From: Tepidicella baoligensis
GTDB taxonomy: Bacteria; Pseudomonadota; Gammaproteobacteria; Burkholderiales; Burkholderiaceae_C
NCBI RefSeq assembly: GCF_013432195.1
Contig: NZ_JACCDB010000002.1
Span: forward strand, 248,001-312,000
DNA: 64,000 nucleotides
Direction: 5' to 3'
Shown here one piece after another: positions 1 to 64,000 of this stretch (position 1 is the stretch's first letter; every line of letters begins with the position of its first letter). A program made the position numbers and the translations under genes. The notes beneath the pieces were generated by a model. That model worked only from the letters and a program-made list of their open reading frames with translations. It ran no database searches and was not told the origin of the DNA.

Positions 1-921
1 CCACGCCATCGCGAGCTGCGCAAAGCCCTTGGGTGCACGGGCGTCGTGCTCGAAGGTCACGATGTCGTGGCTTCCGGGCTCGGCCAGCAGGGCTCGCAGC
101 AACTGGTTGTTCAGGGCATGGCCGCTGCGGTAGGCGCTGTAAGCGGCCAGCAAAGGCTTGCCCACGATGTAGAGGTCGCCCATCGCATCGAGGATTTTGT
201 GCTTGGCGAACTCGTCGGCATAGCGCAGGCCATCGGCGTTGAGCACCTTCACATCGTCCATGACGATGGCATTGTCGAGTCCTCCTCCCAGGGCCAAGCC
301 GTGGGAGCGCATCGTCTCGACGTCTCGGGTGAAACCGAAAGTGCGGGCGCGGGCGATTTCACGGGCGTACTGGCCCTGCCCCAGATCGAACTCCACACGC
401 TGACCCGTGGCGCTGACGGCCGGGTGGTCGAACTCGATCTCGAAGCTCAGTTTATAGCCGTGGTAAGGCTCCAGCCGGGCCCATTTGAGCTGACGCCCCT
501 CTCCTTCGCGCACTTCCACGGGCTTGAGCACGCGAATGAAGCGCTTGGGCGCTTTCTGCAACTCGATGCCAGCGCTCTGGATCAGGTACACGAACGATGC
601 CGCGGAACCATCGAGAATGGGCACTTCCTCGGCCGTGATGTCCACGATCAGGTTGTCGATGCCCAAGCCGGCACAGGCGCTCATGAGGTGCTCGATGGTG
701 TGCACCTTGGCTCCGCCCTTGGCGATGGTGGAGGCCAGCCGCGTATCGGATACGGCGGTGGCGCTGACCGGGATGTCCACCGGCTCGGGCAGGTCCACAC
801 GCCGGAACACGATGCCCGTGTCCGGCGCGGCCGGGCGCAGCGTCAGCTCGACCCGTTGACCGCTGTGCAGGCCCACGCCCACGGCTTTGGTCAGGGTCTT
901 GAGGGTACGTTGCGCAATCAT
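1..921 (-). CDS. lpxC: UDP-3-O-acyl-N-acetylglucosamine deacetylase, 3' end cut by window edge
   Basis: Cytoplasmic zinc deacetylase that performs the committed step of lipid A synthesis. The 307 codons present run off the left edge without a stop. LpxC is usually about 305-310 residues, so at most a few are missing. Seen: N-terminus [10 protein letters not shown] followed by the family's VGVGLHSG, the zinc-ligand region HTIEHLMSA (H78), the second metal motif HKILDAMGD near residue 237 and a late [12 protein letters not shown] with the catalytic histidine. It is the last gene of the dcw cluster, separated from ftsZ by 188 bp. No Shine-Dalgarno is visible before the ATG. Instead the ATG overlaps the stop of a 20-codon leader frame (918-980), so coupled translation is possible. 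Confidence 0.96.
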
Positions 922-980
922 GCAAACGATTTTAGGTTTTCGACGCCGACTTTGCTGGAAATCGTCTTCATACCCTTCAT
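918..980 (-). CDS. candidate 20-codon leader ORF overlapping the lpxC start
   Basis: On the minus strand an ATG at 980 (second in-frame ATG at 971) opens a 20-codon frame. Its TGA overlaps the lpxC ATG in an ATGA arrangement, the same junction used by many dcw gene pairs here. The peptide begins [10 protein letters not shown]. Its own ribosome site is weak. The frame starts just inside the left arm of the 991-1115 repeat element. It may be chance, or a translated leader that feeds ribosomes to lpxC, which lacks a visible Shine-Dalgarno. Confidence 0.25.
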
Positions 981-990
981 AGCAAGAATT

Positions 991-1115
991 GATTGAGGGG
1001 ATGGAAAGCGTAGCGAGCAGCCCAGGTGCGGCCGAAGCGCGCAGCCGTACTGGGGTACGGCGAGCACTGCAAGCCTCAGATGGGGTTGAGCTGTGTAGCT
1101 TTACACCCCTCAATC
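991..1115. repeat. 125-bp intergenic element with perfect 10-bp terminal inverted repeats
   Basis: The arms are GATTGAGGGG at 991-1000 and CCCCTCAATC at 1106-1115, a perfect inverted repeat. Inside are a perfect 7-bp stem at 1044-1061 (GCCGTAC, loop TGGG, GTACGGC) and a small 5-bp stem at 1093-1106. The right arm covers the ftsZ stop codon at 1110-1112. No second copy was found in this window. It could be a dispersed repeat of the REP or small non-autonomous element type, a structured ftsZ 3' end, or a leader of lpxC. It has no coding potential I would support. Confidence 0.55.
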
Positions 1116-2354
1116 CGCTTGTTTGCGCAGGAAGGCGGGAATCTCGAAGTCGTCCATGCCACCGGAAGACAGCGCGTCCACCTTGGCCGCCGCCGAGGTG
1201 CGGTCGCGGGTGCGCCAGACGCTGGGCACCGCCGGATTGCCACCGACCGAAGCGTGCCCCACGCCCGTGGCCTGCGCCAAACCCGAGCCGCCCACGGCCT
1301 GGTTGAGCGTGGGAATGAAGGGCATGTTGTCGGTACCCGTGCGCAAGGCCTGGGCCGGCGACTGCACCACCGTCAAGGGCTGGCGCGCGCCGGCAGCACG
1401 GTTCAGGCCCGTGGCCACCACGGTCACGCGGATCGCGTCGCCCAGGGACTCGTCGTAGGCGGTGCCATAGATGACGTGTGCGTCCGGCGCGGCAAAGGCA
1501 CGGATGGTGTTCATGGCCAGCTTGGACTCGTTGAGCTTCAGAGAGCCTTTGGCGGCGCTGATCAGCACCAACACGCCCTTGGCACCCTTCATGTCCACAC
1601 CTTCCAGCAGCGGGCAGGCCACGGCTTGTTCGGCGGCGATCCGGGCGCGGTCCGGGCCGCTGGCGACCGCCGTGCCCATCATGGCCTTGCCGGGCTCGCC
1701 CATGACGGTGCGCACGTCCTCGAAGTCCACGTTCACCAAGGCCTCGACGTTGATGATTTCGGCAATCCCGCCCACGGCGTTCTTGAGCACGTCGTTGGCT
1801 TCGGCAAAGGCCTCGTCCTGGGTGACGTCGTCCCCCAGGACTTCGAGCAGCTTGTCGTTGAGCACCACGATCAGCGAATCGACGTTCTGCTCCAGCTCGG
1901 CAAGACCGGCATCGGCGTTGCTCATGCGGCGCCCACCCTCCCAGTCGAAGGGCTTGGTGACCACGCCCACGGTGAGAATGCCCATGTCCTTGGCGATCTT
2001 GGCGATGACAGGCGCCGCTCCAGTCCCGGTACCCCCGCCCATGCCAGCGGTGATGAAGAGCATGTGAGCGCCGTGGATAGCGTCGCGGATGTCGGCCTCG
2101 GCCATTTCGGCAGCGGCGCGCCCCTTCTCGGGCTTGCTGCCTGCGCCCAGACCGGTCTGGCCCAGCTGAATCACGCGGTGCGCGGCCGTCCTGGCCAGGG
2201 CCTGGGCGTCGGTGTTGGCGCAAATGAACTCCACACCCTGCACATGGCTCTGGATCATGTGCTCGACAGCGTTGCTGCCCCCGCCGCCGACGCCGATCAC
2301 CTTGATCTGGGTGCCGCGGTTGAATTCTTCGACTTCGATCATTTCGATGCTCAT
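1110..2354 (-). CDS. ftsZ: cell division GTPase FtsZ
   Basis: Tubulin-like GTPase that polymerises into the Z-ring at mid-cell. 414 residues from the ATG at 2354, which has AAGGAG a few bases upstream. Seen: nucleotide-binding [10 protein letters not shown] at 21-30, the tubulin signature GMGGGTGTG at 105-112, a short variable linker, and the C-terminal peptide [14 protein letters not shown] that binds FtsA and ZipA-type anchors. An open frame continues upstream to 2474 but lacks the family start. A 174-bp gap separates it from ftsA, enough for a dedicated promoter, though I could not pick one. Its stop codon lies inside the right arm of the 991-1115 element. Confidence 0.98.
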
Positions 2355-2528
2355 GTGAATACTCCTTGAATGCCTTGAACTCGTGAAAACCTGAACAAAC
2401 GTGGGAACAACAAAACCGGGGGGATCAAACAGGCGGCGCATTGGCGCCGTGACTTCGTCGGACGTGCGCCTCACGGGGATTGCAATGGGTGCGGCGGCGC
2501 AGCCGCTGGAACGTGCGCTGGTGCTGCA

Positions 2529-3758
2529 TCAGAAATTCCCCACGAACCAGTCTTTGAGACGCCCAAGGGCGGAGCCCACCGAGCCGACTTTCTGGGCCAC
2601 TTTGTGCCCCCGCAGGCGGGCCAGCCGGGCTTCTTCCAGCAGGCCCATGACGGTGGCCGCACGCGGCTGCGCCACCATGTCGCTGAGCACGCCGGTGTAC
2701 TTGGGCATGCCGCGCCGCACGGGCTTGAGGAAGATGTCCTCGCCCAGTTCGACCATGCCCGGCATCACGGCGCTGCCGCCGGTGAGCACGATGCCGCTGG
2801 ACAGCAGCTCTTCATGGCCCGACTCGCGGATCACCTGCTGCACCAGCGCAAAAATCTCCTCCACGCGCGGCTCGATGACCCCGGCCAGTGCCTGACGGCT
2901 GAGCAGGCGCGGCCCGCGATCGCCCAGCCCCGGCACTTCCACCTGCTGGTCCGGATCGGCCAGCAACTGCTTGGCGCAGCCACTCTCCACCTTGATGTCC
3001 TCGGCGTCCTTGGTGGGGGTGCGCAAGGCCATGGCAATGTCGTTCGTGATCAGGTCGCCGGCGATGGGGATCACCGCCGTGTGCCGGATCGCCCCGCCGG
3101 CGAAGATGGCCACGTCGGTGGTGCCGGCGCCAATATCCACCAGCGCCACACCGAGTTCTTTTTCGTCTTCCGTGAGGATGGCCTGGCTGGCGGCCAGCGG
3201 GTTGAGCATGAGCTGGTCCACTTCCAGGCCGCAGCGGCGCACGCACTTGATGATGTTTTCGGCCGCGCTCTGGGCGCCGGTGACGATGTGTACCTTGGCC
3301 TCCAGCCGGATGCCGCTCATGCCGATCGGCTCCTTGACTTCCTGGCCGTCGATGATGAATTCCTGTGGCTCCACCAGCAGCAGGCGCTGGTCGGTGGAGA
3401 TGTTGATGGCCTTGGCGGTTTCGATGACCCGCGCCACGTCGGCCGGCATGACCTCCTTGTCCTTGATGGCCACCATGCCGCTGGAGTTGATGCCGCGGAT
3501 GTGGCTGCCGGTGATGCCGGTATAGACACGGGCGATGCGGCAATCGGCCATGAGCTCGGCCTCTTTCAGCGCCTGCTGGATGCTTTGCACGGTCGCATCG
3601 ATGTTGACCACCACCCCTCGCTTGAGACCGTTGCTGGGCGCCACGCCCAGCCCGGCGAGCTTGAGTGTTCCGCCTGGCTGCACCTCGGCCACCACCGCCA
3701 TGATCTTGGCGGTGCCGATGTCGAGGCCGACGACGATGTCTTTGTATTCCTTGGGCAT
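2529..3758 (-). CDS. ftsA: cell division protein FtsA
   Basis: Actin-like ATPase that tethers FtsZ filaments to the inner membrane and recruits later division proteins. 409 residues, normal for the family. Seen: phosphate-1 loop VGLDIGTAKI near residue 11, the inserted 1C domain in the first third, the phosphate-2 motif DIGAGTTDVAIF, the adenosine motif LTGGSAVMPG, and a C-terminal amphipathic tail GRLKDWFVGNF that serves as the membrane anchor. It follows ftsQ by 15 bp, so it is very probably cotranscribed. Confidence 0.97.
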   Translation of the reverse strand: MPKEYKDIVVGLDIGTAKIMAVVAEVQPGGTLKLAGLGVAPSNGLKRGVVVNIDATVQSIQQALKEAELMADCRIARVYTGITGSHIRGINSSGMVAIKDKEVMPADVARVIETAKAINISTDQRLLLVEPQEFIIDGQEVKEPIGMSGIRLEAKVHIVTGAQSAAENIIKCVRRCGLEVDQLMLNPLAASQAILTEDEKELGVALVDIGAGTTDVAIFAGGAIRHTAVIPIAGDLITNDIAMALRTPTKDAEDIKVESGCAKQLLADPDQQVEVPGLGDRGPRLLSRQALAGVIEPRVEEIFALVQQVIRESGHEELLSSGIVLTGGSAVMPGMVELGEDIFLKPVRRGMPKYTGVLSDMVAQPRAATVMGLLEEARLARLRGHKVAQKVGSVGSALGRLKDWFVGNF

Positions 3759-3773
3759 GATGGGTGCTGTCGT

Positions 3774-4574
3774 TTATCGGGTCGTGGGAGGGGCCGGTCG
3801 GGCCGGCGGGGGGGCGGTCAGGGTGGTCACGCCGCGCATGCGCAGGGCGTAGCCGTTGGGGTAGCGCAGGTCGGCGGTTTCGATCTCGCGCTGGCCGTAA
3901 CGCAGCGCCAGGGTGGGGACGGTGCTGGCAAAATGCTGGGCACGGGTCACGATCGCCTCAGGCTCGCCACGCCCGAGTTCGAGTCGGGTGCCGCCATCCA
4001 GCACCGCCTTCCAACTGCCGCGGGCATTGAGTTCCAGCCGGTCCAGTTCACGCCCCATGCGTTCGAACACGGGGGCCAGCGCCAGATACAGGGCATAGAC
4101 CTGTGCGGCACGGTCTGCCGGACCGGCCAGTTCGCTCCAGCGATCGGCAGGAACATCCTCCGGGTTGGCTTCGAACACCTCTCCATACCTGTTCACGAGG
4201 CGCCCGCTGCCCGCCTCGCCCCACCACGCGACGGCCTCGTGCTCCTCCAGCACGACACGCAAACGGTTCGGAAACTCCCGCTGCACCCGGGCCTGGCGCA
4301 CCCAGGGGGCGGCCTCGAACAGGCGTTGCACCTCCCGCAGATCCACGGTCAGAAAGGTCCCTTCCAGGCGAGAGCCCAGATGGGTACGCAATGTGACCGC
4401 ACTCTGGTGCTCGACGTCCCCCAGCACCGTGATACCGGTCAGCGTCCAAACCGGTTGGCGCGCCACCCACCACGCCACCGTCCCCAGGCCCATGACGAGC
4501 AGCACCGCGAACAAACTGTTCGCGGCCCAGCCCATCAGGCGGACATCCAGGGGTATGACGAGGGGTTTGGCCAT
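3774..4574 (-). CDS. ftsQ: cell division protein FtsQ
   Basis: Bitopic membrane protein that links early and late divisome components through FtsB and FtsL. 266 residues from the ATG at 4574; the frame is open further upstream but that part overlaps ddl. Seen: a short cytoplasmic start MAKPLVIPLDVRLM, one membrane segment at about 17-38, a POTRA domain beginning WTLTGITVLGDVEHQSAV, then the beta domain. The start lies 2 bp from the ddl stop, which implies translational coupling. Confidence 0.94.
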   Translation of the reverse strand: MAKPLVIPLDVRLMGWAANSLFAVLLVMGLGTVAWWVARQPVWTLTGITVLGDVEHQSAVTLRTHLGSRLEGTFLTVDLREVQRLFEAAPWVRQARVQREFPNRLRVVLEEHEAVAWWGEAGSGRLVNRYGEVFEANPEDVPADRWSELAGPADRAAQVYALYLALAPVFERMGRELDRLELNARGSWKAVLDGGTRLELGRGEPEAIVTRAQHFASTVPTLALRYGQREIETADLRYPNGYALRMRGVTTLTAPPPARPAPPTTR

Positions 4575-4576
4575 GG

Positions 4577-5554
4577 TCAGCCCCGGCCTCCTGAGGGCAG
4601 TGGGTTGTCGAGAGCGGCGCTGGCCAGTACCTGCAGGCACAGCGCTTCATAATCCACGCCCACGGCACGGGCCGACATCGGCACCAGCGAATGGCCAGTC
4701 ATGCCGGGAGAGGTGTTGATTTCCAGCAGATAGGGCTGGCGGGTGCGGGCGTCGATCATCACGTCGGCACGGGCCCAACCCCGGCAACCCAGGGTCCGAT
4801 AGGCCTGGAGCACCAGGGCCTGAATGACGGCCTCCTCACCAGCCGGCAGGTCGCACGGCACGATGTACTGGGTGTCGTCGGTGAAGTACTTGTGCTCGTA
4901 GTCGTAGTTGCCGCCGGGCGCGACGATGCGGATCACCGGCAGGGCACGGGCTTGTGCGCCAGTGCCCAGCACCGGACAGGTGACTTCGTCGCCGCTGATG
5001 AACTGTTCGCACAGCACCTCGGGGTCATGCCGGGCGGCCAGCGCATAGGCCTCGGCGCACTGCGCAGCGTCGGTGACCTTGGTCAGGCCGATGGTGGACC
5101 CCTCGCGCGCGGGCTTGACGATCATCGGGGCGCCCAATGCGGTGAAAGCGGCTTCGGTCTCAGCGGCGCTGGCCACCTGCCGCCAGTCCGGCGTGGGCAG
5201 GCCTTCGGCACGCCAGATGCGCTTGGTCATCACCTTGTCCATGGAGACGCTGGACGCCAGCACACCCGGCCCGGTGTAGGGAATGCCCAGCAATTCGAGG
5301 GCGCCTTGCACCGTGCCGTCTTCGCCGAAGCGCCCATGCAGGGCGATGAAGGCCCGCTGGAAGCCCTCGCGCCGGAGTTCTCCCAGGTCCCGCTCGGCGG
5401 GGTCGAAGGCATGGGCGTCCACCCCCACACGCCGAAGGGCCTCCAGCACGCCGGTGCCCGACATGAGGGAGACCTCGCGCTCGGCGGAATGCCCGCCCAT
5501 GAGCACGGCCACCTTGCCCAGGGCTTTCGGATCGATCGTTGTTGCTGCGCTCAT
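4577..5554 (-). CDS. ddl: D-alanine--D-alanine ligase
   Basis: ATP-grasp ligase that makes the D-Ala-D-Ala dipeptide added by MurF. 325 residues from the ATG at 5554, which overlaps the murC stop in an ATGA junction. Seen: N-terminal [17 protein letters not shown], the central ATP-grasp with [14 protein letters not shown], and the metal site and ligand loop ending [17 protein letters not shown]. Its place between murC and ftsQ is that of ddlB in enteric dcw clusters. Confidence 0.97.
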
Positions 5555-6975
5555 GCGCTCACCTGCTTGTCTGCCCCGGCCGTCGCCAGAGCGATCACTT
5601 GACCTGCCACCGCACCGATGGAGCCGGCCCCCATGCACAGAACCACATCGCCGTCGCGGGCGTTGTCCAGAATGGCCTGCGGCATGGCGGCGATGTCATC
5701 CACGAACACCGGCTCCACCTTCCCGGCCACGCGCAACGCACGGGCCAGGGCCCGGCCGTCGGCTGCCACGATGGGCGCTTCGCCCGCTGCATAGACTTCG
5801 GACAGCAACACCGCATCGGCCTGGCCGATGACCTTGACGAAATCCTCGAAGCAGTCGCGCGTGCGGGTGTAGCGGTGCGGCTGAAAGGCCAGCACCAGGC
5901 GGCGCCCAGGAAAAGCCCCGCGTGCGGCGGACAAGGTGGCGGCCATTTCGACCGGGTGGTGGCCGTAATCGTCCACCACGGTGGCGGTGCCGCCAGTGGG
6001 AAGGGGCGCCTCGCCGTAGCGCTGGAAGCGCCGGCCCACCCCTTTGAAGTTGGCCAGCGCGTCGAGCACAGCGGCATCGGGCACGCCCAGCTCCACAGCC
6101 ACGGCAATGGCCGCCAGCGCGTTGAGCACGTTGTGCTGGCCCGGCAGGTTCAGCACCACCTCCAGATCGGGCAAGCTCACCCCGTTGCGGCGCTGTACGC
6201 GGAAATGCATCTGGGTACCGATGGCGCGGATATCGAGCGCTCGCACCTGCGCGTCCTCGCTCACACCGTAGGTGGTGATGGGGCGCTGGATGTCGCCGAG
6301 CAGGCTGCGGATATTCGGATCGTCCACGCACACGATGGCAGCGCCGTAGAACGGCATGTGGTGCAGGAAATCGACGAACGCCTGCTTGAGCCGGCCAAAA
6401 TCGTGGCCGTAGGTGTCCATGTGGTCGGCGTCGATGTTGGTGACGACGGCCATGACCGGCAGCAGGTTGAGGAAAGAGGCATCGGACTCGTCGGCCTCGA
6501 CCACGATGTATTCGCCCGAGCCGAGCCGTGCATTGGCACCCGCGCTGTTGAGTCGCCCGCCGATGACGAAGGTGGGATCCAGTTCGGCGGCGGCCAGCAC
6601 GCTGGCCACCAGGCTGGTGGTGGTGGTCTTGCCGTGGGTGCCGGCGATGGCGATGCCTTTTTTCATGCGCATCAGCTCGGCCAGCATGATGGCGCGCGGC
6701 ACCACCGGCAGAAGCTTGGCGTGCGCGGCCGCCACCTCGGGGTTGTCGGCCGTGACGGCGGTGGAGGTGACGATGCAGTCGGCCCCCTCGATGTGGGCCG
6801 CGGCGTGGCCGATGTGGATGCGTGCTCCGAGCTGCTGCAAGCGCCGGGTGGTGGCGCTGTCGCTCAGGTCGCTGCCCGAAATGGTGTAGCCTTGGTTGAG
6901 CAGCACTTCGGCGATGCCGCTCATGCCTGCGCCACCGATACCGACGAAATGAATGTGGCGGATCGCGTGTTTCAT
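5551..6975 (-). CDS. murC: UDP-N-acetylmuramate--L-alanine ligase
   Basis: Adds the first amino acid, L-Ala, to UDP-MurNAc. 474 residues. Seen: N-terminal UDP-binding [17 protein letters not shown], the ATP loop [14 protein letters not shown] near 122, the Mur-ligase [10 protein letters not shown] and a C-terminal domain with FQPHRYTRT. Both ends overlap neighbours by 4 bases in ATGA junctions (murG upstream, ddl downstream), so the murG-murC-ddl run is coupled. Confidence 0.98.
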
Positions 6976-8069
6976 ACATGGCCTCCCGTTGAGGCTAGGG
7001 GATGTTGGGCCAGGTCGCGGCAGGCCCGCACAAGGGTAGGCACGGCCTCGGTTTGGGCCAGGGCGCGCGCCTTCTCGGCACGGGCCTGGAGGTCGCTGCG
7101 GGTCAAAGCCTGCAGCATGCTGGCCAGCCCCTGGGCCGTGAGTTCGGTTTGTGGCACCAGCCAGGCGGCACCCGCATCCACCAAGAAGCGGGCGTTGTGG
7201 GTCTGGTGATCGTCCACGGCGTGCGGGAAGGGCACGAAAATGGCCGCCGCTCCGACCGCGGCCAGCTCGGTGACGGTGCTGGCGCCGGCGCGCGTGATCA
7301 CCACGTCCGCAGCGGCGAAGGCTGCCGCCGTGTCCTGGATGAAAGGCGTCAGGGTGGCCTCGACTCCGGCTTGTGCGTAGGCCGCCTGCAGGGCGCCGAT
7401 CTGCTTCTCGCCGCTTTGGTGCGTCACGACCGGACGCCGCTCGGCAGGAATCAACGCCAGCGCCTGCGGGACGATGTCGTTCAAGGCCTTGGCCCCGAGG
7501 CTACCGCCCACCACCAGCACCTGGAGCGGGCCGGTGCGACCGGCAAAACGCTGCGCCGGTACAGGCTGCTGGAGGAATTCCGCACGCAACGGATTGCCGA
7601 TCCACTCGCCCTTGGCCAGTGCCTGGGGGTAGGCGGTGAACACCCGGTCAGCGACTCTGGCCAACACCTTGTTGGCCATCCCGGCCACGGCGTTTTGCTC
7701 GTGCAGCACCAAGGGCTTGCCCGCCAATACCGCCATCATGCCGCCCGGGAAGGTGATGTAGCCGCCCAGGCCCAACACCACGTCGGGCTTCACACGCCGC
7801 ACCACGGCCAGGCTCTGCCAGAAGGCCCGCAACAGGCGCACCGGCAACAGGGCCAGCGTGAGCAGACCCTTGCCACGCACGCCGCCAAATGCCACCGGTT
7901 CGAATGCAAAGCCGCGCGGCGTTACCAGCCGCTCCTCCATGCTGTCAGGCGCACCGAGCCAGTGCACGCGCCAACCCTCGGCGCGCAGGGCCTCGGCCAC
8001 GGCCAGGCCGGGGAAGATGTGCCCACCGGTGCCACCGGCCATCACGAGCGCACAGGCAATCTTGCTCAT
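6972..8069 (-). CDS. murG: lipid II synthase, undecaprenyldiphospho-MurNAc-pentapeptide GlcNAc transferase
   Basis: Peripheral inner-membrane GT-B glycosyltransferase that converts lipid I to lipid II. 365 residues. Seen: the N-terminal glycine loop [32 protein letters not shown], the [12 protein letters not shown] motif, and the C-domain donor site [11 protein letters not shown] and [14 protein letters not shown]. The start overlaps the ftsW stop in an ATGA junction. Confidence 0.98.
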
Positions 8070-9355
8070 ACCCGGCCTCCGTGCATCAGCTTGCGGTTTT
8101 CATGGTCGATGCGCAGCACCACGGCCATGGCCACGATGTTCATGAGAATCGCCGATCCGCCATAGCTCATGAATGGCAGCGTCAGTCCCTTGGTGGGCAG
8201 GGTCCCCAGGTTCACGCCGATGTTGATGAACGCCTGAAAACCGATCCACAGGCCAATGCCCTGAGCCACCAGGCCGGCGAAGACCTGATCCAGCGCTATG
8301 GCCTGCCGCCCGATCTGCATGATGCGCCGAACCATCCACATGAACAGGGCGATCAGGATCAGCACCCCCACCAGCCCGAACTCCTCGCCGATGACGGCCA
8401 GCAGGAAATCGGTGTGGGCCTCGGGAAGCCAGTGCAGCTTCTCCACACTGCCCCCCAATCCCACACCGAACCATTCGCCGCGCCCGAGCGCAATCAGCGA
8501 GTGCGAGAGCTGATAGCCTTTGCCCAGAGCATGCTCGGCGCTGAACGGGTCCAGGTAGGCGAACACCCGTTCACGGCGCCAGGGTGAACTCAGGATCAGC
8601 AGGGCGAACACCGCCGTGAGCAGGCCAAAGATGAGGAAAAACATGCGCGCATTGACCCCTCCCAGGAACAGGATGCCCATGGCAATCACGGCGATCACGA
8701 TGAAGGCGCCCATGTCGGGCTGCATCAGCAGCAGCAAGCCGGCGAGACCGAGCGCCACCCCCATGGGTGCCACCGCCCGGAAAAAGCGCTCCTTGACCTC
8801 CATGCGGCGCACCATGTAGCCTGCGGCATACATGACCATCGCGAGCTTGGCGAGCTCGGACGGCTGGAAATTCATCACGCCCAGGGGAATCCAGCGGCGG
8901 GCCCCGTTCACCCCTTTACCGATGAAGGGAATGAGCACGACCACCAGCAACACCAGTGCGCCGAAGAAAAGCCAGGGCGACCACTGCTCCCAGCGGCTCA
9001 TGGGCACCTGAAAGGCGAGCAAGGCGGCCACGGCTCCGATGCAGATCGCGATCGCGTGGCGGAGCACGAAATGCTCGTGGCTGTAGTTGCGAAAACGCGG
9101 GTTGTCGGGCAGTGCGATGGACGCGGAATAGACCATCACCAGGCCCCAGCAGAGCAAGGCAACGATGACCCAGAGCAACGTCTGGTCAAAGCCCATCTCA
9201 CGCACCACGGCGGTTCGGCCACGCGCGTAATCCCGGCTCGACAGCCGCACCGGCAGATCGCCCACCCAGTCACGGGCTGCGTCTTGGGCGGTGCGGACAC
9301 TGCCCCACCAGCGGGTCAGGCGACTGAAGGGATGCAAGAGGCGTGGCTGGCTCAT
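8066..9355 (-). CDS. ftsW: septal peptidoglycan glycosyltransferase FtsW
   Basis: SEDS-family polymerase that works with the FtsI transpeptidase at the septum. 429 residues, with about 55 mostly polar N-terminal residues before the first of roughly ten membrane segments ([20 protein letters not shown]). Conserved SEDS stretches are visible: [20 protein letters not shown], the large periplasmic loop with [16 protein letters not shown], and the C-terminal [10 protein letters not shown]. It overlaps murD and murG by 4 bases each. Confidence 0.97.
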
Positions 9356-10911
9356 GCCGGTGTGCCCTCCTCGTGCTGCAACTCGCGCACGGTCTCGACG
9401 AACACGGCTGCGCGGTGGGCATAGTCGCGGAACATGTCGAGACTCGCGCAGGCGGGGGACAGCAGCACCGCGTCACCGGGCCGGGCCTGTCGGGCACACC
9501 AGCGCACGGCCTCGGGCAGGCTGGCCCAGTCGGACAGCGGCACGCCGGTGGGCGCCAGCACGGCGCGCAGCGCCGGAGCATCGCGTCCGATGAGTGCGAC
9601 CGCACGCGCATGCCGGGCCACGGCCGCCGCGAGGGGTTCGAAGTCCTGCCCCTTGCCGTCGCCGCCCAGGATCACCACCAGTTTGCGCTCGGCCCCCAGC
9701 CCGTTGAGGGCCGCCAGCGTGGCCCCGACATTGGTGCCCTTGCTGTCGTCGATGTACTCCACTTCACCGACGATGCCCACCGGCTCGACCCGATGCGGCT
9801 CACCCCGGTAGTCGCGCAGACCGTGCAGCATGGGTGCCAAGGGAACTCCGGCCGCGGTGGCCAGGGCCAGCGCGGCCAGCGCGTTGCTGGCGTTGTGGCG
9901 GCCGCGGATGCGCAGGGCCTCCGCCGGCATCAGCCGTTGCAGGTAGGTTGCCTCTTCTTCGCCGGCGTGTCGGCCCTTGCGCCGTGTGTCGTCCACCGGC
10001 AGGGCCCGTACCAGCCAGGTCATGCCGTTGACCACCTCCAGCCCCCAGTCACCGGCGCGGCGAGGGCATTCGGTTCCAAAGGTCACACAGGGGCGCCCCG
10101 GCTCCGTGCGCGTGCGTGGGCCTTCCCGCACGGTCACGGGCTGGGGCTGCCAGCCCATGACCATCGGATCGTCGCGGTTGAGCACCATCAGGCCCGTTCG
10201 GCCAAAAATCCGGCGCTTGGCCTCGGCGTAGGCCGCCATGCTGCCGTGCCAGTCCAGGTGGTCCTGGCTGATGTTGAGCACGGTGGCGGCGGTGGGCTCG
10301 AAATCGTTCACGCCGTCGAGCTGGAAACTGGACAGTTCCAGGACCCAGGCCTGGGGCCAGGCGCCGGTTTGCAACGCCTGGCGCAATTCGTCGAGCAGGG
10401 TGGGGCCGATGTTGCCAGCCATCGCCACCGACCAGCCCGCCTCGCGCAACAGGTGGGCCGTGAGCGCGGTGGTCGTGGTCTTGCCGTTGGTGCCCGTGAT
10501 GGCCAACACGGCGGGCCGATACGGTGCGGCATCGGGGGCGGTTTCTGCCGAAGGCTCGGCCAGCGCCCGCAAGGCCTGTGCAAACAGGCTCAGTTCGCCC
10601 ACCACGGGCACGCCCACCGCAGCAGCGGCGGCTTGCAACCCCTCCATCTGGGCCGGGGCAATGCCGGGGCTGCGGCACACCAGCGCCCAGGGCTCGGCGG
10701 CAAACAGCGTCTCGTCGAAGCGAGCCTGCACCCGCCGCACGCCCGGCAACTCGGTATCCAGGGTGGATGCGTGAGGCGGCGCTTCGCGGGTATCGGCCAC
10801 CGTCACACGGGCACCGGCCAGCGCGCACCAGCGCGCCATGGCCAGGCCGGAGGCGCCCAGCCCCAGCACCAGCACGTGGCGATCGTTGAGCGGCGGCAAG
10901 GCGTGTTTCAT
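9352..10911 (-). CDS. murD: UDP-N-acetylmuramoyl-L-alanine--D-glutamate ligase
   Basis: Adds D-Glu to UDP-MurNAc-L-Ala. 519 residues from the ATG at 10911, which overlaps the mraY stop in an ATGA junction. Seen: N-terminal [19 protein letters not shown] loop [17 protein letters not shown], the SSFQLDG motif, HRVEPVG and the C-terminal [12 protein letters not shown]. It is longer than E. coli MurD (438). The extra length sits partly in a linker around residue 120-130 and in a proline- and arginine-rich insert in the middle domain. Confidence 0.96.
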
Positions 10912-12086
10912 CGCAGTTTCAGGGTGGACAGGCCGATCAGGCACAACAGCATGGTGATGATCCAGAAGCGCACCACCACTTGGGTTTCGCGCCAGCCGGA
11001 CTTCTCGAAGTGGTGATGCAACGGGGCCATCTTGAACAGGCGCCGGCCTTCGCCGTAGCGGCGCTTGGTGTACTTGAACCAGGTGACCTGCAGCATCACG
11101 GACACGGCCGAGGCCACGAAGATGCCGCCCATGATGGCCAGCACGATCTCCTGCCGCACGATGACCGCGATGGTGCCCAGCGCTGCGCCCAGCGCCAGCG
11201 CCCCGACGTCGCCCATGAACACCTGGGCCGGGTAGGCGTTGAACCAGAGGAAGGCCAGCCCAGCGCCGGCCATGGCGGCGCAGAAGATGAGCACCTCGCC
11301 CGTGCCCGGGATGTGCGGCAGCAGCAGGTAGCGCGCGAACACCGCATTGCCCGTGACATAGGCAAACACGCCCAGGGCCGACCCCACCATGACCACCGGC
11401 ATGATGGCCAGGCCGTCCAGGCCGTCGGTGAGGTTGACGGCGTTGCTGGAGCCCACGATCACCAGGTAGGTGAGCAGCACGAACCCGAACACGCCCAAGG
11501 GGTAGCTCACCTCCTTGAAGAAGGGCACCATCAGGCCGGTCTGCTCGGGCAAATCGATGCTGAAACCCGACCGCACCCATTCCAGGAACAGGCGGAACAC
11601 ACGCTCGTTCGAGCCTTCGGAAATCGCAAACACCAGGTAGAACGCCGCCAGCAGGCCGATGACGGACTGCCAGAGATACTTTTCACGCGAACGCATGCCC
11701 TCCGGGTCCTTGTTGACCACCTTGCGCCAATCGTCCACCCAGCCGATCGCCCCGAAGCCAAGCATGACCGCGAGCACGATCCACACGAAGCGGTTACTCC
11801 AGTCGAACCACAGCAGGGTCGAGAGCGTGATCGCAAACAGCACCAATACACCCCCCATGGTGGGCGTGCCGCTCTTGCTCAAATGGGTCTGCATGGCGTA
11901 GCCGCGAATGGGCTGGCCGATCTTGAGCTCGGTGAGCCGGCGAATGAAGTAAGGCCCCGCCGCGATGCCGACCAGCAAGGCAGTCATCGCCGCCATCACG
12001 GCCCGAAACGTCAGGTACTGGAACACCCGCAGAAAACCGAACTCCGGGCCCAAGCCCTGCAGCCAGAGAGCCAGACTAAGCAGCAT
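10908..12086 (-). CDS. mraY: phospho-MurNAc-pentapeptide transferase
   Basis: Polytopic membrane enzyme that moves phospho-MurNAc-pentapeptide to undecaprenyl phosphate, forming lipid I. 392 residues from the ATG at 12086, which lies inside the last 11 bases of murF. Seen: about ten membrane segments, the early KSGTPTMGG motif, the metal-binding WVDDWRKV, the [10 protein letters not shown] motif and the histidine-rich [12 protein letters not shown] near the C-terminus. All the family's catalytic motifs appear intact. Confidence 0.97.
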
Positions 12087-13494
12087 GCGATGCTCCTTCC
12101 TGTGTCGTGACGCAGCCACCAGCGCCCTGCAAGGCCTGCACCAGCCGCTCCATGCGCATGAAGCGCGAGCCTTTCACCAGTACGCTGCCCGCCGTTGGCA
12201 GCAAAGCAAGCGCATCCTCGATCAGGGGTTCGATGTCGCCGTAACTGCGCAACCGCCCGGCACCTTCATGCGCCAACCCGGCTGCGGCCTGCACCATCCA
12301 CGCGCCGGTGACGAGCACATGCTCGATACCGCAGTCGAGGGCATGACGCAAGACCTCGTCGTGGAAGACCAATCCCTGGTCTCCCACTTCGCCCATGTCG
12401 CCCAACGCCAACACCCGCGGCGCTGGCAGCTCGGCCAGCACATCGATGGCGGCGCACACCGAATCCGGATTGGCGTTGTAGCTGTCGTCCACCAACGTGA
12501 GCGTGCGGTCATCGAGCGCGAGGGGCAAGGTCCGGGAACGCCCCGCCACTGCTTCGAAGCTCGACAACCCCCGAGCGATCGCTTGCGGTGCAATGCCCAC
12601 GGCAAGTGCGCACGCCGTCGCAGCCAGGGCATTGCGCGCGTTGTGCCTGCCCGCCACCCGCACACGGGCTTGAAAGGCTCCCGCCGGAGAGGCGATCTCC
12701 AGCGACCAAGCCCCATCGACCCACACGGCCTGCTGCGCGAACACGTCGGCTTGCTGGTCGGCGTCGCTGAAGGTCAACACCTTGCGACCCGCCGCCAGCT
12801 CCCGCCACAGGCCGCTGTAGGCATCCCCCGCTGGAAACACCGCCACGCCCTCGGCCGGCAGCGCGTCGAAAGCGCTGGCGTTTTCCCGCGCCACCGCCTC
12901 CACCGACGCCATGAACTCCTGGTGCTCGCGCTGCGCGTTGTTGACCAGCACGACGCTGGGCTGGACCATGGCAGCCAATGCAGCGATTTCGCCTGGATGG
13001 TTCATCCCGAGTTCGAGCACGGCCAGCCGGTGCGACGGCCGCAGACGCAACAGGGTCAGGGGCACGCCGATATCGTTGTTGAAGTTCCCTTGCGTCGCCA
13101 ATGCGGCATCCCCCACCGCCGCACGCAGGATGGCGGTAATCATCTGGGTGACGGTGGTTTTGCCGTTGCTGCCCGTGACCGCCACCAGTGGCAAATGGAA
13201 TTGCCTGCGCCAGATCGCAGCCAGTTCACCCAGGGCACGCCGGGCGTCCGGCACCTCGACCCCCCCCAGACCGGCTTGGCCGAGCCCGCGCTCGGCCACG
13301 GCGCCCACCGCACCGGCTGCCTTGGCCTGGACCAACAAGTCGTTCGCGTCGAAACGCTCGCCTCGCAGGGCCACGAACAGGTCTCCGGGACGCAGGCTGC
13401 GGGTGTCGGTATGCACCCGCTCGATGGGCGCCGTCAGGCTGCCCATCACACGGGCACCCGAGAGCAACGGCAACAGTTCAGCCAAGGTGTTCAT
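12076..13494 (-). CDS. murF: UDP-N-acetylmuramoyl-tripeptide--D-alanyl-D-alanine ligase
   Basis: Adds the D-Ala-D-Ala made by Ddl to the UDP-MurNAc-tripeptide. 472 residues. Seen: N-terminal [27 protein letters not shown] loop [13 protein letters not shown], the [12 protein letters not shown] motif, [11 protein letters not shown] and a C-terminal [15 protein letters not shown]. The start overlaps murE by 4 bases and the end overlaps mraY by 11. Confidence 0.97.
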
Positions 13495-15023
13495 GCGGCT
13501 CCTCCCTGCTGCGACTGCCAGCGGGCCTGCAGCGCCTGACGGCCCTGGACCACGTCGGAAAACGGGCGCTTTTCCCCCGCCACCTCCTGGTAATCTTCAT
13601 GCCCTTTGCCGGCAAGCAGGATCACATCCCGCGCATCGGCCATGTTGACCGCCTCCCGGATCGCCTCGGCACGGTCCGGCTCCACGATCGCGCGCACGGG
13701 CTCGGTGAGCCCGGCTTGCATGTCGAAGAGGATCTGCAACGGGTCTTCACTGCGCGGGTTGTCGCTGGTCAGCACCAGTCGTGCCGCCTCGCGCTCGGCC
13801 GCAGCGGCCATCAGCGGGCGCTTGCCGCGATCACGATCCCCGCCGCAGCCGAATACGCACCACAGACGACCACCCCGGTGCGCCGCCAGCGGCTGCAGGG
13901 CACGCAGCGCTTTTTCGAGCGCATCGGGGGTGTGGGCGTAGTCCACCAGCACCAGAGGCAGATCGGCAGGCCCATCGGCCCAGGCCGCGTGCATGCGACC
14001 GGGTACCGCCGTCAGGGCATGGCTGGCCTGGGCCGCGTCGGCCAGCGACACCCCCCCCGAACGCAGCACCGCCAATGCACACAGCAGGTTGGACAGGTTG
14101 TAGTCACCCACCACACCCAGCGCCATGGCCACGCGCTCGCCCGAAGGCTGCTCCTCGACCACGAAATGCAAACCGGTGGCCGTCCAGGCACGCTCGGCCA
14201 CGCGCAAGCTGGCGCCACGATGCCCGGGCGCTGCCTCGTCCACGGACACGGTCCAGAGCGTCATGGCGGGCGTGCGAGCGGCCAGTTCATCGGCCAGCGA
14301 CCGGCCATGCGCATCGTCCAGGTTCACCACGGCCACCTGCAGACCAGGCCAGTCGAACAACGCGCGCTTGGCCGCCCAGTAGGCTTCCATGGTGCCGTGG
14401 TAGTCGAGATGGTCCTGACTCAGGTTGGTGAACACCGCCGTGTGCAGGTGCGTGCCGTTCAAGCGGCCTTCCTCGATCCCAATGGAAGAGGCCTCCATCA
14501 CCACGGTGCGCCGACCTTCGTCGACGAAGCGTTTGAGCAGCGCCTGCAAGGTCATCGGATCGGGCGTGGTGAACCCGGTGGGCTGCAACGCCTCATGGGG
14601 TACGCCGGCCCCGAGCGTACCGATCAGGGCCGCCGGATGGCCCACGGCGGACAACCACTGGGCGCACCACCAGGCGGTGGACGTCTTGCCGTTGGTGCCG
14701 GTCACGGCCACGGTTCGAAGGCGTCGTGAGGGATGGTCAGCGAACTCCGCTGCGATCTCGCCGGCCCAACCTTTGAGGCCGGCAAAGGCGGCGATGCGGT
14801 CGTCGGTGAAACCCCACAACTCGGCGCCTTCGGCTTCGATCAGGCACGCAGTGGCTCCGGCCCTCAAACTCGCGTTGACAAAACGCCTCCCATCCTGCCC
14901 GCTGCCGGGCCAGGCCACGAATGCGTCGCCCGCCTGCAGTTGCCGACTGTCGCACACCAGACGCCGCGCCTGGTGCTCCTTCAGCCATGCGGCTGCCTCG
15001 GCGGCATGGGTCAGGTGCCTCAT
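13491..15023 (-). CDS. murE: UDP-N-acetylmuramoyl-L-alanyl-D-glutamate--2,6-diaminopimelate ligase
   Basis: Adds the third residue, meso-diaminopimelate, to the UDP-MurNAc-dipeptide. 510 residues. I start at the ATG at 15023, whose first base is the last base of the ftsI TGA (TGATG). The codon before it is TTG and less likely. Seen: VAVTGTNGKTSTAWW, DHLDYHGTMEAYWAAKRALF and the diaminopimelate-selecting motif TSDNPRSEDP (DNPR), which predicts mDAP rather than lysine as substrate. Confidence 0.97.
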   Translation of the reverse strand: MRHLTHAAEAAAWLKEHQARRLVCDSRQLQAGDAFVAWPGSGQDGRRFVNASLRAGATACLIEAEGAELWGFTDDRIAAFAGLKGWAGEIAAEFADHPSRRLRTVAVTGTNGKTSTAWWCAQWLSAVGHPAALIGTLGAGVPHEALQPTGFTTPDPMTLQALLKRFVDEGRRTVVMEASSIGIEEGRLNGTHLHTAVFTNLSQDHLDYHGTMEAYWAAKRALFDWPGLQVAVVNLDDAHGRSLADELAARTPAMTLWTVSVDEAAPGHRGASLRVAERAWTATGLHFVVEEQPSGERVAMALGVVGDYNLSNLLCALAVLRSGGVSLADAAQASHALTAVPGRMHAAWADGPADLPLVLVDYAHTPDALEKALRALQPLAAHRGGRLWCVFGCGGDRDRGKRPLMAAAAEREAARLVLTSDNPRSEDPLQILFDMQAGLTEPVRAIVEPDRAEAIREAVNMADARDVILLAGKGHEDYQEVAGEKRPFSDVVQGRQALQARWQSQQGGAA

Positions 15024-16753
15024 CAAAAGGGCTCCTCCACGACTTCGGCCACGATGTGGGGCTGTACGCTCATATCTGGCTCCACACCCAGCACCCGCAG
15101 CGTTTGCTGGACCGTGGCACTGAACACCGGAGCGGCGACCACGCCGCCGAAATAATGGCCATTGCTGGGTTCGTCGATCATGACGGCCACCACCACCCGT
15201 GGCGACTCGACCGGAGCGAAGCCCACGAAAAAACTGCGATAGCGACGTGCCGCATACCCCTTGCCCTCCTGCACCCGGGCGGTACCCGTCTTGCCACCGA
15301 CCGAATACCCGACGGTCTGCGCGCGTTGGGCCGTCCCGCCGGGGCCAGTGGCCATTTCCAGCATGCGACGCACCGCGAGCGCATGGCGTTCGCTGAACAC
15401 CGGCACGCCTTTGGCCTTCTCGTCGCTGCGCAACAAGGTCACGGGCACCAGCTCACCATCGCGCGCGAACACGGTATAGGCCTGCGCCAACTGAAACAGC
15501 GAGGTGGACAGGCCATAGCCGTAGCTCATGGTCGCCTGCTCCACCGGGCGCCAGGATTTGTAAGCCCGCAACCGTCCGCTGACCGCTCCGGGAAACGGCA
15601 CCTGCGGCTTTTGACCAAAACCCGCCTGCACATAGGTCTCCCACATGTCGCGTGCGGGCATCTGCATCGCCAACCGTACCGTGCCCACGTTGCTGGATTT
15701 CTGGATCACCTGGTTGACCGTCAGAGGTCCGTAGTCCTTCACGTCGCTGATGGTGAACCCGCCCATGGTCATGCGCCCGGCACTGGTATCGACCACGGTA
15801 TCTGGCTTGACCAGCCCGCGCTCCAGTGCCAGGGCGACGATGAAAGGCTTCACCGTGGAGCCCGGCTCGAAGGTGTCGGTCAGGGCGCGGTTACGCAATT
15901 GCTCCCCGCTGAGGTTGCGCCGCAGGTTGGGGTTGTAGCTCGGGTAGTTGGCCAGCGCCAGCACTTCGCCAGTGACCGCGTCCAGCACCACGATGCTGCC
16001 TCCCTTGGCCTTGTGCTCCCGAACCGCATCGCGCAAGCGCTCGTAGGCGAAGAACTGGATCTTGCTGTCGATGGACAGCTGGATATCCTGCCCATCGACC
16101 GGAGGAATGGCCTCCCGCACGTCCTCGATCACGCGCCCCAGACGGTCGCGGATCACCCGGCGCGAGCCCGGCCGGCCCGACAAGCGCTCGTTGAACGCCA
16201 GCTCGATCCCTTCCTGGCCGACATCCTCCACGTTGGTGAACCCCACCACATGGGCGGCCGCCTCCCCTTCGGGGTACTGGCGCTTGTATTCCTTGCGCAG
16301 ATACACGCCGCGTATGCCCAGGTCGCGCACCTGCAGTGCCACGGGTTCATCCACCTGTCGCCGCATCCACACGAAGGTGGGGTGGGCATCGAGCCGGCGA
16401 TTCAGCTCGGTCATCGACATGCCCAACAGCCGGGCCATCTCGGGCAGCTTGGGATGGCTGCGGTCGACGTCCTCCGGAATCGCCCAGACGCTTTGCGCCA
16501 CCACGCTGGTGGCCAGGATCAACCCATTTCGGTCCAACACGCGCCCCCGGTTGGCCGGCAATTCCAGCGTGCGGGCGAAACGCACTTCGCCCTGGCGCTG
16601 GTAGAACTCGTTGCCGAACACTTGCACATAGGCGGCACGCCCCGCCAGTCCCAGAAACGCCAACGCAAAACCCGCCACGATGAGCCGGCTGCGCCAGACT
16701 GGCGTGGCACTGGTCAACAAGGGGCTGGAGCCGTAGGCGATGCCGCGCCTCAT
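15023..16753 (-). CDS. ftsI: septal transpeptidase FtsI (penicillin-binding protein 3)
   Basis: Class B penicillin-binding protein that crosslinks septal peptidoglycan, partner of FtsW. 576 residues. One membrane segment lies near residues 24-44. The dimerisation domain is followed by the transpeptidase domain with the active-site tetrad in FEPGSTVKPF (SxxK), QKSSNVG (SxN) and VGGKTGTARV (KTG). It overlaps ftsL by 4 bases and murE by 1. Confidence 0.97.
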   Translation of the reverse strand: MRRGIAYGSSPLLTSATPVWRSRLIVAGFALAFLGLAGRAAYVQVFGNEFYQRQGEVRFARTLELPANRGRVLDRNGLILATSVVAQSVWAIPEDVDRSHPKLPEMARLLGMSMTELNRRLDAHPTFVWMRRQVDEPVALQVRDLGIRGVYLRKEYKRQYPEGEAAAHVVGFTNVEDVGQEGIELAFNERLSGRPGSRRVIRDRLGRVIEDVREAIPPVDGQDIQLSIDSKIQFFAYERLRDAVREHKAKGGSIVVLDAVTGEVLALANYPSYNPNLRRNLSGEQLRNRALTDTFEPGSTVKPFIVALALERGLVKPDTVVDTSAGRMTMGGFTISDVKDYGPLTVNQVIQKSSNVGTVRLAMQMPARDMWETYVQAGFGQKPQVPFPGAVSGRLRAYKSWRPVEQATMSYGYGLSTSLFQLAQAYTVFARDGELVPVTLLRSDEKAKGVPVFSERHALAVRRMLEMATGPGGTAQRAQTVGYSVGGKTGTARVQEGKGYAARRYRSFFVGFAPVESPRVVVAVMIDEPSNGHYFGGVVAAPVFSATVQQTLRVLGVEPDMSVQPHIVAEVVEEPF

Positions 16754-17094
16754 GGACGCCCCTCCACCGCCGGCGCGGGCCCAAGCAGACGCTGCACCTG
16801 CCCGGCCGCAGCCCCATCGGTGCCGCCTTGGGCCGGCAAATGCACGTACTCGGTGATGCCAGGATGGGCGGGACGCATCTGCAATTGACTGACGGCCAAT
16901 TGCTGCACGCGAGCCGGTGTGGCTTGGGCCCGCTTCTGCACCACGAGCTGTTCATGATCTGCCGCCAGCCGGTCAGCCACCGAACGGGCACGCTCCATGG
17001 CGACATAGAGCCGGCGCGACTCGTACTGCAGGTGCACGAGGTAGAACGCACTGGCCAGCACCGCCAACAGCAACACGAGATTGAGCCGGGTCAT
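16750..17094 (-). CDS. ftsL: cell division protein FtsL
   Basis: Small bitopic divisome protein that pairs with FtsB through a periplasmic coiled coil and is held by FtsQ. 114 residues: MTRLN, one membrane segment at about 5-22, then a heptad-like coiled coil from about 28 to 65. The C-terminal 40 residues are proline- and glycine-rich. The assignment rests on size, topology and position between rsmH and ftsI, since the family is poorly conserved. It overlaps both neighbours by 4 bases. Confidence 0.93.
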
Positions 17095-18026
17095 GCCACC
17101 CCCTCCGCAGCAGCCGTGGTGCGGCAGGCCACACGCATGACCGCGCTGCGCGCACGCGGGTTCGCGCTCACCTCGTCATCCGAAGGCATGACCCGGCCCA
17201 CCTGCTCCAACGCCATGGCTGGAGGCTGCGCAAACGGCGCGCGACGGTCGTAGACCGCTTTCGAATGGCGCACCATGAACTGCTTGGTGATGCGGTCTTC
17301 CAGGGAATGGAAGCTGATCACCACCAACCAGCCCCCCGGCTTGAGCACCCGCAGACTGGCATTCAACGCTTGTTGCAGCTCCTCAAGCTCGGCGTTGATG
17401 AAAATCCGAAGAGCCTGAAATGTGCGCGTTGCAGGGTCCTTGCCCGGCTCGCGGGTTTTGACCGCGCCAGCCACGACTTCGGCCAGCTCGGCGGTGGTTC
17501 GAACAGGGCCCCGTTCCTGTCGGCGACGATCAATCGCCTTTGCAATCTGTTGAGCAAACCGTTCTTCGCCGTATTCACGAATCACCTCCGCCATCTGGGC
17601 AATGTCGGCCTCGGCCAGCCACTCGGCCACGCTCATGCCCCGGGTGGGGTCCATGCGCATGTCCAGCGGCCCGTCGTGCCGGAAGGAAAAACCCCGCTTG
17701 GGGTCGTCGAGTTGGGGGGAACTCACCCCGAGGTCCATCAGGATGCCGTCGGCACTGGCGGGAGCCAGCTCCCCCAGCGCCTTGAAACCCTCGTGGCGCA
17801 CGCTCAGCCTGGGGTCAGCGGCGGCCATCTCGCGCGCCACCGCCACCGCCTGCGGGTCCTTGTCGAACACCGTCAACCGGCCCGCCGCCGACAGGCGCGA
17901 CAAGATGAGCCGCGAATGCCCGCCACGACCGAACGTCGCGTCGATGTAGTGACCGTCTGGTTGGATGTGAAGGGCATCGACCGCTTCGTTCAACAAGACG
18001 GTGCAATGTGTGTAAGACGCTTGCAC
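17091..18026 (-). CDS. rsmH: 16S rRNA (cytosine(1402)-N(4))-methyltransferase
   Basis: SAM-dependent methyltransferase of 16S rRNA C1402 (formerly MraW). 311 residues starting at a GTG at 18026. GAGG sits 7 bases upstream, and the same frame is closed just before by a stop that coincides with the mraZ TGA, so no longer start is possible. Seen: [10 protein letters not shown], the SAM motif [32 protein letters not shown] and the C-terminal [16 protein letters not shown]. It lies 9 bp behind mraZ. Confidence 0.97.
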
Positions 18027-18035
18027 CGCCGGGCC

Positions 18036-18464
18036 TCAGAAAGAAAAGTCCTTGAGGGCGTCGGGCAGCTCGCCCTGCATGGCCTCGGCCTCCTGGGCCG
18101 CGTACGCCTCCGCGTCCCAGAGCTCGAAATGGTTGCCCATGCCCAGCAGGATGGCCTCTTTGGTGAGTCCGGCAGCGGCACGCAGCTCCGGCGAGATCAG
18201 CACCCGCCCGTTGGCGTCCATCTCGCAATCCATGGCGTTACCCAGGAAGATGCGCTTCCACCACTGGGCCGACATGGGCAGGGCCGCGATGCGCTCACGG
18301 AATTTTTCCCATTCGTTGCGGGGAAACACCATCAGACAGCCATGAGGGTGCTTGGTGACGGTGAGTTGGCCGCCTGCCGTGGCGCTCAGGACGTCGCGAT
18401 GCCGGGTCGGCACTGAGAGCCGACCCTTGGCATCGAGACTGAGAGAGGAAGCACCTTGGAACAC
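18036..18464 (-). CDS. mraZ: transcriptional regulator MraZ
   Basis: Ring-forming AbrB-like DNA-binding protein that represses its own dcw promoter. 142 residues from the GTG at 18464, giving the canonical start [19 protein letters not shown]. Earlier GTGs at 18494 and 18497 would place the operator repeats inside the gene. Two SpoVT/AbrB-type half-domains are seen, with [13 protein letters not shown] near 11 and [13 protein letters not shown] near 82. It is the first gene of the cluster. The repeat array at 18483-18519 lies directly upstream. Confidence 0.95.
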
Positions 18465-18482
18465 GATCGTCAGGCCTTGAAA

Positions 18483-18519
18483 CCCACTTTTCACCACTTA
18501 ATGACACTTTTTTCCACTG
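18483..18519 (-). promoter_or_regulatory. putative MraZ operator: four repeats at 10-bp spacing
   Basis: On the minus strand the core AGTG recurs four times at exact 10-bp intervals. On the plus strand the CACT cores start at 18485, 18495, 18505 and 18515. In transcription order the decads begin AGTGG, AGTGT, AGTGG and AGTGG, and the last reads AGTGGG. Known MraZ boxes are direct TGGG-type repeats with 5-base spacers at the same 10-bp period, just upstream of mraZ. The position and period match; three of the four are degenerate. Confidence 0.65.
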
Positions 18520-18711
18520 TATCACCAAAATGGGCGCCTGCACACCACCGCACCGCTTTTTTTCGAATGGAATCAAAGACTTAGAGCCCGAATCGAAGGC
18601 CGAATCAAGGCAAAAACCCTCAATAAATAAAGACTTAGGGTTTAATGTGGAAGTGATTTCTAAGCTTGATCCGACCTGCCGCCCACGCGAGCGACACCGG
18701 CACACCAGGCC
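18520..18711 (-). promoter_or_regulatory. AT-richer dcw upstream region with duplicated 10-mer
   Basis: This 190-bp stretch between the mraZ operator and the next possible ORF is clearly richer in A and T than its surroundings. The plus-strand 10-mer AAAGACTTAG occurs at 18575-18584 and again at 18629-18638, 54 bp apart, with a near-tandem CGAATCGAAGGC / CGAATCAAGGC between them. It is where the dcw promoter should lie, but I see no convincing -35/-10 pair. The best -10-like hexamer on the minus strand is TACAGT near 18519. Confidence 0.4.
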
Positions 18712-18861
18712 TCAAGGATTGGCCGGATCGCCGAACGAGGAAGAGCCGCCATCCGGGGCAGCCGGTGGCGAGAGCTCACGGCTCAGCGCGCGGTTCATCT
18801 TCGCAAAGAGTTTGAGCTTTCGGGTGGCATCACGCAGGTGCTCGGCCATGCGTTGGGACAT
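18712..18861 (-). CDS. candidate small ORF, 49 residues, function unknown
   Basis: An ATG at 18861 opens a 49-codon frame: a basic, probably helical first half (MSQRMAEHLRDATRKLKLFA) and a proline-, serine- and glycine-rich tail. It lies 37 bp behind the DUF4893 gene on the same strand and ahead of the dcw promoter region. The ribosome site is weak. Codon use looks like that of its neighbours, but the length allows chance. I do not recognise a family. Confidence 0.3.
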   Translation of the reverse strand: MSQRMAEHLRDATRKLKLFAKMNRALSRELSPPAAPDGGSSSFGDPANP

Positions 18862-18898
18862 GGCCCACGACAACCCAAAGCGGCTCTCCAGCAGGGGT

Positions 18899-19426
18899 TC
18901 AGCGGCGCAGTTCGAGGATTTCCAGCGTCACGTCTGGGCGGGGTCGAGGGAACTCCAACCGCAAGCGATCAGGCAGTGGGCTCACCACGACGGCCACTTG
19001 GCGCTGGGCGTCATCGACATAGATCATGTCACGGTCGCTGCGGGGATGCAGCCGCCCATGGCTGCGCCATGCCCCGCCCAACTTCTCCAGCCGCAAGCCC
19101 ATCGCATCTTCGGTGATCCGGCAGTCGTACCAGGGGAACAGCGTCACGGGCCGCGCCTGCGCAAGCCGCACGGTCCGACACTTCCAGGCGCCGCTCAGAT
19201 CCTCACCCAGCAGCACGCGCGGATGCCCGTCCAGCACATGGGCCAGTTCATCGAGGGCCTCCTGGGAGGCGTGCAGGTTGGCATGGGAAACGGCGTGGGC
19301 TCGATGCGTCTCCCACGCATCGAGGCGGGCCTGCTCGGCCGGCGTCAGACGAAGCGGGGCTTCGGCCCAGGCTGTCGCCCAAGCCGCGAAGCCCAAAACG
19401 AGAGCAGCGAGCACGGGTTGGCTCAC
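18899..19426 (-). CDS. exported DUF4893-type protein
   Basis: 175 residues starting at a GTG at 19426 with a strong AGGAGG 7 bases upstream; the nearby ATG is out of frame. A signal peptide is visible (MSQPVLAALVLGFAAWATAWA), so it is exported. The centre carries LSGAWKCRTVRL and FPWYDCRI, the Cys-containing strands typical of the DUF4893 family. Function is unknown. It follows the methyltransferase gene by 25 bp and is probably cotranscribed with it. Confidence 0.75.
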   Translation of the reverse strand: MSQPVLAALVLGFAAWATAWAEAPLRLTPAEQARLDAWETHRAHAVSHANLHASQEALDELAHVLDGHPRVLLGEDLSGAWKCRTVRLAQARPVTLFPWYDCRITEDAMGLRLEKLGGAWRSHGRLHPRSDRDMIYVDDAQRQVAVVVSPLPDRLRLEFPRPRPDVTLEILELRR

Positions 19427-19451
19427 GAAACATCCTCCTGTGCTTGAACGA

Positions 19452-20336
19452 TCAACGGGGCCCGACCGTCAGCGCCACCAAAGAGTAGAGGGGCGCGCCG
19501 AACCAGGGCATGCACAGCATCTCGGCGGCCCAGCCCATCCAGCCGTAGCATTCGGAGACGCTGCGCGACTCGGCGAGTCTCAGACGCGGATGGACGGCCA
19601 GAAGTTCATCGGTTTGCCGCAATCCCCAACGAAATTCGGCGCCCGTGGGGCCCACGCTGAGGCTGTGCCGTGCTTGGCCCACGCCCAGATGAGAGATGGC
19701 ATCCAGCACGAAAACGGACCCCGGCGGAGCGTGCGCCGCATACTCGGCCACGATGGCTTGCGCCTGTGCCGGCGGCAAGTACATCAGCACGCCCTCGCAG
19801 ATGAGGAACAGCGGCGTCTCTGCATCGAAAGCCGGCAGGCGCAGCGTGTCCCACCAACCGGGGCGCGACAGATCCACCTCGGCGTTGATCCGCCGGTCGC
19901 GGGCCGGGGGCAGCAGGGCAGCGCGCAATGCACACACCTCGGGCAAATCGGCATCGATCCAGCGGTTCGCTCCGTTGTCCAGCCACTGGAAGTAGTGTGA
20001 AAGTCCACACCCCAGGGCAACGCCGGTGGCGGCAGGGTATTGCTGGAAAAATGCTTCGGCCCACGCCTTGATCACGCGGGTGCGCCACAGTACGTTGAGC
20101 ACCGCGACCCGATCCTGCAACAGCGGGGCACAGTCCACGCCCAGACAATCGAGCAGATGCCGGGCCTGCGTGTCCGCGCATTCGAGCCAAGGGTACAGCT
20201 GCGCACCGTAGGCCCGGGCGGCCAGCGGAATCAACAGGGTGCCGGGAACGGCCTCCAACCGGGTCTGTCGCACCCGGCAGTCGGGCAAAACCGCGCCCGG
20301 TAGACAGTGGGTTCGGCCACAGGATCTGATCGACAT
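19452..20336 (-). CDS. class I SAM-dependent methyltransferase, LCM/PPM-like
   Basis: 294 residues from the ATG at 20336 with GGAGG 11 bases upstream; a GTG at 20345 sits too close to that site. Features of the leucine carboxyl methyltransferase-like family are seen: an N-terminal ARAYGAQLYPW, an acidic WIDADLPEV in place of the usual SAM loop, and LFLICEGVLMYLPPAQA. Enzymes of this family O-methylate carboxyl groups of small molecules or proteins. The substrate cannot be told from sequence. Confidence 0.75.
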   Translation of the reverse strand: MSIRSCGRTHCLPGAVLPDCRVRQTRLEAVPGTLLIPLAARAYGAQLYPWLECADTQARHLLDCLGVDCAPLLQDRVAVLNVLWRTRVIKAWAEAFFQQYPAATGVALGCGLSHYFQWLDNGANRWIDADLPEVCALRAALLPPARDRRINAEVDLSRPGWWDTLRLPAFDAETPLFLICEGVLMYLPPAQAQAIVAEYAAHAPPGSVFVLDAISHLGVGQARHSLSVGPTGAEFRWGLRQTDELLAVHPRLRLAESRSVSECYGWMGWAAEMLCMPWFGAPLYSLVALTVGPR

Positions 20337-20401
20337 CGTTATCACGTCCTCCGCTCGACGGGCCGTCTCCCGCCACGTGACTCAACGCTAGCACGCAACA
20401 G

Positions 20402-20432
20402 CCCCCGGGTACATCGGGTTAACCCTCCGGGG
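20402..20432 (-). terminator. hairpin behind hslU, possible terminator
   Basis: A stem of CCCCGG (20403-20408) with CCGGGG (20427-20432) encloses the perfect palindrome GGGTTAACCC (20416-20425). It begins 20 bases after the hslU stop in the direction of transcription. There is no T-run, so factor-independent termination is uncertain. Confidence 0.4.
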
Positions 20433-20451
20433 ATGCGAACAGCGGCCTCGA

Positions 20452-21780
20452 TCAGAGGATGTAGCGCGACAAGTCCTCGTTCTGGCTCAGCGCCGACAGG
20501 CGGGCATCGACGTAGGCGGCATCCACCGTCACCGTCTGCCCGCTGAGCTTGACAGCGTCGAAGCTGACCTCATCGAGCAGGTGCTCCATCACCGTGGAGA
20601 GGCGGCGCGCGCCGATGTTCTCGGTGCGCTCGTTCACCTCGTGGGCGATCTGCGCCAGACGGGTGATGCCTTCGGGCGTGAAGGTCACGGTCACGCCTTC
20701 GGTCGCCAGCAGCGCCTGGTATTGGCGCACCAGACTGGCGTGCGTCTGCGTGAGGATGGCCTCGAAGTCGGCCACGGAGAGGGATTGCAGTTCGACCCGG
20801 ATCGGGAAACGCCCCTGTAGCTCGGGAATCAGGTCGCTGGGCTTGCTCAGGTGGAACGCCCCGCTGGCAATGAACAGGATGTGGTCGGTCTTGATCGGGC
20901 CGTACTTGGTGGACACCGTGGTGCCCTCGACCAGCGGCAGCAGGTCGCGCTGCACCCCCTGGCGCGACACCTCGCCGGTGCTCTGGCCTTCGCTGCGGCT
21001 GGTGACCTTGTCGATCTCGTCGATGAAGACGATGCCATTCTGCTCGGCGTTGTGGATGGCCTGCAGCTTGATCTCTTCCTCGTTGACCAGCTTGGCGGCC
21101 TCCTCGTCGATCAGCAGCTGGCGCGCCTCCGCGATCTTGAGCTTGCGCGTCTTGCGCTTGGCACCACCGAGCTGCGAGAACATGCCACGCAACTGCTCGG
21201 CCATCTCTTCCATGCCGGGCGGGGTCATCACCTCCAGATGGGGTTGCATGGCGGAGACCTCGATCTCGATCTCCTTGTCGTCCAGCTGGCCTTCGCGCAG
21301 CTTCTTGCGGAACACCTGGCGGGCGGTGCTGTCGCGGTCCACCTCGCCGTCGCCCAGGCGCGGTGGCGGTATCAGCGCATCCAGGATGCGCTCTTCGGCG
21401 GCGTCCTCGGCGCGGGCGCGCACCTTGGCCGACGCCTGTTCGCGCGTCTGCTTCACGGCCATGTCCACCAGGTCACGAATGATGCTGTCCACGTCCTTGC
21501 CGACGTAGCCGACCTCGGTGAACTTGGTCGCCTCGACCTTGATGAAGGGCGCATTGGCCAGCTTGGCCAGGCGGCGCGCGATCTCGGTCTTGCCCACGCC
21601 AGTGGGGCCGATCATGAGGATGTTCTTGGGCGTGATCTCGGGGCGGAGTTTTTCGTCCACCTGCTGGCGACGCCAACGGTTGCGCAGCGCAATGGCCACG
21701 GCGCGCTTGGCCTGTGTCTGGCCGATGATGTGGGCGTCCAGCTCGGAGACGATTTCCTGGGGGGTCATGGCAGACGACAT
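20452..21780 (-). CDS. hslU: HslUV protease ATPase subunit
   Basis: AAA+ unfoldase that feeds substrates to the HslV peptidase. 442 residues from the ATG at 21780; a second ATG at 21768 is possible. Seen: [17 protein letters not shown], Walker [15 protein letters not shown], the pore loop GYVGKD, the long I-domain, Walker [12 protein letters not shown] and the HslV-docking tail ending SRYIL. It starts 2 bp after the hslV stop, so the two subunits are made from one message. Confidence 0.98.
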
Positions 21781-21782
21781 GC

Positions 21783-22343
21783 TTACAGGACCTCGATGGT
21801 GTGGTTCATGTTGGTGTAGATGCACAGCTCGCCCGCAATGGCGAGGGATTGGCGGACAATGGTTTCAGCGTCGAGATCGGTGTGATCGACCAGCGCCTTG
21901 GCCGCCGACTGGGCGTAGGCGCCACCCGAGCCGATGGCCACGATGCCGTGCTCGGGCTCCAGCACGTCGCCGTTGCCGGTGATGATCAGGCTGGCGGTCT
22001 TGTCGGCCACGGCCAGCATGGCCTCCAGGCGGCGCAGCACCCGGTCGGTGCGCCAGTCCTTGGTGAGCTCGATGGCGGCCCGCACCAGATGGCCCTGGTG
22101 CTTTTCCAGCTTGGCTTCGAAGCGCTCGAACAGCGTGAAGGCATCAGCGGTGGCGCCGGCAAACCCGGCCAGCACCTGCCCGTGGTAGAGCTTGCGCACC
22201 TTGCGCGCCGTGCCTTTGACGACGATGTTGCCGAGCGTGACCTGGCCGTCACCGCCGATGGCCACCTGCACACCCTGCGGCGTGACGCGGCGCACGCAGA
22301 CGATGGTGGTGCCGTAAAAAAGGGAAGAGTCCTTGTGTTCCAT
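21783..22343 (-). CDS. hslV: HslUV protease peptidase subunit
   Basis: Proteasome-like threonine peptidase. 186 residues. The mature N-terminus should be the threonine in [11 protein letters not shown], so an 11-residue propeptide is removed, slightly longer than the few residues usual in the family. The family stretches [12 protein letters not shown] and [14 protein letters not shown]-like sequence are present. It starts 2 bp after the STAS-like gene and ends 2 bp before hslU. I saw no sigma-32 promoter directly in front, so expression may come from the dksA side. Confidence 0.97.
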
Positions 22344-22345
22344 GT

Positions 22346-24040
22346 TCAGTATTGTCGCAGGCGCACGCTGACCGCCTCGTCAATACCCACCACACGGAAA
22401 AACGCCGCCAGCAGGCGGCTGACGCCCCGCAGCTCCACCTGCACCCCCTTGGTCATGGCGGCCATGAGCCACTGCATCAAGGTGCTGGCGGCCGGCAAAT
22501 CGAGGCGATCCAGCCACTGACAATCCACCGCGAAGACCTTGCCGGGCGCATGCCCCTGCAGCGCCGCGTCCAGGGCAGCCAGGGCCTCGGGCATATCGCC
22601 CTGTAGGGTGCCGGCCAGTTGCACGGCCGCACCGGAAACGGACGGCAAGGTGGTCGGCCATTCCGAGGACACCTGCGTGGGCGCCGGGGGAAACATCGTC
22701 TCGCTACCGAGCATGGTGGTGGCCACGGCGGGCCATTCATGCACATCGAGGCCGGGCGGCGGGCTCGGCAGGCTGTCCACCGCCTCGAAGCCACACCTCG
22801 GCTGCGACCATTTGGGGGGCAACACCCCATAGGTGACGCAGTAATCCAGCGCGGCGAGGTCGAATTCGTCGCGCCGTCGCATCAACCTCAGCAGGGCCAA
22901 GCGCAAGAGCCACCAGACCGGATCGTTTTCCCGCCGACCCGAGGGGGTGCTGGCCTTGAGGCGGCGCCGCAGCACCGCTGCCCCCAGAAAGCGAAACTCG
23001 ATCGGACGCATCAACCAGCCATCGACCGCTTGGCAGAGCGCCCGTGCCGCCGGCAAATCGGCGGACAGCAGTCCCGCCCAGTCGATCCATTTGACCGCTC
23101 CCGGCTCGGCGATGACGCGCTCCAACTCCGCCACCGCCGCTTCGTCGAGGAACATCGGACAGGTCCAACACCCGCCGCTGCCGCTGTGCCCCGCCGACAC
23201 CGGCGCAGGCTCCGACACCTGAGAGGGTGGCATGGCCATGGGCCAACGCGGCACCGGCACCCCGAAGCGTTCGGCGAACTCGGCCGCGAACTCTTCGAAC
23301 GCTTCGAAGTCGCGGCGGGCATGAAACAGGTCCAGCAGCGCCAACCCTGCCACACGGGCGGTGAGTGATCGCACCTCCTGGGCCATCAACGCACGCAGAC
23401 CTTGCTCGGCACGCTCCATCTCGCCGTTGGCGAACAAAACGGCCGCTTGCGCGATCGCCGGATGGGCCAACGCCTCCATGAGGTCGGCACCGGGTGCGTT
23501 GGGGTCGCTGGCCACCACGTCGATGGGGATGCTTTCCGCATCCAGAAGCTCCACCCGGGCACCGAGATGAGCAGGCTGCGTCACCCCACCTTCCAGACGG
23601 GCCGGGATGGTGGTGCCACTGCCGATGTGTAGGCCACCAGGCTCGCCCTGCCGGCGTCGTCGCAGCCAGTTCTGGGACATCTGCTGCTCGATGCGGGCGA
23701 TCTGCTCGATGGTCCGGTGCTTGTCCGCATCACCGGACGATGCCTGCTGGAACGAGGACGGCAGGACCGATGCGCCCTGCCCGCTCGCCCCCGTGCCACC
23801 GGATGATGCAACGGACGGCATCTGACGTCGCGCCTGCAAGACCGCGCGCAGGTGGTTCAATTCCTGGTGGCGGACCTTGTCGTTGCGGCGCTTGCGCAGG
23901 ATCGCCGCCTTCAGCGCCTCGCGCTCCTCGTGGACGCCCCGCACGCGCTGGTCGAGTTCACCCCAGTCCAGCGTCGGATGGCGCACCAAGCGCGCCAGCC
24001 TGGACAGCAGCCCGGAGGAACCCGTTTCTCCTTTGCCCAT
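22346..24040 (-). CDS. STAS-domain-like protein between dksA and hslV
   Basis: 564 residues from the ATG at 24040; an in-frame ATG at 24067 would give 573. No signal peptide or membrane segment is seen. The N-terminal 110 residues are charged and coiled-coil-like. The middle is alanine- and leucine-rich helical sequence. The last 90 residues resemble a STAS fold ([20 protein letters not shown], then [17 protein letters not shown]), and a weaker second copy may lie near 330-430. STAS proteins usually relay protein-protein signals. It sits tightly between dksA and hslVU (2 bp before hslV), so it is probably cotranscribed with them. The exact role is unknown. Confidence 0.7.
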
Positions 24041-24089
24041 GGCGATTCGGCCCGGTGCGACTGGCATCGCTCCCGGGCTCGACCTCGTC

Positions 24090-24833
24090 TCAGTCGCCGA
24101 ACAGCTTCTGCTTGAGCTCGCGACGCTGCTGCGCCTCGATGGACAGGCTGGCCGTGGGTCGGGCCAGCAGCCGGCCCACGCCGATGGGCTCGCCGGTCTC
24201 GTCACAGTAGCCGTAGTCACCTGAGTCGATCCGCGCGATGGACTGCTCGATCTTTTTGAGCAGCTTGCGCTCGCGGTCACGGGTGCGCAGCTCGAGCGCG
24301 TGTTCCTCTTCGATGGTGGCACGGTCGGCCGGATCGGGCACCACGACGGTTTCCTCACGCAGGTGCTCGGTGGTCTCGCCCGCGTTGATGAGGATGTCGC
24401 GCTTGAGTTGTTCCAACTTGCGCCGGAAGTAGGCAAGCTGCACCTCGTTCATGTACTCGCTGTCGGGCATGGCCAGGACGTCGGCGTCCGTCAACTGATC
24501 CACCGGCTTGGTTTTCCAGTTGTTGGCCAGCTTGGGGTCCTTTTTGATGGGGGCGGGAGAGATCGGTGTCATGTCACGCTCTTGGGACGGGGTGAAGGTG
24601 GCCTTGGCCGCGTCGGGGTGGTGGGAGGGAGCAACGGACTGACTCATCTGCGCCTGCATGGCAGCACGCTCGGCGCGCTTGTTGACGGCCGCGACCTTCA
24701 CCTCGCTGCCAGCTCGCAAGGCGGACGTCTTGACCGGGGCAGCCTGCGCGTCAGCCGCCTTGCTGGAACGGGCTGGGCTCTTGCCAGCGGCTGTGCGCTG
24801 GGTCGCGGGAGGCGACTTGGCTGTGTCTTTCAC
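24090..24833 (-). CDS. dksA: RNA polymerase-binding transcription factor DksA
   Basis: Secondary-channel factor that modifies RNA polymerase with ppGpp. 247 residues from a GTG at 24833 with GGAG 7 bases upstream. The first 110 residues are an Ala/Lys/Ser-rich low-complexity extension. The DksA core follows: DSEYMNEVQLAYFRRKLEQLK, the coiled coil whose tip holds DPADRATIEEE, then the finger GYCDETGEPIGVGRLLARP. Only the first of the four zinc cysteines is present, a variant common in alpha- and betaproteobacteria. The following STAS-like gene starts about 50 bp downstream. Confidence 0.93.
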   Translation of the reverse strand: MKDTAKSPPATQRTAAGKSPARSSKAADAQAAPVKTSALRAGSEVKVAAVNKRAERAAMQAQMSQSVAPSHHPDAAKATFTPSQERDMTPISPAPIKKDPKLANNWKTKPVDQLTDADVLAMPDSEYMNEVQLAYFRRKLEQLKRDILINAGETTEHLREETVVVPDPADRATIEEEHALELRTRDRERKLLKKIEQSIARIDSGDYGYCDETGEPIGVGRLLARPTASLSIEAQQRRELKQKLFGD

Positions 24834-24851
24834 GACGATACTCCTCTCTGA

Positions 24852-24867
24852 GGCCGCCGAGGCGGCC
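24852..24867 (-). other. small perfect hairpin just before the dksA ribosome site
   Basis: GGCCGC at 24852-24857 and GCGGCC at 24862-24867 form a perfect 6-bp stem on a four-base loop. It ends about 6 bases before the GGAG of the dksA ribosome site and may affect initiation. No T-run, so it is not a typical terminator. Confidence 0.3.
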
Positions 24868-24943
24868 GTGATGGATCCCGCGAGCCCCATCTTGCTTGAA
24901 GTTGTCGTGGGTTGCAAGGGGACGTAGGATCCGGACGCGGCCG

Positions 24944-24972
24944 ATTGTACGTCCTGCCGGGCACGGGGTCAG
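24944..24972 (-). promoter_or_regulatory. candidate sigma-70 promoter of dksA
   Basis: On the minus strand CTGACC (24967-24972) and TACAAT (24944-24949) are separated by exactly 17 bases. They match 4 of 6 and 5 of 6 consensus positions. Transcription would start near 24937, giving a leader of about 100 bases before the dksA GTG. Confidence 0.45.
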
Positions 24973-24979
24973 CGCGGGG

Positions 24980-26047
24980 TCAGGCCAGCGACTGTTCCAG
25001 GCCCTGGATCAGGATGTCGCGCGGCAGGTCGATGCCGATGAACACCATCTTGCTCTGTCGCGCCTCGCCAGGCTTCCACTCGGGCCCCAGATCGGATCCC
25101 ATGAGCTGGTGCACCCCTTGGAAGATGACCTTGCGCTCGGTCCCTTTCATGTGCAGCACACCCTTGTAGCGCAGCAGCTTCGGGCCATAGACCTGGACGA
25201 TCGCACCCAGGAAGTCTTCCAGCTTGAGCGGGTCGAACGGCCGATCGGCACGATAGACGAAGCTCTTCACATCATCGTCGTGATGGTGATGATGCCCGTG
25301 GGCATGGTCGTGGTGGTGCCCTTCGTGTGCACAGTGACCGTGGTCATGGTCGCAGTGGCTGTGATCGTGGTGATCGTGCCCATGCTCGTCGGCCTTGAGG
25401 AAGTCCGGGTCGATGTCGAGCTTGGCGTTGAGGTTGAAGCCGCGCAGATCGAGCACCTGGCTCAGAGGCACCGCGCCGAAATGCGCGGTCTCGACCGGCG
25501 CGCGCGGGTTCATGTGCTTGAGCCGGTGCATGAGTGCGTCCAGCTCGTTGGCGTCGACCAGGTCGGCCTTGCTGATGAAGATCTGGTCTGCAAACCCCAC
25601 CTGACGCTGCGCCTCCAAACGATGGTCGAGCTGCTGCATCGCGTGTTTGGCGTCCACCAGCGTGATGATGGAGTCCAGCAGAAAGCTTTCGGCCACTTCG
25701 TCGTCCATGAAGAAGGTCTGAGCCACCGGGCCGGGATCGGCCAGGCCGGTGGTCTCGATGATCACGCGCTCGAAATCCAGCGCGCCCTTGCGCTTCTTGG
25801 CGGCCAGTGTCGACAGCGTGCTGCGCAGGTCCTCGCGGATGGTGCAGCAGATGCAGCCGTTGCTCATCTGGATGATCTGCTCTTCGGTGTCGGCCACGAG
25901 GATGTCGTTGTCGATGTTCTCTTCGCCGAACTCGTTTTCGATGACGGCAATCTTCTGGCCGTGGGCCTCGCTGAGGACGCGCTTGAGCAGCGTGGTTTTG
26001 CCGGAACCCAGGAAACCGGTGAGGATGGTGGCGGGGATAAGGGCCAT
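24980..26047 (-). CDS. G3E-family (COG0523/CobW-like) metal-handling GTPase with His-rich loop
   Basis: 355 residues from the ATG at 26047, which gives the family start MALIPATILTGFLGSGKTT; an ATG at 26080 would add 11 residues. Seen: Walker A at 11-19, the metal motif CICC at 65-68, the GTPase SKADLVD, and a striking His/Asp/Cys/Glu-rich stretch at about 225-262 between the GTPase and C-terminal domains. Relatives are zinc or cobalt chaperones. The His-rich loop supports metal loading or storage. The specific metal and client are not evident, and the neighbours give no hint. Confidence 0.9.
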   Translation of the reverse strand: MALIPATILTGFLGSGKTTLLKRVLSEAHGQKIAVIENEFGEENIDNDILVADTEEQIIQMSNGCICCTIREDLRSTLSTLAAKKRKGALDFERVIIETTGLADPGPVAQTFFMDDEVAESFLLDSIITLVDAKHAMQQLDHRLEAQRQVGFADQIFISKADLVDANELDALMHRLKHMNPRAPVETAHFGAVPLSQVLDLRGFNLNAKLDIDPDFLKADEHGHDHHDHSHCDHDHGHCAHEGHHHDHAHGHHHHHDDDVKSFVYRADRPFDPLKLEDFLGAIVQVYGPKLLRYKGVLHMKGTERKVIFQGVHQLMGSDLGPEWKPGEARQSKMVFIGIDLPRDILIQGLEQSLA

Positions 26048-26081
26048 GATAGAGGGGAAATCAGATCGGTCAAACAACATC

Positions 26082-26101
26082 GCGGGGCCTTTGAGCCCCG
26101 C
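26082..26101 (-). terminator. hairpin behind the RlmI-like gene
   Basis: GCGGGGC and GCCCCGC form a perfect 7-bp stem with the loop CTTTGA, about 35 bases after the stop of the RlmI-like gene and just before the G3E GTPase start. No T-run follows. It may be a weak terminator between the two genes. Confidence 0.35.
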
Positions 26102-26137
26102 TCACGCACAGTGTAGTGCGGCTGTCAAGGGCTTGCT

Positions 26138-27322
26138 TCAGCGGCGCCGCACCACCACCAGACCCTTGAGGTATTCGCCCTCGGGAAAGGCCAGCGCCAC
26201 CGGGTGGTCGGCAGCCCCGCCCTGACGCTGCACGATGGCCGCGTCCACCCCGGCGTCGAACGCCGCACCGGCCACGATTTTCTGGAACAGCTCCACCCCG
26301 ATGCCCCCGGAGCAGGAGTAGGTGAACAGCACCCCGCCGGGGCGCAGCAACTGGAGGGCCAGGCGGTTCAGGTCTTTGTAGGCACGAGCGGCACGCTCGG
26401 CGTGTGCCACGGTGGGCGCCAGCTTGGGTGGGTCGAGCACGATGGCATCGAACGTTCGGCCCTCGGCCTGGAAGCGGCGCAGGCTGGCATTGACGTCGGC
26501 GTCCAGAAAGGTGCAGCGCGACAGGTCGAACCCGTTGAGGGCCACGTTGGCCCGCGCCTGCTCCAGCGCCGGGCCGGAAGAATCGATGGAGGTCACATGC
26601 CGGGCCCCGCCAGCCAGCGCGGCCACGGTGAACCCACCGGTGTAGCTGAAGCCATTCAACACCTCGCCCAGGCCCAGGCGGCGCACCCAGTCGGCGCAGT
26701 CGCGCCGGCTGTCGCGCTGGTCGAGGTAGTAACCGGTCTTGTGCCCCGAGGCCACGTCCAGCCCCAGGCGCCAGCCGTGCTCCTGTATCGTCAGCGCTGT
26801 CTCGCCAGTGCCGCGCAGCCAGCCGGTGACTTCGGGCAGCCCCTCCCGCGCGCGGGCGCTCGCATCCGAGCGTTCGTACAGGCGCTGCAGCCCCGTGATC
26901 TCCAGCAAGGCATCGGCCAGCACCGGCTTCCAGCGCTCGGGGCCGCAACTGGTGAACTGGGCCACCAGCGTATCGCCGTAACGGTCCACCACCAGGCCCG
27001 GCAACCCGTCCGACTCGCCATGAACCAGCCGGACGCCGTTGCTGGGTAGCCGCCACATGTCCCGCAAACCGATGGCCTGGCGCAAGCGCTCGCGCAGGAA
27101 AGCCGCGTCGATGCGCTGGGCCTGCTCGAAGCTCCACACCCGCACGCGGATGCGTGAAGCAGGCGAGTACGCGCCCCAGGCGAGAAAGGTGCCGTCGTGG
27201 CTTTCGACGCGCACCGTCTCGCCCGGGTCGGCTCCGCCTTTGGCGATGGCGCCGTCGAATACCCAGGGGTGGTGCCGCAGCAAGGATTTTTCCTTACCCG
27301 GCTTGAGTCGGATGGTTTTCAT
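26138..27322 (-). CDS. rlmI: class I SAM-dependent rRNA methyltransferase, RlmI family
   Basis: Probable 23S rRNA cytosine-5 methyltransferase (C1962 in E. coli numbering). 394 residues: an N-terminal PUA domain (LRHHPWVFDGAI, then VRVESHDGTFLAWGAYS), then the Rossmann domain with VLNGFSYTGGFTVAALAGG, the acidic VTSIDSS, DAIVLDPPKLAP and the catalytic-cysteine region LFTYSCSGGI. The symbol is by family; the exact target base is inferred. It lies 41 bp behind the DsrE-like gene. Confidence 0.88.
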   Translation of the reverse strand: MKTIRLKPGKEKSLLRHHPWVFDGAIAKGGADPGETVRVESHDGTFLAWGAYSPASRIRVRVWSFEQAQRIDAAFLRERLRQAIGLRDMWRLPSNGVRLVHGESDGLPGLVVDRYGDTLVAQFTSCGPERWKPVLADALLEITGLQRLYERSDASARAREGLPEVTGWLRGTGETALTIQEHGWRLGLDVASGHKTGYYLDQRDSRRDCADWVRRLGLGEVLNGFSYTGGFTVAALAGGARHVTSIDSSGPALEQARANVALNGFDLSRCTFLDADVNASLRRFQAEGRTFDAIVLDPPKLAPTVAHAERAARAYKDLNRLALQLLRPGGVLFTYSCSGGIGVELFQKIVAGAAFDAGVDAAIVQRQGGAADHPVALAFPEGEYLKGLVVVRRR

Positions 27323-27363
27323 GGGGCGCTATTGTGACGGCGCGCCCTCATGCATTCATGTGT

Positions 27364-27792
27364 TCAGGGGCGCAGGTACACGAAGCCTTCTTTGGCCTGC
27401 AACCGAGCCACCTCGGCCACGCCGGAGGGCACGATTTTCGCTTCCATTGTTATCTTCGCCGGATCGAGCTTGCGACTGACCAGGGTGTTGTTGCACACCA
27501 GGAACTGCACACCTTTGGCGGACAAATCGGCAATCGCGCCCGCGAAAGGCTGGTCGGCCTGGTTGGCGGCTCCCTCAATGAGGAAATCGATGCCCAGGCC
27601 GTGGGTGACCACCACGATCTTGGCCGTGGGGTCCGCCGCCAGGTGGTTGCGGATGTTGTTCAGCCCGCGTGTGGCCTGAGGAATGCCTTCGCTCATGTGA
27701 TAGACCACTTTCACCGGTTCGCTGGCGTGCACCGATGCACTGAACATCACACTCAGCAACAGGGTTTTCAGGGCTGTGATCCAGGCTTTCAT
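27364..27792 (-). CDS. exported DsrE-like protein
   Basis: 142 residues with a signal peptide (MKAWITALKTLLLSVMFSASVHA). The rest is a DsrE/DsrF-like alpha-beta fold: VVYHMSEG, LNNIRNHLAAD, IVVVTHGLGIDFL, then GVQFLVCNNTL with a cysteine at the place used in the family for sulfur transfer. Exported members are common in sulfur-oxidising and other betaproteobacteria and their role is poorly known. GAGGAG lies 6 bases before the start. Confidence 0.8.
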   Translation of the reverse strand: MKAWITALKTLLLSVMFSASVHASEPVKVVYHMSEGIPQATRGLNNIRNHLAADPTAKIVVVTHGLGIDFLIEGAANQADQPFAGAIADLSAKGVQFLVCNNTLVSRKLDPAKITMEAKIVPSGVAEVARLQAKEGFVYLRP

Positions 27793-27881
27793 GAGAGGCT
27801 CCTCGGTTTTCTATATGAACAGAGACGACATTCTGATCCCCGGGGGCACACCCACACCTCAAAACACCATGCCGAGTAGGG

Positions 27882-28823
27882 TTATTTGCCGGTGCGGCGC
27901 GCTCGTGGATGGGCTGCCTCGTACACGCGGCTGAGATGCTGGAAATCGAGCCGGGTATAGACCTGGGTCGTGCCGATGCTTGCATGGCCCAGCAGCTCCT
28001 GTACGGCCCGCAGGTCGGCACTGGACTGCAGCAGATGGGAAGCAAAGCTGTGCCGCAGCATGTGCGGGTGCACCCGGGTCGCCAAACCCGAGCCGAGCGC
28101 CCAGGCCTTGAGGCGTTGCCGCGCCACCTGAGGCGTCAGGCGTGCGCCTCGGGCACCCAGAAACAGCGCGTCGGTCTCGCGCGGGGCGGCCTGCTCACGC
28201 ACGGCCAGCCAGGCCGAAAGGGCCTTGGCTGCGGCGCTGCCCAGCGGCACCGTGCGCCACTTGCTGCCTTTGCCCAGCACATGCACTTCGCCCGCCGCCC
28301 GGTCCACCCAGCCCCGAGCCTGGGGGCTGTGCCGCGTGTCCAGGCCGAGCAGTTCGGCGATGCGCAGGCCGCAACCGTAGAGCATCTCGACGATGCAGCG
28401 GTCCTGCACTGCCTGCCAGCCTGTTCCGACGGACGACGCCGGTTCGTGCTCGGCCAGCCGCAACGCCTCCTCCACCGACAGCGCCTTGGGCAAGGGCTTG
28501 GCAGCCTTGGGTGCCCGAACCCCCTGCACCGGATGCTGATCGATCCACCCCTGACGCCCTTGCCAGGTGTAGAAACCACGCCAGCACGAGAGGATGAGCG
28601 CCACGCTGCGCGGATGCTGGCCCGCCGCACGCAACTCGGCCGCCCAGCGCCGCACATGCGCCTGCCGCACCGCCGACCACGAGAGACCGGATGCCTGACA
28701 ACGCCGGCGCAGGGTCTCGAGATGCTGGGCGTAGAGTGCCTGGGTGCGTGCCGCGAGCCGCTTCTCGACCCGCACATGCTCCAGGTAGCGATCGATGAGC
28801 GTGGCGTCGGGTACGTCGCTCAT
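27882..28823 (-). CDS. xerC: tyrosine recombinase XerC
   Basis: Chromosome-dimer resolution recombinase acting with XerD at dif. 313 residues from the ATG at 28823. Seen: the N-terminal SAM-like core-binding domain, then the catalytic set: Arg in YGCGLRIAELLGLD, Lys in LGKGSKWRTVPLG, HMLRHSFASHLL (H and R), LGHASIGTTQVYTRL (H and the nucleophilic Y). Position beside DUF484 and dapF is the conserved proteobacterial arrangement and favours XerC over other integrases. Confidence 0.95.
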   Translation of the reverse strand: MSDVPDATLIDRYLEHVRVEKRLAARTQALYAQHLETLRRRCQASGLSWSAVRQAHVRRWAAELRAAGQHPRSVALILSCWRGFYTWQGRQGWIDQHPVQGVRAPKAAKPLPKALSVEEALRLAEHEPASSVGTGWQAVQDRCIVEMLYGCGLRIAELLGLDTRHSPQARGWVDRAAGEVHVLGKGSKWRTVPLGSAAAKALSAWLAVREQAAPRETDALFLGARGARLTPQVARQRLKAWALGSGLATRVHPHMLRHSFASHLLQSSADLRAVQELLGHASIGTTQVYTRLDFQHLSRVYEAAHPRARRTGK

Positions 28824-28845
28824 GCACACCGCCTGGCAAGCCCCC

Positions 28846-29529
28846 TCAGGGCAACAAGCGCGACAGGGCCGCCGCCGAAAGCTCGGCGATGCGCCGCAGA
28901 AAGTCGGTGCCCATCTGGGCGTGGAAACGTCGGGGATCGTCTGAAGCCAGCACGATCAGGCCGAAGGCCGGTTCTTCGGCCGCCGGCCGCAACGGCATCA
29001 GCGCCAGAGAGGCGGCAGCTTCCGGCTTGGTCAGCCAGCCCGCCGCTTCCAGCCCAGGGTTGGGTCCACAGTAGGGCTGGGCGAGCGACTGGGCAAAGGC
29101 CTGTGCATCGGCGCTCACCCCCTGACAGCATGGAGCCTGCGCCCAGTCCGGGTGCAGGCCCCACAAGCGCAGCGCCACCTGGGGCAGATCGAACTCGTTG
29201 CGCAGGCCATCGATGACGGCCTGCGGCAGATCGGCCGGCTCACGCACCATGAACAGCCCCCGCGTCCAGCGATGCAGATGGTCGGCGATCACCACGTTTT
29301 CCTGACCGTGGCGTATCATCTCGGCGGCCTTGAGTTCGAGGTGGCGGATCTTGTCGCGCAGCATCTCGGCCTGCCGCTCCTGCAAGCTCACGGCGCGCTG
29401 GCCGTGCGGACTGGTCAGCTGCACGCTGGCCAGCACTTCGGCATGGCGCTCAAAAAAGCCCGGGGTATTGACCAGGAATTGGGCAATGTCGTCTTCGGTG
29501 ATGGGGGGGACGGCGCTGTGGGTATCCAA
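28846..29529 (-). CDS. DUF484 family protein
   Basis: 227 residues starting at a TTG at 29529, with GGAG 6 bases upstream; no ATG is available in that place. Seen: ITEDDIAQFLVNTPGFFERHAEVLASVQLTSPHGQRAVSL, which is typical of DUF484, a short coiled coil, then a GAF-like domain. The function of this family is not established, but it accompanies dapF and xerC in many proteobacteria. Gaps to its neighbours are 22 and 24 bp, so it is in the same operon. Confidence 0.9.
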   Translation of the reverse strand: MDTHSAVPPITEDDIAQFLVNTPGFFERHAEVLASVQLTSPHGQRAVSLQERQAEMLRDKIRHLELKAAEMIRHGQENVVIADHLHRWTRGLFMVREPADLPQAVIDGLRNEFDLPQVALRLWGLHPDWAQAPCCQGVSADAQAFAQSLAQPYCGPNPGLEAAGWLTKPEAAASLALMPLRPAAEEPAFGLIVLASDDPRRFHAQMGTDFLRRIAELSAAALSRLLP

Positions 29530-29553
29530 GAGGCACTCCGAGGTCGGGGAAAG

Positions 29554-30438
29554 TCAGGTCATGTCGGGCACGTCGATGACGCCCTCGAACACGGGCTCGG
29601 CCGGGCCGGTCATGAGGACCGGAGCCTGCAGGCCCTGCGAGATGGCCCAGGCGATGGTGAGGATGCCGCCGGGCAGATGCACCTCCACCCGCTCGTCGAA
29701 CCAGCCATGGCGGATGCCGGCCACCACGGCCGCACAGGCGCCGGTACCACAAGCCAGCGTCTCACCCACGCCACGTTCAAACACCCGCAACTGGGCGGTG
29801 CGACGGTCCACCACCTGCACAAAGCCCGCATTCACGCGCCGGGGAAAGCAGGCATGGCGCTCGATCAGTGGCCCCCAGTCAGCCACCGGGGCCGCCGCCA
29901 CGTCATCGACTCGCCACACGGCATGCGGATTGCCCATGGAGAGCACCGACACCGGCACCTCGGCGGTACCACCCATCCAGGCCAGCGGCAGGGGCCAGAC
30001 CTCCCAGGACCCGGCAAAGCGCGGTGTGAGCCCTTGGGGCTCGAACGGGATGCGGGGCAGCTCGAACACGGGAGGCCCCATGTCCACCGTGACACGGCCG
30101 TCGTCGTCGAGCCGCAGCGTCATCTCACCCCCATGCACCTGAACCCGGACCTGGCGCCGGTCAACCAGACCGCGATCATGGACGTAACGCACAAAGCAGC
30201 GCGCACCGTTGCCGCAGTTCTCCACCTCGGCGCCATCGGCGTTGTGGATCACGTAGGCGAAATCGACCCCGGGGTGAGGTGCCGGGCGCACACTGAGGAT
30301 TTGGTCGGCACCGACACCGAAATGCCGGTCGGCCAAAAAGCGGTACTGTGCAGGCGTCAGGCCATAGAGGCGTTGCGTTTCGTCGAGCACGACGAAATCG
30401 TTGCCCGCGCCCTGCATTTTCGTGAATGGAATCCGCAT
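29554..30438 (-). CDS. dapF: diaminopimelate epimerase
   Basis: Converts LL- to meso-diaminopimelate, the substrate of MurE and precursor of lysine. 294 residues. Seen: [15 protein letters not shown] at the start and the two active-site cysteines in [10 protein letters not shown] near 80 and [14 protein letters not shown] near 230. The family is cofactor-independent. It stands upstream of DUF484 and xerC and 30 bp after the OmpA-like lipoprotein. Confidence 0.97.
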
Positions 30439-30468
30439 GGCGCCATTATCGGGCAGGCCGCAGCGGAC

Positions 30469-31122
30469 TCAACGCGCGGGTTCGGCCATGAAGATCTCGA
30501 CACGGCGGTTGCGGGCGCGGCCTTCGGCGGTGTCGTTGCTGGCGATGGGCTCGCGCGAGCCCCGTCCGTCGATGGACATCGACGACAAGGGCACCCCACG
30601 CGCAGCGAGGTAGTCGCGCACGCTGGCGGCCCGGTTGACGGATAGGGGGTTGTTGATCGCATCCGAGCCGGTGCTGTCGGTATGGCCGATGATCACGACA
30701 CGGGCCTCCGGGTTGCGCAGCATGCCCTGAGCGAAGGTGTCGAGAATCGGACGGAAGTTGGGCTGGATGTCGGCGCTGCCCACCGCGAACGATACATCGC
30801 TCGGGATGTTGAGCTTGAGCTGGTTGTCGGCAGTCTGTACCACCTCCACGCCGGTGCCGCGCGTACTGGCCTCCATCTGGCGCTTCTGTTCCTCCATGCG
30901 GGTGGACCAGATGTGCCCCCCTACCGCGCCCACACCAGCGCCGATGGCGGCGCCTCGGACTGCGCCTTTGCTGCCGTCGGTCACGGCGCCGAGCACCGCC
31001 CCCGTTGCGGCGCCTATGGCCGCGCCCCGCGTCGTGCCCCGTTGCTGTTCTTCGGACATGTTGGCGCAGCCCGCCGCACCCATGACCACCACCGCCACGC
31101 CGGCCCACAGTACATTGCGCAT
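30469..31122 (-). CDS. OmpA-family outer-membrane lipoprotein (YiaD-like)
   Basis: 217 residues from the ATG at 31122, with AAGGAG 6 bases upstream. A lipoprotein signal ends in VMGAAGC (lipobox AAGC). It is followed by a glycine-zipper region of repeated GAAIGAATGAVLGAV-like sequence, probably membrane-inserting, and a C-terminal OmpA domain with GHTDSTGSDAINN, LSVNRAASVRDYLAARGV and RNRRVEI, which binds peptidoglycan. It likely tethers the outer membrane to the wall. Confidence 0.9.
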   Translation of the reverse strand: MRNVLWAGVAVVVMGAAGCANMSEEQQRGTTRGAAIGAATGAVLGAVTDGSKGAVRGAAIGAGVGAVGGHIWSTRMEEQKRQMEASTRGTGVEVVQTADNQLKLNIPSDVSFAVGSADIQPNFRPILDTFAQGMLRNPEARVVIIGHTDSTGSDAINNPLSVNRAASVRDYLAARGVPLSSMSIDGRGSREPIASNDTAEGRARNRRVEIFMAEPAR

Positions 31123-31254
31123 GTCATTCTCCTTGCTGTATGCACAGTTTGACATTATTCCAGCATGGCCCGACCGTGGACATCACCGGGCCGGTTTGGT
31201 TACAGACGATTACCATTGTCACCACCATCGACCGCCTCTAAAGGAGACACCCGT
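31123..31254. promoter_or_regulatory. divergent promoter region
   Basis: These 132 bp separate the OmpA-like lipoprotein (minus) from the Nudix/MBL gene (plus) and must hold both promoters. A perfect TTGACA occurs on the plus strand at 31149-31154, but no good -10 stands at the right distance. AATAAT on the minus strand near 31155-31160 is a possible -10 for the lipoprotein gene. Confidence 0.35.
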
Positions 31255-32910
31255 ATGCCCCGCGCCTCGCAACAGCTGCACCCGCCTCAGACGCCCGCCC
31301 CTTTGCGCCCTGCCGCCACCGTGCTGCTGCTGCGCGACACGCCCGAGGGCCCGGAAGTGCTGATGACGCGCCGCGCCGCCGATGCCAGCTTTGCCCCTGG
31401 CGCCTACGTGTTCCCGGGCGGCGTGATCGATGCCAGCGATGCGCAAGGCCACGCCCTGGCCGACCACCGGCCCAGCCAGCGCGGCACACCGCTGACGCAG
31501 ACCATGGCCGCCATCCGCGAAAGCTTCGAGGAGCTGGGGATTTTGCTGGCCCGGCATGCCGATGGCCGCTGGGTGGGCGCCGACGATCTGGCGACGCTGC
31601 AACGGCGCGACCCCCTGCTGCCGCAATGCCAGGCCAGGGGGTGGCGACTCGCCGCCGATCAGGTGTACCTGCTGGCCCGCTGGATCACCGACCGCGATCT
31701 CCCCCGGCGCTTTGACGTGTCTTTCTTCGTGGCTCGCATGCCTGAAGGCCAAACGCCTGTGGCCGACGACCAGGAACAGTTCGAGCCGGTCTGGGTGCGC
31801 CCCGCCAGCGCCCTCGCGCGGCACGAACAGGGGAACTTCTTCATGGTTTATCCGACTGTGCGAACGCTGCAACGGCTGCAAGCTTACCCGACCGTACAAG
31901 CCATTCTGGACGCCTGCGCCGCCAGCGACGAACCGCTGTGGACCAGTTGTCCGCGCGCCGGCTGGCTGGCGGGCCAGGAGGCTCGCTACATGGAGCACGA
32001 AGCCCCGTTCGGGGAGCTGGCCCTCACCTGCCCAGACGGTCAGATGCTCCATCACCTCGACTGGCAGAGCGACCATCCGGTCGGCCTGCTGAAAAACGTC
32101 CAGCGCCTGACGGCGCCGAATCCCGGCTTCATGACCGGCCCCGGCACCAACAGTTACCTGGTCGGCGACCCCAGCAGCGGCCACATCGTGATCGACCCCG
32201 GCCCTGACGACGCCGCCCACGTGGAGCGTCTGTGGCGTGCGGCTGGCGGCGACATCCGCTTCATCGTCTGCACCCATTCACACCCTGACCATTCGCCCGG
32301 TGCTCCGTTGCTGCAGGAACTGTGCGCCCGCCACGGCCCACGCCCCCCGATCCTGGGCCTGCCCAGCGCCCCGTCGGCCCGCGCCCACAGCCATTTCATC
32401 CCCGACCGGGCGTTGGCCGACGGCGAACGGCTGACGCTGCGCAGCCGCGACGGGACCACCACCCACACCCTGCGCGTCCTGCACACACCGGGACACGCCG
32501 CCAACCACATCTGCTTGGTGCTGGAGGAGGACGGCCTGCTCTTCAGCGGCGACCACATCCTCAACGGCAGCACCACCGTCATCGACCCGCCGGACGGGCA
32601 CATGGACGCCTACCTGCGCTCACTGGACCGGCTCGACCAAGCCTGCGTCGAACACCAGATCGAATTCATCCTCCCCGCCCACGGCTATGTGCTGGGCCAG
32701 GCCCGGGAGGCGATCGCGCAACTCAAGCGGCATCGGCTGCAGCGGGAGGCCAAGATCGCCGCCGCCATGCGGACCTTGCCCCATGGCACGCACGACGACT
32801 GGGTACGACTGGCCTACGACGACGTGCCCGAACGCCTGTGGCCCGTGGCCAAACGCTCACTGCTGGCACATGTGGAGCGCATCCAAAGCCTGGGCGCGTT
32901 CAATCTGTGA
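31255..32910 (+). CDS. Nudix hydrolase / metallo-beta-lactamase fold fusion protein
   Basis: 551 residues from the ATG at 31255, with AAGGAG 8 bases upstream. The N-terminal 200 residues carry a Nudix fold: FPGGVIDASDA and the helix IRESFEELGIL at 87-97 (RExxEELG core). From about 285 a metallo-beta-lactamase domain follows: PGTNSYLVG, HSHPDH at 341-346, HTPGHAANH and FSGDHILNG, a complete set of metal ligands. The C-terminus resembles LACTB2-like hydrolases. Such a protein could clean up acyl-CoA- or nucleotide-type metabolites; the substrate is not evident. It converges on the next gene with an 11-bp overlap. Confidence 0.88.
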   Translation: MPRASQQLHPPQTPAPLRPAATVLLLRDTPEGPEVLMTRRAADASFAPGAYVFPGGVIDASDAQGHALADHRPSQRGTPLTQTMAAIRESFEELGILLARHADGRWVGADDLATLQRRDPLLPQCQARGWRLAADQVYLLARWITDRDLPRRFDVSFFVARMPEGQTPVADDQEQFEPVWVRPASALARHEQGNFFMVYPTVRTLQRLQAYPTVQAILDACAASDEPLWTSCPRAGWLAGQEARYMEHEAPFGELALTCPDGQMLHHLDWQSDHPVGLLKNVQRLTAPNPGFMTGPGTNSYLVGDPSSGHIVIDPGPDDAAHVERLWRAAGGDIRFIVCTHSHPDHSPGAPLLQELCARHGPRPPILGLPSAPSARAHSHFIPDRALADGERLTLRSRDGTTTHTLRVLHTPGHAANHICLVLEEDGLLFSGDHILNGSTTVIDPPDGHMDAYLRSLDRLDQACVEHQIEFILPAHGYVLGQAREAIAQLKRHRLQREAKIAAAMRTLPHGTHDDWVRLAYDDVPERLWPVAKRSLLAHVERIQSLGAFNL

Positions 32911-35431
32911 CCGCCTGCGCCTGGGCCTGCCACTGCAGCCAAGGGCGGTCACGCTGCCAGGTCTCGAGCCAACCGGCCAGCGCCTGTGCCGGCATGGGTC
33001 GGGCAATGGCGTAGCCCTGAGCCAGATAGCATCCCAGTCGCAGCAGCAACGCCGCGTGCTCAGGGGTTTCCACCCCCTCGGCCAGTAACGGCCGCTGGAA
33101 CGCGTGGGCCAGGAAGGTGACACTCTCCACGATATTACGGTCGTCCGGCTGGTCCAGCATGTTGATGACAAAGCCCTTGTCGATCTTGACCTGATCCAGC
33201 GGCAACGTGCGGAAGTACGCCAGCGAGGAATAGCCGGTGCCGAAATCGTCGAGTGCGAAACGAATGCCTTGGGCCCGGCAATCCACCATGACGCTGGCTG
33301 CCGTGGCCACATCGGCCAGCGCAACGGATTCGAGCACCTCCAGTTCGAGACACCGGGCCATGCCGGCAGGATGCGTCTGCAACAGCTCGGCGAGCCACTG
33401 GGAGAAGCCGGGGCGCAGCAACAGGCTGCCCTCGATATTGACACTCACACAAGCCCGTGCGCAGAGGCCGATGTCGTCGCTACGCCAGCAGGCGCGCTGG
33501 CGCAATGCGGTGTCGATCACCCACTGGCCGAGCTCGATTTCCAATGCCGTACCCGCGAGCTGCGACAGGAACTGGGCCGGCGGCAGCAGGCCCTGCTGGG
33601 GATGCTGCCAACGGATCAGCGCCTCCACGCCCAGCACCGTGCCCGTGCGCAGATCGACCTGCGGCTGGTAATACAGCACGAATTCACCGCGGCGCAGGGC
33701 TTCGCCCAGCCGCGACACCTGCTCCTGCTGGACCTGGAGTTCGCGGTCTTCGGTCATGTCGAACAGATGGAACCGATTGCGGCCCGCCTGCTTGGCCCGG
33801 TACATCGCCTGGTCGGCGTGGCGCAGCAGGGTATCCGGGTCGGCATCGTCCAGCGGGAACAGGGTCACACCCGCGCTGACCGATACCGTAGCCGTGTGCG
33901 CCTCGATCACCACCGGCTGCTGCACCTGCTCCATCAGGCGGCGCAGCACGCCCTCCCATTCGGTGTCGTTCTGCAAATCACCCAGCAGAATCACGAACTC
34001 GTCGCCCCCCAGACGGGCCAGCGTGTCCTCGGCACGCAAGCCCTGCTGCAGACGCCGGGTGATCTCGATGAGGAAGCGGTCTCCCATGGCATGCCCGAGA
34101 CGGTCGTTCACCGGTTTGAAATCATCAAGGTCCAGGTAACACACCGCCAGCAGGCGACCACTGCGCCGGGCCCTGGCCACGGCCCGGCTCATCCGCTCCT
34201 CCAACAGCCTCCGGTTCGGTACACCCGTGAGGGCATCGTAATGGGCCAGCCGGTCCAGCTCCCGCTGGTGGGCGCGCAACTTGACCCGGTCGGCCTGCAA
34301 ATGGGTTTTGGCCAGCATCAGCCGGCGCATATTCCATGCCAGCACCAGAGCCAATCCAAGCACCAGGACACCAGCCGCACCCAGGGTGACGATCCAGGGC
34401 CGGTAACGCTGCCACACGTCGCTCCACGCCGGGGGAGGCACCTTGTCAAAAGGCACCATGCGCAGATCCCGCATGGCCTGCTCGACGGAAGAATAGTCGG
34501 CCGGAATCGTGAATCCGTAGATGCCTGCCTGTTGGGCCGCGCGGTGGGAAGCTGGCAACGACAGCAACGCGGCAGCCACACGGTGCGACACCGCGGGTGG
34601 CACATGTGCTACCGCCAGGAAGGGCCACTCTGGATACAGCCGGGTGGACAAGCGGTAGGGAAAGCCGGGCATCTGCTGAGGATGGATGACCGTCAGATCA
34701 CCCGACTGCAGCCGTCCCTCTCGCTCCAGGTCCTCCAGCACACCGGTCCGCACAAAGCCTGCGTCGGCCCGACCCTCCAGTACCGCCGTGATCACCTGAT
34801 CCACCGGCTGGGCCGATTCGATGAAGGTGATCGAATCGAGCGCAATGCCGGCACGCACGAGTTCGGCAGCGGGGGCCATGTAGGTACCGAGAAATGTCTT
34901 GCCAGCGATTGCCACGCGACGGCCCCGCAGATCGCGCAACCCATTCAGGTCACCTCGGTCGGCACGCCGCACGATCACGCCACCGATCCCGTACACGGGG
35001 GTCTGGCCGTCGCGCAGCACCATCGAGGCCAGCGCACCGGAAAGCTTCCCGTATTCCCGAAGGATGACGTAGTGGGTAGGGTTGGTGAGCACGAAATCAA
35101 GCACGCCTTCGGCCATCGCCTGCTCGAGTTCGGTGTCGGTCAAGGCGCTGACACGCACCCGGTAACCGTCCAGATGCTGGCTTAGGTATTCACCGAGTTC
35201 GGCAAAACGCTCGTTGATGATGGGTTTCGGCCGAAAGGCGAACACACCCAAGGTGAGGACAGGACGGTGATCGCCTACGGGATCCTCAGCCTCGATAGGC
35301 ATGGCCCAGGCCTGGGCCGCCATTGCACCGGTCGCGAGCGCCCAAGACAGAACCGGCACCAGAAAGCATGCGACCCTCCACGCCAGGGGGCGGGGCTGGC
35401 GGCTTGGGAATGACCGACGGTACGAAGACAT
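32900..35431 (-). CDS. periplasmic-binding-domain GGDEF/EAL protein (cyclic di-GMP turnover)
   Basis: 843 residues from the ATG at 35431. Order: signal peptide/anchor at 1-38, a PhnD/SsuA-type binding domain at about 58-300 (LTLGVFAFRPKP, FVLTNPTHYVILREYG), a membrane segment at 346-367, a short coiled coil, GGDEF at about 392-555 and EAL at about 578-835. The catalytic RLGGDEFVILL (475-479) and the inhibitory RxxD (RAED 466-469) five residues before it are intact. EAL motifs GVEALIRWQ (603-605), DDFGTGYSS and VKIDKGF are also intact. Both synthesis and hydrolysis of cyclic di-GMP are therefore possible. The sensor part would read a periplasmic small ligand, perhaps phosphate- or phosphonate-like. 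Confidence 0.93.
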   Translation of the reverse strand: MSSYRRSFPSRQPRPLAWRVACFLVPVLSWALATGAMAAQAWAMPIEAEDPVGDHRPVLTLGVFAFRPKPIINERFAELGEYLSQHLDGYRVRVSALTDTELEQAMAEGVLDFVLTNPTHYVILREYGKLSGALASMVLRDGQTPVYGIGGVIVRRADRGDLNGLRDLRGRRVAIAGKTFLGTYMAPAAELVRAGIALDSITFIESAQPVDQVITAVLEGRADAGFVRTGVLEDLEREGRLQSGDLTVIHPQQMPGFPYRLSTRLYPEWPFLAVAHVPPAVSHRVAAALLSLPASHRAAQQAGIYGFTIPADYSSVEQAMRDLRMVPFDKVPPPAWSDVWQRYRPWIVTLGAAGVLVLGLALVLAWNMRRLMLAKTHLQADRVKLRAHQRELDRLAHYDALTGVPNRRLLEERMSRAVARARRSGRLLAVCYLDLDDFKPVNDRLGHAMGDRFLIEITRRLQQGLRAEDTLARLGGDEFVILLGDLQNDTEWEGVLRRLMEQVQQPVVIEAHTATVSVSAGVTLFPLDDADPDTLLRHADQAMYRAKQAGRNRFHLFDMTEDRELQVQQEQVSRLGEALRRGEFVLYYQPQVDLRTGTVLGVEALIRWQHPQQGLLPPAQFLSQLAGTALEIELGQWVIDTALRQRACWRSDDIGLCARACVSVNIEGSLLLRPGFSQWLAELLQTHPAGMARCLELEVLESVALADVATAASVMVDCRAQGIRFALDDFGTGYSSLAYFRTLPLDQVKIDKGFVINMLDQPDDRNIVESVTFLAHAFQRPLLAEGVETPEHAALLLRLGCYLAQGYAIARPMPAQALAGWLETWQRDRPWLQWQAQAQAVTD

Positions 35432-35490
35432 GCGGTGATCACGGTTGCTGAACGCCAATCATAGGCCCAAGAACCGCGCAAGGGTAAAGC

Positions 35491-35862
35491 GTGAAGTCTG
35501 CCGATACGCCGGATTCTGTGCATCGGGTTGCCCCGATGTGACCGCCATTTCTCTGGGCCGTGGGTCGCCCACACGGCTCGGTGCCACCTACCCGCCAGCT
35601 CGCCTTGCGGAACCACAAGGTCGGAAGAGGTTGCCCTGCTCCCGTGGCTGGCCTACTTGGTGTTGCTGCGCGTAGAGATTGCCCGTTTCACCCCCCACGC
35701 TCCTGCCGCCGCAGCGGATGGTTCATGGGGACTCGTCTCTGTTGCTCTGATCCTCACCTCACGGTGGACAGCCGTTAGCTGCTACGCCGTCCTGTGCAGT
35801 CCGGACGTTCCTCCAGCGCGCCCTTTCGGGCCTTGCGCCAGCGGCGGTCTGGCAGACTTCAC
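35491..35862 (-). ncRNA. rnpB: RNase P RNA (class A)
   Basis: Catalytic RNA that trims tRNA 5' ends with the protein RnpA. Read on the minus strand it opens GUGAAGUCUGCCAGAC and closes with CGUAUCGGCAGACUUCAC, so the two ends pair as helix P1. The conserved core is present: GGAGGAACGUCCGGACUGCA near the 5' end, AACAGAGA in the middle and ACAGAAUCCGGCG near the 3' end. Length of about 372 nt fits type A. Ends are set by the P1 pairing and may be off by a few bases. Open frames inside it are not genes. Confidence 0.96.
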
Positions 35863-35868
35863 ATGAAC

Positions 35869-35874
35869 ATTATC
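35869..35874 (-). promoter_or_regulatory. -10 element of rnpB
   Basis: GATAAT on the minus strand (5 of 6 to consensus) ends 6 bases before the inferred RNase P RNA 5' end. No clear -35 hexamer is visible at 16-18 bases upstream. Position agrees with a start at or next to 35862. Confidence 0.5.
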
Positions 35875-35935
35875 GCAGCTTGGCTCGACCATTGCGTATC
35901 ATCGACACCGATTGCTTGATGAACACGAGCCACAC

Positions 35936-37819
35936 ATGATCCGCCTGTCTGAACTCAAACTGCCACTGTCCGCCTTGCCGGTCGAGGAGCGCCGGGCCGC
36001 CGACGCGCCCGCCGAAACCGATGCCGACCGCCTGCCCACCCCACACCCGGTCGCGGCGTTGATCACCCTGGCCGCGCAGTCCCTGGGCGTGCCTGAAACA
36101 GCCATCGCCCACCTGCATGTGCACAAACGCAGCTTCGATGCGCGCCAACCCGAGTTGCTGGCCGTGTACATCGTGGACGTGACACTCGTGGACCCTGCTG
36201 CGGAGGCCGGCTTGCTGGCACGCCACGCGGGGCATCCGCACATTCAGCCCACGCCCGACATGCGCTGGCACCCACTGGCCCAGGCACCTGCCGGCTGGCC
36301 GACCCATGAGTGCCAACGCCCCGTGGTGGTGGGCCTGGGGCCGTGCGGCCTGTTCGCGGCGCTGGCGCTGGCCCAGATGGGGCTCAAGCCCATCGTGCTG
36401 GAACGGGGCAAACCGGTGCGCCAGCGCACGAAGGACACCTGGGGCCTGTGGCGCAAGAAAGTGCTCACGCCCGAATCCAACGTGCAATTCGGCGAAGGCG
36501 GCGCCGGCCTGTTTTCCGACGGCAAGCTCTACAGCCAGATCAAGGATCCGCGCTTTCTGGGCCGCAAGGTCATGCAGGAATTTGTGGACGCCGGCGCGCC
36601 GCCGGAAATCCTCTACATGGCCCACCCACACATTGGCACCTTCAAGCTGGTCAAAGTGGTGGAGGCGCTGCGCCAGAAGATCATCGCCCTGGGCGGCGAC
36701 ATCCGCTTCCAGCAGCGGGTCTGCGGCGTGCGGCTGGAGCCGGCGCCCGGCGAAACGGCCTTGGGCCACGGCTGGCCCGCCTGGCGCCTGCGCGGCCTGG
36801 AGGTGGAAGACCTGGCCAGCGGCGCGCACTTCGAGCTGGCCTGCGAGCGCGTGGTGCTGGCCCTCGGACACAGCTCGCGCGACACCTTTGCCTGGCTGCA
36901 CGACGCCGGGGTCTATCTGGAGCCGAAGCCTTTCTCCATTGGGGTGCGCATCGAACACCCGCAAAGCGTGATCGACCGCGCGCGCTGGGGCCGCCACGCC
37001 GGCCACCCGCTGCTGGGCGCTGCCGACTACAAGCTCGTGCACCACGCCAGCAATGGGCGCACGGTATACAGCTTTTGCATGTGCCCGGGGGGCACCGTGG
37101 TGGCGGCCACCAGCGAGCCCGGCCGTGTGGTCACCAACGGCATGAGCCAGTATTCGCGCAGTGAACGCAACGCCAACGCCGGCATGGTGGTCGGTATCGA
37201 TCCCCAAGATTACCCTCTGGACGCCGCGGCCTGGGAAGCCGCCTTCGGTCGCGAGGACGGCCCCCGTTACGCCGCCGAGGCCGCGTGGCTGCACGCCCAA
37301 GGCCGGGTGCATCCGCTGGCAGGCGTGGTGTACCAGCGCCAACTCGAAAGCCGTGCCTTCGAGGCCGGTGGGGGCGACTACGAAGCGCCCGGCCAGCTCG
37401 TCGGTGACTTCCTGGCCCAGCGCCCCTCGACCGCCTTCGGCACGGTCCTGCCCTCCTACAAACCGGGGGTCCGCCTGGGCGACTTGGCCGAGGTGCTGCC
37501 GGCCTACGCGGTGCAAGCCATGCGTGAAGCCCTGCCCGCCTTCGGCCGCAAGATCAAGGGCTACGACATGCCCGATGCGGTGATGACCGGCGTGGAGACC
37601 CGAACCTCCTCACCGCTGCGCATCACCCGAGGCGACGACTATCAAAGCCTGAACGTGCGCGGCCTGTACCCCGCTGGGGAAGGAGCCGGCTATGCCGGGG
37701 GCATCCTGTCGGCCGGGGTCGATGGCCTGCGGGTGGCCGAGGCACTGGCCTGCCATGCGCTGGGCGTACAGCCCCCGCCGCCCGACCGCGGGGCACGCGC
37801 CGCCCTGGCTTACGGATGA
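35936..37819 (+). CDS. FAD-dependent oxidoreductase, COG2509-like
   Basis: 627 residues from the ATG at 35936. An N-terminal domain of about 120 residues, which binds no obvious cofactor, precedes a dinucleotide loop PVVVGLGPCGLFAALAL at 129-145. Further family features are LERGKPVRQRTKDTW, NVQFGEGGAGLFSDGKLYS and a C-terminal FAD loop GLYPAGEGAGYAGGILSAGVDG. The family is widespread and uncharacterised, and is usually annotated as an FAD-dependent dehydrogenase. The end overlaps the convergent ModE-like gene by 10 bp. Confidence 0.88.
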   Translation: MIRLSELKLPLSALPVEERRAADAPAETDADRLPTPHPVAALITLAAQSLGVPETAIAHLHVHKRSFDARQPELLAVYIVDVTLVDPAAEAGLLARHAGHPHIQPTPDMRWHPLAQAPAGWPTHECQRPVVVGLGPCGLFAALALAQMGLKPIVLERGKPVRQRTKDTWGLWRKKVLTPESNVQFGEGGAGLFSDGKLYSQIKDPRFLGRKVMQEFVDAGAPPEILYMAHPHIGTFKLVKVVEALRQKIIALGGDIRFQQRVCGVRLEPAPGETALGHGWPAWRLRGLEVEDLASGAHFELACERVVLALGHSSRDTFAWLHDAGVYLEPKPFSIGVRIEHPQSVIDRARWGRHAGHPLLGAADYKLVHHASNGRTVYSFCMCPGGTVVAATSEPGRVVTNGMSQYSRSERNANAGMVVGIDPQDYPLDAAAWEAAFGREDGPRYAAEAAWLHAQGRVHPLAGVVYQRQLESRAFEAGGGDYEAPGQLVGDFLAQRPSTAFGTVLPSYKPGVRLGDLAEVLPAYAVQAMREALPAFGRKIKGYDMPDAVMTGVETRTSSPLRITRGDDYQSLNVRGLYPAGEGAGYAGGILSAGVDGLRVAEALACHALGVQPPPPDRGARAALAYG

Positions 37820-38190
37820 GCGTCTGGACGGATCAATGCCACCAATTCACTCAGCGGCGCCTCGATGGCTTGTTGCGCCTGCCGCTCGACTTCGCGGTAC
37901 AGCCGCAACACCTGCTGCCCCATGGGCGTCAGGGTGGTGCCGCCACCGGATGCCCCACCCCGCTGCTTGAGCACCAGCGGCTCGACGAAGTCGCGGTTCA
38001 TCGCCTCGACGAGCGACCACACACGCTGATAGCTCATGCCGAGCCGACGCCCGGCTTCGGCAATCGAGCCGGTTTCGGCAATGCCCTGCAACACATCGGC
38101 CTTGCCCGGCCCGATGGCCACCGCATGCTTGATCTGGAGGCGAAAGCGCGTGCGCGCCTCTAGAGGCGATACGTTCAAGCTGGGTTTCAT
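37810..38190 (-). CDS. short ModE-like molybdate regulator
   Basis: 126 residues with the LysR-type winged helix of ModE: GPGKADVLQGIAETGSIAEAGRRLGMSYQRVWSLVEAMNR, then the RGGASGGGTTLTPMG wing. The two molybdate-binding MOP/TOBE domains of full-length ModE (about 260 residues) are absent. It is divergent from modA, and a ModE-box-like palindrome (38230-38253) lies between. It probably represses or activates modABC. How molybdate is sensed is not clear from this protein alone. Confidence 0.85.
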   Translation of the reverse strand: MKPSLNVSPLEARTRFRLQIKHAVAIGPGKADVLQGIAETGSIAEAGRRLGMSYQRVWSLVEAMNRDFVEPLVLKQRGGASGGGTTLTPMGQQVLRLYREVERQAQQAIEAPLSELVALIRPDAHP

Positions 38191-38229
38191 GGCGCGATGA
38201 TATTCCCGACAAAAGGCTATTCAAAACAC

Positions 38230-38253
38230 CGATATCTTTTATTTAGAATATCG
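38230..38253. promoter_or_regulatory. ModE-box-like palindrome upstream of modA
   Basis: CGATAT at 38230-38235 and ATATCG at 38248-38253 form a perfect inverted repeat with a 12-base AT-rich spacer, 30 bp before the modA ATG and 40 bp before the modE-like ATG. The E. coli ModE box has the same layout (CGnTATAT-type arms around an AT-rich centre). It is the most AT-rich spot of the region. Confidence 0.6.
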
Positions 38254-38283
38254 AAGCCTGTTCGTCTTCCAGCCCGTTTCCAC

Positions 38284-39075
38284 ATGCATACCCGTCGTCA
38301 CTTTATGCTCCCGCTGCTGGCTGCGCTGAGCGTGTATGCAGCCTCCACACATTCCCATGCTCAAGCGGCACCCGTTCCCACGCTGGCCGCTGCATCAGAT
38401 TTGAAATTCGCCATCGAAGAGGTGGCCGAACGGTTCACACAGGCCACCGGGCAACGACTGCGTCTCGTCTTTGGCTCGTCGGGCAATTTTTACTCCCAAA
38501 TACTGCAAGGAGCCCCATTTCACCTGTTCATGTCGGCCGACGAGGACTTCGTGTTCAAGCTGGCCGATGCGGGCAAAACCCTGGACAGAGGACAACTCTA
38601 TGCCTATGGTCGAATCGGGATCATGGTGCCCAAAGGCTCATCTCTGAAAGCCGACGGCACGCTCAAAGATCTTGCTGAGGCCCTTCAAGACGGCCGACTC
38701 AAAAAGTTTGCCATTGCCAACCCCGATCATGCGCCTTACGGCATGCGGGCTCGAGAGGCTTTGCAATCCCAGGGCCTCTGGGAGGCCATCGTCCCGAAAC
38801 TGGTCTATGGCGAAAACATTTCGCAGGCGGCCCAATTCGCCACCTCTGGCGCGACCGATGGCGGCATCATTGCCTACTCATTGGCCTTATCACCACAGGT
38901 GGCCAGACTGGGGGATTTCGCCCTGATTCCAGAAAACTGGCACAAACGCCTGGCGCAACGCATGGTGCTGACCAAAGACGCCCCCCAAACCGCTCGCGAC
39001 TTTTATGCATACCTCTCCACGCCCGAGGCACAAGCCATCATGACGAAATATGGCTTCGAGATGCCCAGGCAGTAA
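38284..39075 (+). CDS. modA: molybdate ABC transporter substrate-binding protein
   Basis: Periplasmic binding protein for molybdate or tungstate. 263 residues from the ATG at 38284. The signal peptide spans about 1-33 (HFMLPLLAALSVYAASTHSHAQA). Seen: LAAASDLKFAIEEVA, FGSSGNFYSQILQGAPFHLFMSADEDF (oxyanion-binding serines), AIANPDHAPYGMRAREAL and GIIAYSLAL. It begins the modABC operon; modB follows 14 bp behind. Family members are also annotated simply as the molybdate-binding protein. Confidence 0.95.
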   Translation: MHTRRHFMLPLLAALSVYAASTHSHAQAAPVPTLAAASDLKFAIEEVAERFTQATGQRLRLVFGSSGNFYSQILQGAPFHLFMSADEDFVFKLADAGKTLDRGQLYAYGRIGIMVPKGSSLKADGTLKDLAEALQDGRLKKFAIANPDHAPYGMRAREALQSQGLWEAIVPKLVYGENISQAAQFATSGATDGGIIAYSLALSPQVARLGDFALIPENWHKRLAQRMVLTKDAPQTARDFYAYLSTPEAQAIMTKYGFEMPRQ

Positions 39076-39089
39076 TCCAGCCTGAAACC

Positions 39090-39755
39090 ATGGACTGGCA
39101 AGCCCTTCGCCTCTCCCTGGAGCTGGCAACCGTCACGCTGCTGGTGCTCCTGCCTATCGGTCTGTGGATGGGGCGCTGGCTGGCGTACACCTCGTTCAAA
39201 GGCAAAGCCCTGGTCGAAGCCGCCGTGGTGCTGCCTCTGGTGCTGCCCCCGACCGTCTTGGGTTACTACCTGCTGGTCTCCATGGGCGCTGGCTCTCCCT
39301 TGGGCCGCTGGTTGCTCGACACCTTCGACATCCGGCTGACCTTCAACTTCTTGGGCCTGCTGATCGCTTCGGTGGTGTTCAACATTCCTTTCATGGTGCA
39401 ACCCATCCAGCGCGCCTTCGAGGCCATCCCTGCCAACCTCGGGGAAGCGGCAGCCGTCAGCGGGCTGAACGGCTGGCAGACCTTGATCCGTGTCGAGTTG
39501 CCCCTGGTCTGGCCTGGTCTGCTGTCAGCCATGGTGCTGACCTTCGTACACACCCTGGGAGAATTCGGCGTGGTGCTGATGGTGGGCGGGAGCATCCCCG
39601 GAGAAACCAAGACCATCGCGATCAGCATTTACGACAAGGTACAGGCCTTCGATCTCGCGAGTGCAGACCAAATGGCCCTGTTTCTGCTGCTGATGTCGCT
39701 GACAGCCGTGGCAGCATCGTTCTTTGCCACGGCACGGATGATCAGGACGCGATGA
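39090..39755 (+). CDS. modB: molybdate ABC transporter permease
   Basis: Inner-membrane channel subunit. 221 residues with five or six hydrophobic segments. The permease EAA-type loop is seen at EAAAVSGLNGWQTLIRVELPLVWPG, followed by HTLGEFGVVLMVGG and IPGETKTIAISIYD, typical of ModB. The stop overlaps the modC start by 4 bases (ATGA). Confidence 0.96.
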   Translation: MDWQALRLSLELATVTLLVLLPIGLWMGRWLAYTSFKGKALVEAAVVLPLVLPPTVLGYYLLVSMGAGSPLGRWLLDTFDIRLTFNFLGLLIASVVFNIPFMVQPIQRAFEAIPANLGEAAAVSGLNGWQTLIRVELPLVWPGLLSAMVLTFVHTLGEFGVVLMVGGSIPGETKTIAISIYDKVQAFDLASADQMALFLLLMSLTAVAASFFATARMIRTR

Positions 39756-40921
39756 AGCCGCCAGAGACATTGCCCGACGCTGCCTTGCAGGTCCAGGTCG
39801 AGCAGGACTGGCCTATGCCCTTGCATGGCCAGTTTGCTTGCCAGCCAAGGGAATTGCTGGCGCTGGTGGGGCCATCCGGGGCAGGGAAAACTTCGATGCT
39901 CCGGTGCTTGGCCGGCTTGATGCGACCCGCACGAGGGCGGATCACCGTAGGCCACACGACCTGGCTGGACACCGAGCGCGGCATCTGCCTGCCGCCCCAG
40001 CAACGGCACGTGGGTCTGGTGTTCCAGAACTATGCGCTCATGCCCCATCTGAACGCGTTGGACAACGTGGCCTTGTCGTTGTTGCACCTGCCCGCCCGTG
40101 AGCGGCGCGCGAAAGCCGCCCACTGGCTCGATCATGTGCGGCTGTCGGCCGATCAGCAAGCCCGCCGGCCCGCCCACCTCTCAGGCGGACAGCAGCAGCG
40201 CGTCGCGGTGGCTCGTGCGCTCGCGCGCGAGCCACGGCTCCTCCTGCTCGACGAGCCTTTCTCGGCCGTGGATCAGATGAACCGGCAAGGGCTGTACGAC
40301 CTGCTGGCCGATTTGCGACAAGAGCTGCACATTCCCATCGTGCTCGTGACCCACGACCTGACCGAAGCGCGCCACTTGGCCGACCAGTTGGTGGTGATGG
40401 ATGCAGGCCAGGTGCTGCAGCAGGGCACACCCGCACGGGTTTACCGCTCGCCGCGCAACGCCCGGGTGGCCGATTTGGTCGGCGTGCAAAACCGTTTCCG
40501 TGGCCGCTGGATCGGGCCGCAGTCGCCGCAGGACGAGGCCGACCGCGCCGGCTGGCTGCAATGGCTCACGCCCGACGGGCACCCGACGCATGTGCATCTG
40601 CGGGTGCGCGACAAACAGCGACTCGGCTTCGGCCAAGACGTGAGCTGGATCATCCAGGGCGACGGCCTACACCTGGGGCAAGAAATGCCAACCGACCCCG
40701 AAGGACCGGCGTTGGGTGAAGTCACGCTGCAGACCACGGTGACCGCGGTGCGCAACCTCGGCGAAACCACCCTCGCCGACATGCGGGTGGACGGCTTGGC
40801 TGGCGTGGCGCTGCGCATCGCACGCTCCGGACCGCACCGGCAGGGGTTGACCCAGGGCCAGTCGCTGTCGGTGCGGCTGGACTGCGACTGGGTCCATGTG
40901 ATGCCAAGCCGGACCGGCTGA
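39752..40921 (+). CDS. modC: molybdate ABC transporter ATP-binding protein
   Basis: Cytoplasmic ATPase of the transporter. 389 residues from the ATG at 39752. Walker A GPSGAGKTS at 40-48, Q-loop VFQNYALMPHL, signature LSGGQQQRVAVARAL, Walker B LLLLDEPFSAVD and the H-loop VTHD. The last 150 residues form a TOBE-like domain, expected to bind molybdate for feedback control. This is the only MOP/TOBE-type domain I could see in the locus. Confidence 0.95.
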   Translation: MKPPETLPDAALQVQVEQDWPMPLHGQFACQPRELLALVGPSGAGKTSMLRCLAGLMRPARGRITVGHTTWLDTERGICLPPQQRHVGLVFQNYALMPHLNALDNVALSLLHLPARERRAKAAHWLDHVRLSADQQARRPAHLSGGQQQRVAVARALAREPRLLLLDEPFSAVDQMNRQGLYDLLADLRQELHIPIVLVTHDLTEARHLADQLVVMDAGQVLQQGTPARVYRSPRNARVADLVGVQNRFRGRWIGPQSPQDEADRAGWLQWLTPDGHPTHVHLRVRDKQRLGFGQDVSWIIQGDGLHLGQEMPTDPEGPALGEVTLQTTVTAVRNLGETTLADMRVDGLAGVALRIARSGPHRQGLTQGQSLSVRLDCDWVHVMPSRTG

Positions 40922-40942
40922 ACACCGGCCCGGGTGACGCGA

Positions 40943-41812
40943 TCAGAGTTGCTGCAGCGCGGCGATGCGCTCCTCGATCGGCGGATGGGTGGAGAACAGC
41001 TTGCCCAAGCTGCCCGTGATGCCCAGTGCCTGCATACCCTTGGGCAACTCACCCGGCTGCAACCCGCCCAGGCGAGCCAAGGCGTTGATCATGGGCTGCT
41101 TGCGGCCCATGAGCTGCGCGGCTCCGGCGTCGGCCCTGAATTCACGCTGACGGCTGAACCAGGCCACGATGATGGCAGCCAGGAAACCCAGAATGATGTC
41201 CAACACGATGGTGGTCACGAAGTAGCCGATGCCGGGACCGCCCTGGCTGTCCGAACCGCGGCGCAGAAAGCTGTCCACGATATAGCCGATGACGCGGCTG
41301 AGGAACACCACGAAGGTGTTCATCACACCCTGGATCAGCGTCATGGTCACCATGTCGCCGTTGGCGATGTGCGCCACCTCATGCCCAATGACGGCCTCGA
41401 CCTCTTCCCGCGTCATGTTCTGCAACAGACCGGTGGAGACGGCCACCAGGGCCGAGTTTTTGAAGGCCCCCGTGGCGAAGGCGTTGGGGGCTCCCTCGTA
41501 GATGGCCACTTCGGGCATGCCGATGCCGGCCTTGTCAGCGAAGCGGCGCACGGTCTCGACGATCCAGGCTTCATCGGCCGTTCGCGGCTGGTTGATGACG
41601 CGCGCGCCGGTGCTGAACTTGGCCATCGGCTTGGAGATGAGCAGCGAGATGAAGGCGCCACCGAAGCCGATGACGAGCGAGAAGACCGCCAGCGCCGTCA
41701 TGTCCAGGCCATTGGCCGTGAGGAAGCGGTCCACGCCCAGAATGCGGGTGGTGATCAACAACACGGCCATCACGGCGATGTTGGTCAAGACCAGCAAAAG
41801 TATGCGTTTCAT
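40943..41812 (-). CDS. htpX: membrane protease HtpX
   Basis: Inner-membrane zinc metalloprotease for misfolded membrane proteins. 289 residues. Two N-terminal membrane segments ([20 protein letters not shown] and [20 protein letters not shown]), the catalytic [14 protein letters not shown] (HExxH), two further segments, and the third zinc ligand in [16 protein letters not shown] strong sigma-32 promoter stands 91 bp upstream of the start codon, matching the family's heat-shock control. Confidence 0.97.
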
Positions 41813-41902
41813 AGGTGTTGATTCTCCAGAAGAATGGGCTCCACTCAGACCAGGGCCGGCGGCCCAGGTTCCCCAAAAGCGAGGGGACACTGTACCTGAA
41901 GG

Positions 41903-41930
41903 ACATGGGGACCGTGTGACGGATCTCAAG
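41903..41930 (-). promoter_or_regulatory. sigma-32 heat-shock promoter of htpX
   Basis: On the minus strand CTTGAG (41925-41930) and CCCCATGT (41903-41910) are separated by 14 bases. The consensus is CTTGAA, 13-15 bases, CCCCATnT, so only one position of the -35 differs. The -35 overlaps the stop of the DUF3025 gene (41926-41928). Transcription would start near 41896, about 85 bases before htpX. Confidence 0.8.
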
Positions 41931-42678
41931 CGCGGGCCCGTTGCGTGCGCGGTGGCCGGAACACCTCGGTGTCGGCGTAGAAGGCCGCTGCTTCGTTGGC
42001 GGCCCACCAGCCTGGAATGCCCAACACCGGCAGCGGTGTGTACGGTTTGCTCGCCAGCCACTCAGCGCTGAGTCGGGGGGCCAGCCAGTCGTCCCACGGG
42101 TGCGCGCCGCAGCCGCTGTCACCGGGCAGATCGCACGGCACGGGCAGGCAGAGCACATGGGCCGTGATCGACTTGTAAGGGGCCACCAGCTTTTCCGTGA
42201 GGGCATGGCCGAAGGTCACGGCCTGCGCCCGACTCCAGAGCGGGCGCAGGCCCAGAAACAGCCGCGACCACGCCCGTTCCCGCAAGGCTTGCCACAGGGG
42301 TTCGGGAGCCTGCAGCAGCAACGCGTTTTCGTCGAACAAGGTCAGCGCATCGCGCAGCGGTCCACGGGTGGCGTGCACGCCACCCGCATCCCGAATGGCT
42401 TGTGCCTGCAGGCGGTTGAGGGCCCGCTTGGTCTGCGGGAAGCGCATCCAGCACAAGGCGTTGAAAAAATCGTGCAGGTTGTCGCGTGTGGGCACGCACC
42501 CGGTGGCGTGGATGTACGTTTCGTAGGCCAGCCCTTCGGGCAAGGCGGCCTGGGGCACGAAACGCACCGGGGCCAGGCCGGAGGCATTGAGCACGCCCGG
42601 CAGGCCACCCGATAGGCCCCGCTCCACACGCACCCCCAGGACGCGCCAGGGAGTCATCCAAGGTGAGTGCCAAGGCAT
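41926..42678 (-). CDS. DUF3025 domain-containing protein
   Basis: 250 residues from the ATG at 42678; an in-frame GTG at 42711 would add 11. Seen: family features [65 protein letters not shown] and the C-terminal [11 protein letters not shown]. The family is widespread in betaproteobacteria and has no known activity. It sits 57 bp behind pyrC and runs into the htpX promoter. Confidence 0.85.
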
Positions 42679-42735
42679 TGCGATCGGACGCCCCTGCGCT
42701 TCATAGACCACGGTTTCCTCGGCCCCACCGGTTTT

Positions 42736-43779
42736 TCAGGAAACCACGCGCCAGGGCAGCGCTTCACCGGCGCGCAGGGGTTTGAGCTCGGCTTCGCCGA
42801 AAGGAAAGCTCTCGGGCGGAGTCCAGCTCTCCCGGCGCAGGGTGAGGGTGCCGGTGTTGCGCGGCAGGCCATAGAAGTCGGCACCGAAGAAACTGGCGAA
42901 ACCCTCCAGCTTGTCGAGCGCGCAAGCCGTGTCGAAGACCTCGGCGTACATCTCCATGGCGGCGTGGGCCGTGTAGCAGCCGGCGCAACCCGTGGCATGC
43001 TCCTTCAGGTGGGCCGGATGCGGCGCGCTGTCGGTGCCCAGAAAGAACTTAGGGCTGCCACTGGTGGCCGCGGCGACCAGCGCCTGGCGGTGAGCCTCGC
43101 GCTTGAGCACGGGTAGGCAGTAGTAGTGCGGGCGTATGCCACCGGCGAAGATGGCGTTGCGGTTGTACAGCAGGTGATGCGCCGTGATGGTGGCGGCCAG
43201 ATGCCCGTCTGCCTCGGCCACGTACTGCGCGGCTTCCTTCGTGGTGATGTGCTCCATCACGATCTTCAGGCCCGGAAAGTCCTTGCGCAGCGGTTCCAGT
43301 TGTTGCTCGATGAAGACGGCCTCGCGGTCGAACAGGTCGATGTCGGGGCTGGTGACTTCGCCGTGAACGAGCAGCAACACGCCTTCGCGCTGCATGGCGT
43401 CCAGCGTCCGGTAGGTTTTGCGGATGTCGGTCACGCCGGCGTCGCTGTTGGTGGTGGCGCCGGCCGGGTACAACTTGCAGGCCACCACGCCCGCGGCCTT
43501 GGCTCGCGCGATTTCCTCGGGCGGCAGGTTGTCGGTCAGGTACAGCGTCATCAGCGGCTCGAAGGCCACGCCGGCCGGCACCGCCGCCTGGATGCGGGTT
43601 TTGTACGCCAGCGCCTGCTCGGCGGTGGTGACCGGCGGCCTGAGGTTGGGCATGATGATGGCGCGGCCGAACTGCGCCGCCGTGTGCGGCACCACGGTGT
43701 GCAAGGCAGCCCCGTCGCGCACGTGCAGGTGCCAGTCGTCGGGGCGGGTGATGGTGAGAGTCTCGGAGGGGGCGCTCAT
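42736..43779 (-). CDS. pyrC: dihydroorotase (class II)
   Basis: Third step of pyrimidine synthesis, closing carbamoyl aspartate to dihydroorotate. 347 residues. Seen: metal-binding [12 protein letters not shown] (HxH), carboxylated lysine in [30 protein letters not shown] and FLGTDSAPH with the catalytic Asp. This is the compact E. coli-like type. pyrE lies elsewhere in this window (52682-53383). Confidence 0.97.
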
Positions 43780-43847
43780 GGCGCTATTGTCTCATTGCGC
43801 CTGACGCCAAACCCCTCATCCAAGTCATGGGACGACCCGGATGTCCC

Positions 43848-44270
43848 TCACAGGGTGTAGTCGCCGCTGGCTTCAGGCTGAAACAGGATCTGGAGCACCT
43901 CGGCTTCACCGATCCGCCCATCGGGAGCGTTCCAGCGGGCGCGACTGCCCACCGTCAGACCCAGCAGGGCCACCCCCACGGGCGACAACACCGACACGAA
44001 TCCCCGTTCGGGTTCGGCGTCATCCGGGTAGCACAGCGTCAGCACACGCTCACCCCCCTGGGTCAGGTCACGCAGTCGGACCCGGGAATACATGGTGACC
44101 ACCTCGGCGGGGATGTCCCGCGAGGGCACCACGTCGGCCGTATCGATGAGCTCTGTGAGGGTGTGCGCAATGCCGTGGGGAATGGCGTCCGGGCGCTGGC
44201 GCATGAGTTTGTGCAACCGCACGTGGTCGAGTTCGGTCAAGGTTCGGTCGAAAGAAGGCAAAGAAGGCAT
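43848..44270 (-). CDS. rnk: Rnk-like GreA/GreB-family protein (nucleoside diphosphate kinase regulator)
   Basis: 140 residues; no long N-terminal coiled coil, so not GreA itself. The C-terminal GreA/GreB-type domain is seen in VVTMYSRVRLRDL, FVSVLSPVGVALLGLTVGSRARW and AEVLQILFQPEASGDY. Rnk proteins bind RNA polymerase and alter nucleoside diphosphate kinase activity in enterics and pseudomonads. GGAG lies 6 bases before the start. A 193-base region with a strong hairpin precedes it. Confidence 0.85.
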   Translation of the reverse strand: MPSLPSFDRTLTELDHVRLHKLMRQRPDAIPHGIAHTLTELIDTADVVPSRDIPAEVVTMYSRVRLRDLTQGGERVLTLCYPDDAEPERGFVSVLSPVGVALLGLTVGSRARWNAPDGRIGEAEVLQILFQPEASGDYTL

Positions 44271-44463
44271 AACACGCTCCGAATCGGGCCGAGGGCCCTG
44301 AGGCGCCTGGAAGCCCGGCGATCTGGAGGGGCGCGAAACGATGAGAGAGGTGACGCGACCGCCGGGCTCAGAGGTGTGCGGCCACAGACCGGCCGCACAC
44401 CAGGGGCTGGTGCGCCATGCAGGCCGGGTGGAGCAGGTTACGCATGCTGAACATGATACCCGT
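44271..44463 (-). promoter_or_regulatory. structured leader region of the rnk-like gene
   Basis: It contains a perfect 11-bp GC-rich stem (44373-44383 with 44391-44401, loop ACAGACC) and a longer-range inverted repeat of AGCCCGGC (44312-44319) with GCCGGGCT (44361-44368). On the minus strand a 28-codon frame (begins MFSMRNLLHP) runs through the hairpin and ends before the second repeat. No T-run follows the stems. It may be a regulatory leader, or carry the end of the LysR transcript. Confidence 0.45.
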
Positions 44464-45438
44464 TCAGGGAGTTTCCTGCTGAGTGCCCATGCCCTGTGCA
44501 GTGGATACGTTCACGTGCCGCTCGACATCGGCCCAGAACGCTTGTGCCACAGGCTTGCCTTTGCGGCCACCGGGGCGTTCGCTGGGCCGTTCGCGGTAGA
44601 GGCGAATTTCCATGGCTCCTCGCCAAGTATCGCCGGACGGAGCGGCATCCACCAGCCGTCCGTCTGCCAGGGCCTGCTGCACCGAGCTGGTCGGCAAAAA
44701 CGCGATCCCATGACCCTCGATGGCCATGGCCTTGAGGCTTTCGGACATGTCGGTCTCGTACACGCGCTGGGTATGCACCGATTCGCCCGACTGGCGCAGC
44801 ACCCAATCCACCACACGCCCCAGATAGGCACCGGGTGCATAGGCCAGAAAGGGCACGGGCTGCCCTGGCGTGCCGGGCAGGCGGTGCAGCGGCTGTCCGT
44901 TCCGATCCGGTTTGACGTAAGGGGCCAGCACCTCGTGGCCCAGTGACAACATCTCATAGCGCTCGGTATCGAGCTGAATGGGTTGCGAGGCGTGATGGTA
45001 GGCCAGCAGCAGGTCGCAACTGCCTTCGGTCAGGCGCATCACGGCGTCGTGCACGTTCAGGGCAATCAGCCGGCTCTTGACCGGGCCCAGCCGCTGCCGC
45101 AGCCCCGATAGCCACGCGGGAAAAAACGTGAAGGCCAAGGTGTGCGGCACCGCGAACTCGATCGTGTCCTTGGCCACCGCCGTGTGCTGGCGCAGCATGC
45201 TGCGGGTGGTCTGGAGGGTGTGCAGAATGTCGAGCGCCTGCTCGTACAGCGTCTGCCCCGCCGCGGTGAGCCGGGTGGGGTAGGAGGACCGGTCCACCAG
45301 ATCGGTGCCGGCCCACGCTTCCAGCGACTGGATGCGGCGGGAGAAGGCCGGCTGCGTCACGTGGCGCAACTGGGCCGAACGGCTGAAACTGCGGGTTTCG
45401 GCCAGGCTGACGAAATCTTCAAGCCACTTGGTGTCCAT
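44464..45438 (-). CDS. LysR-family regulator, HypT-like
   Basis: 324 residues from the ATG at 45438. The N-terminal winged helix is METKWLEDF-like (MDTKWLEDFVSLAETRSFSRSAQLRHV) followed by TQPAFSRRIQSLEAW, closest in style to HypT (YjiE), the hypochlorite-responsive regulator, and less like typical LysR proteins. A LysR substrate domain follows. Its start lies 20 bases inside the end of the ABC exporter gene, so the two are probably cotranscribed. Function as a HypT homologue is an inference from the N-terminus only. Confidence 0.8.
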   Translation of the reverse strand: MDTKWLEDFVSLAETRSFSRSAQLRHVTQPAFSRRIQSLEAWAGTDLVDRSSYPTRLTAAGQTLYEQALDILHTLQTTRSMLRQHTAVAKDTIEFAVPHTLAFTFFPAWLSGLRQRLGPVKSRLIALNVHDAVMRLTEGSCDLLLAYHHASQPIQLDTERYEMLSLGHEVLAPYVKPDRNGQPLHRLPGTPGQPVPFLAYAPGAYLGRVVDWVLRQSGESVHTQRVYETDMSESLKAMAIEGHGIAFLPTSSVQQALADGRLVDAAPSGDTWRGAMEIRLYRERPSERPGGRKGKPVAQAFWADVERHVNVSTAQGMGTQQETP

Positions 45439-47332
45439 CGGCCAGGTCTCCTCCACTTTGCTGCAAGGCCCACATCTGGGCATAGCGGCCCCCAGCGGCG
45501 AGCAGTTCGGCATGCCGGCCCCGCTCGACGATGGTGCCGTGCTCCAACACGAGGATTTCGTGCGCATCCACCACGGTGGACAGCCGGTGTGCGATCACCA
45601 GCGTGGTCTTGTCGCGGGCCACCTGCCGGAGTTCTGCTTGGATGGCCCGCTCGTTGGCGCTATCCAGCGCCGAAGTGGCTTCGTCGAAGATGAGGATGGG
45701 GGGGTTTTTGAGCAAGGTACGCGCAATCGCCACCCGCTGCTTTTCTCCACCCGACAGCTTGAGCCCTCGCTCACCCACCATGGTCTGATACCCCTTGGGC
45801 AACCGCTCGATGAAGTCGTGGATGTGCGCAGCCCGGGCCGCACGAACCGCCTCGTCGTGCCCGGCATCGGGTCGGCCGTACAGGATGTTGTACTCGATGG
45901 TGTCGTTGAACAGCACCGTGTCCTGCGGCACGATGCCAATGGCCTGGCGCACACTGGCCTGGGTGACGGTGCGGATGTCCTGCCCGGCGATGGTGATGCG
46001 CCCCTCCGATCCGTCGGCCGGGTCGCCGGGGCGGCCCACGTCGTAGAAGCGGTAGAGCAGGCGCGCCAGCGTGGACTTGCCCGAGCCCGACGGCCCCACC
46101 ACGGCCACCGTCTTGCCCGGGGGAATGGTAAAGCTCACGCCATGCAGGATTTCCCGTTCGCGCTCATAGGCAAAGCGCACGTTCTCGAAACGCACCTCGG
46201 GCGGGCCGTCGATCCGCAGAGGCTGAGCGCCGGGGGCATCGGCGATCTCGCGCTCCTGGTCCAGCAGGGCGAACATCTTGTCCAGATCGGTCAGGCCCTG
46301 CTTGATTTCGCGGTACAGCACGCCCAGGAAGTTGAGCGGGATGTAGAGCTGGATCATGAAGGCGTTGATCATGACCAGATCACCCAGCGTCATCTCACCC
46401 TGGGTCACACCCACGGTGGCGCGCCACAGCATGGCCACGAGCGCGGTGGCGATGATGAGCTGTTGCCCGGCGTTGAGCATGGACAGCGTGACCTGGCTTT
46501 TCAGCCGGGCGCGGCGCAGGCGCTCCAGCGCCTCGTCGTAACGCCGGCCTTCGAAAGCCTCGTTGTTGAAATACTTGACCGTTTCGTAGTTCAACAGGGA
46601 GTCGATGGCCTTGGTCTGGCTGGCCGACTCCATCTCGTTCATGTGGCGACGGAACTGGGTGCGCCAGGCCGTCACCTTCACGGTGAAGAACACATAGACG
46701 GTGAGTGCGAGCAAGGTGGTCCACACGTACCAGAGCTCGAACTTGAAGCCCAGCAGCGCCAGCACCAAGGCCACCTCCAGCAGCGTGGGCAGGATGCTGT
46801 AGAGCGAATACGAGATCAGCGACTGCACGCCGCGCGTGCCGCGCTCGATGTCGCGCGTCATGCCGCCGGTCTGGCGTTCCAGATGGAAACGCAAGCTCAG
46901 TTCGTGCAGGTGACCGAACACCTGCAAGGCGATGGCTCGAGTAGCGCCTTCGGTGGCTTTGGCAAAGATGAGCTCGCGCAACTCGGTAAACAGCGTGGTG
47001 GAGAAGCGCAGCAAGCCATAGGCCAGCAGCAGACCCACCGGCACCACCAGAAAAGCCTCACTACCCGGCGGCAGGCCCAGCATGGACTGGCCGGGCGCGG
47101 GGGTGAGGCTGTCCACCAGTTCCTTGAGCAGCAGCGGCACCCCCACGTTGGCGAGCTTGGCCACCACCATGAAGGCCAGCGCGGCCGCCACCCGCCAGCG
47201 GTACTGCCACAGGTAGGGCAGCAAGCGACGCAACACCCCCCAGTCGGAGCGGGCAGCCGCCTGCGTGCCGGGGCGAGCGGCAACGGGCGCGGTCGCGTGC
47301 GGGGCGACACCGGCGGAAGACAAGTCGCGCAT
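45419..47332 (-). CDS. ABC exporter of the ATM1/HMT1 heavy-metal type
   Basis: 637 residues from the ATG at 47332; a TTG three codons earlier is less likely. Half-transporter: a cytoplasmic N-tail of about 30 residues, six membrane segments at about 40-330, then the ATPase with Walker A VGPSGSGKSTLARLLYRF, the Q-loop IGIVPQDTVLFNDTI, signature LSGGEKQRVAIARTLL, Walker B LIFDEATSALD and the H-loop AHRLST. Its closest relatives include mitochondrial Atm1 and bacterial glutathione-metal exporters. The stretch TKAIDSLLNYETVKYFNNEAFE is characteristic of that group. Confidence 0.93.
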   Translation of the reverse strand: MRDLSSAGVAPHATAPVAARPGTQAAARSDWGVLRRLLPYLWQYRWRVAAALAFMVVAKLANVGVPLLLKELVDSLTPAPGQSMLGLPPGSEAFLVVPVGLLLAYGLLRFSTTLFTELRELIFAKATEGATRAIALQVFGHLHELSLRFHLERQTGGMTRDIERGTRGVQSLISYSLYSILPTLLEVALVLALLGFKFELWYVWTTLLALTVYVFFTVKVTAWRTQFRRHMNEMESASQTKAIDSLLNYETVKYFNNEAFEGRRYDEALERLRRARLKSQVTLSMLNAGQQLIIATALVAMLWRATVGVTQGEMTLGDLVMINAFMIQLYIPLNFLGVLYREIKQGLTDLDKMFALLDQEREIADAPGAQPLRIDGPPEVRFENVRFAYEREREILHGVSFTIPPGKTVAVVGPSGSGKSTLARLLYRFYDVGRPGDPADGSEGRITIAGQDIRTVTQASVRQAIGIVPQDTVLFNDTIEYNILYGRPDAGHDEAVRAARAAHIHDFIERLPKGYQTMVGERGLKLSGGEKQRVAIARTLLKNPPILIFDEATSALDSANERAIQAELRQVARDKTTLVIAHRLSTVVDAHEILVLEHGTIVERGRHAELLAAGGRYAQMWALQQSGGDLADGHQVA

Positions 47333-47348
47333 GGATGACAATCAGGAC

Positions 47349-47825
47349 ATGAACGCTCCGATTTTGCCCCCAACTGCGCCGGCCGGCACGGACCCGGCCG
47401 ATCTCCCCTGCCGGGCTGCCGACACGCCGCCCACCGACAAGACCCTGGTGCTCAAGGTCATCCCCATGCCGGCCGACTGCAACGCCAACGGCGACATCTT
47501 TGGCGGCTGGGTCATGGCCCAAGTGGACTTGGCCGGCTCGGTGCTGCCTGCCCGGGTGGCACAAGGGCGCCTGGCCACGGTGGCGGTCAACCAGTTCATC
47601 TTCAAGCAGCCGGTCAGGGTGGGCGACATTCTGAGCTTTTACAGCAGCATCACGCGCATCGGCAACACGTCGATCACGGTGCAGGTGGAGGTGTTTGCCG
47701 AACGCTTCCGCGCACAGGGCCAGTTCGTGAAAGTGACCGAAGCTTCCCTCACCTACGTTGCCATCGACGACCAGGGCCGCCCGCGCCCGATCCAGAAACC
47801 GAACCACCCGTCTCCGGCTGGCTGA
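47349..47825 (+). CDS. acyl-CoA thioesterase, hotdog fold (YciA-like)
   Basis: 158 residues from the ATG at 47349. An ATG at 47331 is in frame but overlaps the divergent ABC start, and neither has a strong ribosome site. One hotdog domain: CNANGDIFGGWVMAQVDLAGSVLPA with the family's catalytic Asn-Asp region, then TVAVNQFIFKQPVRVGDIL and VTEASLTYVAID. It hydrolyses acyl-CoA thioesters; YciA prefers medium to long chains. It lies head to head with the ABC gene with only 16 bp between the chosen starts. Confidence 0.9.
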   Translation: MNAPILPPTAPAGTDPADLPCRAADTPPTDKTLVLKVIPMPADCNANGDIFGGWVMAQVDLAGSVLPARVAQGRLATVAVNQFIFKQPVRVGDILSFYSSITRIGNTSITVQVEVFAERFRAQGQFVKVTEASLTYVAIDDQGRPRPIQKPNHPSPAG

Positions 47826-47833
47826 TCGCTACC

Positions 47834-47899
47834 TGCCGGATGGGAGGTGTCCGGCACAGGCGTATCATTCTGCGCGACCGCACGTTGCACACCTCCCAT
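47834..47899 (+). promoter_or_regulatory. ilvA leader with two mutually exclusive hairpins
   Basis: Hairpin A: TGCCGGA (47834-47840) with TCCGGCA (47850-47856), loop TGGGAGGTG, which displays a GGGAGG. Hairpin B: ATGGGAGGTGT (47840-47850) with ACACCTCCCAT (47889-47899), 11 perfect pairs that enclose the ilvA start codon. The two share bases and cannot form together. A TATCAT hexamer at 47863-47868 could be a -10 between them. If it is used, the left arm is not in the ilvA message and the repeat would instead act as DNA or as the thioesterase 3' end. Confidence 0.45.
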
Positions 47900-49475
47900 G
47901 CCCTCATCCCGATCCACCCCGTCCCCGGCGCTGTCGCCCGCCGACTATCTCAAACTCATCTTGACCGCCCGCGTCTATGACGTGGCGGTCGAATCGGCTC
48001 TGGAACCCGCCAAAAACCTGAGCCGGCGCCTGCACAACAAGGTGTTGCTCAAGCGCGAAGACCAGCAACCCGTGTTCAGCTTCAAGCTGCGTGGCGCTTA
48101 CAACAAGCTGGCGCACCTGACGCCTGAGCAATTGCAGCGCGGCGTCATCTGCGCCTCGGCAGGCAACCACGCACAGGGAGTGGCACTGGGTGCGCACAAG
48201 CTGGGTACGCGCGCGGTCATCGTCATGCCCATCACCACGCCCCAGGTCAAGATCGACGCGGTCAAGGCGCTCGGGGGCGACGTGGTGCTGCATGGCGACA
48301 GCTATTCCGACGCCTACCAGCACGCCGTGCGGCTGGAAAAGGAGCAAGGGCTGACCTTCGTGCACCCCTTCGACGACCCCTACGTGATTGCGGGCCAAGG
48401 CACCATCGCCATGGAGATGCTGCGCCAGTTGCAGAGCCTGGGCAGCCAGCGGCTCGACGCGGTGTTCGTGGCCATCGGCGGCGGGGGGCTCGTCAGCGGC
48501 GTGGCCAACTACATCAAAGCGCTGCGCCCCGAAGTCAAAGTGATCGGCGTGCAAATGAACGACTCCGATGCGATGATGCGGTCGGTGGCCGCCGGCGAGC
48601 GAGTCACGCTGCCCGACGTCGGCCTGTTCAGCGACGGCACCGCCGTCAAGCTCGTGGGCGAGGAGACCTTTCGCATCAGCCGCGAGCTGGTGGACGGCTT
48701 CATGACGGTGGACACCGATGCCGTCTGCGCCGCCATCAAAGACATCTTCGTGGACACCCGCAGCATCGTCGAGCCCGCCGGAGCGCTGGCGGTGGCCGCC
48801 ATCAAGAAGTACGTGGCCGAGCACAAAACCAGAGGCGAAACCTACGCCGCCATCCTGTGCGGCGCCAACATGAACTTCGACCGCCTGCGCTTCGTGGCCG
48901 AACGCGCCGAGGTCGGGGAGGAGCGCGAGGCCCTGTTCGCCGTCACGCTGCCCGAAGAGCGCGGCAGCTTCAAGCGCTTCCTGGAGGCCATTGGTGCACT
49001 GCCTGGCGGTCCGCGCAACGTGACGGAGTTCAGCTACCGCATCAGCGACGAACGCGAAGCCCATGTCTTCGTGGGCCTGACCACCCACAGCAAGGGGGAA
49101 AGCAGCAAGATCGCCACCAGCTTCGAAAAGCACGGTTTCGCCACCCTGGACCTGACGCACGACGACCTGGCCCAGGAGCACATCCGCCACATGGTGGGGG
49201 GGCGCTCCCCGCTGGCCCAGGACGAACGGCTGCTGCGCTTCGTGTTCCCGGAGCGACCGGGCGCCTTGCTCAAATTCCTCAGCCTCATGCGGCCAGGCTG
49301 GAACATCAGCCTGTTCCACTACCGCAACCAGGGCGCGGACTATGGCCGCATCCTGGTCGGCTTGCAGGTGCCCGCGCAAGATGACAAGGCCTTCCAGAAA
49401 TTCCTCGATACCTTGGGTTACCCGTATGTGGAAGAAACCCATAACCCGCTGTACCGGCTGTTCCTGAAACGCTGA
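47898..49475 (+). CDS. ilvA: threonine ammonia-lyase, biosynthetic
   Basis: PLP enzyme that turns threonine into 2-oxobutanoate for isoleucine synthesis. 525 residues from the ATG at 47898, which has no Shine-Dalgarno. Seen: ADYLKLILTARVYDVA, the PLP lysine in VFSFKLRGAYNK, CASAGNHAQGVAL, AIGGGGLVSGVANYI. The C-terminal third carries two ACT-like regulatory domains (from about 345), so isoleucine feedback and valine activation are expected. The cobS gene follows 15 bp behind. Confidence 0.96.
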   Translation: MPSSRSTPSPALSPADYLKLILTARVYDVAVESALEPAKNLSRRLHNKVLLKREDQQPVFSFKLRGAYNKLAHLTPEQLQRGVICASAGNHAQGVALGAHKLGTRAVIVMPITTPQVKIDAVKALGGDVVLHGDSYSDAYQHAVRLEKEQGLTFVHPFDDPYVIAGQGTIAMEMLRQLQSLGSQRLDAVFVAIGGGGLVSGVANYIKALRPEVKVIGVQMNDSDAMMRSVAAGERVTLPDVGLFSDGTAVKLVGEETFRISRELVDGFMTVDTDAVCAAIKDIFVDTRSIVEPAGALAVAAIKKYVAEHKTRGETYAAILCGANMNFDRLRFVAERAEVGEEREALFAVTLPEERGSFKRFLEAIGALPGGPRNVTEFSYRISDEREAHVFVGLTTHSKGESSKIATSFEKHGFATLDLTHDDLAQEHIRHMVGGRSPLAQDERLLRFVFPERPGALLKFLSLMRPGWNISLFHYRNQGADYGRILVGLQVPAQDDKAFQKFLDTLGYPYVEETHNPLYRLFLKR

Positions 49476-49490
49476 ACGCAGGTGCAGGCC

Positions 49491-50345
49491 ATGCAACCCG
49501 TCCGACACTTTTTGCTGGCGCTGCAATTCTTCACCCGCATCCCCGTGACGGGCGCGCTGGCGCGGTGGGTCGGCTACAGCCCCGCGATGCTGCGCGCCAG
49601 CGCGGCGCACTTTCCCGGCGTGGGTTGGATCGTGGGCGGCGTGGCGGCGGCCGTCTATGGTCTGCTGTGCTGGCACCTCCCCCCGGTGGCTGGCATCACC
49701 TGGGTCGCGGCCGTGTTCAGCACCATCGTCACGGTGCTGCTGACCGGCGGCTTCCATGAAGATGGCCTGGCCGACGTGGCCGACGGTCTGGGCGGCAGCC
49801 AGCAGCGCGAGCGCGTGCTGGAAATCATGAAGGATTCACGCATCGGCGCCTTCGGGGCGATGGCGCTGGTGCTGGCCCTGCTGGCCAAGGTGGCGCTGCT
49901 GGCGGTGCTGGGGCAAATGTCGCTGGCCGGCGCCTTGCTGGCCATAGGGCTGGCGCACGTGGCATCGCGCACCTGGCCGTTGCTGACCATCCGATGGCTG
50001 CCGCATGTGGGTGATGCGGCGGGCAGCAAATCCAAGCCCCTGGCCGACCAGATCAGTCCGCGCGCGCTGATGGCGGGGGCACTCTGGTGTGGCCTGGCGG
50101 TGCTCGTGGCGCTGGCCTGGGCACACACCCTGCCGCTTCCGTGGCTGGGCGGCCTGCAAAGCGGTGAACGCACCGCCACGGTGCTGCTGTGGGGCCTGCT
50201 CGGTTCCGCCCTCGGCTGGGTGGTCGTCCACTGGCGCCTGAAGCAGCGCTTGCAAGGTTTTACCGGCGACGGCTTGGGCGCGGTTCAACAGGTCAGCGAA
50301 ATCGGGTTTTATCTGGCGGTTGCACTGGCCATGGGCGCCCGATGA
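49491..50345 (+). CDS. cobS: adenosylcobinamide-GDP ribazoletransferase (cobalamin synthase)
   Basis: Polytopic membrane enzyme that joins adenosylcobinamide-GDP and alpha-ribazole in the last steps of cobalamin synthesis. 284 residues from the ATG at 49491. Seen: FLLALQFFTRIPV, the metal-binding GGFHEDGLADVADGLGG and LEIMKDSRIGAFGAMALVL, with five to seven hydrophobic segments. It overlaps cobC by 4 bases. No cobalamin riboswitch is visible in front of it. Confidence 0.95.
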   Translation: MQPVRHFLLALQFFTRIPVTGALARWVGYSPAMLRASAAHFPGVGWIVGGVAAAVYGLLCWHLPPVAGITWVAAVFSTIVTVLLTGGFHEDGLADVADGLGGSQQRERVLEIMKDSRIGAFGAMALVLALLAKVALLAVLGQMSLAGALLAIGLAHVASRTWPLLTIRWLPHVGDAAGSKSKPLADQISPRALMAGALWCGLAVLVALAWAHTLPLPWLGGLQSGERTATVLLWGLLGSALGWVVVHWRLKQRLQGFTGDGLGAVQQVSEIGFYLAVALAMGAR

Positions 50346-50938
50346 GCAGCACCCCACCACTCGAACTCTGGCTGGTCCGGCATGCCCGGGTCACGGTGCC
50401 TGCGGGCATCTGCTATGGGCGCTTGGACGTGCCCGCCGACACCACACTGACACAACGTGCCGCGCAAGCCCTGAGCCGGGCCTGGTCAGCCGAGCAGACA
50501 CCGCCCCCTCCGGCGTTGGCCTGGCATTCTCCATCCAGCCGCACCGCCAGTTTGGCTCAGGCTGCCGCCCGACTGGGCCTGCCCGCAGCCCACCCAGACA
50601 CCCGGCTGTCCGAGATGGATTTCGGCCAGTGGGAAGGCCGGCGGTGGGACGACATCCCCCGCGCCGAACTGGACGCCTGGAACGCGAACTTCCACCTGCA
50701 CCGCCCGGGCGGCGGCGAAAACGTGGCCGAACTGCTGGAGCGGGTGCGCAGCGCTCTGCTCGCCTGTCAGCAGCAGGCACGAGCCGCAGGCGCGCGGCGG
50801 GTGGTGTGGTTCACCCACGCGGGCGTGATCCGGGCGGTGGAGGTCAGCCTGTCGGGACGGGCCCTGCCCTTGCAGGCCCGCGACTGGCCGACCACGGCCT
50901 GCGAATTCGGGACTTGGCAGGTGCGGTTGGTGGAATAA
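50342..50938 (+). CDS. cobC: histidine phosphatase, probable alpha-ribazole phosphatase
   Basis: 198 residues. Phosphoglycerate-mutase-like fold with the catalytic LVRHARV near the start, CYGRLDVPA, SEMDFGQWEGRRWDDI and the second histidine in WFTHAGVIRAVE. In this position, overlapping cobS by 4 bases, it most likely dephosphorylates alpha-ribazole phosphate. Sequence alone would allow other small phosphoesters. Confidence 0.85.
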   Translation: MSSTPPLELWLVRHARVTVPAGICYGRLDVPADTTLTQRAAQALSRAWSAEQTPPPPALAWHSPSSRTASLAQAAARLGLPAAHPDTRLSEMDFGQWEGRRWDDIPRAELDAWNANFHLHRPGGGENVAELLERVRSALLACQQQARAAGARRVVWFTHAGVIRAVEVSLSGRALPLQARDWPTTACEFGTWQVRLVE

Positions 50939-50948
50939 TGCCGGCACC

Positions 50949-51845
50949 ATGCCCATCACTCTCGACGGCCAACTGGTCGTGGCCATTTCGTCCCGTGCCC
51001 TGTTCGACTTCGAAGCCGAAAACGAGGTATTCGAGCAGGCCGACGACCGCGCCTACATGCAGTTGCAGCTCGAACGGCTCGATGAACCGGCCGGCCGCGG
51101 CGTGGCGTTCTCACTGGTACACAAACTCCTGAGCTTCAACACACCCGAGCAGCAGCGGGTCGAGGTGGTGATCCTGTCGCGCAACGATCCGGTGTCGGGC
51201 ATGCGCGTGTTCCGCTCGGCCAGCCACTACGGCCTCACCATCCAGCGCGGCGTGTTCACCCGGGGCCAGTCGCCCTGGCGCTATCTGCGGCCGCTGCGGG
51301 CCAACCTGTTCCTCTCGGCCCACTTGAGCGACGTGCGTTCGGCCCTGGACGCGGGCGTGCCAGCGGCGCAGGTGTATCCGCAATCGGTCCGGGCCAGCGA
51401 CGCCCACCCGCACGAGGTGCGCATCGCCTTCGACGGGGATGCGGTGCTGTTCTCCGACGAAGCCGAGCGCGTGTTTCAGTCGCAGGGGCTCAGCGCTTTC
51501 CAGGCCCACGAACTCAGCAACGCCAGCCGGCCCCTGCAGGGTGGACCGTTCAAACCCCTGCTGGAAGCGCTGCACCGTTTGCAAAATGCCGGCACGGCCC
51601 ATATGCGCATCCGCACCGCACTGGTCACGGCCCGCAGCGCCCCAGCCCACGAACGCGCCATCCGCACGCTCATGAATTGGAACATCGAAGTCGATGAAGC
51701 CATGTTCCTGGGCGGTCTGCCCAAGGGAGAGTTCCTGCGCGAATTCGAACCCGACTTCTTTTTCGACGACCAGACCGGCCACATCGAGCATGCAGCGCGC
51801 CATGTGCCGGCTGGGCATGTGGCGAGCGGGATTGCGAACGCCTGA
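50949..51845 (+). CDS. cytosolic 5'-nucleotidase (NT5C1 family)
   Basis: 298 residues, no signal peptide. It matches the family of bacterial proteins related to cytosolic 5'-nucleotidase I: VVAISSRALFDFEAEN with the catalytic Asp near 21, VVILSRNDP, IQRGVFTRGQSPWRYL, FDGDAVLFSDEAERVF and a C-terminal FLGGLPKGEFLREFEPDFFFDDQ. It dephosphorylates nucleoside monophosphates by family. It is 10 bp behind cobC, where it could recycle nucleotides released in cobalamin assembly (inference). It converges on xth. Confidence 0.88.
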   Translation: MPITLDGQLVVAISSRALFDFEAENEVFEQADDRAYMQLQLERLDEPAGRGVAFSLVHKLLSFNTPEQQRVEVVILSRNDPVSGMRVFRSASHYGLTIQRGVFTRGQSPWRYLRPLRANLFLSAHLSDVRSALDAGVPAAQVYPQSVRASDAHPHEVRIAFDGDAVLFSDEAERVFQSQGLSAFQAHELSNASRPLQGGPFKPLLEALHRLQNAGTAHMRIRTALVTARSAPAHERAIRTLMNWNIEVDEAMFLGGLPKGEFLREFEPDFFFDDQTGHIEHAARHVPAGHVASGIANA

Positions 51846-51878
51846 CCCCATCCAGCGCCGAGGTGTCGAGCGGCCGGG

Positions 51879-52670
51879 TCACAGCGTGAAGTCGTAGTCG
51901 ATGGTCAGCGGCGCATGGTCGCTGAAGCGCTGGTCCTTGTAGACGCTGGCCCGGCGCGCGGTGGCCGCCAGGGCTGGTGTGGCCAGGTGGTAATCGATGC
52001 GCCAGCCCACGTTCTTGGCCCAGGCCTGGCCCCGGTTGCTCCACCAGGTGTAGGCCGCCTCGGTTTCGTCCGGGTGCAAGCGGCGGTACACGTCTTGCAG
52101 ACCGCCTTCGGTCAGCAGCTTGGTCATCCAGGCACGCTCCTCGGGCAGAAAGCCGCTGTTCTTCAGGTTGCCTTTCCAGTTCTTCAGGTCTTTTTCGTGG
52201 TGGGCGATGTTCACGTCGCCCACCATCAACACCTCCCGCTGGGCGCACAGGGCGGTCAGCCACGGGTAGATGCGATCGAGGAAACGGTATTTGGCTTCCT
52301 GCCGCTCGTCGCCGGACGAGCCACTGGGAAAGTAGCAACTGATGAGGCTGAGCTTGCGCGCCGGTGTGTCGAAACGCAGCTCCACGTAGCGGCCCTCGTC
52401 GTCGAACTCGGGCTCCCCGATGCCCACGACGACATCGCTGGGTTCGTGCCGGCTGTACAGGCCCACGCCCGAATAGCCCTTTTTCACGGCATAGTGGAAA
52501 TAACCCTGGAGGCCGGCCAGCGCGTCGAAGCGGCCTTCCACGTCCGGCGCCTGGGCCTTGAGCTCCTGCACCCCCATACAATCGGGCGCAGTGGCCGCGA
52601 CCCATTCTTCGAGCCCCTTGGCGGTGGCGGAACGGATGCCGTTGAGGTTGAGGCTGGTCAGTCGAAACAA
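51879..52670 (-). CDS. xth: exodeoxyribonuclease III
   Basis: Apurinic-site endonuclease and 3'-5' exonuclease. 263 residues starting at a TTG at 52670; no in-frame ATG exists upstream, and GGGGA stands 6 bases before it. Seen: LNLNGIRSA, the metal-binding MGVQELKAQ, GVGLYSRHEP, MVGDVNIAHHEKDLKN and the C-terminal SDHAPLTIDYDF with the catalytic Asp-His. It is divergent from pyrE, and the two start codons are only 11 bp apart. Confidence 0.95.
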   Translation of the reverse strand: MFRLTSLNLNGIRSATAKGLEEWVAATAPDCMGVQELKAQAPDVEGRFDALAGLQGYFHYAVKKGYSGVGLYSRHEPSDVVVGIGEPEFDDEGRYVELRFDTPARKLSLISCYFPSGSSGDERQEAKYRFLDRIYPWLTALCAQREVLMVGDVNIAHHEKDLKNWKGNLKNSGFLPEERAWMTKLLTEGGLQDVYRRLHPDETEAAYTWWSNRGQAWAKNVGWRIDYHLATPALAATARRASVYKDQRFSDHAPLTIDYDFTL

Positions 52671-52681
52671 GGATGTTCCCC

Positions 52682-53383
52682 ATGAAGGTTGAAGCAGTCG
52701 CGCCCGTCGATGAACTGGCGCAAGCGTTTGTGCAATTTTCCGTCCAATCGGGCGTGCTGCGTTTTGGCGAGTTCAAGACCAAGGCCGGCCGCCTGAGCCC
52801 TTACTTCTTCAACGCCGGCCTGTTCGACGATGGCGCCAAGCTCGGACGCCTCGCCGCGTTCTATGCCGAACGCATCCTGGCCAGCGGCATCGCGTTCGAC
52901 ATGATCTTCGGCCCGGCGTACAAGGGCATCCCGCTCGCGGCCACGGTGGCGGTGGAACTGGCGCGCCAAGGCCATAACGTGCCGTTTGCCTACAACCGCA
53001 AGGAAGCCAAGGACCACGGCGAAGGCGGTACCCTGGTCGGCGCCCCGCTGCAAGGCCGGGTGCTCATCATCGACGACGTGATGAGCGCGGGCACCGCCGC
53101 ACGCGAGTCGATCGCGCTCATCCGGGCTGCGGGCGCCACTCCCCATGCGGTGGCCATTGCGCTGGACCGGCAGGAAATGGCCACCGAGCTGGGCAGCGAC
53201 GGCCAGGTGCACGACGTACCCTACAGCGCCGTGCAGTACGTGCGCGAGCAGCTCGGTCTGCAGGTGTGCGCCATTGCCAAGCTGGCCGATCTGTTGCACT
53301 ATTTGCAACGTCACGCCGGGGAGGACATGGGGCAGCACCAGGCCCGGGTGCAGGCCTACCGTGACCGCTACGGCGTCCATTGA
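52682..53383 (+). CDS. pyrE: orotate phosphoribosyltransferase
   Basis: Joins orotate and PRPP to give orotidine monophosphate. 233 residues from the ATG at 52682, which has AAGGA 8 bases upstream; the ATG at 52673 has that site touching it. Seen: FGEFKTKAGRLSPYFFNAG, FGPAYKGIPLA, the NRKEAKDHGEGG loop and the PRPP motif VLIIDDVMSAGTAARES. Promoter elements must lie inside the divergent xth gene. Confidence 0.96.
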   Translation: MKVEAVAPVDELAQAFVQFSVQSGVLRFGEFKTKAGRLSPYFFNAGLFDDGAKLGRLAAFYAERILASGIAFDMIFGPAYKGIPLAATVAVELARQGHNVPFAYNRKEAKDHGEGGTLVGAPLQGRVLIIDDVMSAGTAARESIALIRAAGATPHAVAIALDRQEMATELGSDGQVHDVPYSAVQYVREQLGLQVCAIAKLADLLHYLQRHAGEDMGQHQARVQAYRDRYGVH

Positions 53384-53402
53384 CTCCCAGTCACCGCCGA
53401 AC

Positions 53403-54047
53403 ATGACCCATGCACACCGCTGTCCCCGCTGGTTGATGCTGAGCTCCGCCGTGTTGAGCGGCTGGGCATTCGCCCAGGGAGCGAGCATCTACAGCTGTGT
53501 GGATGCCCAGGGTCGGCGCCTGACGTCGGACCGGCTCATCGTGGCATGCCTGGACCGCGAACAGAACGAACTCAACCCGAGCGGGACCGTGCGCCGGGTG
53601 ATCCCGCCGTCGATGACGGCCGAGGAACGCGCACGGGCCGAGGCGCGGCAGCGCGCCGACAACGAGGCGCGCGCCCGGGCAGCCGAGGAGCGCCGCAAAG
53701 AACACGCCATGCTCATCCGCTACCCGAATGCGCAGACCCACCAGCGGGCACGGCTGGAGGCGGTGCGGCAGATCGAGGCGGTCATCGAGGCGGTGCAACT
53801 GCGTCAGCAGGAACTGGAAAAACAGCGCGCCGACATCCTGAACGAAATGGAGTTTTATCAGCGCGACCCGAGCAAGGCGCCGGAATGGCTGAAGCAGCGA
53901 CAGGCGGACAACCTGCAGCAAATGGCTTCTCAACAAGCCTATTTGGCCGATCAGCAGCGCGAGCTGAACCGGATCCACCAGCGTTTCGACGAGGAACTCG
54001 CCGTGCTGCAGCGGCTGTGGCAGGAACGGGACCAGGCGGCTCGCTGA
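53403..54047 (+). CDS. exported coiled-coil protein, DUF4124-like
   Basis: 214 residues from the ATG at 53403; no good ribosome site. A signal peptide ends near WAFAQG. A short DUF4124-like strand follows (IYSCVDAQGRRLTSDRLIVACLDREQ), with two cysteines that could form a disulfide. Residues 70-210 are almost entirely charged heptads, a long coiled coil. The function is unknown. The gene stands between pyrE and the convergent gatB. Confidence 0.8.
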   Translation: MTHAHRCPRWLMLSSAVLSGWAFAQGASIYSCVDAQGRRLTSDRLIVACLDREQNELNPSGTVRRVIPPSMTAEERARAEARQRADNEARARAAEERRKEHAMLIRYPNAQTHQRARLEAVRQIEAVIEAVQLRQQELEKQRADILNEMEFYQRDPSKAPEWLKQRQADNLQQMASQQAYLADQQRELNRIHQRFDEELAVLQRLWQERDQAAR

Positions 54048-54069
54048 TGCCGTCTGCGGGCGGCGTCAG
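54044..54069. terminator. hairpin spanning two convergent stop codons
   Basis: CTGATGCCG (54044-54052) pairs with CGGCGTCAG (54061-54069) over 9 bp, one of them G-U, with loop TCTGCGGG. It includes the stop codon of the DUF4124-like gene and that of gatB. It could terminate both transcripts; no T-run is present. Confidence 0.35.
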
Positions 54070-55565
54070 CCCAGCTTCTTCTTGAGCAGTTCGTTGACCT
54101 GGACCGGGTTGGCCTTGCCTTTGCTGGCCTTCATCACCTGGCCCACCAGGGCGTTGAACGCCTTGTCCTTGCCCGCACGGTATTCGGCCACGTTTTTCTC
54201 GTTGGCGGCCAGCACCTCGTCGATGATGGCCTCCAGCGCGCCGCTGTCGTTCATCTGCTTGAGGCCCTTGGCTTCGATCAGGGCATCCACCTGGGCCTGC
54301 GGTTCACCGACTGGCGCTTCACCGCCCCACAGCGCATCCATCACCTGCTTGCCCGCGTTGTTGCTGATGGTGCCATCGGCAATGCGGTTGATGAGTGCGG
54401 CCAGTTGCAGCGCACTCACGGGCGCCTCGGCGATGTCGCGTTCCTCGGCGTTGAGGCGCCGCGACACCTCGCCCATGATCCAGTTGCTGGCCAGCTTGGG
54501 CTGCCCGCAGGCCTGGGCGATGGCTTCGAAATACGCGGCCATGGCGGGACTCTGCGTGAGCGTGGTGGCGTCGTACTCGGGCAGGCCGTACTGCTGCACG
54601 AAGCGCTCGGCCATGGCACGCGGCAGCTCGGGCATGGCGGCGCGCACACGTTCCACCCACTCACGCTCGATCACCAGCGGCGGCAGGTCCGGGTCGGGGA
54701 AGTAGCGATAGTCGGCCGCGTCCTCCTTGGTGCGCATGGCGCGCGTCTCGCCCGTCTCGGGGTCGAACAGCACGGTGGCCTGCTCGATGGCGTGGCCGTC
54801 CTCCAGTTGCTCGATCTGCCAGCGCACCTCGTAGTCGATGGCCTGCTGCATGAACTTGAAGGAGTTCAGGTTCTTGATCTCACGCCGCGTGCCCAGCGGC
54901 TGGCCCGGCTTGCGCACGCTGACGTTGGCGTCGCAGCGGAAGCTCCCCTCCTGCATGTTGCCGTCGCAGATGCCGATCCACGTCACGATCTTGTGCAGTT
55001 CCTTGGCGTAGGCCACGGCCTCGGCGCTGGAGCGGATGTCGGGCTCGGTCACGATCTCCAGCAGCGGCGTGCCGGCGCGGTTGAGGTCGATGCCGGTCAT
55101 GCCGTGGTAGTCCTCGTGCAGGGACTTGCCCGCGTCTTCTTCCAGGTGCGCGCGCACCAGGCGCACGGTTTTTTTCTCCCGGGTCGCGTCAGCGCCCTTG
55201 CCGGTCTCCAGGTAGAAGCTGACCTCGCCGCCCTGCACCACCGGGGTCTCGTACTGGCTGATCTGGTAGCCCTTGGGCAGGTCGGGGTAGAAGTAGTTTT
55301 TGCGCGCGAAGACGCTGCGCTCGGCCACATGGGCGCCCACGGCCAGGCCAAACCGGATCGCGCGCTCCACCGCCCCGCGATTCATGACAGGCAGTGTGCC
55401 GGGCAGGGCCAGGTCCACCGCGCAGGCCTGGGTGTTGGGCTCGGCGCCAAAGGCCACCGGCGCTCGGCTGAAGATTTTGCTGTTCGTGGAAAGCTGGGCG
55501 TGGGTCTCGAAGCCGATGACGACTTCATACCCCTGCACCAGCAGGGAAGCTTGTGCTTGGCTCAT
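54066..55565 (-). CDS. gatB: aspartyl/glutamyl-tRNA amidotransferase subunit B
   Basis: tRNA-binding kinase and transfer subunit of GatCAB. It forms Gln-tRNA(Gln) or Asn-tRNA(Asn) from the misacylated form. 499 residues. Seen: [45 protein letters not shown], the [17 protein letters not shown] motif and the C-terminal YqeY-like domain ending NELLKKKLG. It is 15 bp behind gatA. Confidence 0.98.
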
Positions 55566-55580
55566 GTTGGATCTGCCTTT

Positions 55581-57080
55581 TCAGAATCCGGCCGGCGCGC
55601 GGGTATGCCAGTCGGTGGCGCACTGAAAATGGTGGGCCACGCCCAGCAGACGCGCCTCCTGGAAATAGTTGCCGATGAGTTGCAGGCCCACCGGCATGCC
55701 GCCCTCGCCAAAACCCACCGGCACGCTCATGCCCGGCAGGCCCGACAGCGACGCGGGCAGCGTGAAGATGTCGGCCAGGTAGGCGGCCACCGGGTCGTCG
55801 GACTTCTCGCCGATCCTCCATGCCACCGTGGGCGCCACCGGCCCGGCAATCACGTCGCACTGCTGGAACGCGGCCTGGAAGTCCTGCGCGATCAGGCGGC
55901 GGATCTGCTGCGCTTTGAGGTAGTAAGCGTCGTAGTAGCCGTGGCTGAGCACATAGGTACCGATGAGGATGCGGCGCTGCACTTCCGCACCGAAGCCCTC
56001 GCTGCGCGACTTCTTGTACATGTCGAGCAGGTCGGCGTAGTCTTTGGCGCGGTGGCCGAACTTCACGCCGTCGTAGCGGCTGAGGTTGGAGCTGGCCTCG
56101 GCCGGGGCGATGATGTAGTAGGCGGGGATGGACAGCTCGGTGCGCGGCAGGGAGATGTCCACCAGCGTGGCGCCCAGCTTTTCGACTTCGGCCAGCGCGG
56201 CACGGATGGGCGCGGCCACGTCAGCGGCGCAGCCTGCGCCGAAGAACTCTTTCGGCAGGCCGACGCGCAAACCCTTGAGCGGCTGGCTCTCCGTGGCCGC
56301 GCTCAATCCGGCCAGTGGCTGGTCCAGGCCGGCGGTGTAGTCCTCGGCGGGGCGGTCCAGACTGGTGGAATCGCGATCCGGATCGGGCCCCGCCATGGCG
56401 CTGAGCAGCACGGCGCAGTCGCGTGCGCTGCGCGCCATGGGACCGGCCTGGTCCAGGCTGGAGGCATAGGCCACCATGCCATAGCGCGAACAGCGGCCGT
56501 AGGTCGGCTTGATGCCGGTGATGCCGGTGAAGCTGGCGGGCTGGCGGATGGAGCCGCCCGTGTCGGTGCCGGTGGCCGCCGGGGCCAGGCGCGCCGCCAC
56601 GGCCACGGCCGAGCCCCCCGACGACCCCCCAGGCACGCGGCTCACGTCCCAGGGGTTGTGCGCCGGGCCGTAAGCCGAGTTGTCGTTGCCCGAGCCCATA
56701 GCGAACTCGTCGCAGTTGAGCTTGCCCAGCGTCACGGCGCCCGCCGCGGCCAGGCGCGACACCACCGTCGCGTCGAACGGGCTGCGGTAGCCTTGCAGCA
56801 TCTTGCTGCCCGCGGTGGTGGGAAAGTCCTTGGTGACAAAGACGTCCTTGTGCGCCAGCGGTACGCCCAACAGCGGGGTGCGCTCGCCGGCGGCCAGGCG
56901 GGCATCGGCCGCTCGCGCTTGCGCCAGGCTGGCGTCCTCGTTGAAGGTCAGGTAGGCGCCGAGGTGGGCGTGCTGCTTCGCGCGGTCGAGCAGGTGACGG
57001 GTCACCTCCACGCTCGACACCTCGCGCGCGGCGAGCTTGGCGGACAGAGCCGTCAGATCCAGTTGGTGCAGTTCGGTCAT
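55581..57080 (-). CDS. gatA: aspartyl/glutamyl-tRNA amidotransferase subunit A
   Basis: Glutaminase subunit of GatCAB, an amidase-signature enzyme. 499 residues from the ATG at 57080. Seen: the catalytic Lys in VPLAHKDVF, the cis-Ser/Ser pair in [20 protein letters not shown] and [18 protein letters not shown], and the late [11 protein letters not shown]. Gaps to gatC and gatB are 16 and 15 bp. Confidence 0.98.
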
Positions 57081-57096
57081 GTCTTGTTCACTCGCC

Positions 57097-57396
57097 TCAC
57101 TCGATGACCTTGGGCACCAGGAACAGCCCGTCTTCCACGACCGGGGCATTGGCCTGGTTGGCCTCGCGCTGGTTGGGTTCGCTCACCACGTCGTCGCGCA
57201 GGCGCAGCGCCACCTGGTCGAACACGGCGGTCGGGTGGGCCAGCGGTTCCACGCCGGTGGTGTCCACCGCCTTCATCTGTTCGACGATGTCGAAGAAGCC
57301 ATTGAGCCGGTCCTGCATGGCCTGCGCCTGAGGCTCGGAGAGTTCCAGGCGCGCGAGATGGGCAATGCGCCCGATGTCTTGCAAGGTCAGGGACAT
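57097..57396 (-). CDS. gatC: aspartyl/glutamyl-tRNA amidotransferase subunit C
   Basis: Small subunit that holds GatA and GatB together. 99 residues from the ATG at 57396; the open frame reaches upstream to 57489 but the family start is [19 protein letters not shown]. Seen: the C-terminal [13 protein letters not shown] and the FLVPKVIE tail. It is the first gene of gatCAB and divergent from mreB. Confidence 0.96.
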
Positions 57397-58700
<1,304 letters not shown>

Positions 58701-58718
58701 TCACCCCCGCCACCGGCC

Positions 58719-59603
58719 ATGCCGCTGGGAACCGTTGACCGCACGCCCCCCCCTTTTTTCAAGCAGGGGCCATCGGCGCTGTCCAAGCTGCTGGTGCTCA
58801 GCGCCATCGCCTCGCTGCTGATGGTGGTGGACGCGAAGCGCCACTGGGCCGAGCCGGTGCGGCAGGTGGTGGCCACCGTGATCTACCCGCTGCAATGGCT
58901 GGCGCTGCAGCCCCTGCATGCCGCGCGCTGGTCCGGCCAGTACCTGGGCAGCCTGCAGGCGGCCCAGCAGGAAGCCGCACAAGCGCGCGCCGAACTGGTG
59001 CGCCAGGTGCAACGCGCCGCCATCGTCGAGCACCTGTCCCAGGAAAACCGGGAACTGCGAGCCCTGCTGGGCATGCAGGAGCGGCTGCCCACGGGGGCCC
59101 AGGGCTCCCAGATTCTGTATGAAGTGCCCGACCCGTTTTCGCGCAAGGTCGTCATCAACCTCGGCCAGCGCGACGGCATCCAACCCGGCTCGGCGGTCAT
59201 GGACGGCTACGGCGTGCTGGGGCAGGTCACCCGCGTCTATCTGGCCACGGCAGAAGTCAGGTTGCTGATCGACCGGCAGCAGGCGATCCCCGTGATCAAC
59301 ACCCGCACGGGGCAGCGCAGCCTCGCCTATGGCATGCCTGGTGGTCGACTGGAACTGCGTTTCGAGTCGGTCAACACCGACACCGAGCCGGGCGACGTGT
59401 TGACCACCAGCGGCATCGATGGCGTGTACCCGCCGGGGCTGCCGGTGGCGAGGGTGACGCACGTCTCGGCCGTGGGTGACACCGGATTCGCCCGTATCGA
59501 GGCCGAACCCATGGCGCGGATGGACAACACCCTGCATGTGCTGGTGGTGGCCCCGGCTGGCCGCCCTCGAATGCCGGTGGGCGACGGGGAGGCGGCGTCA
59601 TGA
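58719..59603 (+). CDS. mreC: rod shape-determining protein MreC
   Basis: Bitopic periplasmic scaffold that links MreB to PBP2. 294 residues: a short cytoplasmic part, one membrane segment at about 21-40, a coiled coil at about 70-112, then paired beta barrels with GQRDGIQPGSAVMDGYGVLGQV and GDVLTTSGIDGVYPPGLPVARV. It starts 18 bp after mreB and overlaps mreD by 4 bases. Confidence 0.95.
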   Translation: MPLGTVDRTPPPFFKQGPSALSKLLVLSAIASLLMVVDAKRHWAEPVRQVVATVIYPLQWLALQPLHAARWSGQYLGSLQAAQQEAAQARAELVRQVQRAAIVEHLSQENRELRALLGMQERLPTGAQGSQILYEVPDPFSRKVVINLGQRDGIQPGSAVMDGYGVLGQVTRVYLATAEVRLLIDRQQAIPVINTRTGQRSLAYGMPGGRLELRFESVNTDTEPGDVLTTSGIDGVYPPGLPVARVTHVSAVGDTGFARIEAEPMARMDNTLHVLVVAPAGRPRMPVGDGEAAS

Positions 59604-60130
59604 TGATGCGCACCGGTCAGGCCTTGCTGCTGCCGGCCAACCCCTGGTTCATCTGGGGCACGCTGGTCGGGGCGCTGTCGCTGAACATGCTGGTCCAGAT
59701 CGCGTTGCTTGGGCGCTCGCCATGGATGCCAGACTTCCTGGCCCTCACGCTCGCGTTCTGGACCATCCACCAGCCGCGCCGCATCGGCGTGGGCACGGCC
59801 TTCACCTTCGGCCTCATTCTGGATGTACACCATGGCTCCTTGTTGGGCCAACACGCACTGGCCTATTCGGTGCTGAGCTATCTGGCGATCGTGATCCACC
59901 GCCGCGTGCTGTGGTTCGACCTGCCCAGGCAAGCCCTGCATGTGCTGCCCTTGTTCGCCGTGACGCACGCCCTCCAATGGCTGGCCCGGGGCATGGCCGG
60001 CTCGGGCTGGGCGGGCTGGCCTGCCTTGCTGGCGCCGGGCTTCGAGGCCTTGCTGTGGCCAATGGCAACCATGTTGCTGCTGGCCCCCCAGCGACGCGCC
60101 CACGACCCGGACGAGAATCGCCCGATCTGA
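59600..60130 (+). CDS. mreD: rod shape-determining protein MreD
   Basis: Inner-membrane protein of the elongasome. 176 residues with five or six hydrophobic segments; family-like PDFLALTLAFWTIHQPRRIGVGTAFTFGLILDVHHGSLLGQHALAYSVLSYL is seen. The start ATG overlaps the mreC TGA. mrdA follows after 12 bp. Confidence 0.93.
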   Translation: MMMRTGQALLLPANPWFIWGTLVGALSLNMLVQIALLGRSPWMPDFLALTLAFWTIHQPRRIGVGTAFTFGLILDVHHGSLLGQHALAYSVLSYLAIVIHRRVLWFDLPRQALHVLPLFAVTHALQWLARGMAGSGWAGWPALLAPGFEALLWPMATMLLLAPQRRAHDPDENRPI

Positions 60131-60142
60131 CCACGGGTGCGC

Positions 60143-62095
60143 ATGACCGAGCTTCAAAACATCGAAGGCCAACTGCAGCGGTTCCGCCTGCGGGTGTGGA
60201 TCGCGCTCGGTGTGGTGCTGGTGGCGCTCGGGCTCATCGGCGCGCGCATGTACGTGCTGCAGATTCTGCGACACGAGGCCCTGCTGACCCAGGCGGAGAG
60301 CAACCGCACGGCGGTGTTGCCCATCCCCCCGCCGCGCGGTCGCATCCTGGACCGCCACGGAGTGGTCCTGGCAGACAACCAACCCACCTTCACCCTGGAG
60401 ATCATTCCCGCACAAGCCGGGCGCCTCCAGGAAACCCTCGATGCGATCGCCGAACTCATCGAGATCAGCCCCCGCGACCTGCGCCGCTTCCAGCGCCTGG
60501 TGGCGGAATCACGACGCTTCGACTCGCTGCCGCTGCGAACCCGTCTGACAGCGGAAGAAATGTCGGTGATGGCGGCCCATCTCTACCGCCTGCCGGGTGT
60601 GACGATCCAGGCCCGCAGCCTGCGCCACTACCCGCTCGGCGAAACGGCCTCGCATGTGATCGGCCACGTGGGACGGATCAACCAGCGTGAACAAGAGATG
60701 ATGGCCGACTGGCCGCCAGAGCGGCGCAGCAACTACCGGGGCACCGACCACATCGGCAAGCTGGGCATCGAGCAGAGCTACGAAGAACACCTGCACGGCA
60801 CCACCGGCTTCGAGCGGGTCGAAACCACGGCAACCGGCCGCGCAGTGCGCAGCCTGGAGATCACCCCCCCGGTCCCCGGGGATTCGGTCCGGCTCACCAT
60901 CGACGCCCGGCTCCAACACCTGGTGGAGCGCCTGTACGGCGACCGCCGTGGCGCGCTGGTGGCCATCGACCCGCGCAACGGCGACATCCTGGCATTCGTC
61001 AGCATGCCCACCTTCAATCCCAATCTGTTCGTCGAAGGCATCGACGCAGAGAGCTGGCGGGCGCTCAACGAATCCATCGACCGGCCGCTGCTCAACCGCG
61101 CCCTGCGCGGCACCTATCCGCCCGGCTCCACCTACAAGCCTTTCATGGCGCTGGCCGGACTCGAAACCGGGTCGCGCAAACCCTCCACCACGATCCACGA
61201 CCCCGGCTTCTGGGTGTTCGGCAACCACCGGTACCGCAGCGTGGGCGAGCGCAGCCTCGGCATGGTGGATTTGCGGCGCAGCATCGTGGTGTCCAGCAAT
61301 GTGTACTACTACACGCTGGCCAACGAGATGGGGATCGACGCCATCCATGACTTCATGAAGCCGCTGGGCTTCGGACAACACACCGGCATCGACCTCGTGG
61401 GCGAAGCCAAGGGCATCCTGCCCAGCCCGGCTTGGAAACGCAGCACCTTCAAGCGGCCCGAGCAGCAACGCTGGTATGCGGGCGAGACCATCTCCGTCGG
61501 GATCGGCCAAGGCTACAACAGCTTCACCATGCTGCAACTCGCCTCGGCCATGGCCACCCTGGCCCATCACGGGGTGCGGCACACACCACACCTCGGGCTC
61601 AGCATCCACACCCCCCAAGACCGGCAAGGCCGCCCCATCTATCGGGCGGCCGGTACGCCGCTCGGCTACCGGCCGGAGCATCTGCGCGCGGTACTGGATG
61701 CGATGGAAGCAGTCACCACGGAGGGCACATCGGCCCGGGTGTTCGCTGGGGCACCCTACCGCAGCGGCGGCAAGACCGGGACGGCCCAGGCCGTGAGCAT
61801 CGGTCAGCGTGAGCGCTACGATGCCGCCAAACTGGCCGAGCACCAGCGCGACCATTCGCTCTATGTCGCCTTTGCGCCCGTGGAAGAACCCACCGTCGCG
61901 CTGGCCGTGATCGTGGAAAACGCGGGCTTCGGATCGGCCAGTGCAGCCCCGATCGCGCGGCGCGTGTTCGATTACCTGCTGCTCGGGCTCTACCCCAGCG
62001 AGGAAGACATCGCCGCCACCCAGAAAGGTCAGTCGGCCGCCCCGATCGGACAGCAACGGCCGATCAGCGAAGTGCCCTGGCCAGGCAGCGATTGA
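60143..62095 (+). CDS. mrdA: penicillin-binding protein 2 (elongation transpeptidase)
   Basis: Class B penicillin-binding protein that crosslinks lateral peptidoglycan with RodA. 650 residues from the ATG at 60143; a GTG at 60137 is two codons earlier. One membrane segment near 18-42, dimerisation domain from PPPRGRILDRHG, transpeptidase with YPPGSTYKPF (SxxK), VVSSNVYYY (SxN) and SGGKTGTAQAV (KTG). The rodA gene usually follows mrdA but is absent here; the next gene is on the other strand. Confidence 0.97.
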   Translation: MTELQNIEGQLQRFRLRVWIALGVVLVALGLIGARMYVLQILRHEALLTQAESNRTAVLPIPPPRGRILDRHGVVLADNQPTFTLEIIPAQAGRLQETLDAIAELIEISPRDLRRFQRLVAESRRFDSLPLRTRLTAEEMSVMAAHLYRLPGVTIQARSLRHYPLGETASHVIGHVGRINQREQEMMADWPPERRSNYRGTDHIGKLGIEQSYEEHLHGTTGFERVETTATGRAVRSLEITPPVPGDSVRLTIDARLQHLVERLYGDRRGALVAIDPRNGDILAFVSMPTFNPNLFVEGIDAESWRALNESIDRPLLNRALRGTYPPGSTYKPFMALAGLETGSRKPSTTIHDPGFWVFGNHRYRSVGERSLGMVDLRRSIVVSSNVYYYTLANEMGIDAIHDFMKPLGFGQHTGIDLVGEAKGILPSPAWKRSTFKRPEQQRWYAGETISVGIGQGYNSFTMLQLASAMATLAHHGVRHTPHLGLSIHTPQDRQGRPIYRAAGTPLGYRPEHLRAVLDAMEAVTTEGTSARVFAGAPYRSGGKTGTAQAVSIGQRERYDAAKLAEHQRDHSLYVAFAPVEEPTVALAVIVENAGFGSASAAPIARRVFDYLLLGLYPSEEDIAATQKGQSAAPIGQQRPISEVPWPGSD

Positions 62096-62119
62096 GCGCC
62101 TGGGGATGCCTGGCTGCCC

Positions 62120-62884
62120 TCAGGGCATCATGACCCAGGCATCCCAGCCGGTCTTGAGGATCAGTGCCGTCACCACCAGAATGAACACCCCGCGCACGAA
62201 ACCTGCACCGTGTTTGAGTGCCAGCTTCGTACCCAACAGGCTGCCCAGCACATTGGCCACCGCCATGGCCAGACCGATGTGCCACCAGACATGGCCTTTC
62301 CAGGCGAACAGCCCGAGCGCCGCCAGGTTGGAGGTGGTGTTGAGCAGTTTGGCCGATGCGCTGGCGTTCAAGAAGTCGTAACCCAGCCAGCGCACGAACA
62401 AGAACACGAAGAAACTGCCGGTCCCCGGACCAAAGAAGCCGTCGTAAAAGCCAATGGTGAGCCCGAGCGCACTGGCTGCCAGCGCTTCCTGCCGCCCCTG
62501 AAAACGCGGCTGATGGTGGCGCCCCAGCTCTTTGCGGACCAGGGTGTAGATGAGCACCACGAGCAGCACCAAAGGCAACACACGGCGCAGAAAATCGGGC
62601 GAAACCACGGTGACCAGCCAGGCACCGGCCATGGCGCCGGCAAAGCACACCCCAGCGGCCGGCAGCAGGGCCGACCAGCGCATCTCCACCCGACGGGCGT
62701 ACTGCACGGTCGCTGCAGCCGTGCCCCACACCGAAGCACTTTTGTTGACCCCGAACAGCGTGGCCGGATGCGCGTGCGGAAATGCCGCGAACAGCGCCGG
62801 CACCAGGATCAGCCCGCCACCGCCCACGATCGCATCCACAAAGCCGGCCAACCCGGAGGCCAGTGTGACAAAAAGCCATTCCAT
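62120..62884 (-). CDS. TauE/SafE-family membrane permease
   Basis: 254 residues with about eight hydrophobic segments. The family's GLAGFVDAIVGGGGLILVPAL at the start and GFYDGFFGPGTGSFFVFLFV in the middle are its two pseudo-repeats. Members export sulfite, sulfoacetate or other organosulfur anions; the substrate here cannot be told. It converges on mrdA with 24 bp between the stops. Confidence 0.9.
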   Translation of the reverse strand: MEWLFVTLASGLAGFVDAIVGGGGLILVPALFAAFPHAHPATLFGVNKSASVWGTAAATVQYARRVEMRWSALLPAAGVCFAGAMAGAWLVTVVSPDFLRRVLPLVLLVVLIYTLVRKELGRHHQPRFQGRQEALAASALGLTIGFYDGFFGPGTGSFFVFLFVRWLGYDFLNASASAKLLNTTSNLAALGLFAWKGHVWWHIGLAMAVANVLGSLLGTKLALKHGAGFVRGVFILVVTALILKTGWDAWVMMP

Positions 62885-63036
62885 GGGGCGCCATTGTGAC
62901 GGTTTTCACCCATGCAAAACGCCTGTGCGGCCAGCCCACGGTGCGCGGGGCAGTGAAGGCGTCAGCGAAGCGGTGTCGCTCACTTGCGCGACGCGCTCAT
63001 CCTCGAGCAGGGATCCGTCTCATCCAGCGGTTGGGT

Positions 63037-63060
63037 GCCTCCTGAGAGCTGGCAGGAGGC
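63037..63060 (-). terminator. hairpin behind the desaturase gene
   Basis: GCCTCCTG (63037-63044) and CAGGAGGC (63053-63060) form a perfect 8-bp stem with an 8-base loop, 14 bp after the desaturase stop in the direction of transcription. No T-run follows. It is probably the terminator of that gene. Confidence 0.45.
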
Positions 63061-63074
63061 GCCCCGATGCCCGA

Positions 63075-64000
63075 TCAGGCGTGGCGCAAGGCACGCAAGC
63101 GGAGAGAGAATTCGCGCAAAGCGGCGATGCCGCTGGCTTCCGCACGGTGACACCAGGCCTGCAAGTCCCTGGCCAGTTGTTCACGGGTCACCGAGGTGTT
63201 GGACCAGAGCTGGCGCAGCTCCTCGCGCATCGCATGCATCTGGGCCAGGGTGGGATTTTCGGCGCGGATTTTCTCGATCTTGGCCTTGTACTGCGGCGGC
63301 ACCTTGTCGTCGTCACGGTGCAGCCAGCGGCGGGCAGCCTTGATCATAGACGCATCGGCACTGCGTGTCTTGAGGGTTTCAAGCTCGGCACGCACCGCGG
63401 CGCGCATCTCGCGGGCATAGCTGGCCATCACCTCGTAGCGGTTGGCGATGATCGCTTCCAACGTCTTTTCGTCGGCCACAGGCTTCACGTCGCCAAACGC
63501 GAGCCTGGGCGGCGTTTTCTTGGGCTTGGCCAGGCCCAGTTTGGCCAGCGCGCTGATGTAAACCCAACCGATGTCGAACTCGTAGGGCTTGACCGAAAAC
63601 TTGGCCGAGGTCGGGTAGGTGTGGTGGTTGTTGTGCAGCTCTTCGCCCCCGATGATGATGCCCCAGGGGGAAACATTGGTGCTGGCGTCGGGTGCCTCGA
63701 AGTTGCGGTAGCCCCAGAAATGCCCGATGCCATTGACGACACCCGCCGCCCAGAACGGAATCCACACCATCTGCACCGCCCAGACCGCCAACCCCAAGGC
63801 ACCGAACAGCGCCACGTCGATGATGAGCATCAGGCTCACCCCCAAACGCGAGTGCCGGGCGTAGAGGTGACGTTCGATCCAGTCATCGGGCGTGCCATGG
63901 CCGTAGCGCTCCAGCGTGTCCACATTCTTGGCCTCGGCGCGGTAGAGTTCCGCCCCTTCCCAAAACACCTTCTTGATGCCGAAGACCTGGGGGCTGTGCG
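63075..64000 (-). CDS. acyl-CoA / fatty-acid desaturase, 5' end cut by window edge
   Basis: Membrane di-iron desaturase; delta-9 type by resemblance. 308 codons are present and the N-terminal part, including the first two histidine boxes, lies beyond 64000. The sequence enters as HSPQVFGIKKVFWEGAELYRAE, then LERYGHGTPDDWIERHLYARHSRLGVSL and two membrane segments. The third histidine box is seen in GGEELHNNHHTYPTSAKFS. The last 110 residues form a helical, charged tail. It would introduce a double bond into membrane fatty acids under oxygen. Confidence 0.92.
   Translation of the reverse strand, partial: HSPQVFGIKKVFWEGAELYRAEAKNVDTLERYGHGTPDDWIERHLYARHSRLGVSLMLIIDVALFGALGLAVWAVQMVWIPFWAAGVVNGIGHFWGYRNFEAPDASTNVSPWGIIIGGEELHNNHHTYPTSAKFSVKPYEFDIGWVYISALAKLGLAKPKKTPPRLAFGDVKPVADEKTLEAIIANRYEVMASYAREMRAAVRAELETLKTRSADASMIKAARRWLHRDDDKVPPQYKAKIEKIRAENPTLAQMHAMREELRQLWSNTSVTREQLARDLQAWCHRAEASGIAALREFSLRLRALRHA

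Follow-up and report, generated by a model that had tools for sequence, protein, structure and literature searches.

A TtrS-related periplasmic binding domain fused to GGDEF and EAL domains: a candidate switch from a small anion to cyclic di-GMP

The window, the whole 64,000-nucleotide stretch analysed here, encodes an 843-aa membrane protein in which a binding domain related to that of TtrS is joined through one transmembrane helix to a GGDEF–EAL pair. This architecture is confirmed and is found again in relatives. We favor, as just short of an even bet, a one-component transmembrane switch that would turn a small periplasmic anion, with a sulfur oxyanion as the likeliest, into a cyclic di-GMP signal. 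The basis for this reading is (i) the architecture, (ii) both catalytic motif sets, (iii) kinship with TtrS, (iv) loss of the phosphonate signature and (v) the sulfur context of kinase relatives. In such a switch, the TtrS-type periplasmic domain would close around the anion, for which a sulfur oxyanion such as thiosulfate is the likeliest candidate, the closed domain would alter the cytoplasmic GGDEF–EAL pair via the single transmembrane helix, and an outside metabolite would thereby set cyclic di-GMP. We infer the direction of the signal and the working of both catalytic sites; the ligand and the dominant activity are the least certain parts of this reading. The protein and its neighbor comprise the following features.

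32900..35431, minus strand: 843-aa membrane protein with export signal, TtrS/PhnD-type binding domain, transmembrane helix, GGDEF and EAL (ORF, Pfam, hydropathy)
35303..35431, minus strand: residues 1–43, basic N-terminus and hydrophobic stretch, likely export signal (hydropathy, sequence)
34502..35248, minus strand: residues 62–310, PF12974 periplasmic binding domain, TtrS-related (Pfam, NF040750, PtxB profile match)
34334..34390, minus strand: residues 348–366, single transmembrane helix (hydropathy)
33773..34246, minus strand: residues 396–553, GGDEF domain with intact GGDEF at 475–479 and RxxD at 466–469 (Pfam, motifs, alignment)
32996..33712, minus strand: residues 574–812, EAL domain, eight of eight catalytic positions (Pfam, alignment)
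35489..35860, minus strand (same strand as the ORF): rnpB (RNase P RNA class A, 184 bits), a neighbor outside the protein

The reading frame runs on the minus strand from an ATG at 35431 to a stop codon at 32900–32902, the same limits as in a first-pass annotation of this DNA, and an alternative start, an open TTG, lies nine codons upstream of the ATG. The rnpB gene ends 57 bases ahead of the ATG; as for the other neighbors, four proteins were profile-scanned and the remainder judged by eye. In the Pfam scan, Phosphonate-bd (PF12974) matches residues 62–310 with 138 bits (cut-off 27), and the adjacent GGDEF (396–553, 167 bits) and EAL (574–812, 225 bits) domains both exceed their curated cut-offs. 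Hydropathy is maximal at about residue 20 and at 344–355; these peaks are consistent with an export signal at the N-terminus and a single transmembrane helix, which would place the binding domain in the periplasm.

Both catalytic cores retain their motifs. The RxxD inhibitory-site motif sits five residues before GGDEF, and the aligned key positions of that domain read D-N-D-R-D-GGDEF. The EAL domain has EALIRW at residues 603–608 and E-N-E-D-D-K-E-Q at the eight positions checked; for both domains, the positions compared are those treated as catalytic in the GGDEF/EAL literature. The ORF, Pfam and motif results thus agree with the first-pass annotation of a cyclic di-GMP protein with a binding-protein domain as input in place of PAS or CHASE, an RxxD-bearing GGDEF domain and a complete EAL motif set. 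Its generalization that loss of one activity is the rule among tandem proteins is not borne out in this genome, where 10 of the 15 tandem GGDEF–EAL proteins keep both sets by motif (in one of the 15, L106, the EAL is split across two frames); two intact cores are common here. From its sequence, the enzyme pair of the window protein may both make and break cyclic di-GMP. In another genus, the syntenic locus holds GGDEF-only orthologues; this suggests that the output common to the genera is the cyclase.

The sensor is TtrS-related, as judged by sequence comparison, and probably not a transporter PhnD. The NCBIfam TtrS model NF040750 matches residues 60–395 with 103 bits, far under its equivalog cut-off of 750, and scores 961 bits on an E. 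coli plasmid TtrS. No TtrS exceeded the cut-off in the 369 genomes of a class sample (at most three candidates scored per genome), so plasmid genes annotated as ttrS were used instead; a tblastn of the sensor to these gives 26% identity over 96% of the sensor (1e-13), and the E. coli plasmid TtrS lies inside the sensor tree. Among solved structures, PtxB is the closest to the family profile (2.5e-18). A low-confidence AlphaFold prediction for the sensor (pLDDT 57, four sequences) gives tentative fold matches to PtxB (5lv1; Z 14.1, rmsd 9.9, 203 aligned), AioX (8ed5; Z 13.0, rmsd 9.8, 196 aligned), XAC2383 (5ub3; Z 12.9, rmsd 8.8, 211 aligned) and PhnD (3quj; Z 11.0, rmsd 10.4, 191 aligned).

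Only the loci that best matched the window (E 1e-20) supplied relatives, and the fractions with kinase, GGDEF or the cysteine pair discussed below therefore describe this selection and not the family at large. Scanning of 61 rows, window included, finds PF12974 in 61, HisKA in 27, GGDEF in 31 and EAL in 17, with some ORFs cut at locus ends. One gene is present twice (L006 = L009); of the 60 distinct relatives, again with the window, 27 end in a histidine kinase, 30 carry GGDEF and three are ORFs cut at locus ends. On a quick sensor tree, at least 10 changes between kinase and cyclic di-GMP output are needed; the window's own branch of 31 rows has a starred support of 99 and the Cys-pair group an unstarred support of 90. 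Viral contigs yielded two loci only, of the same sequence, and a search of plasmid DNA with 432 bases of the 5′ end gave no match. We also note that free-standing relatives seem to exist among the weaker matches (15 + 1 with open frames of <400 aa, of which some lie at a contig end or contain stops).

Three segments of the aligned sensor are informative about the binding pocket.

34880..34894, minus strand: residues 180–184, FLGTY, where the genome's own PhnD keeps its STSGH stretch (alignment)
34733..34750, minus strand: residues 228–233, RTGVLE; R228 in 60 of 60 aligned sensors; G230 is Cys in E. coli TtrS (alignment)
34622..34657, minus strand: residues 259–270, YRLSTRLYPEWP; S262 and W269 in 60 of 60; Y259 is Cys in E. 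coli TtrS (alignment)

These counts refer to 60 distinct rows, window included. F180-L181-G182 and V210 of the window sensor align with S-T-S and H of this genome's PhnD, which keeps the signature and adjoins an ORF reading as an ABC ATPase, and R228 replaces its Asp. At position 210 the commonest family residue is His (23 of 59 relatives). The rows for E. coli TtrS, Aeromonas and Photobacterium have Pro at the position of R228 in the other sensors, so the pockets differ. The window sensor does not have the Cys230/Cys259 pair of E. coli TtrS and carries G230 and Y259 instead. Compared with a congener, the sensor shows 94% protein identity and the region 89% DNA identity, which suggests constraint on the sensor.

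The Cys pair appears to mark a branch associated with genes for tetrathionate reductase or TsdA-like proteins. All eight genomic loci examined in this branch, which includes E. coli TtrS, lie near TtrABC-like (four) or TsdA-like (four) genes; wide stretches covered eight of the 10 Cys-pair kinases, and the two left out (L027, L035) are near-copies of L026 and L034. The kinase at L117 has ttrBCA alongside, and L121 has TtrABC-like genes, with a TtrA match of 905 bits (cut-off 1750) on an ORF that is cut. L118 and L119 encode TsdA-like cytochromes (PF21342, 40 and 54 bits), and the same assignment in L134 and L136 reflects 40–45% similarity to these cytochromes over part of the length. The Aeromonas and Photobacterium plasmid-collection rows (L122, L123) carry no annotation and stand outside the neighbor counts. 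Among kinases without the pair, 14 of 17 were covered, including L015 (in L073, 10 kb), L007 (15.9 kb) and two others with just 6–7 kb; L020, L044 and L062 were left out. Three of the 14 adjoin sox genes, two adjoin a cNMP–rhodanese protein, and in nine sox, ttr, tsd and rhodanese neighbors are absent.

The window's own branch has sulfur genes at none of 14 loci (the 64-kb window and 13 stretches of 6–19 kb), so we infer the ligand class of the window sensor from kinship only. The stretches of cyclic di-GMP type likewise have none (0/9: the window, L006/L068, L069–L072 and L074–L076), and queries with TtrA, TtrB, TsdA-like, SoxA, SoxX, SoxY and SoxB had no match in the 64-kb window. The genome itself encodes SoxB (896 bits); the phosphonate enzyme sought, the C–P lyase PhnJ, was not found in it. 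Across 299 family genomes, SoxB is not enriched in sensor carriers (18/31 versus 146/268, p = 0.85), nor when Cys-pair carriers are set aside (15/21 versus 149/278, p = 0.17), and neither is PhnJ (4/31 versus 27/268, p = 0.54); a G003 match without a locus was grouped with the non-Cys carriers in these counts. As neither gene gives a co-occurrence signal, for the window we note just the presence of SoxB.

How these observations bear on the ligand can be considered for several readings. The same switch might respond to a different ligand among small anions and organic acids (phosphite, arsenate, a sulfonate, a carboxylate or a nucleotide), since a TtrS-like fold gives the kind of sensor and not the molecule. 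Judging by structure titles, solved PF12974-type relatives bind phosphite, hypophosphite, arsenite and arsenate, and one entry for XAC2383 contains bound ATP; the sulfur-free loci of the window branch and the lack of SoxB enrichment point the same way. Kinase relatives that share R228, S262 and W269, however, repeatedly adjoin sulfur-oxyanion genes, and we regard a different ligand as a serious possibility that falls somewhat below even. A sensor of alkylphosphonate that binds like PhnD is very improbable, and we rejected phosphonate sensing on this account. The Pfam name of the domain and the presence of PtxB and PhnD among the profile and fold matches (the latter on the pLDDT 57 model) would favor it, but the Ser-Thr-Ser/His signature kept by the genome's own PhnD is gone, the Asp of PhnD is Arg, PhnJ was not found in the genome and carriers show no PhnJ enrichment. 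Thus, of the PhnD-like domain proposed at first pass, the PF12974 assignment stands and the kinship shifts to TtrS; the suggested sensing of an imported nutrient such as a phosphonate also fits poorly with relatives that have signaling outputs and with kinase relatives near sulfur genes.

It is also conceivable, if improbable, that the sensor has lost its ligand and that the protein is a constitutive, dimerization-controlled or partner-run GGDEF–EAL enzyme. V210 departs from the commonest residue, the low-confidence model gives no reliable pocket, and the XAC2383–XAC2382 pair is, by its paper title, an example of a receptor of this sort working as a protein of its own. Against loss of the ligand, R228, S262 and W269 are retained and the protein is better conserved in the congener than the surrounding DNA. 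We retain the anion switch, with a sulfur oxyanion as the leading candidate ligand, as the best reading.

Periplasmic binding domains on cyclic di-GMP enzymes are a known kind, as in RmcA and CdgH. RmcA of Pseudomonas aeruginosa carries GGDEF and EAL and also has PAS domains. Its binding domain comes from a different PBP family, SBP_bac_3, which has no match at 1e-3 in a profile scan of the 843-aa protein. The Xanthomonas citri periplasmic receptor XAC2383 reportedly acts with the diguanylate cyclase XAC2382 (from the title of Teixeira 2018). That pair also couples a PF12974 receptor to cyclic di-GMP synthesis, but as two proteins, whereas the window protein is a single polypeptide with EAL. 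XAC2383 is listed as PF12974 (PMC10942540). The SBP_bac_3 domain of RmcA is a sensor of L-arginine (PMC8846402), and CdgH of Vibrio cholerae has periplasmic binding domains on a cyclase (PMC5431781); these are tandem amino-acid-binding domains, and the abstract names no EAL.

A precedent for the ligand comes from TtrS and ThsS, sensor kinases for tetrathionate and thiosulfate (PMC5408782). The window protein resembles these in its PF12974-type periplasmic sensor, transmembrane segment and cytoplasmic output, but the output is GGDEF–EAL and not a kinase, and ttr (including ttrBCA), tsd and sox genes were not found in the 64-kb window. AioX and ArrX are PhnD-fold oxyanion receptors for signaling and not transport; they are free periplasmic proteins with a Ser/Ser/His/Tyr pocket, of which the window sensor lacks at least Ser and His, the phosphoryl-binding residues common to PhnD and AioX (PMC5908839).

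In the open-access literature, where absence weighs little, we found no study of a fused subfamily of PF12974 and cyclic di-GMP enzymes, and among the matches listed no title concerned the TtrS Cys pair or a thiosulfate/tetrathionate sensor fused to a diguanylate cyclase. A 2022 review (PMC8846402) states that, of 27 PBP-clan families, SBP_bac_3 alone has been studied in cyclic di-GMP networks; XAC2383, with its separate cyclase, is a further case.

Few periplasmic inputs of cyclic di-GMP enzymes are known. The Cys-pair split offers a cheap sequence marker for sorting PF12974 sensors labeled ‘phosphonate’ in databases, and the window protein cautions against taking that label as the ligand. 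More tentatively, and with some doubt, we suggest that a bacterium with thiosulfate-oxidation genes may read outside thiosulfate or polythionate directly into cyclic di-GMP by its only TtrS-type sensor, setting biofilm or motility without a two-component system, within a sensor family that would have moved repeatedly between kinase and cyclic di-GMP outputs and whose Cys pair would mark the branch linked with genes for tetrathionate reductase and TsdA-like proteins. If true, this would give cyclic di-GMP signaling a defined sulfur-cycle compound as input.

The first-pass annotation had placed a protein with a PhnD-like domain, GGDEF and EAL at 32900-35431, and both position and composition were recovered: the ORF, on the minus strand, encodes 843 aa, and all three Pfam matches are far above their cut-offs.

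Features of the window protein and its locus
31165-32910, plus strand: gene for a Nudix/metallo-beta-lactamase fusion protein (domain scan)
35489-35860, minus strand: rnpB; the window protein gene begins 57 bases past its end, on the same strand
N-terminus: hydrophobic stretch (hydropathy)
Residues 62-310: Phosphonate-bd domain, PF12974 (Pfam)
Residues 348-366: single TM helix (hydropathy)
Residues 396-553: GGDEF domain (Pfam)
Residues 466-469: RxxD, intact (motif scan)
Residues 475-479: GGDEF motif, intact (motif scan)
Residues 574-812: EAL domain (Pfam)
Residues 603-605: EAL motif, intact (motif scan)

The N-terminal hydrophobic stretch and the one TM helix place the binding domain (the sensor) in the periplasm. 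RxxD is the product-inhibition site of the cyclase. On alignment, the key GGDEF positions are complete and eight of eight EAL positions are retained, counting those that we take to be catalytic from the GGDEF and EAL literature. Both cores are intact at the motif level, as had been claimed, and cyclase and phosphodiesterase activities are predicted, motifs being no proof of activity. The further assertion that most tandem proteins lose one activity fails in the Tepidicella baoligensis genome (2.87 Mb, 47 contigs), where both motif sets are retained in 10 of the 15 tandem proteins of GGDEF-EAL type, making the window protein ordinary for its genome. It is the only gene there that matches the sensor at 1e-20. 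Another GGDEF protein of this genome (locus L106, around G000:C46:49361-49849) has GADEF in place of GGDEF and its EAL motifs divided between two overlapping frames, so the gene is frameshifted or mis-assembled.

Periplasmic binding domains are also carried by the c-di-GMP enzymes RmcA (PMC8846402) and CdgH (PMC5431781), and XAC2383-XAC2382 reportedly pairs a PF12974 receptor with a cyclase as separate proteins, whereas the window protein is one polypeptide. It thus represents a known architecture with a different sensor subfamily and is not categorically new. A review names SBP_bac_3 as the only one of 27 PBP-clan families studied in c-di-GMP networks (PMC8846402), and a search of open-access papers found no studies of this sensor subfamily.

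The NCBIfam TtrS model matches residues 60-395 with 103 bits, well below its cut-off of 750; the window protein is therefore not TtrS, yet its sensor is related. Plasmid genes annotated ttrS show 26% identity across 96% of the sensor (tblastn), and an E. coli plasmid ttrS, flanked by ttrBCA and ttrR, scores 961 bits with the same model. According to PMC5408782 and PMC11293645, TtrS is held to sense tetrathionate through a PhnD-like domain, and a response to thiosulfate is demonstrated for ThsS, which also has a PhnD-like domain.

Fold matches of the sensor, from an unreliable structure model, include PtxB, AioX, ArrX, XAC2383 and PhnD. The phosphoryl group in PhnD and AioX is surrounded by two Ser, a His and two Tyr, according to PMC5908839. 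In the genome's own free-standing PhnD, which adjoins an ORF reading as an ABC ATPase, S-T-S-G-H is retained along with a His-Asp motif; against these the window protein aligns F-L-G-T-Y and, at the His column, V. At column 228 (window protein numbering), Arg is present in 60/60 aligned sensors versus Asp in the own PhnD, a charge inversion that suggests a fully ionised anion as ligand. S262 and W269 are found in 60/60, P118 in 57/60, Y266 in 56/60, T263 in 54/60 and N117 in 52/60. Column 228 is Pro in E. coli TtrS and in Aeromonas and Photobacterium rows, so the wider group varies.

A sensor-region query at 1e-20 found matches in 31 of 299 Burkholderiaceae_C genomes and 77 of 369 class-sample genomes. 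The 61 rows scanned, which include the window, count one gene twice and contain some ORFs cut at fetched-locus ends, yielded PF12974 in 61, HisKA in 27, GGDEF in 31, EAL in 17 and PAS in many. The 60 distinct relatives comprise 27 kinases, 14 GGDEF proteins, 16 GGDEF-EAL proteins and three cut ORFs without class. Free-standing relatives seem to exist too, as weaker matches fall in open frames of <400 aa (15 in the class sample, one in the family genomes). Kinase versus c-di-GMP output requires at least 10 changes on the sensor tree; the sensor is a module moving between signalling outputs. Two IMG/VR contigs classed as viral (L077 and L078), possibly bacterial sequence, contain a gene for a sensor of the same family (40% identity).

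Cys 230 and Cys 259 are found only together, in 10 of the 60 relatives, each of them a kinase; neither Cys occurs among the 30 GGDEF-bearing members. The Cys-pair kinases, TtrS and six more plasmid-collection rows group together on the tree in a single branch of 17 rows with support 90. Of the genomic Cys-pair kinases, eight were examined in wide stretches, and all eight have TtrABC-like genes (four) or TsdA-like cytochromes (four) nearby, as do four of five on annotated plasmids, the exception being locus L120. Among 14 kinases without the pair, three are beside sox genes (SoxA, 226-246 bits; SoxY, SoxZ, SoxX and SoxB found in part), two are beside a cNMP-binding rhodanese protein and nine have neither neighbour, one of these being near a sulfate permease. 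These neighbourhoods link the kinases of the family with sulfur oxyanions. No sulfur-gene tie was found in the c-di-GMP part (0/9 stretches, the 64-kb window included) or in the window's tree branch, kinases included (0/14 loci), and SoxB is not enriched among sensor carriers; the own genome has SoxB.

Some neighbourhoods of TtrS-like kinases have further features. On an Ideonella dechloratans plasmid (L119:957-7704), genes for a TsdA-like cytochrome and for such a kinase come directly after one for a PAS-type GGDEF-EAL protein, an arrangement that may connect c-di-GMP locally with thiosulfate metabolism. Two TtrS-like kinases adjoin a protein that combines cyclic-nucleotide-binding with rhodanese domains (L142:5216-7069, L143:8598-10619), and one adjoins a 193-aa ORF with four CxxCH motifs (L140:8913-9491).

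The window protein gene and the convergent Nudix/metallo-beta-lactamase gene share 11 bases at their ends, and a consensus scan of 32700-36000 found no promoter- or terminator-like sites. Of two congeners searched, G203 carries the gene at the same place (sensor region 89% identical) and G106 is without it, 24 bases separating the two flanking matches. In two genomes of another genus (G073, G257), a sensor-GGDEF orthologue without EAL lies between the metallo-beta-lactamase gene and rnpB, with an additional GGDEF-like stretch in opposite orientation (41-44% identity, tblastn); only the metallo-beta-lactamase half of the fused neighbour aligns. Genome G001 carries, in that place, a GGDEF gene that lacks the sensor. 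Relatives differ in the stretch beside rnpB, where the arrangement is sensor-GGDEF-EAL, sensor-GGDEF accompanied by a different GGDEF, only a different GGDEF, or none of these. These differences indicate that the locus gained or lost parts, with the cyclase as the output common to genera and the EAL coming and going. Farther along the window, ModE-like and ModABC-like molybdate genes follow a FAD-dependent protein gene (37810-40921; ORF list, by eye).

We propose that a small anion, probably a sulfur oxyanion, would close the periplasmic domain, and that the closure signal would cross the one TM helix and shift the GGDEF/EAL balance, with product inhibition of the cyclase at RxxD. The analysis establishes the parts of the protein and its kinship, whereas ligand, signal direction and enzyme activity are inferred. 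We put this scheme just short of an even chance, nearly all of the doubt falling on the ligand. Ordinary in architecture, the window protein would offer a concrete and cheap test of sulfur-cycle input to c-di-GMP.
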